Source: Acidimicrobiia bacterium
Lineage (GTDB): Bacteria; Actinomycetota; Acidimicrobiia; Acidimicrobiales; VFJN01
Reading direction: 5' to 3'
DNA length: 40,745 bases
Assembly: GCA_009694375.1 (NCBI GenBank)
Contig: SHVB01000021.1
Span: 1-40,745 of the forward strand
The notes under the pieces are model-generated. The model was not told the DNA's origin. It was given only the letters and a program-made list of their open reading frames with translations, and did no database searches. This document shows, piece by piece, positions 1 through 40,745 of the stretch (positions are counted from its first letter, which is position 1; each line of letters opens with the position of its first letter). A program made the position numbers and the translations under genes.

Positions 1-180
1 CACCCAGTCGGCGCGTCGGCCGCGGTTCAGGGCCGCCGCACAGATGATGCCTCCGACCAGGACCAAATAGTGGTTGAGCCATGACGGCGACAGGTCCAGG
101 CCGCCGAAGCTCAGCAGCGAGAGCGCCGCGATGGCGGCGAGCGGCGGCGGCAGCCGCTTCCGGGTGTCGTGCGAGTGCAC
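1..180 (-). CDS. Membrane protein, 3' end cut by window edge
   Basis: A GTG at 180 opens a frame of 60 codons that runs off the left edge without a stop. The product starts with a basic stretch (HDTRKR) followed by a hydrophobic segment (about residues 11-28) and a second one (about 39-52), so it looks like an integral membrane protein with at least two helices. It begins 22 bases after the stop of the glycoside hydrolase gene on the same strand and is probably co-transcribed with it. No clear Shine-Dalgarno is seen. An ATG at 193 in another frame gives an Ala/Arg-rich product that looks less like a protein. The family is not recognised. Confidence 0.5.
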   Translation of the reverse strand, partial: MHSHDTRKRLPPPLAAIAALSLLSFGGLDLSPSWLNHYLVLVGGIICAAALNRGRRADWV

Positions 181-202
181 CGTCGGGTTCCATGGCGGAG
201 GG

Positions 203-1336
203 CTACCGCGGAGCGTGGGTGACCTGTTGGAACAGGGCGACTTCGGCGGGGTCGTAGGGGCGCCCATCGGCGTGGAGGAGGTCGTGGAACCAGACGTCGA
301 CATCGGGTTTAGGGCGGATCCACGAGGTCCAGGGGAAGCGGGTCTGTGTGCGCCCGTCGACGAGGCCCCAACTGAAGGCTCCGACCTGGTGCTCGGCGAA
401 CACCTTCAGCAGGTCGGCAGTGGAGCCCAGAGAGCGCCCGAGCCACTCGGTGCACAGCAGTGGACGCCCGTAGGCGCTGAGGTGATCGATCGCCTGCTCG
501 AGCCGACGTTTCGGGCTGTAGCTATGGAACGAGATCACGTCGGAGCGGCTGAGCATCATCCGGTTGAGCGCACTGACCCGTTCGGTCGATCCGCTCGCCC
601 CGAGGTAGACGCCGGCGGTGAGGGGCTGGGCCGGGTCGGCCGCCTGGGCCCAGTCGAAGACCTGATCGAGGAGGCGGTGCACCCGCTTCGACTTCTTCGA
701 CACCTCCTCGTGCGGGTAGGAGATGGCGTTCGACTGGTCGGGCTCGTTGAAGAGGTCCCAGACGACCACCCGGTCGTCCTGGCCGAATCGGGTGAGCACC
801 GCGTCGACGTAGGGATGCAGGGCCGGCCACCGTTGGTCGTCGGCGAGGACGGCTGCGCCCGGTCCCTGCACCCAGATGGCGTTGTGGCGACCAGGTGCCG
901 GTTCGCGTTGCGGGCCGAGGCGGGGTCGCGGGTCCCACACCCCGTCGAAGAGAACGGGCATCGTCGCGATGCCGTGGCTGTCGGCGATGGCCAAGTACTC
1001 GTCGACCCGGTCGAGGAACCGGTCGCCTTCGTGCTGCCACAGCAGGTCGTGCAAGAAGACGCGCACGCTGTTCATGCCGAGGGCCGCGGCCCAGGCCAGC
1101 TCACGGTCGATCGTCTTGGGGTCGAACGTCTCCGGCTGCCACATCTCGAGCTGGTTCCCGGCGGACGAGGGTACGAAGTTGCACCCCACCAGCCAGCCCG
1201 TGCTGTCGCTCCAGGCCGTGGCGGTGTCGGTGGACCAGCGGGCGGTCGAGCGCACCGGCGGTGACCAGCGGCGCGGGACGGCGCCGCGGCTGAGTGATGC
1301 GGCGTAACGCACGAGCGAGCCAAGACGGGTGGGCAT
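203..1336 (-). CDS. Glycoside hydrolase, clan A TIM barrel (cellulase/GH5-like)
   Basis: A 377-residue protein with the layout of a clan-A retaining glycosidase. WDLFNEPD near residue 193 supplies the acid/base Glu (about E198), and LLCTEWLGRS near 293 supplies the nucleophile Glu (about E297) at the end of a later strand. Other barrel strands are visible, such as NSVRVFLHD near 89 and MPVLFDGVW near 126. No convincing signal peptide is present, so export is doubtful. The ATG at 1336 shares its last base with the TGA of the upstream P450 gene (TGATG), which indicates translational coupling. A longer reading upstream lies inside the P450 and was not used. The substrate cannot be told from sequence; beta-linked glucan, mannan or a glycoside are options. 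Confidence 0.8.
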   Translation of the reverse strand: MPTRLGSLVRYAASLSRGAVPRRWSPPVRSTARWSTDTATAWSDSTGWLVGCNFVPSSAGNQLEMWQPETFDPKTIDRELAWAAALGMNSVRVFLHDLLWQHEGDRFLDRVDEYLAIADSHGIATMPVLFDGVWDPRPRLGPQREPAPGRHNAIWVQGPGAAVLADDQRWPALHPYVDAVLTRFGQDDRVVVWDLFNEPDQSNAISYPHEEVSKKSKRVHRLLDQVFDWAQAADPAQPLTAGVYLGASGSTERVSALNRMMLSRSDVISFHSYSPKRRLEQAIDHLSAYGRPLLCTEWLGRSLGSTADLLKVFAEHQVGAFSWGLVDGRTQTRFPWTSWIRPKPDVDVWFHDLLHADGRPYDPAEVALFQQVTHAPR

Positions 1337-2544
1337 CAGGTCCTCCAGGTGACATCGAGCGTGCGCGGGCCGCGCAGCACGGTCCCGGTGGGTGCGGCGG
1401 CTTCGGGCTCGGTGAGGGTCAGCTCGGGGAGCCGGTCGAGCAGGCGTTGCACGGCCATTGCGATCTGCGCCTTGGCGAGGTGCGACCCGGGGCAGTGGTG
1501 GCTGCCGAGGCCGAAGGTCAGGGCTCGGGTTGGATTGCGGCCGATGTCGAACTCGTCGGGCCGTTCGTGCACGTCGGGATCGCGGTTGGCCGAGGCGATG
1601 CCGAACAGCAGCATCGTTCCTGCGGGCACGTCGAAACCGGCGACCTCGACATCGTGAGGGACGAGGCGGGGGAGCAGCGCCAGCGGTGGTTCCCAGCGCA
1701 GCATCTCGTCGATCGCCGCACCGACGAGGCTGTGGTCGTTGCGCAACGCGTCCACCGCAGCGGGATGGGTGAGCAGCGCGTAGAGCGTGTTGCCGAGGCC
1801 GTGGTAGGTCGTCGTCGCCCCGGCCGAGAACAGAGCGAGGACGTGGCTGCGGATCTCGGGGTCGGTGAGTGTGCGGCCGGAACGCGCGGCAGTGCACATC
1901 GACGAGAGCAGATCGTCGGTTGCCACCTCCCGCCGCGCCCGCAGGACCGGCTCCAGGTACTCGGTCAGCTCGGCCGCCGCCACGAGGCCCGGTTCAGGTG
2001 CGATCGGATAGCTGAGGATGTCGAACGCCCACCCCATGAAGCGGTCGGCGGCGTCGAAGGGCAGGCCCATGCGGTCGGCGAACACGAGGAATGGGAACAC
2101 CGAGGTGAACGCCTCGACGAGGTCGGCCCGACCACGGTCGACGAACCGGTCGATCACCGCGTCGCAGAGCGGAGCGAGCCCATCCTGTTCGTATCGCTCC
2201 ACCGGTCGGCGCCGCAGTCCGCGTGTGGTGAGGTCGCGCAGGGCGTGATGCTCCGGGCCGTCGAGGCTCTCGAAGGTGACCCCCTGGCAGGGCTCGACGG
2301 TCATGGCGTAGGTCGGGCCGGCCGGCAGTCTCTCGTCGTCGCGGAAGCACGCTTCGAGATCGGCGAAGCGCGTCACGAGCTGCATGGGGATCCCGCCGAA
2401 GTCGACGAGGGCGAGACGGTGGGCACTTCGGAGTCGGGCCAGCTCCCGGTGCAGGGCGGCGCCGGGCAGCCGGACATCGCCGGGGCCGAGATCGAGACCG
2501 AAATCGACGTCGCTCACTGGCGTGGTCGAGAGCGCGGCGGGCAT
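1336..2544 (-). CDS. Cytochrome P450
   Basis: A 402-residue soluble bacterial class I P450 that should use a ferredoxin/reductase pair. The I-helix oxygen-activation motif is AGATTT (about 241-246), the ExxR pair is EMLR (about 280-283), and the heme loop FGLGSHHCPG places the axial Cys at about 351. The size is normal for the family. The start at 2544 gives a typical short N-terminus before the first helix; an upstream in-frame extension is Arg/Pro-rich and unlikely. The gene heads a minus-strand unit with the glycoside hydrolase and diverges from the DinB-like gene across about 147 bases. No ferredoxin gene is nearby and the substrate is unknown. Confidence 0.93.
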   Translation of the reverse strand: MPAALSTTPVSDVDFGLDLGPGDVRLPGAALHRELARLRSAHRLALVDFGGIPMQLVTRFADLEACFRDDERLPAGPTYAMTVEPCQGVTFESLDGPEHHALRDLTTRGLRRRPVERYEQDGLAPLCDAVIDRFVDRGRADLVEAFTSVFPFLVFADRMGLPFDAADRFMGWAFDILSYPIAPEPGLVAAAELTEYLEPVLRARREVATDDLLSSMCTAARSGRTLTDPEIRSHVLALFSAGATTTYHGLGNTLYALLTHPAAVDALRNDHSLVGAAIDEMLRWEPPLALLPRLVPHDVEVAGFDVPAGTMLLFGIASANRDPDVHERPDEFDIGRNPTRALTFGLGSHHCPGSHLAKAQIAMAVQRLLDRLPELTLTEPEAAAPTGTVLRGPRTLDVTWRT

Positions 2545-2691
2545 CGGCTCACCGTACCCGCCTCGTGTCGACGGCGGCCGCCAGCGCCGCCGTCTCCCGT
2601 TGGCTGCGTGGCACGCTCCGCTGACCGGCGTTTCGGGGCAGGGGTCGAGTCGAAGACCTGGACGCTCTTGGCCGTCGTAGGGTCCTCGGTC

Positions 2692-3321
2692 ATGGACATG
2701 AGGGAGAGGACCTTCAAGGCTCGCCAATCGTTGATCGCCACGTTTGAGGAGATAGAGGGCGATCGGTGGGAGGTCGAGTCACTCTGTGGCGGGTGGACGG
2801 TCCGACACGTCCTCGCGCATCTGATCCTCGCCGCCCGTCCGCCGGTGAGGAGATACGTGCGGGCGGTGCTGAAGGCGCGAGGCAGGTTTGACCAGGCGAA
2901 TCATCTGCTGGCGGTCGACGATGGTTGTCGTCCAACGGCCGAACTGCTGTCCCAGTACCGAAAGGTAGCGGACCACTGGTTCGCACGGCCGGGATGGCCC
3001 GAGGCGGCACCTTTCAGCGACGTGCTCTTGCACAGTCTCGACGTGCGTATCCCGCTCGACGTCAAGGTGACAGTGCCGCCCGATGACTACGAGCCAGTGC
3101 TCCGGTTGTTATTCAGGCGAGTTGGCCGTTCTTTCACCAGTCCGGGCCGACCGGCGATCCGATGGGCTGCAACGGACCACGGTTGGTCGCACGGTGATGA
3201 GGGGCTGGAGGTCCGGGGAACGATGGAGAACCTGGCGCTGACGGCTGCTGGACGTCGGGCGCGCATCGCCGAGCTCGATGGTGACGGTGTTGTAGCACTC
3301 GAAGCCTGGAGTCATCAGTAG
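2692..3321 (+). CDS. DinB-like / mycothiol-dependent maleylpyruvate isomerase-type protein
   Basis: A 209-residue protein of the DinB four-helix fold as found in actinobacterial mycothiol-dependent enzymes. The opening reads ...SLIATFEEIEGDRWEVESLCGGWTVRHVLAHLI, the classic pattern of helix 1, then S-L-C-x-G-W-x-V-[RK]-[HD]-[VL]-x-A-H-[LI] with the first metal-type His. A later LLHSLDVRIPL segment supplies the second part of the site. Family members are thiol S-transferases or isomerases that use mycothiol; the reaction here is not predictable. ATG 2692 was chosen; an in-frame ATG at 2698 is also possible. MshC encoded at 35.5 kb is consistent with a mycothiol-making host. Confidence 0.75.
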   Translation: MDMRERTFKARQSLIATFEEIEGDRWEVESLCGGWTVRHVLAHLILAARPPVRRYVRAVLKARGRFDQANHLLAVDDGCRPTAELLSQYRKVADHWFARPGWPEAAPFSDVLLHSLDVRIPLDVKVTVPPDDYEPVLRLLFRRVGRSFTSPGRPAIRWAATDHGWSHGDEGLEVRGTMENLALTAAGRRARIAELDGDGVVALEAWSHQ

Positions 3322-3340
3322 GCACTGCCCCACAAGTGCC
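3321..3340 (+). terminator. Weak hairpin after the DinB-like gene
   Basis: GGCACT and AGTGCC form a 6-bp stem with an 8-base loop directly after the stop codon. There is no T-run, so this is only a candidate terminator. Confidence 0.3.
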
Positions 3341-3435
3341 GATCGGGGGCATCGCAGACTTGCCCCGGGTTGATCAGGCCCGTGTTGGGGAGCCCGGCGC
3401 CACCGTGGCCGGAACGGCTCAGGTGGACGATGGCC

Positions 3436-3677
3436 ACCGTTGCGGCGGACACGTATCGGCCCGCCTGCCCGCCGGAACGCACCGGTAAGGGTCCCAGCGT
3501 CGACATCGAACCGGACCGCGACCGCCTTTAGCGACTCGCCCGCCTTGTAGTGCTTCGCCCCATCGCGAACCGAACGGTTCGTCATCTTCCGGATGACCTT
3601 GCGGCCTTCGATGCCGCTACCCCGGGCCACTTCGAGCACCTCGGCCGGCGGCTTCGTCGCCTCCCGTGGGTGAATCG
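3436..3677 (-). pseudogene. Remnant of a recombinase/transposase-type HTH domain
   Basis: The minus strand encodes a short HTH-like stretch: VRDGAKHYKAGESLKAVAVRF followed by DVDAGTLTGAFRRAG and GPIRVRRNG. This matches the spacing of the C-terminal helix-turn-helix of actinobacterial serine recombinases and related transposases ([YL]-x-A-G-x-S-L-x-x-[IV]-A-x-x-[FL]-x-V-x-x-x-T[LV]...LRRAG-PIR). Nothing resembling a catalytic domain precedes it: the frame closes at a TGA about 12 codons upstream of the GTG at 3639. Downstream of RRNG the reading turns into low-complexity sequence. It is best read as the tail of a lost mobile element in an otherwise geneless 357-base gap. Assignment to a particular recombinase family is inference. 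Confidence 0.5.
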
Positions 3678-3678
3678 A

Positions 3679-5370
3679 TCAGAGGCATGGGTCGAGGGTA
3701 CGAAGGATCGAATGGACCACCGTTGATCCTTCACCCACGGCATTGGCGACCCGCTTGACTGAATGTGAGCGCACATCTCCCACGGCGAATACGCTTGGTA
3801 GCGAGGTTTCGTACGGCAACGGATCGAAATCGCCGAAGAGGCCACCATCGATTGGATTCGCCGGCAGGTCACCGGCGGTGAGGGCGAAGCCCTTGGCATC
3901 CAGCGCCACGGCGCCGCACAGCCATTCGGTGGCCGGGACGGCACCGATGAAACAGAACACGGCGCGGCACGGCAGCGTTTCGCGTTCACCGGTGATGGTG
4001 TTCTCGACGACGACCGACTCGACTGCGTCGACGCCAGTGATGACGCGGACCTCCGTGCCGCTCATGACGCGGATGCGCGGGTGGCTTTCGATCCGGGTCA
4101 CGAGATACTGCGACATGGTTTCAGGCAGGTTCGGGCGTCGCGCCAGAACGGTCACGGCCGCGCAGTTCTGGGCCAGCGCCAGGGCGGCCTGGCCCGCTGA
4201 GTCGCCGCCGCCCACCACGATCACGGATTGGGCCGCACAGAGACGGGTTTCGATTTTGCTGGTGGAGTAGTAGACCCCGGCACCTTCGAATCGGGCCAAG
4301 TCCTCCACGTCGAGCCGCCGATAGCGTGCGCCCGATGCAATCACCACGGTGCGGCTGGCGATTTCGGTGCCGTCTTCGAGTTGGATCACCCGGTGTTCAT
4401 CCGCCACCCGTAGACCGACGACCTTGCTGGGGCTCGTGAGGCGGGCGCCGAGGCGCTGGGCTTGCAGGGCGGCGGAGGTGGTGAGCTCCTTGCCGGAAAT
4501 GCCGTTGGGGAACCCGAGATAGTTCTCGATGCGCGAACTTGCGGCCGCCTGTCCACCAACGGCGACGGCTTCGAGACAGACCACGTCGAGGCCCTCCGAC
4601 ACCGCCACGATGGCCGCCGCCAGGCCGGCTGGGCCGAGGCCCACGATGACAACGTCGTGGACATCGTTGAGAGCGGGGCCATGGTCGAGGCCGAGAGAAT
4701 GAGCGAACTCGACGGTGGTGGGCTGGTCGAGCCGAGACGCGGGCGTGATGACCACGGGAACAGCAGCCGGGTCTATTCCCAACCGAGCGAGGAAGCCGAT
4801 GGGGTCGGCGTGACTATCGAGATCGATCCACTGGAAGGGCACATACGATCGCGAGGCAAACACCCGCAGCGCCATCGCCTCCGGTGAGAAGCCGCTTCCG
4901 ACGATCACCACATTGGCGGTGCCGGAGCCGCGATGCAGCCTCGATCTGCGCAGCATGAACTCATCGAACACCAGGTCGGCCAGTTCCGGTGTGGCGCGCA
5001 AGAAATCGGTTAATACAGGCAAGGGGATGACGAGTACCGAGCCCGCTTCGGTGACCACGGCGCTGACGAAGGGGCGCTGGCCCACCAGCAGGTTGAGCTC
5101 GCCGAGAAACTGCCCGGCAATGTGAGTGGTGATGATGGACGGTCCGTCGAGGCCAGCGCCGACGATGTCGACCTTTCCAGCGAGCACCACAACGAACGAC
5201 TGGGTGGCGTCCCCCGCGGCAAAAATCATTTCCCCGACGAGAGTGGGGTGCACCGTTCCCAAGGGCATAAGGGCCGCAATGTCATCGGGGTTGAGGAGGA
5301 TGTAGTTGTCGAGCGATCGCTTATGGGGTTCCCGCACCGGGCTCACAACCCAACGGTACTCCACGGCCAT
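3679..5370 (-). CDS. cNMP-binding-domain / thioredoxin-reductase-like FAD oxidoreductase lacking the CxxC
   Basis: A 563-residue three-part protein. Residues about 25-140 form a cyclic-nucleotide-binding beta barrel (GQFLGELNLLVGQRPFVSAVV region). Residues about 150-230 look like a thioredoxin-like domain without a redox pair. From about 238 there is a thioredoxin-reductase-like flavoprotein with GLGPAG for FAD, GGQAAASSRIENYLGFP, GGGDSAG for NADPH, and a C-terminal VFAVGDVR motif. Where true thioredoxin reductases carry CATC, this protein has YYSTSK (about 367-372), so it cannot do classical disulfide relay. This architecture is known in actinobacteria and proteobacteria but its electron acceptor is unclear. 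No obvious Shine-Dalgarno precedes 5370; a GTG about nine codons in is an alternative start. Confidence 0.85.
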   Translation of the reverse strand: MAVEYRWVVSPVREPHKRSLDNYILLNPDDIAALMPLGTVHPTLVGEMIFAAGDATQSFVVVLAGKVDIVGAGLDGPSIITTHIAGQFLGELNLLVGQRPFVSAVVTEAGSVLVIPLPVLTDFLRATPELADLVFDEFMLRRSRLHRGSGTANVVIVGSGFSPEAMALRVFASRSYVPFQWIDLDSHADPIGFLARLGIDPAAVPVVITPASRLDQPTTVEFAHSLGLDHGPALNDVHDVVIVGLGPAGLAAAIVAVSEGLDVVCLEAVAVGGQAAASSRIENYLGFPNGISGKELTTSAALQAQRLGARLTSPSKVVGLRVADEHRVIQLEDGTEIASRTVVIASGARYRRLDVEDLARFEGAGVYYSTSKIETRLCAAQSVIVVGGGDSAGQAALALAQNCAAVTVLARRPNLPETMSQYLVTRIESHPRIRVMSGTEVRVITGVDAVESVVVENTITGERETLPCRAVFCFIGAVPATEWLCGAVALDAKGFALTAGDLPANPIDGGLFGDFDPLPYETSLPSVFAVGDVRSHSVKRVANAVGEGSTVVHSILRTLDPCL

Positions 5371-5428
5371 TGCTGGGATCCCTAGGGCGACGCGCCTCAG
5401 ATGGCAGGCGCCAGATCGGTGGGTGCCC

Positions 5429-5644
5429 CTACCTTTCGGCTATCCGACCTTTGCCTAAGAACGACTCGTAAGCCTCGGGATCGATGATGTTAGAGAATCC
5501 GCTCTTACGCTCGAAGATGAGGCGGGGCGTGTCACCGTTGGTGTCAAACAGACGGAGTACGTCGAACGGGCGAGATTCCGCCAGGCCGCCACCACCACCC
5601 ACTCGATTCTGATCGTGCACGCATCCCCCGCAGCCTGACCGCAC
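5429..5644 (-). CDS. Small hypothetical protein (uncertain)
   Basis: A possible 71-residue protein starting at GTG 5644, with a later GTG (VHDQNRV) as an alternative. The first 25 residues are Gly-rich and poor, but the rest (RPFDVLRLFDTNGDTP, LIFERKSGFSNIIDPEAYES, FLGKGRIAER) has a natural mix of hydrophobic and charged residues. It lies 24 bases downstream of the pentapeptide-repeat gene and upstream of the flavoprotein gene on the same strand. No family is recognised. It could also be a gene remnant. Confidence 0.35.
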   Translation of the reverse strand: MRSGCGGCVHDQNRVGGGGGLAESRPFDVLRLFDTNGDTPRLIFERKSGFSNIIDPEAYESFLGKGRIAER

Positions 5645-5668
5645 CGGCCCGGGGGGCCGCGAGACGCC

Positions 5669-6142
5669 TTACTGCGCTGGCGGGGGTGTGTTTCGCACGA
5701 CGCCGTCGGGGCACGTCGTATTCGACCACCGCAAATCGCTGAGGTCGGCCCGACGCAGGTAGGCATCGGTGAGGTTGGCACCGCTGAGGTCGGCTCCGGC
5801 CATTTCGGCGTATTTCAGGTTGGCCCGGCGCAGGTTGGCGCCGCTGAGGTTGGCGTCGGTCAGGTTGGCGTAACGCAGGTTGGCGTCGGTCAGGTTGGCG
5901 TCGGTCAGGTTGGCACCGCTGAGGTCGGCGTCGAGCAAGTCGGCGCCGGTTAGGTGCGCCAGCGTGAGGTCGGCTCCGCTGAGGTCGGCGTAGCGCAGAT
6001 TGGCGCCGCTGAGGTCGCTACCGCTGAGGGAAGCGCCGGTGAGAGCAGCACCGGTGAGTCGGGCGTTGTGTAGATCCGCTCCCGACAGTCCGGCGCGAGG
6101 GCGCCTCGACCAGATACTACCTCGACGCCCCTGATCGCTCAT
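5669..6142 (-). CDS. Pentapeptide-repeat protein
   Basis: A 157-residue protein made almost entirely of about two dozen A(D/N)LxX pentapeptides (residues about 17-138), ending in a short tail with NTTCPDGVV. Such repeats fold as a right-handed quadrilateral beta helix. There is no signal peptide or membrane segment, so it is probably cytoplasmic. The ATG at 6142 follows a GGGGGGTGAC Shine-Dalgarno. Some family members (MfpA, Qnr) mimic DNA and bind gyrase, but nothing here proves that role. The 15-base periodicity is visible in the DNA as repeated gtcggcgccgctgag-like units. Confidence 0.9.
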   Translation of the reverse strand: MSDQGRRGSIWSRRPRAGLSGADLHNARLTGAALTGASLSGSDLSGANLRYADLSGADLTLAHLTGADLLDADLSGANLTDANLTDANLRYANLTDANLSGANLRRANLKYAEMAGADLSGANLTDAYLRRADLSDLRWSNTTCPDGVVRNTPPPAQ

Positions 6143-6358
6143 GTCACCCCCCGCCGTCGTGCGTGTACCGCAAGGTTATGTCAACGTCGAGCGTCTCGTT
6201 GTGACCCGGCGCGTGGCGGATCAGATGGACGCGCCGAAGACGCTGCGACACGGGGCGCGGAGGGCGGCCAGCGGCCAGAAATGGCGACGGTGGAGCTCCA
6301 TCGCCTATCGAGAACCGGCGCCATCGCGGCCCTCAAACGCCTCGGCCCGGCACCCGGC
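6143..6358. other. Intergenic gap between minus-strand genes
   Basis: Between the APH-type kinase stop and the pentapeptide-repeat start. It must contain the pentapeptide gene promoter. A TTGACA hexamer is present on the minus strand (6179-6184), but no convincing -10 lies at the right spacing. Nothing else is recognised. Confidence 0.4.
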
Positions 6359-7402
6359 TTATCGGTAGTCGCTGCGGGCGGCGGTCTCGGCGGCACTGGC
6401 CATGAGGTTGACAACGATGTCGCCGAACGCCATGAGTTTGGGATCGCCCCCGGCCCGTTGGAAGCCTTGTTCGAGCACGATGGCGAGCTTCCAGCGGGCG
6501 AGCACCAGGTAATAGTCCATGTCGTCGACCTGACGACCCGACCCGGCGGCGTAGCGGGCGAGGAGTTGGTCGCGAGTGGGCATACCGGTGAGGTCCACGT
6601 AGCCAATATCGGGCACATCGTCGGGGTGCTCGGGCCAGGACTGGATGACCCAGGCCAGGTCGAGTTTCGGATCACCGACGGTGCCCATCTCCCAGTCGAC
6701 AATGGCGGCAAGACGGGCTGGGCCGCCATGGGCATACATGACGTTGGCGAACTGGTAATCGCCGTGCATGAGGCCGGGAACGAAGTCGATCGGTCGGTGG
6801 GTCCGTAGCCACTGTGAGGCCTCGTCGAGGCCGGGAAGATCTCGACCCTTGATGCGGTCGAGGAAGGCCAGCCACCGGTCCACCTGCCGGTCGTGGAAGC
6901 CGTCGGGGTGGCCAAGATCGTGGAGACCCTTGGCCCGCCAATCAACCCGCGCCAGTCGGGCGATACCGTCGATCAACTCGTAGGCCAAGCCCTGACGGGC
7001 CGCGACATCGGATTGGAAAGGCTCGGGCCACTCGGTTACTTCGATCGGTGACCAGCCGTGGACAAAACCCATCAGGTAGAACGTGCGGCCCAGTATCGAG
7101 GGGTCCTCGCACACGGTGATGGCATCGGTGTGGGGCACATCGGTGCCCGCCAGCGCTTCGATGATGCGCCACTCGCGCACGATGCCGGCGTCACGGCTCG
7201 CCGGGGCGGTGGGCGGAGGAATCCGCAGCGCGGCGTGCAGATCGCCACGACGGATCTCGAAGATCTGGTTCTGACTGCCGCCGGAGAGGTAACGCGATTC
7301 GATGGGTGCCCCGCGTCCGGGCAGGTCGAGGGTGTCGAGCCAGGGGCCCAGACGGTCGACTTCGAGAACCGGATCGCCGGTGGCGTCGTCGGTGACGCTC
7401 AC
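6359..7402 (-). CDS. APH-family kinase, ACAD10/11-N-terminal / LvaA type
   Basis: A 347-residue aminoglycoside-phosphotransferase-fold kinase. The catalytic loop is GLMHGDYQFAN (HGD about 213-215) and the Mg-binding DFG-like Asp lies in IVDWEMGTVGDP (about D236). The N-terminal glycine-rich loop is YLSGGSQNQIFEI. The GTG start at 7402 overlaps the stop of the upstream acyl-CoA dehydrogenase by four bases (GTGA), so the two are made together. In Pseudomonas putida levulinate catabolism (LvaA with LvaC) and in mammalian ACAD10/11, this kinase fold phosphorylates a 4-hydroxyacyl-CoA and the dehydrogenase-like partner removes the phosphate. The same role is a reasoned inference here. Confidence 0.85.
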   Translation of the reverse strand: MSVTDDATGDPVLEVDRLGPWLDTLDLPGRGAPIESRYLSGGSQNQIFEIRRGDLHAALRIPPPTAPASRDAGIVREWRIIEALAGTDVPHTDAITVCEDPSILGRTFYLMGFVHGWSPIEVTEWPEPFQSDVAARQGLAYELIDGIARLARVDWRAKGLHDLGHPDGFHDRQVDRWLAFLDRIKGRDLPGLDEASQWLRTHRPIDFVPGLMHGDYQFANVMYAHGGPARLAAIVDWEMGTVGDPKLDLAWVIQSWPEHPDDVPDIGYVDLTGMPTRDQLLARYAAGSGRQVDDMDYYLVLARWKLAIVLEQGFQRAGGDPKLMAFGDIVVNLMASAAETAARSDYR

Positions 7403-8697
7403 AGGTTCCCCACTTCCAGTTCAAGATAGGCGGCCAGTTTTTGCTGGGCGGCCGCCAGTTTCTTGGGCCGATGTTCGGTGGGCCACAGGTCGTCACTGGC
7501 GCGGTAGTCGCGCAGCACCTGACGGGCGACGGTGACCTTGTGCACCTCGGTGGGTCCGTCGGCTAACCCCAAAATCGGACCGGCCAGCCACATGCGGGCC
7601 AGGGGCATCTCGTTGGACACACCCAGGGCGCCGTGTACCTGCATCGAACGCTGCACCACGTTGGTGATCAGTCCCGGCATGAGCACCTTCACGGCGGCAA
7701 TGTCTTTTCGCACTCGCCGGTAGTCCTGGTAGCGGTCGATCGACCATGCCGTGTGTAACACGAGGAGCCGGAACTGTTTGATCTCGGCGTAGGAGTCGGC
7801 GATGTAGCCCTGCACGAACTGCTTATCGGCCAGCAGGGACCCCTGGGTCTCGCGGCTCAGGGCCCGCTCGCACATCATGTCGAAGGCCCGGTTGCACATC
7901 CCGATGGTGCGCATCGCGTGGTGGATGCGCCCCCCGCCCAGGCGGGTCTGGGCGATAGCGAAGGCCTCGCCCTCGCCGCCCAGGAGGGCCTGCGCCGGTA
8001 CCCGAACCTGGTCGTAGTGGATGAGGGCATGGCTCCCCTCGTCGGCGGCCTCGCTACCGAGGCCCGCGTTCCGCACGATGGTGACACCGGGGGTGTCGGT
8101 GGGGACGAGGAACATCGACATGCCCCGGTAGGCGCTCACGTCGGGGTCGGTCACGACCATGACGATGAGGAACGCGGCCGTACGGGCATTGGACGAGAAC
8201 CACTTCCAGCCCTCGATCACCCACTCGTCGCCGTCGCGAATGGCCCGGGTGGTGAACATGGTGGGGTCGGCCCCGGCATGGGGTTCGGTCATCGAATAAC
8301 ACGAGAACACCTCGCCGGCTAGCAACGGCTGGAGGTAGGTAGCCTTCTGCTCGTCGGTGCCGTAGTGGGCGATGATCTCGGCGTTGCCGGTGTCGGGTGC
8401 CTGGGTTCCGAACACGATCGGTGCCCACCCTGATCGGCCCAGGATCTCGTTCATCAGGGACAGTTTCAGTTGGCCGTAGCCCTGCCCGCCGAGTTCGGGG
8501 CCGAGGTGAGCGGCCCAGAGGCCCCGTTCCCGTACCTGCTGTTTCAGGGGGTCGATGGCCCGACGGCGGTTGTCGTCCAACGGAGTGAACTCGAGCCCCC
8601 CCCACACGAGGTCAAGAGGTTCGATCTCCTCCTTGACGAAGTTCTCCACCCAGTGCAGGTGCTCCTGAAACTCCGGTTCGGTCTCGAAATCCCACAT
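7399..8697 (-). CDS. Acyl-CoA dehydrogenase, ACAD10/11 (LvaC-like) type
   Basis: A 432-residue acyl-CoA dehydrogenase-fold protein. CYSMTEPHAGADP and GDEWVIEGWKWFSS are the FAD/substrate motifs, and GGGRIHHAMRTIGMCNRAFDM is the conserved helix before the C-terminal domain. MQVHGALGVSNEMPLARMW is followed by LADGPTEVHK, the signature seen in ACAD10/11-like proteins in place of the usual YxGTxEI. The ATG at 8697 has a GAGGAG Shine-Dalgarno nine bases upstream; a 10-residue upstream extension is in frame but lacks one. It is coupled to the APH-type kinase, fitting a kinase plus phosphate-lyase/dehydrogenase pair acting on hydroxyacyl-CoA. Plain fatty-acid beta-oxidation remains the alternative. 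Confidence 0.88.
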   Translation of the reverse strand: MWDFETEPEFQEHLHWVENFVKEEIEPLDLVWGGLEFTPLDDNRRRAIDPLKQQVRERGLWAAHLGPELGGQGYGQLKLSLMNEILGRSGWAPIVFGTQAPDTGNAEIIAHYGTDEQKATYLQPLLAGEVFSCYSMTEPHAGADPTMFTTRAIRDGDEWVIEGWKWFSSNARTAAFLIVMVVTDPDVSAYRGMSMFLVPTDTPGVTIVRNAGLGSEAADEGSHALIHYDQVRVPAQALLGGEGEAFAIAQTRLGGGRIHHAMRTIGMCNRAFDMMCERALSRETQGSLLADKQFVQGYIADSYAEIKQFRLLVLHTAWSIDRYQDYRRVRKDIAAVKVLMPGLITNVVQRSMQVHGALGVSNEMPLARMWLAGPILGLADGPTEVHKVTVARQVLRDYRASDDLWPTEHRPKKLAAAQQKLAAYLELEVGNL

Positions 8698-9037
8698 GGT
8701 GCTGATCTCCTCACGTAATGGTGGCATCGCCGTTGCTGGTGGCGCTGGAACAGGGGTCTAGAGGCAGCGGATGCTCTGGCGGTTCAACTCTTGGTGGATG
8801 GCGCTTCCGGGGGTGTCGGGGAGGGGGACGGAGTGGCCGAGCGGGAGGGCCGCGGCCATTCCCGCGCCCAGCCGAGGAGGGTGCGACAACCCATGTTACG
8901 TGGGGCGAACGGGGAGATCTGCTGGCCGCCGCGGCGCCGGCTGGCGTCCCGATTTCTTCGTGAGAATCACGGGATGAGGCTACCCTGCACCCTGCGAGGC
9001 ACTGTAAGCCTCTACCAGACCAGGGGGAATGAGGGAC
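8698..9037. other. 340-base divergent intergenic region
   Basis: It separates the minus-strand acyl-CoA dehydrogenase from the plus-strand binding lipoprotein and must hold both promoters. Open frames here are short and low-complexity, and I see no gene. The one element that stands out is a small inverted repeat at 8959-8971. Confidence 0.5.
8959..8971. promoter_or_regulatory. Candidate operator upstream of the binding-lipoprotein gene
   Basis: CGTGA-GAA-TCACG is a perfect 5+3+5 inverted repeat about 65 bases before the lipoprotein start, a plausible position for a regulator site. It is too short to be sure. Confidence 0.25.
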
Positions 9038-10255
9038 ATGGGCAAGGGAAAGCAACGGGGGATTCATATCGTCGCGTTGATGCTGGCGGGCTTCATCCTG
9101 GTGGGGGGGTGTTCATCGTCGGATTCCGATGACGCCAGTTCGGAGACCACCGGTTCGACTCTCAAGATCGGAACGGTGCCCGACGACGAGGTTTGGATCG
9201 GTCTTGAGGCTCCCCTCACGGGCGACCAAGCGGGCGTCGGAACCGACATGCTTCGAGGCGCCGAAATGGCGGCTAAGGCACTCAATGACGATGGCGGTAT
9301 TGGCGGCAAGCAAGTGAAGATCGTGCCCATCGACGACCGAGCCGACCCCAAGGTGGGAGTGGTGGCGGCCAAGGCCGCCATCGCCGAAGGCCTGTCAGCG
9401 GTGGTAGGCCCGTACAACTCCGGGGTTGGGTCCAAGACCCTGCCCCTCTATATCGAGGCGGGAATCGTTCCTCTTCGCTTCACCTCGGCTGATACCACCG
9501 CGGGTCTTGGCTTCACCCCCCAGCCCATGACAAGCCAAATCGCTCCGGTGGCCACCACGGCCATCACCGAGTGGGCGGGCGCTAAGAACGTTGCACTGAT
9601 TTTCGACTCCTCCACCGAGTACACCGTCGAAGCCGACAAGGCGATGGTCGCATCCCTCGGGGCGGCTGGCGCGGAGGTAGTGGCGAACATTCCTGTGGAA
9701 CCAGGCCAGAGCGAGTACACCGTGGCGCTGGCAGCGGCGACCGCGAAGGGCGCCGAACTTATCTACCTCGTCACCTACTACCCCGAAGCCGCCGTCTTGG
9801 CCAAGGACATGCTCGCCTCCGGCACTTCGGCCAAGTGCCTGGGTGACTACTCCGCCACCGATGATGCTTTCGTGGAGGCCGCGGGCCCCGAGGCGGCCAA
9901 GAACTGCCCCCTCGTGGGGGTTCCCGCCCCCAGCGACTTCCCAAACTCAGCCGAGCTGGTGGCGCAGTTCGAGGTCGAGTTTGGCGAGGAACCGGGCACC
10001 TGGAGCCCCTACGCCTACGATTCGGTGAACGTCTTGGCCGAGGCCGCCGAGGATGCCGGCGGTTTCGAGGCCGAGCCGCTGCGGGCCGCCCTGGAGGCCG
10101 CCGATGGATGGATGGGATGGACCGGTCCGGTGTCGTTCGAAGCTCAGACCGGAAACCGGATTCCCGCCCCGGTGGTGGTCGTAGCCCCGGGGATGGATGG
10201 CATGCTCCACGTGGACAAGTCCTGGGCGATTGCCACCGGTTTCAAACTGGGATAA
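9038..10255 (+). CDS. ABC transporter substrate-binding lipoprotein, branched-chain amino acid (LivJ/LivK) type
   Basis: A 405-residue exported lipoprotein. A basic start and hydrophobic core are followed by LVGGC, where the Cys would be lipidated, then a Ser/Asp-rich linker. The mature part shows the type-I periplasmic-binding (Peripla_BP_6) pattern: IGLEAPLTGDQAGVGTDMLRG, ALNDDGGIGGKQVKIVPIDD, AVVGPYNSGV, NVALIFDSSTEY and the late LRAALEAADGWMGWTGPVSF. ATG 9038 sits nine bases after AGGGGGA; the ATG at 9029 is in frame but has no spacing for a ribosome site. No LivH/M/G/F genes are adjacent, so it must dock on a permease encoded elsewhere or act as a sensor. A strong hairpin follows the gene. 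Confidence 0.9.
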   Translation: MGKGKQRGIHIVALMLAGFILVGGCSSSDSDDASSETTGSTLKIGTVPDDEVWIGLEAPLTGDQAGVGTDMLRGAEMAAKALNDDGGIGGKQVKIVPIDDRADPKVGVVAAKAAIAEGLSAVVGPYNSGVGSKTLPLYIEAGIVPLRFTSADTTAGLGFTPQPMTSQIAPVATTAITEWAGAKNVALIFDSSTEYTVEADKAMVASLGAAGAEVVANIPVEPGQSEYTVALAAATAKGAELIYLVTYYPEAAVLAKDMLASGTSAKCLGDYSATDDAFVEAAGPEAAKNCPLVGVPAPSDFPNSAELVAQFEVEFGEEPGTWSPYAYDSVNVLAEAAEDAGGFEAEPLRAALEAADGWMGWTGPVSFEAQTGNRIPAPVVVVAPGMDGMLHVDKSWAIATGFKLG

Positions 10256-10274
10256 TCAGTCGAAGGTTGTGTGG

Positions 10275-10312
10275 TCCCGCTCTGGGCGCGTTGACCCGTG
10301 CCCAGAGCGGGA
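10275..10312 (+). terminator. Strong hairpin after the binding-lipoprotein gene
   Basis: CCCGCTCTGGGC and GCCCAGAGCGGG form a perfect 12-bp stem (13 with the outer T-A) around a 12-base loop, 20 bases after the stop. There is no following T-run, as is common for actinobacterial terminators. Confidence 0.7.
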
Positions 10313-10444
10313 TGGTGCGAGCCGGCCAAGCGATGTCGGCCGCGGGCCAAAGTTTTTGTCGCCACTGGTGGGGCCGGACGGGGGAGTAGATAACGTCACG
10401 GGGGTCCCCAGACCCAACCGCGGACCCCCTTCGAAAGGATTGGC

Positions 10445-11329
10445 ATGAGCATCGGCGTTTTTGATCAGCACGAGTCGGTGAACGGCCTGGTGGAGAGCGC
10501 CCGCGACGTCGCGGCTCGGGGATTTGGGTCGTTCTGGGTGCCCCAGATCTTCGGCCTTGATGCCATTACGGCGCTGGCGGTAGTGGCGCATGAGGTGCCC
10601 ACCATCGAGATCGGCACCGCAGTCGTGCCTACCTACCCTCGGCATCCAATGATGATGGCCGCCCAGTCGCTGACGCTGCAGCAGATCAGCGGCGGCCGGT
10701 TCACCCTGGGTATCGGGCTATCGCATCAGATTGTGATCGACTCGATGCTTGGTATGTCCTTCGATAAACCGGTGCGCCACCTGCGTGAGTATCTGTCGAT
10801 TCTCATCCCCCTTCTGCAGGGTGAGGCCAGCGACTTCACCGGCGAAACCCTCACAGCCAAACTCAGCCTGGGTATCCCCGACGCTCCCCCGGTTCCGGTT
10901 CTCGTGGCGGCGTTGGGCAGCCAGATGCTGAAACTGGCCGGCACTCGCACCGAGGGAACCATCACCTGGATGACCGGACCCGCCACCATCGAATCCCACG
11001 TAGGGCCGGCGATTCGCGAGGCGGCGGCGGCGGCCGGGCGGCCCGAGCCGCGCATCGTGGCCGCTCTCCCGGTGTGCGTTACCGACGACCCCGATGCGGA
11101 ACGGGAACGCGCCGCCAAGGTCTTCGCCATGTACGGATACCTGCCGTCGTATCGAGCGATGCTGGATCTGGAAGGGGCGGCCGGGCCGGCCAATGTGGCC
11201 ATCGTGGGCGATGCAGCCACGGTGGTGGCGGGTATCGAACGGGTCATGGACGCCGGGGCCACCGACTTCGTGGCCGTTCCCTTCGCCAACCGTCACGACA
11301 CCCTTGATGTGGTGGCCTCGCTGCTCTGA
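10445..11329 (+). CDS. F420-dependent LLM-class oxidoreductase
   Basis: A 294-residue luciferase-like monooxygenase TIM barrel of the F420-using kind. Visible family marks are ESARDVAARGFGSFWVPQIF near the N-terminus, IGTAVVPTYPRHPMMMAAQSLTL, the ISGGRFTLGIGLSH loop and VPVLVAALGSQMLKLAGTRTEG. The pattern MSIGVFDQ... fits the small MSMEG_4879-like subgroup, whose substrates are mostly unknown. ATG 10445 follows GAAAGGA at good spacing. Together with the NADPH:F420 reductase gene at 34.8 kb, it indicates a host that makes coenzyme F420. It lies between a binding lipoprotein gene and an acyl-CoA ligase gene, which may hint at lipid or xenobiotic catabolism but proves nothing. Confidence 0.9.
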   Translation: MSIGVFDQHESVNGLVESARDVAARGFGSFWVPQIFGLDAITALAVVAHEVPTIEIGTAVVPTYPRHPMMMAAQSLTLQQISGGRFTLGIGLSHQIVIDSMLGMSFDKPVRHLREYLSILIPLLQGEASDFTGETLTAKLSLGIPDAPPVPVLVAALGSQMLKLAGTRTEGTITWMTGPATIESHVGPAIREAAAAAGRPEPRIVAALPVCVTDDPDAERERAAKVFAMYGYLPSYRAMLDLEGAAGPANVAIVGDAATVVAGIERVMDAGATDFVAVPFANRHDTLDVVASLL

Positions 11330-11370
11330 TCTGCGACGGACGGAGTCGGGCGCCGGTGTAAGTTGCGGCG

Positions 11371-12906
11371 ATGATGCACAACACCCCTGACGTAGGCCTC
11401 GGTCGCCTTTTGGCCCAGAGGGTGCTCTTGGCACCACACAATCGGGCCGTCACCTTCGAAGGGGAAACCTGGACGTACGCCGACCTATTGGATCGGGCTG
11501 ATCGATGCGCGGCCTCGCTGCGCATCGGCGGGGTGAGGCCGGGGGACCGGGTGGCCTATCTGGGCCTGAACCACCCCGCGTTTTTTGTCGCCATGTTCGG
11601 TGCCGCACGCCTTGGGGCCATCTTCGTCCCGCTCAACTTCCGCCTGACAGGCTCCGAACTCGACTTCATCATCAATGATGCCGGCGTGCACACCGTTATC
11701 GTGGATGACGCCCACACCCAGGTGATCGACGACATCCGCCCCCAACTGTCATGCGCCCGCTACATCGGCGCCGAAAGCGGCCGCGCCGGATGGGAAGCCC
11801 TCGACGAGGTCCTGGCGTCCACCTCGCCGCTGGAGGAAGCGGCGGCGGTGAAGGCCGACGATGTGGCACTGATCATGTACACCTCCGGAACCACCGGGCG
11901 ACCCAAGGGGGCGATGTTGACCCACGGCAATATCGCCTGGAACAACATCAACGCCATGAACGCGGCGTCCTTCGGCAACGACGAGGTAAGCCTGGTCGTG
12001 GCACCGTTGTTTCACATCGGTGGACTCAACGTTCTCACGATCCTCACGATGCAGCGGGGAGGCGAGATCGTGCTGCATCGCACCTTCGACCCGGGTGCCG
12101 CGCTCACCGCCATCGAGACCCACGGGGTGACCAACATGTTTGGTGTTCCGGCCATCTTTTTGTTCATGAGCCAACAACCCGCCTTCGACACCACCGACTT
12201 CACCAGCGTGCGGCTCTTCCTCGTCGGTGGTGCGCCGGTGCCCGAGCCACTGCTGGTGCTCTACAACGATCGAGCGATTCCCATCGTGCAGGGCTACGGC
12301 CTCACGGAAACGGCGCCCCTATCGTCACTCTTGCTGGCCGAGTTTGCCGCGACGAAGGTGGGATCGGCAGGCCAGGCCCCGCTGTATTCCGACCTCGGGG
12401 TGCTCGACGAGGACGGCAACCCGTCGCCGGTGGGCACCCGCGGGGAGATCTGTACCCGCGGTCCCAATGTGATGGCGGGCTACTGGAATCGCCCCGAGGC
12501 CACCGCCGAGGTGATCGACGAGCACGGATGGTTTCACTCTGGGGACATTGGCTATTTCGACGAGGACGGCTTCCTGTTCGTGGTGGACCGCCTCAAGGAC
12601 ATGGTGATCACCGGGGGAGAGAACGTGTACCCAGCCGAGGTGGAGTCGGTGCTCTACAGCCATCCCCGCGTGGGGGAAGTGGCCGTTATCGGTCTGGCCG
12701 ATGAGCGATGGGGTGAGGCCGTGGTCGCGGCGGTGGTCCTGAAACCGGGTCAGGAACTGACCCTCGCTGAACTCCGAGACTTCGCGAGCCAGAGCTTGGC
12801 GAAATACAAACTTCCCACTCGGCTCGAGATCATCGATGAGCTGCCGAGAAACCCGGCCGGCAAGGTTCTGAAATTCGAGTTGCGCCAGCGCTACCAGGAT
12901 GAGTGA
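11371..12906 (+). CDS. Acyl-CoA synthetase (FadD-like, AMP-binding)
   Basis: A 511-residue ANL-superfamily ligase that activates a carboxylic acid with ATP to an acyl-AMP and then a CoA thioester. The P-loop is MYTSGTTGRPKGAMLTHGN (about 168-186) and YGLTETAP is the adenine-site motif. GWFHSGDIGYFDEDGFLFVVDR plus KDMVITGGENVYPAEVE form the hinge, and PRNPAGKVLK carries the catalytic lysine near the C-terminus. Length is normal. The start is ATG ATG at 11371/11374; no strong Shine-Dalgarno is visible. It follows the F420 enzyme by 41 bases on the same strand. Chain-length preference cannot be read from sequence. Confidence 0.92.
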   Translation: MMHNTPDVGLGRLLAQRVLLAPHNRAVTFEGETWTYADLLDRADRCAASLRIGGVRPGDRVAYLGLNHPAFFVAMFGAARLGAIFVPLNFRLTGSELDFIINDAGVHTVIVDDAHTQVIDDIRPQLSCARYIGAESGRAGWEALDEVLASTSPLEEAAAVKADDVALIMYTSGTTGRPKGAMLTHGNIAWNNINAMNAASFGNDEVSLVVAPLFHIGGLNVLTILTMQRGGEIVLHRTFDPGAALTAIETHGVTNMFGVPAIFLFMSQQPAFDTTDFTSVRLFLVGGAPVPEPLLVLYNDRAIPIVQGYGLTETAPLSSLLLAEFAATKVGSAGQAPLYSDLGVLDEDGNPSPVGTRGEICTRGPNVMAGYWNRPEATAEVIDEHGWFHSGDIGYFDEDGFLFVVDRLKDMVITGGENVYPAEVESVLYSHPRVGEVAVIGLADERWGEAVVAAVVLKPGQELTLAELRDFASQSLAKYKLPTRLEIIDELPRNPAGKVLKFELRQRYQDE

Positions 12907-13031
12907 CCTTCACCCACACCACGTGGGTCGGGGCGCTGGCGTCGGTCCCGAAGGCGAGGGTCGGGTGGAGATGAATCGCTTTCTCCTGGTGGTTCGGCCA
13001 TGAGGGGTCGATAGGTTGCCAACAGGGTCCT

Positions 13032-13059
13032 GCGACCTCCTGACGAACCCGGAGGTCGC
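13032..13059 (+). promoter_or_regulatory. Hairpin masking the SDR ribosome-binding site
   Basis: GCGACCTCC and GGAGGTCGC form a perfect 9-bp stem with a 10-base loop. The 3' arm contains the GGAGG that should serve the GTG at 13062, six bases downstream. The stem would hide the ribosome site, or it may act as a terminator for the acyl-CoA ligase gene. A leader role is inference. Confidence 0.4.
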
Positions 13060-13061
13060 CC

Positions 13062-13769
13062 GTGGGCTCCAGCCCTGAAGACAACAGCGATGTTCCCCAT
13101 CCACTGAGGGGAGCATCGGTGCTCCTCGCCGGGGCCACTGGGGGTATCGGGGCGGCCCTCGCTGAGGAGCTGCATCGACGGGGGGCCCGCCTCCTGCTGG
13201 TGGGGCGGGATGCCGGTCGTCTGCAGGAAATGACCGTGCCGGGACGGCGCGTTCCCCTGGATCTCCGCACTCCCGAGGCCTGTGTTGCGGCGGTAGAAGC
13301 CGCTATCGATCACGCCGGTCGGCTCGACGTGGTGATCAACGCGGTGGGGGTGGTGGCCTTCGGCCCGATGGCGGATGTGTCGGCCGACACCATGGAGGAA
13401 CTGTTTCTCACCAACACCTTCGTACCGATCATGTTGGCTCAAGCGGCGCTGAATCGGATGAGTGCCGGGGGTGCCATTGTGAACATCTCGGGGGTGATCG
13501 CCGAGGAGAACCGGCCGGGTATGGCCATCTACGGAGCCTCGAAGGCGGCGGTGCGATCCTTCGACCAAGCCCTAGCCCGGGAGGCTCGTCGCAGCAAGAT
13601 TCGGGTGCTTGATGCCCGCCCGCCCCATACGGAAACCGGATTAGCGGAGCGACCGCTGGCGGGTACGGCCCCCAAGTTGCCCGTTGGTCTCGCTCCGCAC
13701 CAGGTGGCGGTTACGATCTGTGAGGCATTGGAACAGGGTGTGACGGACCTTCCGAGCGCGAGTTTCTGA
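13062..13769 (+). CDS. Short-chain dehydrogenase/reductase
   Basis: A 235-residue classical SDR. The dinucleotide loop is AGATGGIGAALAEEL (about 22-36), followed by INAVGVVAFG for the NAG motif, NISGVIAEE with the catalytic Ser, and YGASK as YxxxK. An Arg in the loop after beta2 (VGRDAGR) suggests NADP(H). The GTG start at 13062 is preceded by GGAGG inside a hairpin. The next gene, a flavoprotein, begins two bases after this stop, so the pair is almost certainly an operon. The substrate is unknown. Confidence 0.88.
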   Translation: MGSSPEDNSDVPHPLRGASVLLAGATGGIGAALAEELHRRGARLLLVGRDAGRLQEMTVPGRRVPLDLRTPEACVAAVEAAIDHAGRLDVVINAVGVVAFGPMADVSADTMEELFLTNTFVPIMLAQAALNRMSAGGAIVNISGVIAEENRPGMAIYGASKAAVRSFDQALAREARRSKIRVLDARPPHTETGLAERPLAGTAPKLPVGLAPHQVAVTICEALEQGVTDLPSASF

Positions 13770-13771
13770 CC

Positions 13772-15013
13772 GTGGTCGACGTAGTGATCGTGGGGGCTGG
13801 GGTGGCCGGGCTGGCCTGCGCCCAGGACCTGATACGGGCCGAAGTGTCCTGCACCGTGCTCGAGGCATCCGACGCCGTGGGGGGCCGGGTGCGCACCGAC
13901 TCGGTGGATGGGTTTCTTCTCGATCGTGGCTTCCAGATCCTGCTGACGGCCTACCCCGAGGTACAACAACGGCTCGACGTAGATGCCCTGGGCCTGTCTC
14001 TCTTCGACCCCGGAGCGGTGATACGGGTACGGGGCGGCTTTCATCGGGTGAGCGATCCTCGCCGGTTCCCCCTACGGATCCCCGAGACGGTGGCAGCGCC
14101 CATCGGCTCGCTGGCCGACAAGATCCGCCTCGCTCGTCTGGTGCTGGACGTGCGGCGATCAAGCGTCCAAGATCTGCTCCGTCGCCCCGACACCAGCACC
14201 GCGGAGCGACTACAGGCCGCCGGATTTTCGCCCCAGATGATCGGGTCGTTCTGGCAGCCACTGTTCGCCGGGATCCAACTGGATCCCGACCTGGAGGTAT
14301 CCAGCCGACGCTTCGAGACGATCTTGCGGATGCTGGCGGTGGGGGCCATCGGTGTGCCGGCTCGAGGGATGGGGGAGATCCCCGCGCAACTGGCGGCCAC
14401 GCTGCCAGAGGGGGTCGTTCGGCTTGGGGCGATGGTGCGAGAGGTCACTCCGGCTGGGGCGGTACTGGAGGGGGGTGAGCGGGTAGATGCTCGGGTGGTG
14501 GTCGTGGCCACGGAAGGACCGGTAGCCCACCGCCTGGTGGGGGCCGCCGTGCCCGATCCGGGTTCGCGGGCTGCCGGTTGCTGTTGGTTCGCCAGCCCGG
14601 ATCCGCCGCGCCGCGGCCCGGTGCTGATCCTCGATGGTGAGGCCAGCGGCCCGGTGAAGAACGTGGCGGTAATGAGTGAGGTGGCCCCGTCCTACGCCCC
14701 GCCGGGGCGGGCCTTGGTGGCGGCGGCGGTTCCCGGGGCCGATTCCCTCGACCCCGACATCACCGGCCGAGCCCGTGAGCAACTGGCCCGCTGGTTCGGG
14801 TCGACCACCGGCGAGTGGGAGCACCTGCGCACCGATGTGATCCCTCACGGGCAGCCGGCCCAGCGCGCCCCCCTTCGCCCCAAGCAGGCCGTGGCACTGG
14901 GCGATGGCCTGTTTGTATGTGGCGATCATCGCGATACCGCTTCGCTCCAGGGGGCGATGTTCAGCGGGGGACGTACCGCCGTCGCGGTGCAGGGGTATCT
15001 CTCCTCCCCGTGA
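13772..15013 (+). CDS. FAD-dependent amine-oxidase / phytoene-desaturase-like protein
   Basis: A 413-residue flavoprotein. VVIVGAGVAGLACAQDLI at the N-terminus is the Rossmann GxGxxG, followed by the acidic end of beta2 (VLEASDAVGGRVRT) with the GGR motif of the amine oxidase/phytoene desaturase family. A C-terminal GDGLFVCGDHRDTASLQGAMFSG completes the FAD site. The GTG start is two bases after the SDR stop, indicating coupled expression. Homologous proteins are often annotated as protoporphyrinogen-oxidase-like or NAD(P)-binding proteins. Whether it acts on a carotenoid, steroid or amine is not visible. Confidence 0.88.
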   Translation: MVDVVIVGAGVAGLACAQDLIRAEVSCTVLEASDAVGGRVRTDSVDGFLLDRGFQILLTAYPEVQQRLDVDALGLSLFDPGAVIRVRGGFHRVSDPRRFPLRIPETVAAPIGSLADKIRLARLVLDVRRSSVQDLLRRPDTSTAERLQAAGFSPQMIGSFWQPLFAGIQLDPDLEVSSRRFETILRMLAVGAIGVPARGMGEIPAQLAATLPEGVVRLGAMVREVTPAGAVLEGGERVDARVVVVATEGPVAHRLVGAAVPDPGSRAAGCCWFASPDPPRRGPVLILDGEASGPVKNVAVMSEVAPSYAPPGRALVAAAVPGADSLDPDITGRAREQLARWFGSTTGEWEHLRTDVIPHGQPAQRAPLRPKQAVALGDGLFVCGDHRDTASLQGAMFSGGRTAVAVQGYLSSP

Positions 15014-15083
15014 GCCCCCACAGGGAATAAACGACCCCCGGGGTGGTTAGGATGGGACCGTCCCCCCGCCGCTAGGAGTTGCC

Positions 15084-15302
15084 ATGAAATCACTGCCGAG
15101 AGGTTTCCAAGCGAAGTTGCCGTTCGTGCTAGCTGGCTTCTTTTCGTTTCTTTTCTCCGTCTACCTCTACTTCGTGCAAGACGAAATCTATGCGGGAATT
15201 TTTGTGGGGCTGTGGGTCCCGTCGATCCACTCGCTCGGCACGTTGTTGTTGATGCCGGTAGTGGGCGTGGATCTTCAAGAGTCCGGAGGGCCCAAGACAT
15301 GA
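15084..15302 (+). CDS. Small membrane protein, two helices
   Basis: A 72-residue protein with a basic start, a strong helix (about 13-30) and a second hydrophobic stretch containing GLWVPSIHSLGTLLLM (about 41-57). A TAGGAG ribosome site lies a good distance before ATG 15084. Its stop overlaps the start of the next mini gene (ATGA). I do not recognise the family. The pair could be a small two-component membrane assembly. Confidence 0.7.
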   Translation: MKSLPRGFQAKLPFVLAGFFSFLFSVYLYFVQDEIYAGIFVGLWVPSIHSLGTLLLMPVVGVDLQESGGPKT

Positions 15303-15469
15303 GCGAAAAGGTTGTGTTTCTGGTGGGCATCGTGGTGTTCGCGTTCACGATCTATGGCGTCGTGATCGCCGGTGGCATCGCCCTCACCAAGAGCGTGCTC
15401 GACCAGGACTCGTCGATGCGGCCCTCTGACCCGAAGCCCGGCGATTCCGGCCGCAACCTGAAGTACTGA
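15299..15469 (+). CDS. Very small membrane protein coupled to the previous gene
   Basis: A 56-residue protein with one hydrophobic helix (KVVFLVGIVVFAFTIYGVVIAG region, about 4-29) and a polar tail ending in GDSGRNLKY. Its ATG lies inside the ATGA overlap with the preceding gene, so both are translated together at a roughly fixed ratio. Function is unknown. It is followed by Dps after 45 bases. Confidence 0.7.
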   Translation: MSEKVVFLVGIVVFAFTIYGVVIAGGIALTKSVLDQDSSMRPSDPKPGDSGRNLKY

Positions 15470-15514
15470 CCGTGCGGTAAAGGGGTACCTGAACGGTCCC
15501 GAAGTAGAGAACCC

Positions 15515-15991
15515 ATGCCTGAGTTTCCTATCGACATCGGCATTGCCGAAGACGACCGCCTAGCGATCACGGAAGGGCTGTCGCGGCTGCTCGCCGATAC
15601 CTACACGCTGTATCTCAAGACCCATAACTACCACTGGAACGTGACCGGCCCGATGTTCCAAACGCTGCACCTCATGTTCGAGGGGCAGTACGTCGAACTT
15701 TCTCTGGCGGTAGATCTGATCGCGGAGCGCATCCGTTCTTTGGGGGTGCCCGCCCCCGCCAGTTACCAAGCATTTATCCGCCTGTCGTCAATTTCCGAGG
15801 ACGAGGATCACCCAATTGCCACCGAGATGATCACCCGTCTGGTAGCCGATCATGAAGCCATTACCCGCACGGCCCGATCGGTGTTTCCGCGAGTGGAAGA
15901 AGCGCAGGACGAAGTGACCGCCGATCTGTTGACACAGCGGTTGCAGGTGCACGAGAAGACCGCCTGGATGCTCCGTAGCCTTCTGGCCTAA
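15515..15991 (+). CDS. dps: Dps-family ferritin-like protein
   Basis: A 158-residue Dps: [34 protein letters not shown] is the helix A/B region with the dinuclear ferroxidase ligands (His of HNYHW, His of LHLMFE, Glu), and [11 protein letters not shown] follows. Dps forms a 12-subunit shell that oxidises iron with peroxide and can coat DNA. Neither terminus carries a clear Lys-rich DNA-binding tail, so ferroxidase protection may dominate. ATG 15515 has only a weak purine-rich leader (GAAGTAGAGAA). Confidence 0.92.
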
Positions 15992-16020
15992 CCCGCCGAC
16001 GAACGCTTTATGAGAGGCCT

Positions 16021-16464
16021 ATGGTGGGACCGCTGGTTCATCCATCGACGCCCCTGAGGTTGCTTGTGTCCAGCCCCTATTTCACCAGTGAAGGTCAGGT
16101 GCCCGTGGAGCGGCGGGGTGAGTTGTTCTCGTGGCGGACGCTGCTCAGTGCCGACCGCACCCCCACCGAGGGCATCACGATGGGCACCGCCGAGATCCCG
16201 CCGGCTGCTCCCACCGCCGGTGCCCGCCATCGCCACCCCGTGGCCGAGGTGTACTACATCACCTCCGGCACCGGTCTTGTGCACATCGATGATCAAGCCC
16301 ATGCCGTGGAGGCGGGAACCGCCCTGTTCATACCGAGCAACGCGTGGCACTACGTGACGAACGTAGGCACTGACCCGCTGCGGGTGCTGTACGTCTTTCC
16401 CGTCGACAGTTTCGACGACGTGGTGTACGAGTACGCCGAACGCACCGAGGGGCCCGACACCTGA
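16021..16464 (+). CDS. Cupin-domain protein
   Basis: A 147-residue single-domain cupin. Motif 1 is HRHPVAEVYYITSGTG (HxH then E, about residues 74-89) and motif 2 is PSNAWHYVTNVGTDPLRVLYVF with the fourth ligand His. Together these bind one metal ion inside a beta barrel. Such proteins serve as sugar isomerases, dioxygenases or lyases, or just sense small ligands, and I cannot choose among them. The ATG at 16021 lies 29 bases after the Dps stop, with GAGAGG just before it. The gene converges on the FKBP remnant, 11 bases from its stop. Confidence 0.8.
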   Translation: MVGPLVHPSTPLRLLVSSPYFTSEGQVPVERRGELFSWRTLLSADRTPTEGITMGTAEIPPAAPTAGARHRHPVAEVYYITSGTGLVHIDDQAHAVEAGTALFIPSNAWHYVTNVGTDPLRVLYVFPVDSFDDVVYEYAERTEGPDT

Positions 16465-16475
16465 CGGTCGTCAGA

Positions 16476-16896
16476 TCAGAAGGCTTCGAGGATGTCCACT
16501 ACGAAGATGAGGGTGGCCCCGCCGGTATTTTCCCCTGGCCGGCATCCCCGTAGGCGTCCACCGCCGGAATCACGAGAAGCAACTGAGACCCCACGGTCTG
16601 ACCCACCAACGCCTTGTCCCAACCGGGGATCACCTCGCCGGACCCGACGACGAAAGTAAAGGGCTCCGATCGGTCCCAGGAGGAGTGGAACACCGAGCCG
16701 TCGGTGTACAAGGCACCGGTGTAATGGACGGTTACCGATTGGCCTTCCTCCACCTTCGCTCCGGTACCCGTGATGAGAGGTTGCACCACTAGCGCCGGCA
16801 CCGCGGCGCCATCGCCGAGGGCAATGGTGGGGGCGCCGGTATCGCTCAAGGTGACGGTGGGTGCCGGGTCTGGGCGACGCCGGCGACTTGCTTTAC
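16476..16896 (-). pseudogene. C-terminal FKBP peptidyl-prolyl isomerase domain, leaderless and frameshifted
   Basis: The minus strand encodes a full FKBP core: EEGQSVTVHYTGALY, GSVFHSSWDRSEPFTF, GEVIPGWDKALVGQTVGSQL and LLVIPAVDAYGDAG, including the active-site Tyr, Phe and Trp. At 16532-16535 the run of four C (G on the coding strand) makes the frame end early at 16499. With one more G the frame would continue GENTGGATLIFVVDILEAF to a TGA at 16476, the exact FKBP ending. There is no signal peptide or ribosome site upstream: the frame runs back into AT-richer sequence after about 16896. It is probably the second domain of the FKBP lipoprotein encoded at 18022-18528, now cut off. A sequencing error in the G-run is possible. 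Confidence 0.75.
16876..16896. repeat. Left copy of the split direct repeat
   Basis: GACGCCGGCGACT is followed directly by TGCTTTAC. The same two blocks occur at 17946-18001, there separated by 35 bases. The copy marks the junction between the FKBP remnant and the AT-richer insert. Confidence 0.5.
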
Positions 16897-17066
16897 GGCG
16901 AGAAAATGTAGTTGCTGGTTGTCTCGTAGTTTTTCGTCCTGCAGGTTTGGTCAAAAGGACTCATCAGTACAAATACACTATTTGTAGAAACTACTGGAAA
17001 ACTTACTGGGGTGTCTGTGCGGTGCACAGGCGACCTTTTCGGTTGTTCCCAGTGTTGTGGGGAGCT

Positions 17067-17086
17067 CGTACTCACAAGTGAGTACG
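17067..17086. repeat. Perfect 9+2+9 palindrome
   Basis: CGTACTCAC-aa-GTGAGTACG. The size and symmetry suit a dimeric regulator site, recombination core or cruciform-forming element. Its role is unknown. Confidence 0.5.
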
Positions 17087-17134
17087 GGTTGCAAACCAAA
17101 TGGTTCTAGCTCGACCCCACCGTCTTTGTTTGGA

Positions 17135-17150
17135 TCAGTCATAAGACTGA
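17135..17150. repeat. Palindrome TCAGTC-ataa-GACTGA
   Basis: A 6+4+6 perfect inverted repeat. It is related in sequence to the ACTCAGT/ACTGAGT hairpin about 30 bases further along, so the two may be parts of one element. Confidence 0.4.
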
Positions 17151-17182
17151 CTTGAAAGATACCAAACTACCTTGTTTTGACA

Positions 17183-17205
17183 GACTCAGTGAAAACCAGA
17201 CTGAG
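17183..17205 (-). terminator. Hairpin downstream of the small membrane-protein gene
   Basis: ACTCAGT and ACTGAGT form a 7-bp stem with a 9-base loop, about 15-40 bases after the stop of the 53-residue gene on the minus strand. It is a candidate terminator without a clear T-run. Confidence 0.35.
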
Positions 17206-17220
17206 TGGGTTAGCTGCAGG

Positions 17221-17382
17221 TCACGGACCGATGGCCCACGCCAGCATGGTGATGATCACCAAGGCAGCGAGGATGACTCCGAGGCTGATTGCGACGAACC
17301 GGCGAAACCATGGTGGTCCGAAGATCACCAACACCAGTACGACAACCGCAATCAGGATACTCAGCACATCTTCTGCTGTCAC
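17221..17382 (-). CDS. 53-residue membrane protein in the inserted cassette
   Basis: The product has two hydrophobic helices (about 6-21 and 28-51) around a GPPWFRRF turn. The GTG start overlaps the stop of the lipoprotein gene by four bases (GTGA), the normal sign of translational coupling. The family is unknown. Because it shares an operon with a lipoprotein, it could anchor or export that partner, but this is only an inference. Its codon use is like that of the host, unlike the AT-richer flank downstream. Confidence 0.6.
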   Translation of the reverse strand: MTAEDVLSILIAVVVLVLVIFGPPWFRRFVAISLGVILAALVIITMLAWAIGP

Positions 17383-17993
17383 GTCATCACCACGCCACAG
17401 GCGTACAGCCCGCCGACGGTCCACCCCTTCCCGAGGTACACCCCTCCGGAGAGAGCTGCCGCGCACTCGAGCTCGTTGACCGTGCGGTCCAGGAACTTCT
17501 TCCCTTCTGCGACGTAGTTGTACCCGCTGGTGGTGTCGAACGGGATGGTGTAGATGGTGACCATGTAGTCGCAGAACCAGGTATTGTTCGGCGACTGCCA
17601 GGCACATCCCTCGAACGTCTTGTCGTCCTCCATCACGAGCGTTGCGCCCCTGCTGGAACTCGACGTACCGACGATCGAGACGATGCCGTTGTCGCTGAGG
17701 TCGCCCTTGCCTCCCGGATCCACGAACCAGTTGCCCGGATCGTTTGCTCCTTCGACACCATCGATGCTGCGGCAGACGTAGCCCGAGCCGTCAGAGAAGC
17801 CAGAGTACAGGGTCACCGTGCAGGAGGTGATGTTGACACTCTCCAGCGGGATACCGGCGTACCAGTCGTTGGCGAACGTCTTGCCGGGGTCGTGGTTGAC
17901 CTTCTAGTAGTTGTAGCAACCCGAGGTCACGATGACCAGGGCGAGGACGCCGGCGACTGCAATGAGTCGACGGAAACGCTTGGGTGAATGCAT
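17379..17993 (-). pseudogene. Secreted Cys-rich lipoprotein gene interrupted by an in-frame amber codon
   Basis: ATG 17993, with GAGG eight bases upstream, opens a good lipoprotein leader: MHSPKRFRRLIAVAG, a hydrophobic core, then VTSGC. Four codons after the Cys codon a TAG (17904-17906) stops the frame, which then continues open for 174 codons to 17379. The mature part (NITSCTVTLYSGFSDG, GYVCRSIDG, FEGCAWQSPNNTWFCDYM, LECAAALSG, YACGVVMT) has regularly placed Cys and reads as a disulfide-stabilised extracytoplasmic domain. I do not recognise the family. The frame would be normal apart from one base, so this is a recent nonsense mutation, a base error, or a recoded stop. Confidence 0.65.
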
Positions 17994-18001
17994 TGCTTTA
18001 C
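17946..18001. repeat. Right copy of the split direct repeat
   Basis: GACGCCGGCGACT (17946-17958) and TGCTTTAC (17994-18001) match the contiguous 21 bases at 16876-16896, with 35 bases between the blocks here. The repeat covers the leader region of the lipoprotein gene. Confidence 0.45.
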
Positions 18002-18021
18002 CTCACAGTTTCGTGCACCCG

Positions 18022-18528
18022 TCAAGGCGACCCGGGCGAGGGGCGGCGAAGGTCGGCGGAAAGAATCTCGGCCAGGAACAGCAGGGTGTCGTCATCGGTT
18101 ACGCCGCTCTCGAAGCCTTTCGCCCCGAAACTGTCGGCGGGGGCGATGGCTACGAGCACCTCAGTTCCCACCTTCTGACCCTTCAGGCCAGTGGCGATGC
18201 CGGGCATGATGTCTTCGGAAAGTTTGAGGGAGGCGGGAGCGCCCTCGTAGGAGGTGCCCAGCACCTTCCCGTCGGTCCCATTCACCACGACGAAGTTGAA
18301 CGTGATGGTGTCCTCCGGGGTAATGGCTCGGCCTTCCCCTTCTTTGATCACCCGAACCGTGGTTTTTTCCACCGAGAGGGGTAGGTCGAACTCGAGTTCG
18401 GGCTGGGGGCCATCGGTCTGGATGATCTTTACGGAATCCAGGGGCGACGCCAGCTGGTCCTTGCCGCAGGCGCTGAGACCTGCGACGAGCGCCATAACAG
18501 CGATGAGTGAGACGAGAACTCGGCGCAC
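18022..18528 (-). CDS. FKBP-fold lipoprotein, N-terminal degenerate domain
   Basis: A 168-residue lipoprotein. The leader MRRVLVSLIAVMALVAG ends in LSAC with the lipidated Cys at 21. The rest is an FKBP-like domain (ITPEDTITFNFVVV, VLGTSYEGAPASLKL, MPGIATGLKGQKVGTEVLVAI, LLFLAEILSADL). The Trp that floors the isomerase pocket (IPGW in active FKBPs) is Ile here (MPGI), so the domain is probably inactive. In many actinobacteria this degenerate domain is the first half of a two-domain lipoprotein whose second half is the active isomerase. That second half lies 1.1 kb downstream as a remnant. The last residues (RRPSPGSP) may be sequence created at the break. Confidence 0.8.
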   Translation of the reverse strand: MRRVLVSLIAVMALVAGLSACGKDQLASPLDSVKIIQTDGPQPELEFDLPLSVEKTTVRVIKEGEGRAITPEDTITFNFVVVNGTDGKVLGTSYEGAPASLKLSEDIMPGIATGLKGQKVGTEVLVAIAPADSFGAKGFESGVTDDDTLLFLAEILSADLRRPSPGSP

Positions 18529-18603
18529 GATAAAATCCTTGTTGTCGAAGAGGAGATAACGGCCTGACAGACGGCGTCCGGATTGTCTCGGCGCCGCCGA
18601 TTG

Positions 18604-19086
18604 CTACGAAAGCGTCTTGTTGAGGCGGGTGAGGGCGGTGTCCTCGGAGATGTTGAGGGCGAAGGCCAATTCGCTGACCAGGACCTGGCGGGCCTTCACA
18701 AACATGGATTTCTCGCCGGCCGAGAGGCCTTTGTCGGCGTCCCGGAGGGCGAGGTTACGCACGACCTCGGCCACCTGGTACACGTCGCCCGATTTCAGTT
18801 TCTCCTGGTGGTTCTTGAATCGGCGTGACCAGTTGGTGGGCTCGCGCACGTCTTTCTTGGCCAGGACCTGGAACACGTCTTCCACGTCTTCCTTGGAAAT
18901 CGGATACCGCATCCCAATCTCCTCGGCGCGGTCCGCTGGCACCTTCAGCAGAAGATCCCCGTGGGTCATGCGCAGCACGAAGTACTTCGTCTTGCCGCCC
19001 TCGAGGAGGTTGATGGTGTCGGTTCCCTCGATGATTGCGGCCCCGTGATGGGGATAGACGACCTTGTCTCCGACCTTGAAGGGCAC
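18604..19086 (-). CDS. carD: CarD-family RNA polymerase-binding transcription regulator
   Basis: A 160-residue protein, the normal length for CarD. The Tudor-like RNAP-interaction domain starts at FKVGDKVVYPHHGAAIIEG, with YFVLRM and LLLKVPADRAEEIGMR following. The helical C-terminal DNA-contact domain holds NWSRRFKNHQEKLKSGDVYQVAEVVRNL, with the Trp that wedges at the upstream edge of the open complex. GTG 19086 has GCAGGAG at good spacing. CarD stabilises open promoter complexes, mainly at rRNA and housekeeping promoters. Upstream in-frame extension to 19326 is Arg-rich and lies in the promoter region. Confidence 0.95.
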   Translation of the reverse strand: MPFKVGDKVVYPHHGAAIIEGTDTINLLEGGKTKYFVLRMTHGDLLLKVPADRAEEIGMRYPISKEDVEDVFQVLAKKDVREPTNWSRRFKNHQEKLKSGDVYQVAEVVRNLALRDADKGLSAGEKSMFVKARQVLVSELAFALNISEDTALTRLNKTLS

Positions 19087-19302
19087 GTGGTTACTCCTGC
19101 TAGCGGTCTGAGGACCCTCAAGGATGCCACCCCAGAGGCCTCCAGGGACATTCCGGGTGTCCCATGGTCGCCAGACAGGCCCGCCGCCGCCCCTCTCACG
19201 GGCTGTCGGGGTGACCCGGTGGAGGCGGTGGAGGTGACAGCAATCGGGTTGGCCCCTAACCTCGGCCCGTCCGGTGCAACGACTTCTCCCCTGGGGTACG
19301 AC

Positions 19303-20541
19303 ATGTTCGAGTGGTCCGAAGAGCAACTAATGATCCGTGACGCGGTGCGTCAGTTCGTGCAAGCCGAGATTGCACCGAAGCGCGAGGAGTTGGAGCACGG
19401 CGACCTGCCGCCTTATGAGATCCTGCGGAAGTTGTTCACCACCTTCGGCATGGACGTGATGGCTCGGGATCGGTTTAAGCACCAGATCGAACGTGAAAAG
19501 CGCGTGGCCGCCGGCGAGGAAGCCGCCCCCGAGGCCCAGGGGCGTCGTGGGGGAGGAGACCCCAACTCCATCGCTATGACGATGCTTCCGATCATCGAGA
19601 TCTGTCGCCACTCGCCGGGCATGGTCACCGCCATGGGGGTATCGATGGGCCTCACCTCGGCCGCCATCATGAGCAAGGGAACTATCGCCCAAAAGGAGCG
19701 CTGGGCCCTGGATCTACTCACCCTGGACAAGGTGGGCGCATGGGCGATCACCGAGCCGGGCTCTGGATCGGATGCCTTTGGTTCCATGCGGTCGAGTGCC
19801 CGTCGTGATGGTGAGGAGTACCTCCTCAACGGTTCGAAGACCTTCATCACCAACGGCCCCCATGCCGACACCATCGTGTTCATCTGCAAGTTGGATGAGG
19901 GCAATCCGATGGAGGATCGCAAGATCTTGTCGTTCGTGTTGGATCGCGGCATGCCCGGACTCGAACAGTCGAAGCCATTGCGCAAGATGGGGATGCACTC
20001 CTCGCCCACCGGCGAGTTGTTCTTGACCGATGTTCGGGTGGGTCGAGATCGCCTGATCGGTGAGACCGAAGACGTGGCCAGTGGCGGCCGAGCCGGGGCC
20101 AAAGACACCTTCTCCATGGAGCGCTCGGGAGTGGCGGCCATGTCTCTGGGCATTATCGAGCGTTGCCTCGAACTGTCGGTGCAATATGCCAAGGATCGGG
20201 TGCAGTTCGGCAAGCCCATCGGAGAGTTCCAACTGATCCAGGACAAACTCGCTCGCATGGAGGTGGCCCGGCTCAACGTGCAGAACTTGGTCTTCCGGTT
20301 TATCGAGATGAGTGCGGCGGGTGCACCGCTTTCTCTGGCGGAGGCCTCCGCCATGAAGCTCTACGCCGCTCGGGCGGCCACCGAGGTGGCGATGGAAGCC
20401 GTTCAGCTCCACGGTGGCAACGGCTACATGGCCGAGTACCAAGTGGAACAGTTGGCCCGCGACGCCAAGGTCCTTCAGATCTACGCCGGTACTGACGAGA
20501 TCCAAATCACCCACATCGCCAAGGATCTGCTCCGGCGCTAG
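19303..20541 (+). CDS. Acyl-CoA dehydrogenase
   Basis: A 412-residue FAD enzyme with WAITEPGSGSDAFGSM, LNGSKTFITNGPHADT, VQFGKPIGEFQLIQDKLA and AVQLHGGNGYMAEY. The C-terminal motif is IYAGTDEIQ: where short- and medium-chain enzymes carry the catalytic Glu (YEGT), there is Ala. As in isovaleryl- and long-chain-type enzymes, the base is then expected in another helix. A charged insert (EREKRVAAGEEAAPEAQGRR) after the first helices is unusual. The start at 19303 (MFEWSEEQL) is the usual family N-terminus; the reading extended upstream is in the divergent promoter region shared with carD. Confidence 0.92.
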   Translation: MFEWSEEQLMIRDAVRQFVQAEIAPKREELEHGDLPPYEILRKLFTTFGMDVMARDRFKHQIEREKRVAAGEEAAPEAQGRRGGGDPNSIAMTMLPIIEICRHSPGMVTAMGVSMGLTSAAIMSKGTIAQKERWALDLLTLDKVGAWAITEPGSGSDAFGSMRSSARRDGEEYLLNGSKTFITNGPHADTIVFICKLDEGNPMEDRKILSFVLDRGMPGLEQSKPLRKMGMHSSPTGELFLTDVRVGRDRLIGETEDVASGGRAGAKDTFSMERSGVAAMSLGIIERCLELSVQYAKDRVQFGKPIGEFQLIQDKLARMEVARLNVQNLVFRFIEMSAAGAPLSLAEASAMKLYAARAATEVAMEAVQLHGGNGYMAEYQVEQLARDAKVLQIYAGTDEIQITHIAKDLLRR

Positions 20542-20547
20542 GGGAAA

Positions 20548-21843
20548 TCAGCCTGGTTTCGGCCGGAATACCCCTAAACCCGAGGCGGCGGCGGCGTTCC
20601 AGCGGCCCGACACGGGCTGGTCCAGGGCGGTCCCGTAGGGGAAGGTGGAGGCGGTGAACCCGGCCGTGTCAGCGTTACTGCGCAGATGCCACTGGCCCTT
20701 CCGGTAGATAGCGGCGTCGTCGCGACCGTCTCCGTTCCAGTCGCCCGCCACGGGTCGGTCGCCGGCCGCCAGGCCATAGGTGAAGGTCCGCAGTGTGGAA
20801 CCGACGGGGCCGGCTGAACTTCGGATGTGCCACGTGCCGCCTATCCGGAAGATAGCGAGGTCGTCCTGGCCGTTGCCGTCCCAATCGCCCAGCACCGGGA
20901 CATCACCCGGGCGGATGCCGTAGCGCACCGTCCATGCCGCAGGGTCGGTTGTCTCGAAGCCCGCCCGCATCGTCCAGGTGCCGGCGTTGAACAGCATCGG
21001 TTCGTCGGCGGCGTCGGCATCAATGTTGCCGCACAGCGCAACGTCGGCGGCGATGCCGAAGGAGATCTGGCGCTTGGTGGCCCCACTGATCACCCCGTCG
21101 CGCAGGTGCCAGACGCCGCCCCGGAACACGGTGGCCTCATCGGTGCCATCGCCATCCCAATCACACAGCAGCACCCGATCGCCGGGCTGTAGACCGTAGG
21201 AGACGATGTCTTGTGTTGGTCCCGCGGTGGGGGTGCGGCGGAGTTCCCATCGTTGGGACATAGCCCAGTGGGTGGCGGCCCCCAGGGAGGCGTAGGGATC
21301 GATCGGCGTGCCGGAATAGGAACCGACTGCGGCGGGCTGGCGGATCTCGAAATGAAGGTGCGGGGCGGTGGCTTCCGCATTGCCGGAGTCGCCCAGGTAG
21401 GCGATGACCTGACCCTGGGTGACCGGGGCGCCCACCACGATGTCGCTGGGGAAGGCTTGCTCGCGCGTGGCGGCCGCGTCGTCGGTTCCGGGGGTGTCGT
21501 TATTCACATGGAGGTAGTGGTAGGTCCACCCGTCGGCCCCCCGGATGGTGACGGAGTTACCTCCGCTCGAGAGGTTGCTGAAAGTGAGGCGGTAGATCAC
21601 CCCATCCACCGTCGCCAACTCAGGCTGCATCTTTTTGCCCATGAGGTCGTTGCCCTCGTGGGTGTGGCCCACCCGAGGGGCGCCAAAGTCGCTTGTGTAG
21701 GTGACCGGGCCATCCACCGGGAAGACGATGGGCTTGATGACCGCGGCGGAGGCGGGGCTCACTGGCCCGAGCACCACGAGCGCGCCGCCCACCGCCAAGA
21801 GCGGGGCGAGCATCGCTCGACGGAGCCGGTGGGGCTGGAGCAT
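20548..21843 (-). CDS. Secreted M23 peptidase with FG-GAP/VCBS-like repeats
   Basis: A 431-residue exported protein. A leader with a hydrophobic core ends near SPASAA, followed by an LytM/M23 domain (about 35-190) with zinc ligands HEGND and HLHFEIR. After about 210 come five repeats of about 45 residues, each with a DWDGDGxDE-type calcium loop followed by FRxGxWHLR. Repeats 2 (NIDADAADE) and 5 are degraded. M23 domains cut peptidoglycan cross-bridges or, when inactive, regulate amidases. The repeats would bind calcium and may anchor or shape the protein. ATG 21843 has AAGGA upstream. The gene converges with the acyl-CoA dehydrogenase, six bases apart. Confidence 0.9.
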   Translation of the reverse strand: MLQPHRLRRAMLAPLLAVGGALVVLGPVSPASAAVIKPIVFPVDGPVTYTSDFGAPRVGHTHEGNDLMGKKMQPELATVDGVIYRLTFSNLSSGGNSVTIRGADGWTYHYLHVNNDTPGTDDAAATREQAFPSDIVVGAPVTQGQVIAYLGDSGNAEATAPHLHFEIRQPAAVGSYSGTPIDPYASLGAATHWAMSQRWELRRTPTAGPTQDIVSYGLQPGDRVLLCDWDGDGTDEATVFRGGVWHLRDGVISGATKRQISFGIAADVALCGNIDADAADEPMLFNAGTWTMRAGFETTDPAAWTVRYGIRPGDVPVLGDWDGNGQDDLAIFRIGGTWHIRSSAGPVGSTLRTFTYGLAAGDRPVAGDWNGDGRDDAAIYRKGQWHLRSNADTAGFTASTFPYGTALDQPVSGRWNAAAASGLGVFRPKPG

Positions 21844-21948
21844 GAGGGATGGTTCCTTGGTCGAGGGAGGCAGGTTCACCGCTGCCTCTTTTCTTCGACA
21901 CGCTGGGCGCATGCCCTTGAGCCGCCGGGGTCACCACCCCCTGGCCGG

Positions 21949-23097
21949 CTACACCCCGAGGCTGCGCCCGATTATCTCTTTCATGATCTCGGTGGTCCCC
22001 CCGTAGATCGTGGTGATGCGGGCGTCGGCGTAGGCCCGGGCGATTTCGTACTCGGCCATGTACCCATAGCCGCCGTGCAGTTGCACACAGGTGTCGATCA
22101 CCCGTTTCTGCAGTTCGGTACACGACCACTTCGCCATGGCGGCTTCCTCGGCGGTGAGGCTGCCTTCGTTGAGGCCCAACACGGCGCCGTCGACGAAGCT
22201 TTGGGCGAAGGCGATCTCGGTAGCCATCTCGGCCAGCCGGAAGCGGCTGTTTTGGAATGAGCCGATCGGCTGCCCAAAGGCGGTGCGTTCCTTCACATAG
22301 GCGAGGGTGATGTCGAAGGCCTGCTGCGCGGCGGCCACCGCCGTGATGGCAATAGAGAGGCGCTCCTGGGGGAGTTTGTCCACCAGGGACAGAAAGCCGC
22401 TCCCCTCTTCCCCGAGACGGTTCGCCACTGGCACCACCATGTCGGTGAAGAACAGTTCGGCGGTGTCCTGTGCGTGCAGACCGATCTTGTCGAGGTTTCG
22501 GCCCCTCTCGAAACCCACCATGCCTCGCTCCAGAACCACCAGGCTCATCCCGGTATGGCGCTGGGTGGGGTCGGTCTTCACGGCGGTGATCACCAGGTCG
22601 GCGTTGATGCCGTTGGTGATGAAGGTCTTCGACCCGTTCACGACGTAGTGATCGCCGTCGCGAATGGCGGTGGTGGTCATGGAGGCGAGGTCGGAGCCGA
22701 TGGCGGGTTCGGTCATGGCGATCGCCGTGATGAGCTCGCCCGAGCAGATGCCCGGTAGCCAGCGAGCCTTCTGCTCGGGCGTCGTGAGCGACAGGAAATA
22801 CGGTAAGCAGATGTCGTTGTGGAGGGTCCACCCCAGGCCCGCTGAGTTCACCCCGGCCCGCTGAATCTCTTCGGCGATGATGGCGTTATAGCGGAAGTCC
22901 ACTACCCCACCGCCCCCGTGCTCAACGGGAGCATCCATGGCCAGGAAGCCGTGGGCGCCAGCCTTGGTGAACAACGACCGATCCACGATGCCCGCCCGAT
23001 CCCAGGCTTGATGGTGAGGGACAACCTCGCGGGCGATGAAACGGCGAAGCGAGTCGCGGAAGAGATCATGGTCGTTGTCGTAGAGCGTGCGCTGCAT
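21949..23097 (-). CDS. Acyl-CoA dehydrogenase
   Basis: A 382-residue enzyme with normal layout: LITAIAMTEPAIGSDLASM and VNGSKTFITNGINADLVI for FAD/substrate binding, RTAFGQPIGSFQNSRFRLAEMATE, then VQLHGGYGYMAEYEIARAYADARITTIYGGTTEIMKEIIGR. The YGGT at the end places Gly at the short-chain base position, as in long-chain and isovaleryl-type enzymes. ATG 23097 (MQRTLYDND) is the usual family start. The gene is divergent from the TPP-riboswitch operon, with its promoter in the same 172-base gap. Confidence 0.93.
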   Translation of the reverse strand: MQRTLYDNDHDLFRDSLRRFIAREVVPHHQAWDRAGIVDRSLFTKAGAHGFLAMDAPVEHGGGGVVDFRYNAIIAEEIQRAGVNSAGLGWTLHNDICLPYFLSLTTPEQKARWLPGICSGELITAIAMTEPAIGSDLASMTTTAIRDGDHYVVNGSKTFITNGINADLVITAVKTDPTQRHTGMSLVVLERGMVGFERGRNLDKIGLHAQDTAELFFTDMVVPVANRLGEEGSGFLSLVDKLPQERLSIAITAVAAAQQAFDITLAYVKERTAFGQPIGSFQNSRFRLAEMATEIAFAQSFVDGAVLGLNEGSLTAEEAAMAKWSCTELQKRVIDTCVQLHGGYGYMAEYEIARAYADARITTIYGGTTEIMKEIIGRSLGV

Positions 23098-23164
23098 CGC
23101 CCCGACGGTAATCGGCCACCCACCGCCGCACCGCCGGTTCCTGGCGCTAGGGTGATCGTTACGA

Positions 23165-23262
23165 AGGGGAGCTCGGAGTAGCCGGGCTGAGAGGGTGGTC
23201 TTGCCGGCAACGGTCTGCCACCGACCCGTGGCACCTGAACCGGGTAATGCCGGCGGAGGGAT
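23165..23262 (+). promoter_or_regulatory. TPP (thi-box) riboswitch
   Basis: The leader contains the conserved thi-box core: GGAG-CTCGG-agtag-CCGGG-CTGAGAG at 23171-23193 and ACCTGAACCGGGTAATGCCG plus GCGGAGGGA at 23233-23261. These are the pyrimidine- and pyrophosphate-sensing halves of the aptamer, with a GGTGG/CCACC stem between. The GGAGGG that would serve thiN lies at the 3' end of the aptamer, so ligand binding can cover it, which fits translational repression by thiamine pyrophosphate. The downstream genes are all thiamine genes, which supports the call. Confidence 0.93.
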
Positions 23263-23269
23263 TCGGACA

Positions 23270-23953
23270 ATGGCAGCACTCGAGAGCGGCAACCTTGTGA
23301 TCGTGGTGACCGGAGGAGACCCGGTGGATCCGGCGCACCTGCCCCAATGGCCGGCGGGAGCACTCGTGATCGCCGCCGATTCGGGGATCGACCGGGCCCT
23401 CGAACTCGGGCTGTCGGTGGACGTGGCTATTGGAGATTTTGACTCCGTGCGGCCGGGATCGCTGCGGAGGGTCACCAGCGATGGCGCCACCGTGGAGCAG
23501 CACCCGGCGGCGAAAGACGCCACCGATCTCGAACTCGCCATCGACGCGGCGCTTCGCTACGAGCCGTCCCAGGTGCTGGTCATCGGGGGGCACGGCGGAC
23601 GCCTTGACCACCTGCTCGCCAACGCCATGCTGCTTGCGGCTCCGGCCTACGCCACGCTGTCCATGGTGGCCCAGATGGGCGCGGCGCGGGTCACGGTCAT
23701 TCGTGACCACGCGAGATTGACCGGCCCCGTGGGTGATCTCGTGACCCTGCTGGCGCTCCACGGCGGAGCCAGTGGGATCCGTACCGAGGGTCTGCTCTAT
23801 CCCCTCCGCGATGAGGCCCTGCTGCCCGGCTCCACCCGGGGCGTGAGCAATGAACTCATCAGCGGCACTGCTTCGGTGCGCATCGCCACGGGGGTGGTGG
23901 TGGCCATACAACCCGGACAGATCGGCACCCACCACCAGATGGCTCCCTCATGA
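23270..23953 (+). CDS. thiN: Thiamine pyrophosphokinase
   Basis: A 227-residue enzyme that makes thiamine diphosphate from thiamine and ATP. Family marks are VIAADSGIDRALELGLSVDV, AIGDFDSV (the metal-binding Asp pair), AAKDATDLELAI and GGHGGRLDHLLAN in the N-terminal domain, then a beta-rich thiamine-binding domain (LYPLRDEALLPGSTRGVSNEL). ATG 23270 follows GGAGGG of the riboswitch. Its stop overlaps the start of thiB (ATGA). Being first in the operon, it traps imported thiamine as the coenzyme. Confidence 0.93.
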   Translation: MAALESGNLVIVVTGGDPVDPAHLPQWPAGALVIAADSGIDRALELGLSVDVAIGDFDSVRPGSLRRVTSDGATVEQHPAAKDATDLELAIDAALRYEPSQVLVIGGHGGRLDHLLANAMLLAAPAYATLSMVAQMGAARVTVIRDHARLTGPVGDLVTLLALHGGASGIRTEGLLYPLRDEALLPGSTRGVSNELISGTASVRIATGVVVAIQPGQIGTHHQMAPS

Positions 23954-25029
23954 CCTGGCCGCACCGAGGCCGCGCCTGGCTGGCCCTGCTCCCCCTGGCG
24001 ATGACCGCCGTCGCCTGCGGGAGCTCTTCGGGTGATCAGGCCGAAGGCGGAGGGGAAAAGCCCGTGACGATCACGCTGCTCACCCACGATTCTTTTGCCG
24101 TGTCCGACGATGTCCTCGACGCGTTTACCGAAGCCACCGGCATCGAGGTGAAGTTGTTGCAGGGAGGCGACGCCGGCACCGTGGTGAACCAGGCGATCCT
24201 CACCCGGGGGGCACCCCAAGCCGACGTGCTCTTCGGCGTGGATTCCACGTTCGTGTCCCGGGCCTTGCGGGAGGATCTGTTTCTGGCCTACGAAGCGGCC
24301 GGGAGCGAGAACATTCCCGCCGATCTGGTACTAGACCCCAAACACCGGGTGACCTCAATCGACTACGGCGATGTGTGCGTCAACTACGACAGGGCCTACT
24401 TCGTCGAAGCCGGGTTACCGGTGCCCTCGACGTTCGGGGATTTGGTTGACCCCCGCTACCAAGACCTTCTCGTGGTGGAGAATCCCGCCACCTCCTCGCC
24501 GGGTCTGGCGTTCCTGTTCGCCACCATCGACGAGTTTGGCGAAGAGGGCTGGCAGGCCTACTGGGAGGCGCTGGCCGACAACGGCGTGGAGGTGACCTCC
24601 GGGTGGGAGCAGGCCTACTACGGCTCGTTCTCCGGGGGTGGCACCAGCGAGGGAACCCGCCCACTGGTGGTGAGTTACGGCTCGAGTCCGACCGCCGAGG
24701 TCGTCTTCGCTGATCCCCCCGTGGACGTGGCTCCTACCGGTGTGCTGGCCAGCACGTGCTACCGACAGGTAGAAGGCGCCGGGATTCTCGCCGGTACCAA
24801 GCATTACGACGAGGCGGGTGCCTTCCTCGATTTTCTTCTGTCGCGCCCGTTCCAAGAGGACGTGCCACTGTCGATGTTCGTGGTGCCGGTGAACCCAGCG
24901 GCGGTCCTGCCCGCCGTGTTTGTGGCCAACCGCATCGAACCGGCGAAGGGGCGCAAACTCCCGGCGGCCGACATTGATGCGAAACGGGAGGAGTGGATCG
25001 AGGCGTGGACCAACATCATGCTGCGCTGA
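23950..25029 (+). CDS. thiB: Thiamine ABC transporter substrate-binding lipoprotein
   Basis: A 359-residue lipoprotein with a leader ending in TAVAC. The mature protein is a type-II periplasmic-binding protein of the ThiB/iron-spermidine kind: VTITLLTHDSFAVSDDVLDAF, GGDAGTVVNQAILTRGAPQADVLFGVD, SIDYGDVCVNYDRAY, DLVDPRYQDLLVVENPATSSPG and YYGSFSGGGTSEGTRPLVVSYGSSP. The IDYGDV and the WEQAYYGSF segments line the thiamine site in E. coli ThiB. Overlaps with genes on both sides show a tightly coupled operon. Confidence 0.93.
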   Translation: MTWPHRGRAWLALLPLAMTAVACGSSSGDQAEGGGEKPVTITLLTHDSFAVSDDVLDAFTEATGIEVKLLQGGDAGTVVNQAILTRGAPQADVLFGVDSTFVSRALREDLFLAYEAAGSENIPADLVLDPKHRVTSIDYGDVCVNYDRAYFVEAGLPVPSTFGDLVDPRYQDLLVVENPATSSPGLAFLFATIDEFGEEGWQAYWEALADNGVEVTSGWEQAYYGSFSGGGTSEGTRPLVVSYGSSPTAEVVFADPPVDVAPTGVLASTCYRQVEGAGILAGTKHYDEAGAFLDFLLSRPFQEDVPLSMFVVPVNPAAVLPAVFVANRIEPAKGRKLPAADIDAKREEWIEAWTNIMLR

Positions 25030-26657
25030 GCCCCCGCGGGCGCACCCTCCTGCTGGCGCCGGCGGTGGCCTTCTTGGCCGTCTTCTTCGCCTGGCCGGTG
25101 GTGAACATCATGGGCGAGGGATTTCGGGGAGAGGGCCGCTGGGACCTGTCGGGGGTCGCCACGGTGATAAGCGATCCGGCCATGGCGCGCGTGGTGTGGT
25201 TCACCACCTGGCAAGCCGCCCTGTCTACCTTGGCCACGCTGGTGCTGGCCCTGCCCGCCGCGGCGGTACTAGCGCGCTACGAGTTTCGAGGGAGGCGAGT
25301 GGTTCAGGCCCTGGCCACCGTGCCCTTCGTGTTGCCCACCGTGGTAGTGGGGGCGGCCTTCGTGGCCCTGCTCGGCGAGCGTTCCCCGGTGGGGTTGAAC
25401 CTACGCGGCACCCTCACCGCCATCGTGCTGGCCAACATGTTCTTCAATCATGCCGTGGTGGTGCGCACCGTGGGGGGGTTCTGGGAAGGCCTTGACCCCC
25501 GCACTGAGGAAGCCGCTCGCGTGCTCGGGGCCTCGCGGTGGGATGCCTTCCGCTCGGTCACCCTGCCGGCCCTCCGGCCGGCGATCGCCTCGGCGGCGGT
25601 CATCACCTTCCTGTTTACCTTCACCTCCTTTGGGGTGATTCGCATCCTCGGCGGTCAAGGTCATGCCACGCTGGAGGTGGAGATCTACCGGCAGACCGCC
25701 GACCTACTCGCCCTGCCGGTGGCCGCAGTTTTGGCTCTGGTGCAACTGCTGGCGGTGGGAAGTTTGCTCGTGGTACAAGACCGGCTTGAACGGCGGCAAC
25801 AACGAGCCGGGGTGGCCCTGGCGCCGGCAGAACGGCGGCGGGCGCGCACCGCCGGCGAACGGTGGTGGGTGGGCGGAAACCTCCTGGTACTCGCCGTGTT
25901 CCTCGGAGTGCCGCTGGCCTGCCTGGTGAGTCGTTCCTTCCGCACCTCCTCGGGCTATGGCTTGGCCGGTTGGCGGGCCTTGGGGGAGGTGCGCCGCGGC
26001 ACGGGAATGGCGGTTACCCCGGCTGTCGCCGTGATGAACTCGTTGCGGTTTGCGGCGGTGGCCACGGTGTTGGCTGTCACCCTCGGGGCCCTGGCCGCCA
26101 TCGCCCTCGCCCGCTCGGACGGGCGCGTGGCCCGTTCCATGGACGCCGGTGCGCTGTTGCCATTGGGCACCTCGGCGGTGACGGTGGGCTTTGGGTTCCT
26201 GGTGGCGTTGGACCAACCCTTGGACTTGCGGGCTAGTCCGTGGCTCGTACCCATTGCCCAGGCGGTCGTGGCCCTGCCTTTTGTGATGCGGACGATGTCA
26301 CCGGCGCTGCGTTCCATTGATCCACGCCTCCGAGAGGCCGCCATGGTGCTCGGCGCGTCACCGGGCCGGGCCTGGCGCGAGGTAGATCTGCCGCTGGTGC
26401 GTCGAGGCCTGTTGGTGGCTACCGGTTTCGCGTTTGCCATTTCCCTCGGAGAGTTCGGGGCCACCAGCCTGATCGCCCGCGCCACTACGCCCACGGTGCC
26501 GGTGGTGATCGTGCGCCTGCTCGGCCGTCCCGGTGCGCTCAACAGCACCGAAGCGTTTGCCCTCAGCACCATTCTGATGGTGCTCTGCGCCGGGGCGGTG
26601 CTGCTAGTGGACCACTGGCGGGTTCGTCCCCGGGCGGGGGCGGGGACGTGGGTGTGA
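25005..26657 (+). CDS. thiP: Thiamine ABC transporter permease
   Basis: A 550-residue double permease (two fused halves, about six helices each), as in E. coli ThiP. Each half ends in an EAA loop that contacts the ATPase: EEAARVLGASRWDAFRSVTL near 170 and REAAMVLGASPGRAWREVDL near 440. Start choice: GTG 25005 lies 12 bases after GGGAGGA and overlaps thiB by 25 bases; GTG 24993 gives four more residues but leaves no room for a ribosome site. It imports thiamine with ThiB and ThiQ. Confidence 0.93.
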   Translation: MDQHHAALSPRGRTLLLAPAVAFLAVFFAWPVVNIMGEGFRGEGRWDLSGVATVISDPAMARVVWFTTWQAALSTLATLVLALPAAAVLARYEFRGRRVVQALATVPFVLPTVVVGAAFVALLGERSPVGLNLRGTLTAIVLANMFFNHAVVVRTVGGFWEGLDPRTEEAARVLGASRWDAFRSVTLPALRPAIASAAVITFLFTFTSFGVIRILGGQGHATLEVEIYRQTADLLALPVAAVLALVQLLAVGSLLVVQDRLERRQQRAGVALAPAERRRARTAGERWWVGGNLLVLAVFLGVPLACLVSRSFRTSSGYGLAGWRALGEVRRGTGMAVTPAVAVMNSLRFAAVATVLAVTLGALAAIALARSDGRVARSMDAGALLPLGTSAVTVGFGFLVALDQPLDLRASPWLVPIAQAVVALPFVMRTMSPALRSIDPRLREAAMVLGASPGRAWREVDLPLVRRGLLVATGFAFAISLGEFGATSLIARATTPTVPVVIVRLLGRPGALNSTEAFALSTILMVLCAGAVLLVDHWRVRPRAGAGTWV

Positions 26658-27625
26658 ACCCGCGTCTCGAGGTCCGGGGGGCGACGGTGGCCTTCGACGG
26701 ATCCGTTGCCCTCGCCGGGGTAGATCTTGCGGTGGACGCCGGGGAAGTGGTGGCCCTGTTGGGGCCGAGCGGCAGCGGGAAGTCCACCTTGCTGCGCGTG
26801 GTGGCGGGGCTGCAGCCGCTCGATAGCGGCGCCGTGTTGGTGGATGGCATCGACCTCGGAGCGACGCCACCGCACCGGCGGGGCGTGGGCCTGATGTTTC
26901 AGGACCACGCCCTGTTCCCGCATCGGGATGTGGGGACCAACGTGGCCTTTGGCCTGCGCATGCAGGGCTGTCCGGCGGCCGAGCAACGGCGCCGGGTGGG
27001 CGAACTCCTCGCGTTGGTAGGCCTAGCCGGTCTGGCCGACCGTCGTATTCAGACCCTGTCGGGAGGTGAGCAGCAACGGGTGGCGCTGGCCCGGGCGCTC
27101 GCCCCGGAGCCTCGGCTGCTGTTACTGGACGAGCCCCTCGGGGCCCTCGACCGTCCACTGCGGGAACGGCTGGTGGGGGAGCTACGCGAGGTGTTTCGGT
27201 CGCTGGAACTCACCGTGTTGGCGGTAACCCATGATCAGGCCGAGGCCTTCGCGCTAGCCACCCGCCTGGCCTTGCTCGACAACGGCCAAATCATCCAGAC
27301 CGGCACGCCCGCCGCGGTGTGGACCCAACCAGCGTCGGTGCGGGCCGCGCAATTACTCGGGTTTGTGAACGTGGGGGCCATGCCGGGCGCTCCCGATGGT
27401 CCGCCGGTGCTGGTGCGCCCCGATGGGGTGGTCTTCTGCGCGGATGGGCCGATCGCTGGGGTGGTGGAGGCGGCTACCTTCATGGGCTCCCGCAGCCGGG
27501 TGGTGGTGCAACTTGGCGACGGCGGATCCCTCGAGGTTGAGGTGTCCGCCCGGGAGGTTCCCGCGGTGGGGGCGCCGGTACGGCTGCGTATCAACCCCAA
27601 CGCCGTGGTGTCCCTTGCCCCGTGA
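26654..27625 (+). CDS. thiQ: Thiamine ABC transporter ATPase
   Basis: A 323-residue ABC ATPase. Walker A is LLGPSGSGKST, the Q-loop FQDHALFPHR, the signature LSGGEQQRVALARAL, Walker B LLLLDEPLGALD, and the switch His lies in AVTHDQAEA. After about residue 235 it carries a TOBE-like regulatory domain (VLVRPDGVVF, EAATFMGSRSRVVVQL), unlike the shorter E. coli ThiQ. GTG 26654 overlaps the thiP stop (GTGA); GTG 26648 two codons upstream is possible. The stop lies inside a 12-base palindrome, GTGAGCGCTCAC. Confidence 0.92.
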   Translation: MNPRLEVRGATVAFDGSVALAGVDLAVDAGEVVALLGPSGSGKSTLLRVVAGLQPLDSGAVLVDGIDLGATPPHRRGVGLMFQDHALFPHRDVGTNVAFGLRMQGCPAAEQRRRVGELLALVGLAGLADRRIQTLSGGEQQRVALARALAPEPRLLLLDEPLGALDRPLRERLVGELREVFRSLELTVLAVTHDQAEAFALATRLALLDNGQIIQTGTPAAVWTQPASVRAAQLLGFVNVGAMPGAPDGPPVLVRPDGVVFCADGPIAGVVEAATFMGSRSRVVVQLGDGGSLEVEVSAREVPAVGAPVRLRINPNAVVSLAP

Positions 27626-27645
27626 GCGCTCACTACGCTGGACCT

Positions 27646-27668
27646 CGCCAGGGCTCGTGCCCTCGGCG
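27646..27668 (+). terminator. Candidate terminator of the thiamine operon
   Basis: CGCCAGGGC-tcgt-GCCCTcGGCG gives a nine-bp stem with one bulge, 20 bases after the thiQ stop. There is no T-run. Confidence 0.4.
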
Positions 27669-27745
27669 AACACCCCCATGACCACCCCTCGCCGCCCCTG
27701 CCGACCCGCACCGCCCAGCGTCTCTGGAACCGGAGGGGGTTGAGG

Positions 27746-28183
27746 ATGGAAGTGAGCGCAATCCTGGACGCGCCCTGTCCACCGGAGGCGCTCCGGCCCT
27801 GGATCGAGGACCTCCTTCGCTACCCCGACTGGCTCGACATCGTGCCGCACGCCGTGGTGGCTCCCGCCCATGGCGACGATGCCGGTCCGGCCTGGTCGGT
27901 GGATCTACGCGGGCGGCTCGGACCCTTCGCCCGGGCCAAGCGGCTACGCATGGTCCGTACCGCCCACGATGCCCACCATGCCCGCTTCGAGCGGGCCGAA
28001 CACGACGGGCGGCAGCACGCCGCGTGGGTCCTTGATGCCCAGATCAGCGACGTAGGCGAAGGCAGTCGACTCACCATGACGCTTCACTACGGCGGCCGAC
28101 TGTGGATTCCCGCGCTCGACCGCCTGCTCGCGGAGGAGATCGAGCGATCCCGGCCCCGTCTGTTGGAACGTATCGCTCCCTGA
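27746..28183 (+). CDS. SRPBCC-fold (START/polyketide cyclase-like) protein
   Basis: A 145-residue helix-grip protein: an opening strand (MEVSAILDAPCPPEALRPWIED), LLRYPDWLDIVPHAV after the first helices, then alternating strands ending in HYGGRLWIPALDRLLAEEIERSRPRLLERI, the long C-terminal helix. Such proteins bind hydrophobic ligands in a cavity. ATG 27746 has GGAGGGGG seven bases upstream. Whether it is co-transcribed with the thiamine genes is unclear, since a hairpin lies between. Confidence 0.75.
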   Translation: MEVSAILDAPCPPEALRPWIEDLLRYPDWLDIVPHAVVAPAHGDDAGPAWSVDLRGRLGPFARAKRLRMVRTAHDAHHARFERAEHDGRQHAAWVLDAQISDVGEGSRLTMTLHYGGRLWIPALDRLLAEEIERSRPRLLERIAP

Positions 28184-28972
28184 TCAGCCCTGAACGGCCC
28201 GGGCCGACCACCGCTGCGTTCGGTGCTCAACTTCGAGGGGGAGGCCGAAGGTGGCCGAGAGATGGGACGCCGTGAGTACCTCATCGAGGGGGCCCTGATG
28301 GAGTACCCGGCCCCCCCGCAGGAGTAAGACATGGGTGGTGCCGAGCGGGATTTCCTCCACGTGATGGGTGACCAGCACCGTCGGGGGACTGTCGGGGTCG
28401 GCCGCCGCGCCGCTCAGGCGGGCGAGGAGGTCTTCTCGCCCACCCAGGTCGAGGCCCGCCGTGGGCTCGTCGAGAAGAACGATGGCGGGGTGGCCGAAGA
28501 AGGCTCGGGCAAGGAGCACGCGCTGACGCTCCCCCGAGGACATCGTGGCTACCGGCCGATCGGCGAGGTGACCTACCCCGAAGCGATCGAGTCGGTCACG
28601 GGCCTGCTGGCGGTCGTCGGCCGCGTAGGTATGCCACCACGGTTCGAGCGCCGCGTAGCGTGCCGTCATCACCACTTCGGTACCAGTGAGTTGGGGGCGC
28701 AATAGATCGCCGAAGGCCGGGCTGGACAAGCCGATACGGGTGCGCAAGGCGCGCACGTCCACGCGACCGAGGAAGCCGCCGTCGATCGCCACGTCGCCGG
28801 CGCTGGGGTGCAGGTAGAGCGAGGCGATGCGTAGCAGGCTCGTCTTGCCCGACCCGTTGGGGCCGAGGACCACCCACCGTTGGTGGCGCTCCACGTCCCA
28901 GGTGATGCCACGGAGGATGGTGGTTCCATCGCGCACCAGATCGACCCCGGCGAAATGGAGGGCGGGAGTCAT
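28184..28972 (-). CDS. Lone ABC transporter ATPase
   Basis: A 262-residue ABC ATPase with Walker A GPNGSGKTS, signature MSSGERQRVLLARAF, Walker B IVLLDEPTAGLDL and switch His in LVTHHVEEI. The layout and length resemble the ModF/YlmA-like ATPases often annotated as molybdate-type. No permease or binding protein is adjacent, and it converges on the SRPBCC gene with stops touching. Its partners cannot be named. Confidence 0.88.
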   Translation of the reverse strand: MTPALHFAGVDLVRDGTTILRGITWDVERHQRWVVLGPNGSGKTSLLRIASLYLHPSAGDVAIDGGFLGRVDVRALRTRIGLSSPAFGDLLRPQLTGTEVVMTARYAALEPWWHTYAADDRQQARDRLDRFGVGHLADRPVATMSSGERQRVLLARAFFGHPAIVLLDEPTAGLDLGGREDLLARLSGAAADPDSPPTVLVTHHVEEIPLGTTHVLLLRGGRVLHQGPLDEVLTASHLSATFGLPLEVEHRTQRWSARAVQG

Positions 28973-29121
28973 GGTGGGGGCGGAGGGGGTGTGAGTGGGC
29001 GTCGTGAGTATCCAGGTTTCCCCCGATCGGAGGGCACCGTTGGCGCAGGACCTATCGCCCGGAACCTTACCCTTGCGCTCTAGATTGAGCGGCGCAGGCT
29101 TCGTTGATCCGGACGGTCCCC

Positions 29122-30471
29122 ATGGTTGTTGCGCTCGGCCTCGTGGTCGTGCTGTGTCTGATACTGGCCACTGGGGTGTTCGTCGCGTTCGAGTTCTCGT
29201 TGCTGGCGCTCAACCGGGTGCGCATGGACAGCGATGCCGAAGCCAACCAGCGCGGGGCTCGCGCCGCCTCCGAGGCGGTGGCCTCGATGTCGTTTCATCT
29301 CTCCGGTGCCCAACTCGGCATCACCGTCACCTCGCTGATCGTTGGCTTCCTGGCAAAGTCGACGGTGGCGGGGGCCATTGAGCCCGCAGTGGCGAGGGTG
29401 GTGGGCGAAGGGGCAGCCTCGGGGATCTCCACCGGCCTAGCCTTGGTGGGCATCACCGCCGTTTCCATGGTGATCGGTGAACTCGCCCCCAAATCGTTGG
29501 CGATCGCCAAGCCCCAGGCCGTGGCCTATGCACTCGCTCCGCCGATGCTCGTGGTTGTCAAAGTGGCCAGGCCGCTGATTCGTCTCCTCAACGGGGCCGC
29601 CAACGCCACCGTGCGCCGCCTGGGGATCGAACCGCAGGAAGAGCTCAACTCGGTACGGTCGTTGCAGGAGTTGGAGTTGTTGATCCGGGCCTCGGATGGG
29701 AGTGACGGCCTCGAGGCCAGCCTCATCATGCTGCTCACCCGGTCGATTCGTTTCGGAGGAACGTCGGTGGCGTCGGCCTTGGTGCCCCGCCACGCCGTGC
29801 GGTCGCTGTCGATCGACGACAGCATCGCCGATCTGGTGGCGCTGGCGCAGGCCACGAACTACTCGCGATTTCCGGTGGTGGGAACCGATCTGGATGACGT
29901 ACTCGGGGTGGTGCAGGTGAAGCAGGTGTACACCGTGGCCTACGACCAGCGCCGGTTCACCACGATGGCTGAGATCATGGAGCCGGCGTTCGTGGTGATC
30001 GAAACCCGCGGCCTCACGGACTTGCTGTCGGACTTGCGGGGGAGCGAAGCCCACTTGGCCATCGTGGTGGACGAGCACGGTGGTACCGCCGGCATCATCA
30101 CGCTCGAGGACGTGCTGGAGGAGATCGTGGGTGAGATTCGCGACGAGTACGACGAGGCAGACGCAGTCGTGGTATCCCTCCCCAGGCCGATCGGTGCCAT
30201 CAACGCCGCCTCGCCTGAGGCAATTGCCGAGTGGATGCTGGCCGGTTCACTGGATGTAGATGCGGTATTCGAGGCCTCTGGGTTTCAGGTTCCGCCGGGC
30301 GACTACCAGACACTGGCGGGATTTGTATTGCAGCGTCTCGGGCGGATCCCGACGGTGGGCGAGGCGTTTGATGTGGACGGCTGGCGTTTCGAGGTGGCGG
30401 AGATCGATCGGCAGCGGGTGGTGGCCGTGGCCGTGCGGCGCGACATCGCCGGGGCGGATGGATGGCCGTGA
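29122..30471 (+). CDS. DUF21/CBS-pair membrane protein (CorC/HlyC family)
   Basis: A 449-residue protein of the CNNM/CorB-like family. An N-terminal DUF21 domain with about four helices (VVALGLVVVLCLILATGVFVAFEFSLLAL... to ...FLAKSTVAGAIEPAV, then VVIGELAPKSLAI) is followed by two CBS motifs (ALVPRHAVRSLSIDD, HLAIVVDEHGGTAGIITLEDVLEEIVGEI) and a CorC_HlyC transporter-associated domain. Family members export or regulate Mg2+ and other divalent ions. ATG 29122 was preferred to a TTG at 29104. It overlaps the next gene, a paralogue. Confidence 0.88.
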   Translation: MVVALGLVVVLCLILATGVFVAFEFSLLALNRVRMDSDAEANQRGARAASEAVASMSFHLSGAQLGITVTSLIVGFLAKSTVAGAIEPAVARVVGEGAASGISTGLALVGITAVSMVIGELAPKSLAIAKPQAVAYALAPPMLVVVKVARPLIRLLNGAANATVRRLGIEPQEELNSVRSLQELELLIRASDGSDGLEASLIMLLTRSIRFGGTSVASALVPRHAVRSLSIDDSIADLVALAQATNYSRFPVVGTDLDDVLGVVQVKQVYTVAYDQRRFTTMAEIMEPAFVVIETRGLTDLLSDLRGSEAHLAIVVDEHGGTAGIITLEDVLEEIVGEIRDEYDEADAVVVSLPRPIGAINAASPEAIAEWMLAGSLDVDAVFEASGFQVPPGDYQTLAGFVLQRLGRIPTVGEAFDVDGWRFEVAEIDRQRVVAVAVRRDIAGADGWP

Positions 30472-31520
30472 GCGCCTGGAACCTCCCCGTCATCGCAGTG
30501 TTGCTCGTGCTCAACGGATTCTTCGTGGCCGTCGAGTTTGCCGTGATCGCCAGCCGTCGCACGAAACTCGAGGCGCACGGTGGCGCCTTAGCCCAGGTGG
30601 CCCTGGACGCCATGAAGAAACTCAACCTGTACCTTGCCGGGGCGCAACTCGGCATCACGATGGCGTCGCTAGCGCTGGGTTACGTGGCCGAGCCCACCGC
30701 GGCGCGGCTGCTCGAGCGCTCCCTCGGCAGTGTGGTGGATCTCCCCGAACGGGCCATGGAGACCTTGGGCTTTGTGGTGGCCATTGGGGTGGTGGCCTTT
30801 CTTCACATGGTGGTGGGGGAGATGGTGCCCAAGAACATCGCCATTGCCGCGCCGGAGCGCACCTTGATGGCGGTGGCGGTTCCCTACCGGTTGTACGTCA
30901 CGCTCTTTGAGCCAGCCCTTCGCCTACTCAATGCGATGGGCAACGCCGTGGTGCGGCGCGTTGGGGTGGAACCACGTGACGAACTCGCTGCGGCGGCTTC
31001 GGCGGTGGAACTGGTATCGATGCTTGGCAGTGCTCGCGGGGAGGACGGCATCGAGGAAATGGCCCGACGACTGCTGACCGGGGCGGCCAGCCTGACAAGC
31101 GTGTGCATCTCATCGGTGATGGTCCCCCGGGAGGAGATCGTGTGGCTTCCCTGCACGGCCACCCCCGCCGAGGCCGAGGCCCTGGTGGTCGCTTCGGGCC
31201 GAACCCGTTTGGTGCTCGTTGGCGATGACCTGGATGACGTGCGCGGGCTCTTGCACGCCAAAGACCTCTTGTTGGTCCCTGAAGACGCCCGGAATCGACC
31301 CCTGCCGTCGGGCTCGGAGCGGGAGATTGAGGCGATGGGGGCGGAAACGTCCCTCGACGTGGCCCTGCTGACCATGCAGAAGAAGCAACGCCATCTCACC
31401 CTGGTATACGACGCCGAGGGCCGTACGCTGGGCATTGCCACCCTGGAGGACGTGATTGAGCGGCTCCTGGGAGGGGCTGGGGGTGACCCTGCAATGGTCA
31501 GGGGGGGCGCGGTTGGCTAG
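30462..31520 (+). CDS. Second DUF21/CBS membrane protein, shorter
   Basis: A 352-residue paralogue: DUF21 helices at the N-terminus (VIAVLLVLNGFFVAVEFAVIASRR, HMVVGEMVPKNIAIA), then two CBS motifs (SSVMVPREEIVWLPC; HLTLVYDAEGRTLGIATLEDVIERLLG). It stops right after the second CBS and so lacks the CorC_HlyC domain its neighbour has. The ten-base overlap with the upstream gene implies coupling, and the two probably form a heteromer. The DEHGG of the partner is DAEGR here, which may change nucleotide binding. Confidence 0.87.
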   Translation: MAVSAWNLPVIAVLLVLNGFFVAVEFAVIASRRTKLEAHGGALAQVALDAMKKLNLYLAGAQLGITMASLALGYVAEPTAARLLERSLGSVVDLPERAMETLGFVVAIGVVAFLHMVVGEMVPKNIAIAAPERTLMAVAVPYRLYVTLFEPALRLLNAMGNAVVRRVGVEPRDELAAAASAVELVSMLGSARGEDGIEEMARRLLTGAASLTSVCISSVMVPREEIVWLPCTATPAEAEALVVASGRTRLVLVGDDLDDVRGLLHAKDLLLVPEDARNRPLPSGSEREIEAMGAETSLDVALLTMQKKQRHLTLVYDAEGRTLGIATLEDVIERLLGGAGGDPAMVRGGAVG

Positions 31521-31534
31521 CGTGTGATCTCACT

Positions 31535-32563
31535 GTGTTCCGCCGCTGCCTCCCTGTCCTTCTCGGTATGACCGTGCTCCTTGGGAGTTTGGTCATGCCT
31601 CGCGCCGGTGCCGATGGCGGCGATTTGGCCACTGCTCGGGCTCGGGCCAATCAAGCGGCGACCGAGCTGGCTAGGGCGGAGACGAAACTGGGAAAGCTCG
31701 ATGGCGAAATCAACAGCCTCCAGGCGCGCGCTGATGCGTCGCAGCAGACCCTCGACGGCCTGCGGGCCACGGTTCGTGAGGTAGCGATCCGCCAGTTCAT
31801 CAACGCCGATGCGAATCGCCTCACTAGCTTTGATCCCGACATCAACGTGCAGGCGCGCTCGTCGGCGCTGGCCCGTTTCAGCACCCAGGGAAACCAGGAC
31901 GCGGTGGACCAGTACACGGCAGCCTCGGAAGATCTGGCCGTGGCTCAGGACGAACTGAAGGAGAAGCGGAGGGATCAGAAAGACGCGGTGGCCGCCCTTG
32001 AGAAGCGTCGCGAGACGCTGAATCGCGAGTTCAAACGGCTCGAGGCGCTGGAAAAGGAACGGCAGGAGGCGGAGCGCAAACGCCGGGCTGAGCTCGAACG
32101 GGCCACCTCTCGCCGGGCCCCGACGGGGTCTCGTACCTCGGCCCCGGGTCGGGTGGTCTCTTCGGCTCCAGTAGGGGGCATCGTGTGCCCGGTTCAGGGT
32201 CCGGTGGCCTTTAGCGACACCTGGGGCGCGCCGCGCTCAGGCGGACGCGCCCATCAGGGCGTGGACATGCTCTCGCCGCGCGGTACGCCCACCGTGGCTC
32301 CGGTAAGCGGTCGGATAGAACACCGCGGTAACAGCACCGGTGGTCTTTCGTGGCATGTCTACGGCGATGACGGCAACTATTACTACGGCACCCACCTGGC
32401 TTCCTACGCCAGCCAGGGCGCCGGCCGGGTGAGCGCGGGCACCGTGATCGGCTACGTCGGTGATACCGGAAACGCTCGCGGTACGCCGCATTTGCATTTC
32501 GAGATACATCCGGGCGGCGGCGCCGCGGTCAACCCCACCCCGTACGCTGCGGCCGCCTGCTGA
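31535..32563 (+). CDS. Secreted coiled-coil M23 peptidase (EnvC/NlpD-like)
   Basis: A 342-residue exported protein. A leader (FRRCLPVLLGMTVLLGSLV) is followed by a long coiled coil (about 28-195, with heptads such as ELARAETKLGKLDGEINSLQ and a highly charged KERQEAERKRRAELERA). The C-terminal LytM domain (about 215-342) has zinc ligands HQGVD and HLHFEIHP, so it looks catalytic. Such proteins act at the division septum, cutting peptidoglycan or switching on amidases. The GTG start is 14 bases after the DUF21 gene. Confidence 0.9.
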   Translation: MFRRCLPVLLGMTVLLGSLVMPRAGADGGDLATARARANQAATELARAETKLGKLDGEINSLQARADASQQTLDGLRATVREVAIRQFINADANRLTSFDPDINVQARSSALARFSTQGNQDAVDQYTAASEDLAVAQDELKEKRRDQKDAVAALEKRRETLNREFKRLEALEKERQEAERKRRAELERATSRRAPTGSRTSAPGRVVSSAPVGGIVCPVQGPVAFSDTWGAPRSGGRAHQGVDMLSPRGTPTVAPVSGRIEHRGNSTGGLSWHVYGDDGNYYYGTHLASYASQGAGRVSAGTVIGYVGDTGNARGTPHLHFEIHPGGGAAVNPTPYAAAAC

Positions 32564-32569
32564 GCGCGG

Positions 32570-33919
32570 ATGTCGCACGATCTAGCTGAGGCGCTGCGGC
32601 AACTTCTTGGCCCGGACGGAGCGGAGATCACGTCCCTGCAACGACTGTCCGGCGGGGCCTCTCGGGAAACCTGGTCATTTGATCTGGTCGTCGAGGGAGG
32701 GGTGCGTCCGCTGATCCTCCAGCGTCTCCGCGGCGGTGGGGTAGCAGGGTCCACGGGGATTCCGATGGGGGTCGAGGCCGCCTTAGTTCGGGTGGCGGGT
32801 CGCCACGGCGTGCCGGTGGCCGAGGTGGTGACGAGCGATGATGGTTCGGTACTGGGCCGCGCCGGGATGGTGGTGGCGCGTCTCGAAGGGGAGACGATTC
32901 CCCGGAAACTCCTACGCGACCAGGAATGGGCGGGGGCAGTTGGCCGTCTGGGGAACCAGGTGGGCGCGGCACTAGCGGCGGTCCACGCCATTCCCACCGC
33001 GGAGATATCGGGGTTGTCCACCACTGATCAACTGGCCCAGTTCCGGGCCATCCTCGACGGCCTCGGCGAGCCCCATCCGGCCTTCGAGCTTGGGTTCCGC
33101 TGGCTGGAGGCCCACCGGCCAGCGCCCACCCCGCCCACGGTGGTCCACGGCGACTTCCGCCTGGGGAACCTGTTGGTGGATCACGATGGCCTCCGGGCGG
33201 TGCTGGATTGGGAGTTGGCGCATCTCGGCGATCCAGTGGAGGACCTCGGATGGTTCTGCGTGCGGGCCTGGCGCTTTGGGTCGCCCCTTCCCGCCGGTGG
33301 GGTGGCGAGCCGAGAGTCGCTGGTGGCGGCCTATGAAGCGGCCAGCGGAAGAACTGTTGCTGTAGAGGCGCTGCGGTGGTGGGAATTGTTGGGCACTCTC
33401 AAGTGGGGCGTGATCTGCATCATGCAGGCCTGGGGGCACCTCAGCGGTGGATCGCGGTCGGTGGAACTCGCCACCATCGGAAGGCGCGTGTGTGAAAACG
33501 AGTGGGATGTGCTTGGACTGTTGCCGGGCCCCCCACTGGTGGTGAATCCACCGGTGGCCGCCACGCCCGTCGCTCCTCTGCACGACCGCCCGCACCTCAC
33601 GGAGTTGGTGGAAGCGGTGCGCGAGTGGGTAGAGGGCGATGTGCTCGAGGGCACTGAGGGCCGCCTGGCTTTTCATGCTCGGGTGGCGGTCAACGCGTTG
33701 CGCATGGCGGAGCGCGAACTGGCCCAGGGCCCGGGACCAGCGTTGGCCCATCGGGCTGCGCTGGCGGTCCTGGGCTGCGAGGACGACGCCGACCTCGCCG
33801 CCCGGATTCGCAGCGGGAGTTTGGATGACCGGCTCGAGGAGGTTCGCGCCGCTGTATCGGCGAGCGTGGTCGACAAACTTCGCGTCGCCAATCCGACCTG
33901 GCTCACAATGGAGGCCTAG
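32570..33919 (+). CDS. APH-family kinase fused to a DUF6285-like domain
   Basis: A 449-residue fusion. Residues about 1-330 form an APH-fold kinase: LSGGASRETWSFDL glycine-rich loop, VVHGDFRLGNLLVD catalytic loop, and VLDWELAHLGDPVEDLGW with the metal Asp. From about 340 a helical DUF6285-like domain follows (ELVEAVREWVEGDVLEGTEGRLAFHARVAVNALRMAERELA). Elsewhere this domain is commonly a separate gene beside an APH-kinase gene and an acyl-CoA dehydrogenase. It probably acts on an acyl-CoA substrate, as in the LvaA/ACAD10 group, but no dehydrogenase gene is adjacent here. ATG 32570 lies six bases after the peptidase gene stop. Confidence 0.85.
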   Translation: MSHDLAEALRQLLGPDGAEITSLQRLSGGASRETWSFDLVVEGGVRPLILQRLRGGGVAGSTGIPMGVEAALVRVAGRHGVPVAEVVTSDDGSVLGRAGMVVARLEGETIPRKLLRDQEWAGAVGRLGNQVGAALAAVHAIPTAEISGLSTTDQLAQFRAILDGLGEPHPAFELGFRWLEAHRPAPTPPTVVHGDFRLGNLLVDHDGLRAVLDWELAHLGDPVEDLGWFCVRAWRFGSPLPAGGVASRESLVAAYEAASGRTVAVEALRWWELLGTLKWGVICIMQAWGHLSGGSRSVELATIGRRVCENEWDVLGLLPGPPLVVNPPVAATPVAPLHDRPHLTELVEAVREWVEGDVLEGTEGRLAFHARVAVNALRMAERELAQGPGPALAHRAALAVLGCEDDADLAARIRSGSLDDRLEEVRAAVSASVVDKLRVANPTWLTMEA

Positions 33920-33922
33920 CGA

Positions 33923-34696
33923 CTAGGTGGCCACCGCGTGGAAGCCGCCGTCGACGTGGATGATCTCCCCGGTGGTCTTCGGAAACCAATCGGACAACAG
34001 GGCCACGCAGGATCGGGCCACGGCGTCGGCGTCGGCCTTCACGTCCCAGCCCAGGGGGCTGCGTTCGTCCCACACGTCCTCGAAGCGGGAGAACCCGGGA
34101 ATTGATTTGGCGGCGAGGGTCTTGATGGGGCCGGCGGCCACGAGGTTCACGCGGATCCCCTGCGGGCCGAGATCGCGGGCCAGGTAACGGCTGGTGGATT
34201 CCAGGGCGGCTTTCGCTACTCCCATCCAGTCGTAGGCCGGCCAGGCCTGGCGACTGTTGTCGAAGTCGAGGCCGAGGATGGAGCCGCCGGGGGGCATGTG
34301 GGGCACCACTACCTCGGCGAGGGTCTTGAGGGAGTAGGCCGAAATCTGCAGCGCCACCGAAACGTCTTCCCAGGGGGCTTCGGTGAAGCCACCCCCGAGG
34401 CAGGAGGGAGGAGCAAACCCGATGGCATGCAAGGCCCCATCCACGCGGCCCCAACGCTCTCCCAGCGCGTCTCGCACGGCCGCCACCTGGGTGGGGTCGG
34501 TCACATCGAGTTCGAGTACCTCGGCGGGGTGGGGCAGTTTTCGGGCGGTTCGCCGGGTGAGGGACAGGCCACGCCCGGCCCCGGTGAGGATGATCTCGGC
34601 GCCCTGTTGCTGGGCGTGGCGGGCCACCCCGAAGGCGAGGGACGCATCCGTGAGAACGCCGGTGACCAGGATTCGCTTACCGTCGAGAAGAGACAT
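33923..34696 (-). CDS. fabI: Enoyl-ACP reductase, InhA/FabI-like
   Basis: A 257-residue NADH-dependent enoyl-ACP reductase of type-II fatty acid synthesis. MSLLDGKRILVTGVLTDASLAFGVA is the modified SDR nucleotide loop of FabI, LHAIGFAP follows, and YDWMGVAKAALES holds the Tyr and Lys (YxxMxxxK) of the active site. The IRVNLVAAGPIKTLAA loop and GGFHAVAT end are typical. It matches InhA, the actinobacterial form. The gene stands alone, without fabG beside it. Confidence 0.95.
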   Translation of the reverse strand: MSLLDGKRILVTGVLTDASLAFGVARHAQQQGAEIILTGAGRGLSLTRRTARKLPHPAEVLELDVTDPTQVAAVRDALGERWGRVDGALHAIGFAPPSCLGGGFTEAPWEDVSVALQISAYSLKTLAEVVVPHMPPGGSILGLDFDNSRQAWPAYDWMGVAKAALESTSRYLARDLGPQGIRVNLVAAGPIKTLAAKSIPGFSRFEDVWDERSPLGWDVKADADAVARSCVALLSDWFPKTTGEIIHVDGGFHAVAT

Positions 34697-34793
34697 GGCT
34701 GTGAGACTGCCATGCGCGCCGGTGCGTTACTGGCCTGGTGGTCATCGGAGTGGAAATGCCGATTGGCGGGGGAGCGCCACTACGGTGTGCCCG

Positions 34794-35450
34794 ATGCGCA
34801 TAGGAATCCTTGGTGGTACTGGTCCGGCGGGTAGCGCTCTAGCCGCACGATTGGCATCGGTTGGTTTCGAAACCGTGGTTGGCTCGCGATCGAGGTACCG
34901 CGCCCTGGAGGTGGTGGATGGCCTCAAGGAGCGGTGGACAGGCCGCGACCTGACGATCGAAGCGGCCGACAACGAAGGGGCGGCGGATGCCGACCTCATC
35001 GTGATTGCCACCCCCTGGGACGGTGCCACCCAGACCGCCCAGATGGTGGAAACCCACTTACGCGGCAAAGTAGTGATCTCCATGGCCAACGCTCTCACCA
35101 AGATCGGTAAGGAGTTCCAACCCCTTGTTCCGCCGCGCGGATCGGTGGCGGCGAGTGTGCAGGCGGTGTTGCCGGGGAGCTTTGTGGCGGCGGGTTTTCA
35201 TCACGTGCCCGCCAAGGAACTCGGTGACCTTGACCATCCCATTGAGAGTGATGTGCTGATCTGCTCGGACCACCCCGAGGCCACCAAGATGACGGCCGAG
35301 TTGGTGGCGAAGATCCCGCACATGCGCCCGCTCGATTGCGGTGAGCTGTCCCTCGCCACCCCCATCGAGTCTTTCACTGCCGTGTTGTTGCAGTTGAACG
35401 TGCGCTACAAGACGCGTGTTGCGGTGAAGTTCACGAGCATCCCGGAGTGA
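34794..35450 (+). CDS. npdG: NADPH-dependent F420 reductase
   Basis: A 218-residue enzyme that passes hydride between NADPH and coenzyme F420. MRIGILGGTGPAGSALAARLA gives the Rossmann GGTGPAG, followed by VVGSRSRYRA, where SR residues bind the 2'-phosphate, then VIATPWDGATQTA, VISMANALTK and FVAAGFHHVPAKEL, all family marks. ATG 34794 is the typical N-terminus. It supports an F420-based metabolism together with the LLM oxidoreductase encoded at 10.4 kb. Confidence 0.93.
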   Translation: MRIGILGGTGPAGSALAARLASVGFETVVGSRSRYRALEVVDGLKERWTGRDLTIEAADNEGAADADLIVIATPWDGATQTAQMVETHLRGKVVISMANALTKIGKEFQPLVPPRGSVAASVQAVLPGSFVAAGFHHVPAKELGDLDHPIESDVLICSDHPEATKMTAELVAKIPHMRPLDCGELSLATPIESFTAVLLQLNVRYKTRVAVKFTSIPE

Positions 35451-35457
35451 CCCGAGG

Positions 35458-36594
35458 GTGACATCTGGCAACGAAACGCCATTGCTGCTGTGGTGCACGG
35501 CCCGACAAGCGGTGGTGCCCTTCACCCCCGGTCCGCTGGTCACGCTGTACACGTGCGGCATTACGCCCTACGACGCCACCCATCTCGGCCACGCTGCGGT
35601 GTATGTGGCGTACGACGTGTTACAGCGGCGGCTCCGTGATCGAGGACACGACACCCGTTGCGTACGCAACATCACCGACGTCGACGACTCGATTCTGACC
35701 AAGGCCCGCGAGTTGGGGGTGCACTACCTCGATCTGGCCGCCGCCGAGACGGCCCGTTTCGACGACGACATGCGGGCCCTGGGCCTGATCCCATCGTGGA
35801 GTGAGCCTCGGGCCACCTCGGCCATCGCCGACATCCGCGGCTTCATTGGCATGGTCCTCGAACGGGGGCACGCGTATCAGGCGGGCGGGGCGGTGTACTT
35901 CGACATTTCCAGCGTGGCCGACTTCGGCTCGGTTTCGGGTTACAGCCGACAGCAGATGCTCGAACTGGCGGCTGAGCGGGGCGGGAACGTGGACGACCCG
36001 CACAAGCGTGATCCGCTCGACTTCGTGTTGTGGCAGCCATCCTTGGCCGACGAACCGTCGTGGGAAACCCTGTGGGGCCCGGGACGCCCGGGCTGGCACA
36101 TCGAGTGCTCGGCCCTGGCGCTACGCGAGCTCGGGACCACCATCGATCTTCACGGCGGCGGGGCCGATCTCATCTTCCCGCACCACGAGTGTGAGCGAGC
36201 CCAGAGCGAGGCAGCCACCGGCGAGCCGTTTGTGCGCCACTGGATGCACCAGGCCATGGTGGGCATGGATGGCGAAAAAATGTCGAAGAGTTTGGGCAAC
36301 CTCGTGTTCGTATCGGAACTTCGCCGCCAATGGGACCCCATGGCGATTCGTCTCATGATCATCGAGAACCACTACCGAACGGCGTGGGAATGGGACGAAA
36401 CCCGGATGCCGCGGGCGTCGGCCCGGCTCGAGGCGTGGCGTTTGGCCGGACGGGGTGACGGCGCTCTCGAAGCGACGCGGGCGGCCCTGGATCACGATCT
36501 TGACGTCCCCAGCGCCGTGGTGGCCATTGATGCGGCGGCGGCCGCCGGTCGGGGTGTGAGCAAGGCGGCCACGCTCCTCGGGATCGGCCTGTAA
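35458..36594 (+). CDS. mshC: Cysteine:GlcN-Ins ligase, MshC (mycothiol synthesis)
   Basis: A 378-residue class-I synthetase-like ligase. The motif TLYTCGITPYDATHLGHAA is the MshC version of the HIGH region; true CysRS has CGPTVYDxxHIGNAR. GWHIECSALAL and FPHHECE carry further zinc/active-site residues, and GEKMSKSLGN is the KMSKS loop. It lacks the C-terminal anticodon domain, so it is not a tRNA synthetase. It is somewhat shorter than mycobacterial MshC (about 414 residues). It joins cysteine to glucosaminyl-inositol in making mycothiol. GTG 35458 follows npdG by seven bases. Confidence 0.88.
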   Translation: MTSGNETPLLLWCTARQAVVPFTPGPLVTLYTCGITPYDATHLGHAAVYVAYDVLQRRLRDRGHDTRCVRNITDVDDSILTKARELGVHYLDLAAAETARFDDDMRALGLIPSWSEPRATSAIADIRGFIGMVLERGHAYQAGGAVYFDISSVADFGSVSGYSRQQMLELAAERGGNVDDPHKRDPLDFVLWQPSLADEPSWETLWGPGRPGWHIECSALALRELGTTIDLHGGGADLIFPHHECERAQSEAATGEPFVRHWMHQAMVGMDGEKMSKSLGNLVFVSELRRQWDPMAIRLMIIENHYRTAWEWDETRMPRASARLEAWRLAGRGDGALEATRAALDHDLDVPSAVVAIDAAAAAGRGVSKAATLLGIGL

Positions 36595-36635
36595 CGCTCG
36601 GGTCCGTTCTCGGTCTCCGTGGCATACTGCGCAGG

Positions 36636-37433
36636 ATGGAGGACCAACCGTCGAGCGAGCGTGAGTTTGGGAAGCTTTATCCGCTTGCCCGAGCGGTGCT
36701 GTCCCCCATCTTTCGGGCACTCTGGCGGGTGGAGGTGACCGGGGGGGACCACGTGCCGGTGGCTGGTGGGGCCATCTTCTGCCCCAATCACACGTCGGTG
36801 ATCGACTCGTTCATGTTGCCGCTGGTATTGCCCCGCCGGATCACCTTTGTGGGAAAAGCGGAGTACATGGATTCGTGGAAGACGAAGCACATCTTTCCGG
36901 CCATCGGGATGATCCCGATTGACCGCAGCGGCGGAAATGCATCGGAACGGGCGCTCAACACGGCGGCGCGGGTGATCGCCAGCGGCGAGTTCTTCGGTAT
37001 TTATCCCGAGGGCACGCGGGCGCGTGACGGCCGCCTGCATCGTGGTCACACTGGCCCGGCCCGGCTGGCCCTGCGTACCGGTGTGCCGATTGTGCCGGTC
37101 GGTATTGTGGGCACCCGGGAGATTCAGCCCCCCGATGCCCGATTCCCCACTCCCTTCAAGCGGGCCGAGGTTCGCTTTGGTCGGCCGATCAACGTTCGTC
37201 GCTATGCCGATCGACTCGATGATCGTCTGGTGCTCCGCCAGATCATCGACGAGGTGATGTACGAGATTCGGGAACTCTCTGGGCAGGAATACGTTGACGA
37301 GTACGCCACCAAGCGGGCGGAGTCGTTCCCGGTGCAGGCCGAAGCCCGCCTGGGGGAGACGCCGCTGGCGGCTACCAACGGTGCCGGCCCGAGGCGTTCG
37401 AGTGCCGAGGTGTTGGGCCAGCCATCGGGCTGA
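36636..37433 (+). CDS. plsC: 1-acylglycerol-3-phosphate acyltransferase (PlsC-like)
   Basis: A 265-residue acyltransferase. The H(x)4D catalytic motif is in [16 protein letters not shown] (about 47-62), followed by [11 protein letters not shown], the [20 protein letters not shown] block for glycerol-phosphate binding, and [14 protein letters not shown]. It should add the second acyl chain to make phosphatidic acid, although related enzymes acylate other lipids. There is no obvious membrane helix beyond a short hydrophobic stretch near the N-terminus. Confidence 0.88.
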
Positions 37434-37483
37434 TCCCGTTATTGGTTCTGCCGGGAGCCAGGGGTCCGGTACCCTGCGCATCC

Positions 37484-39499
37484 ATGTCTGATGAGATCAC
37501 GATCCGGTTACCGGACGGCTCCACCCGCGTCATGGGGGCTGGAGCCACGGCGTTGGGCTTGGCCCAAGACATCGGCTCACGGTTGGCCAAGGCGGCGGTA
37601 ATCGCGGTGGTCAACGGCGAGGCCAGCGACTTGGGTAGAGCGCTGGCCGATGGTGACGAGGTGGCCATCGTCACCGGTGAGTCGCCCGATGGGCTCTTCA
37701 CCATTCGTCACTCCACCACCCATGTGATGGCCCAGGCGGTGCTCGATCTGTTCCCGGGGGCCACCTTTGGCATCGGCCCCCCGGTGGAGGACGGCTTCTA
37801 TTACGACTTCGAACTCCCCCACCGGGCCACCTTCGTGGAGGAGGACTTGGCGCGTATCGAGGCGCGGATGCGAGAGATCATGGCGGAGGAGCAACCCTTC
37901 CGGCGGGCGGAGATGGGGGCCGAGGAGGCCCGCGGGGTGTTCGCGGCGCACCGTTTCAAACTCGAGATCATCGATGACGCCAGCACGGATCCCATGTCGG
38001 CGACGGCCGCAGTGGGGTCGGTCCGCACCTACGAGAATCCCCCCGTCGTGGCCAAGGACCCGGCGCCGTTCCATGGCTATCGGGGTTTCATCGACCTATG
38101 TCGGGGGCCCCACGTGCCCCACACCGGTGCCCACCTCGGCCACTTCAAGCTCATGCGGGTGGCGGGGGCCTACTGGCGGGGGCAGGAGGGCAACCCCCAA
38201 CTGCAGCGCATTTACGGCACGGCCTGGGATTCGAAGAAGGCACTGGCAGAGCATTTGCACCGGCTCGAGGAGGCGGCCAAGCGCGACCATCGCAAGTTGG
38301 GTGTCGAACTCGACCTGTTCAGTTTCCCCGAGGAGATCGGTTCAGGGCTGGCGGTGTTCCATCCCAAAGGTGGGCTGGTGCGGCGATTGATGGAGGATTA
38401 CTCCCGTCAGCGGCATGCGGAAGCGGGCTATGAGTTCGTGAACTCGCCCCACATCACCAAGGCCAGCCTCTTCGAGACTTCCGGTCATCTCGAGTTCTTT
38501 GCCGATGGCATGTTTCCGCCGATGCACTTTGACGACGAAGGGGGAGAGGGCGGTCAGGATTACTACCTGAAGCCCATGAACTGCCCGTTTCATGTGCTGA
38601 TTTACCGGTCCCGCCTGCGTAGTTATCGGGAATTGCCTCTGCGATTCTTCGAGTTCGGCACCGTGTATCGCTACGAAAAGAGCGGTGTGCTCCACGGCCT
38701 CACCCGGGTGCGCGGTCTCACGATGGACGATTCGCACATCTTCACTACGAAGGAGCAGATGGGCGAGGAGTTGGCATCCTTGCTGGACTTCGTCCTGGGT
38801 CTCTTGGCGGATTATGGCCTCACCGACTTTTTTTTGGAACTGTCCACGAAGCCGTCGGGTAAGGCCGTAGGAAGCGACGCCGACTGGGACGAAGCCACCG
38901 AGGCGCTGCGGGCGGCGGCGGTCACCAAGGATCTTGATCTGGTGCTCGATGAGGGCGGTGGAGCGTTCTACGGTCCGAAGATTTCGGTGCAGGTACGCGA
39001 TGCCATCGGGCGGACCTGGCAGATGTCCACGATCCAGTTGGATTTCCAGTTACCTCAGCGCTTTGAGATCGACTACGTGGGCCCGGATAACGAGCGCCAC
39101 CGTCCGGTGATGATTCACCGGGCTCTCTTCGGGTCGATCGAGCGTTTCTTCGGGGTGTTGGTGGAGCACTATGCCGGCGCCTTCCCCGTATGGCTAGCGC
39201 CGGTGCAGGTGCGGGTGTTGCCGGTGCGCAGCGACCACCACACCTACGCCACGTCGGTGGTGGAGGGTCTCCAGGCGGGCGGCTTCCGCACCGATGGGGT
39301 GGAAGCGGACGAACCATTGGGCGCCCGGATTCGTCGGGCGAAACTGGAGAAGGTGCCGTACATACTCGTGGTGGGGGACAGCGACGTGGCGGCCGGGACG
39401 GTGGGGGTGAACGCACGCGGATCCGACCAGCCCGACCGCGATGTGCCGCTCACCACCTTTACGCAGAGACTGGCCGACGAAGTGACCGCCAAAGCATGA
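37484..39499 (+). CDS. thrS: Threonyl-tRNA synthetase
   Basis: A 671-residue synthetase with the usual order: TGS domain ([16 protein letters not shown]), the editing domain with [11 protein letters not shown] (HxxxH) and a later [14 protein letters not shown], then the class-II core. Core motifs include [14 protein letters not shown] (zinc Cys), [20 protein letters not shown] (motif 2), [11 protein letters not shown], and motif 3 in [20 protein letters not shown]. The C-terminal anticodon domain follows. ATG 37484 gives the family start. The 50-base gap upstream is too short for a T-box. Confidence 0.96.
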
Positions 39500-39517
39500 C
39501 CCTGGCGAGGGTGTTTC

Positions 39518-40045
39518 GTGCCGCTTGACCATTTGTGGGCGACGTGGCGTTCGGCGTACGTGGGCAAGGTGGCCGATAGCCGCACCCTCCCCAGCGTGGA
39601 GGCGGCCGCTGGTCGCTCGTTGTTCGAGCGGATTTTGGCGGCGGCCCAGGAGGAGGGGGGCGACGCCGCCGGGGTGGTTGCCCAGGGCCCCACCTGCTTT
39701 GTGCTCCTGAATCTCTATCCGTACACGGTGGGTCACCTCATGGTGCTCCCGCAGCGGGCGGTGGCCGACCTCGGGGGGCTGACCACCGAGGAGCATCGCG
39801 AACTGTGGGACACCGTGCGAGTGGCCGTGCAGGCCTTGCGGCTGGCCTTCCAGTGCGACGGGGTGAATGTGGGTCTGAATCTCGGAGAGGCGGCCGGCGG
39901 GTCCCAGTCGGACCATCTCCATGTGCATTGCGTGCCCCGCTGGGGCGGCGATGCCAACTTCCTTGCGGTGACCGCCGAGACTCGCGTGCTGCCGGTGAGC
40001 CTGGTGGAGGCAGCGGAGCGACTGCGGGCAGTCTGGCCCGGTTGA
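39518..40045 (+). CDS. HIT-family hydrolase/AP4A phosphorylase-like
   Basis: A 175-residue protein with the histidine-triad motif QSDHLHVHCVPRW (about residues 130-142), where the central His is the nucleophile. LNLYPYTVGHLMVLPQR is the conserved nucleotide-binding strand. Such proteins split dinucleoside polyphosphates or nucleotide-phosphoramides. A HIT gene directly after thrS (18 bases) is a known actinobacterial arrangement. GTG 39518 gives the family-like N-terminus (PLDHLWATWRSAYVG). Confidence 0.9.
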   Translation: MPLDHLWATWRSAYVGKVADSRTLPSVEAAAGRSLFERILAAAQEEGGDAAGVVAQGPTCFVLLNLYPYTVGHLMVLPQRAVADLGGLTTEEHRELWDTVRVAVQALRLAFQCDGVNVGLNLGEAAGGSQSDHLHVHCVPRWGGDANFLAVTAETRVLPVSLVEAAERLRAVWPG

Positions 40046-40072
40046 TCCCGGGCCGGTACGGTCCCCAGTGCC

Positions 40073-40597
40073 ATGGATGAGGATGCGCCCACCGACGCTG
40101 AAGTAACCGATGCGCTGCCGGATGATCTCAACGCCGCGGGGTACGTCGGGCCGTACGTGTTCCCCAACAACAACCGCCGGCGGGTGCCGGGATACCTCTA
40201 CCTGATGATGGGCGTGGCGTGCATCGTGGTGGGGGTGTGGGCCGGACCGGACGCAGTGTTGGTGAATGGCGGATTTATCGGCGCCGGGGTTCTCTTGGTG
40301 GTCTTTGGTGTTTATCACCTGCTGGCGGGCTGGAATCTCGACGTGGATGAGCGCGACGCCCTCGTGGCGGCCACGCGGCAGGTGGGGTTTGCGGTGGGGC
40401 ACGCATCGGCTCAACTCGGCTGGCGAGGGTTGCGAAGCCGTCCGACGTGGCGCATCCTTCTTTATTCGGCCGAGGACCCCCCGCTCCAGCGAGGATTGGT
40501 GCTGGTCGACGGCGTTGACGGTGAGATCGTGGCGCACTTCGTGGAGGACAACCCCGAGGATTGGTCGGTGCTCGAACCGCGGGAACTGCGCCGGTAG
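40073..40597 (+). CDS. Conserved membrane protein of unknown function
   Basis: A 174-residue protein. A charged N-terminal tail with FPNNNRRRVPGYLYL is followed by two helices (about 41-57 and 63-84), then a soluble domain (WRILLYSAEDPPLQRGLVLVDG) of about 80 residues. The order suggests two helices and a cytoplasmic domain. It follows the HIT gene by 27 bases. Function unknown. Confidence 0.75.
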   Translation: MDEDAPTDAEVTDALPDDLNAAGYVGPYVFPNNNRRRVPGYLYLMMGVACIVVGVWAGPDAVLVNGGFIGAGVLLVVFGVYHLLAGWNLDVDERDALVAATRQVGFAVGHASAQLGWRGLRSRPTWRILLYSAEDPPLQRGLVLVDGVDGEIVAHFVEDNPEDWSVLEPRELRR

Positions 40598-40605
40598 GAG
40601 CGTCC

Positions 40606-40745
40606 CTACCGGGGGGGTAGCGCCTCGGCTAGGCCTCGTTCGGCGGCGCGGAGGTGATCGACCCCCGCGTCCACGGCCTGCCACAACAAAGCCAGCGCGG
40701 TGGGGGTGACGCTGGGGTGCCCGGCCACGCGTCCGATCCGCCGCC
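40606..40745 (-). CDS. 3' end of a gene truncated by the window edge
   Basis: The minus-strand frame from the right edge reads RRIGRVAGHPSVTPTALALL, then WQAVDAGVDHLRAAERGLAE, then ALPPR and a TAG at 40606-40608. The amphipathic helices give it a natural look, and it converges on the membrane protein gene with eight bases between. The family cannot be named from 46 residues. Confidence 0.55.
   Translation of the reverse strand, partial: RRIGRVAGHPSVTPTALALLWQAVDAGVDHLRAAERGLAEALPPR

Follow-up and report, generated by a model that had tools for sequence, protein, structure and literature searches.

A two-domain FKBP lipoprotein gene of an Acidimicrobiia bacterium probably split by a degraded insertion with a predicted type III hammerhead ribozyme

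In the draft genome of an Acidimicrobiia bacterium (Acidimicrobiales, VFJN01; assembly GCA_009694375.1), the gene for a two-domain FKBP lipoprotein appears to have been interrupted by ~1.1 kb of other DNA, and this DNA carries, just ahead of the C-terminal half of the gene, a sequence with the core and helices of a type III hammerhead ribozyme. Our analysis covered a stretch of 40,745 nucleotides (contig SHVB01000021.1, positions 1 to 40,745), which we refer to as the window, and all positions below are those of the window. The locus is best read as a degraded insertion, the RNA of which would undergo self-cleavage ahead of a dead C-terminal FKBP half, with both cleavage and mobility standing as predictions. 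We put the probability that the gene was split by an insertion, and that the hammerhead sequence in it is able to cut, at roughly 70%, a figure that overlaps with the one we assign to the rival view of the hammerhead as an idle leftover.

On the minus strand, the order of genes is carD, the N-terminal half of the FKBP lipoprotein gene (N-half), the interrupting DNA, and the C-terminal half (C-half), toward which a cupin gene converges. The upstream neighbor is an open frame at 18604-19083 (minus strand) whose product we take to be carD-like. It is conserved, with 99% identity to its counterpart in genome G003 and 95% in genome G002 (159 aa), both of the same genus. The cupin gene (16021-16464, plus strand) is also a conserved neighbor, as the same convergent gene is found in G003, and a Dps-like frame near it (15515-15991, plus strand) scored below the NCBIfam cut-offs. 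The N-half (18022-18528, minus strand) is an ORF of 168 aa that encodes a lipoprotein leader, with a lipobox recognized by eye, a degenerate FKBP domain (Pfam FKBP_C, 38.7 bits, E = 1.3e-9), and a short new tail at its end. The C-half (16476-16887, minus strand) matches FKBP_C at 83.2 bits (E = 1.7e-23) in the frame around 16887-16499, the match spanning positions 4-83 of the 94 in the profile, and a one-base deletion relative to G003, at ~16527-16521, costs it its last strand. The C-half presumably retains the residues of the FKBP pocket, most of which appear to be replaced in the N-half.

These observations agree, coordinates included, with the first-pass annotation of this DNA, which had described two FKBP pieces ~1.1 kb apart on the minus strand: an N piece with a leader and a degenerate domain, and a frameshifted C piece with neither a leader nor a ribosome site. 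The N-half would still yield a short lipoprotein, the degenerate FKBP domain of which is probably non-catalytic. The C-half lacks a leader and, by eye, a ribosome site; it is a predicted pseudogene, and the organism has probably lost an exported FKBP foldase.

A protein search with the N-half covered 41 genomes (the organism's own and 40 relatives), of which 29, the own genome included, gave a match. In G003, a single ORF of 353 aa, the sequence of which is also in a public record (L176), is collinear with both halves in the same order and orientation, with carD upstream and the convergent cupin gene downstream; the N-half is 75% identical to the corresponding part of the G003 protein. The whole two-domain gene is also present in G002 (323 aa), where one extra lipoprotein-like frame separates it from carD, and in a more distant genome (JAIUOP010000002.1, or L177), where it occupies one frame of 317 aa, the best segment of which is 50% identical. 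The third genome of the same genus, G001, is uninformative here, as its contig stops within carD. The locus shares with the two-domain FKBP lipoproteins of related actinobacteria the order of leader, degenerate domain, linker, and catalytic-type domain, and the linker has the pattern RPL.RAEG.AV in both G003 and G002. It differs in that the gene, which is one frame in G003, G002, and L177, is interrupted in this genome. Chance is excluded by this comparison, as both halves are collinear with one G003 ORF that has the same carD and cupin neighbors. Most simply, the whole gene looks to be the older state and the split looks derived, since the gene is uninterrupted between the same neighbors in G003 and whole in G002 and L177.

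Based on a comparison by eye with the uninterrupted G003 linker, we placed the insert within the interdomain linker at 16887-18030 (minus strand). Its junctions are inexact, the left one lying between 18031 and 18001 and the right one between 16896 and 16876. Host-like linker DNA reaches ~18031 on the left and resumes at ~16887-16876 on the right, with small indels (seen by eye) that shift the frame on both sides. A 9-base direct repeat, GTAAAGCAA, is located at the junctions, with its left copy at 17993-18001 and its right copy at 16888-16896 (both minus strand); the 29 nt from the end of the host-like linker to the left copy have no evident match in G003. The repeat is possibly a target-site duplication, but is only suggestive of one, because words that long were also shared by 357 of 20,000 pairs of 51-nt zones drawn at random from the window and by 107 of 20,000 shuffles of the two junction zones. 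A search for terminal inverted repeats between the two 60-nt ends of the insert gave a longest inverted word of 6 nt. The two ends also share a 13-base repeat, AGTCGCCGGCGTC, plus GTAAAGCA, which might reflect an origin of the insert by duplication. This pattern occurred in none of 300 shuffles, but also in 6 of 86 real windows (which overlap one another), and 14 of 300 shuffles aligned as well as or better than the two ends did when gaps were allowed. The integron core consensus is GTTRRRY. An integron gene cassette was considered and rejected, as the junction word GTAAAGC is without the GTT triplet and no attC-like partner half-site was seen upstream by eye.

The insert comprises three parts, all on the minus strand. 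A lipoprotein frame (17379-17993) with a GAGG word resembling a ribosome site (by eye) is overlapped by a frame with a GTG start for a small protein of 53 residues (17221-17382), which by eye is a membrane protein, and the last ~330 nt (16890-17220) are AT-rich and rich in hairpins. The GC content of this last part is 0.465, compared to 0.600 in the rest of the insert and 0.658 in the whole window. The region 16890-17225 folds more stably than most of its shuffles (z-score of -2.53; 1 of 100 as good), and a terminator scan of 16400-18700 returned no intrinsic terminator, where shuffles gave a mean of 2.1. The lipoprotein frame is host-like in its codon use, with a GC3 of 0.84 and a codon score of 0.241 that falls within the range of 15 genes of the window (0.182-0.341), whereas the other two frames of the region score -0.385 and -0.195. 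Its codon 30 is an in-frame stop (TAG, 17906-17904), four codons past the lipobox cysteine. Eleven protein queries covering listed frames on both strands of the insert, run against Pfam and PHROGs, found no transposase, integrase, or named phage family, and the 53-residue frame matched neither a Pfam nor a PHROG family at an E-value of 0.1 or below. Weak family matches of antisense frames (a KI67R repeat, E = 0.0082, and phrog_34627, E = 0.099) were set aside, being below the cut-off or of a function that is not known. The best explanation is that the insert brought in a small lipoprotein/membrane-protein operon. Given the nonsense codon in the lipoprotein frame, the insert appears to be decaying, and it is more likely to be a passenger than a mobile element that still works.

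We looked for the source of the insert among relatives, phages, and plasmids. At E up to 0.001, the lipoprotein frame matched 2 of 198 genomes of the order, namely its own and G181, a weak and distant relative (38% identity over query residues 12-86), and at E up to 0.01 it matched 3 of 396 genomes of the phylum, its own and two weak ones. The distant matches in G181, G791, and G806 were set aside as too weak, and the lipoprotein family is nearly an orphan on this evidence. A scan that reaches close relatives only, of genome_contigs (30 pattern stretches) and viral_contigs (5), gave no confirmed relative of the frame, and tblastn revealed none in phages or plasmids. The AT-rich part had no match among phage records, and the whole insert none among plasmids. 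Across 298 genomes of the order, 111 of which gave something at E up to 1, the matches to the AT-rich part, apart from the copy in its own genome, were limited to fragments of 16-46 nt, the best of them at E = 0.0098.

The first-pass annotation had gone on to propose that the halves were once one lipoprotein and that a foreign-looking cassette had landed between them, and had named relatives with the same cassette as an argument against this. No such relative was seen: in G001-G003, nothing matches the lipoprotein frame, and the matches to the AT-rich part are fragments of 16-25 nt. The proposal as such is supported by the uninterrupted gene between carD and the cupin gene in G003 and the whole genes in G002 and L177. 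The label of foreign-looking applies mainly to 16890-17220, with its low GC content; judged by its codons, the greater part of the insert does not look foreign, although it is lower in GC (0.600) than the window as a whole.

We also considered the possibility that the structure is an error of assembly or consensus, with the insert being a misjoin, or the stop codon and the deletion being sequencing errors. In favor of this, the window makes up one of the 36 contigs of a draft assembly, and the ~2 kb in question contain one stop and one deletion. However, the words shared at the junctions are short (9 and 13 nt), the lipoprotein frame has the codon use of the host, and on the flanks the frames of carD, the cupin, and the acyl-CoA dehydrogenase are all open. 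Errors of this kind are judged to be very unlikely, and misassembly is improbable in view of the single occurrence, in the assembly, of both the AT-rich part and the lipoprotein frame.

The first-pass annotation did not contain the hammerhead motif, which is located at 16926-16994 (minus strand), 29 nt ahead of the right copy of the 9-base repeat and about 30-50 nt ahead of the C-half, with cleavage predicted between 16987 and 16986. The hammerhead consensus consists of CUGANGA and GAAA, together with U16.1 and a residue other than G at position 17 (H17) in the customary numbering. All core bases are present in the motif (CUGAUGA, GAAA, U16.1, and C17), and helices III, I, and II comprise 7, 8, and 5 pairs, respectively, with no mismatch and with stem III open, as in the type III topology. 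The motif matches the Rfam model RF00008 over its full length at 36.7 bits, with an E-value of 1e-5 when the region is searched and of 2.7e-6 when the genome is. This score does not reach the gathering score of 48.5, and the motif was absent from the default scan of the window. Like the type III members of RF00008, it has the full core, three helices, and an open stem III; it differs from them in its sub-cut-off score and in its loops, with 3 nt in loop I and 15 nt in loop II. The insert is thus considered to hold a complete type III hammerhead in sequence and predicted fold, a claim that is based on the core and helices and not on Rfam membership.

Several searches indicate how unusual such a match is. 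A strict descriptor, which called for the core and for minimum lengths of 6 pairs in stem I, 4 in stem II, and 6 in stem III, found one site in the window, none in 82.75 Mb of whole-window shuffles, and none in 23.7 Mb obtained by shuffling the AT-rich part. With a looser descriptor, the whole-window shuffles gave three sites and those of the AT-rich part none. At E up to 10, the motif was the sole RF00008 match in its own genome (150 of 338 first-look candidates scored), and 8 of 14 well-known control genomes gave weak matches, none of them over the cut-off. At E up to 0.001, none of the 14 controls gave a match. Larger scans at E up to 0.001, run with stricter filters by which weak matches can be lost, returned 2 of 396 genomes of the phylum (its own and G568) and 1 of 296 of the class (its own). 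The G568 match was rejected, as its core is broken. The motif is rare among the sampled genomes of the class and is located between the halves of a lightly decayed gene. Since the intact form of that gene is known, it should be easy to test how the motif arrived and how it affects the transcript.

The unconstrained minimum free energy structure of the 69-nt motif contains all three helices (-12.1 kcal/mol), although the energy itself is ordinary (z-score of -1.08; equalled by 29 of 200 shuffles). With only 3 nt in loop I and 15 nt in loop II, the motif may lack the contact between loops by which cleavage is accelerated. When the longer AT-rich region is folded, the stem II strand pairs instead with an upstream CCTGCAG word, and so cutting might be conditional or poor.

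Perreault et al. (2011; PMC3088659) describe hundreds of hammerheads in bacteria, many of them beside integrase genes grouped with prophages, and call their functions unclear; types I, II, and III all occur in prokaryotes and phages, according to De la Pena et al. (2020; PMC7761336). As with the hammerheads of the 2011 study, ours is on a bacterial chromosome, in DNA that relatives lack. Unlike those near integrases, it is part of an insert that divides a chromosomal gene and in which no integrase or phage family was found. Among the papers searched, none combined Microthrix and hammerhead ribozyme.

A pattern scan of viral contigs gave at least 120 stretches with the same stem II core, and a mobile source of the hammerhead is plausible, as viral contigs hold many such sites. 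A stricter pattern for the whole motif found no viral contig, and a match to the stem I pattern in contig L208 was rejected as a plain hairpin without the GAAA half. We applied the descriptor to 176 sequences (the window plus loci), which were chosen by pattern, include near-duplicates, and are not independent, and among which type II would go undetected; it gave 160 matches, 143 of type I and 17 of type III. Five of the 17 are the motif of the insert itself (the window and four overlapping loci), so that the viral loci alone account for 155 matches, 143 of type I and 12 of type III. By eye, none of these 12 has the loops or flanks of the hammerhead in the insert. Three IMG/VR contigs contain series of type I hammerheads by descriptor: L091 has six within ~5 kb (1335-6201), five of them exact pattern matches, and L134 and L142 have nine and seven, each serial on one strand.

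The strongest rival agrees on the insertion and on the sequence, and disputes present activity only. It holds that the FKBP gene became a pseudogene through unrelated DNA, and that the hammerhead is an inactive or idle leftover, perhaps derived from a phage, with no present role. We rate this at slightly less than an even chance. Disabling changes are found in both the insert and the C-half, hammerhead cores are common in viral contigs, and the motif scores under the Rfam cut-off and has a competing fold. On the other hand, a core with every base in place and three intact helices would be unlikely after long decay, and a phage origin is at odds with the insert frames having no phage family (the best match, E = 0.099, is to a family of unknown function) and with there being no phage record that matches the lipoprotein frame or the AT-rich part.

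In the reading that we prefer, an ancestral two-domain FKBP lipoprotein gene would have been interrupted at its interdomain linker by ~1.1 kb of DNA, with the inserted genes in the same orientation. Transcripts that originate at carD or within the insert and run through the region would form the hammerhead and self-cleave 3′ of 16987. The upstream lipoprotein/membrane-protein message would be left with a defined 3′ end, and a separate RNA, starting at 16986 and carrying the C-half, would be released. One could go further and suppose that the AT-rich stretch, or the whole insert, is a bacterial mobile passenger whose own hammerhead frees it from host messages at its 3′ end. If true, this would be a gene-internal insertion insulated from downstream RNA, like a minimal prokaryotic retrozyme-like element, but we regard it as highly improbable. 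Compared to retrozymes, the hammerhead retrotransposons of plants and animals (De la Pena et al., 2020), the likeness is that of a small, AT-rich, hammerhead-bearing stretch of ~330 nt; the differences are a single hammerhead, a single copy, the lack of long terminal repeats, and the bacterial setting. Retrozymes have paired hammerheads in direct repeats, whereas this genome contains one motif in a single-copy stretch.

The degree of decay was estimated by pairwise comparison with G003, there being no outgroup close enough to place changes on a lineage. In the C-half, the dN/dS ratio was 0.14 over the 111 codons that precede the deletion (85% identical), compared to 0.41 for the N-half (158 codons), alongside 0.014 for carD (160 codons) and 0.063 for the acyl-CoA dehydrogenase (238 codons). 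The dS of the C-half (0.69 over 16476-16850) is about twice that of the other three gene pieces (0.32-0.39). The C-half seems only lightly decayed, and the break looks recent, because most of the divergence of the C-half arose under constraint.

The same low ratio and high identity might be taken to mean that the halves are now two working genes, with the C-half expressed as a cytoplasmic FKBP from a start within the insert, and its frame is indeed open back to a TTG at 16954. That TTG, however, lies inside the hammerhead, and the C-half has no ribosome site by eye, no leader, and, through the deletion, no last strand; in addition, the genome encodes a second FKBP with an intact frame of 128 aa elsewhere (G000:C8). 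We consider two working genes most improbable. At some distance from the FKBP locus, the window also contains a TPP riboswitch (23155-23279, plus strand), which scores 61.1 bits, above the Rfam cut-off.
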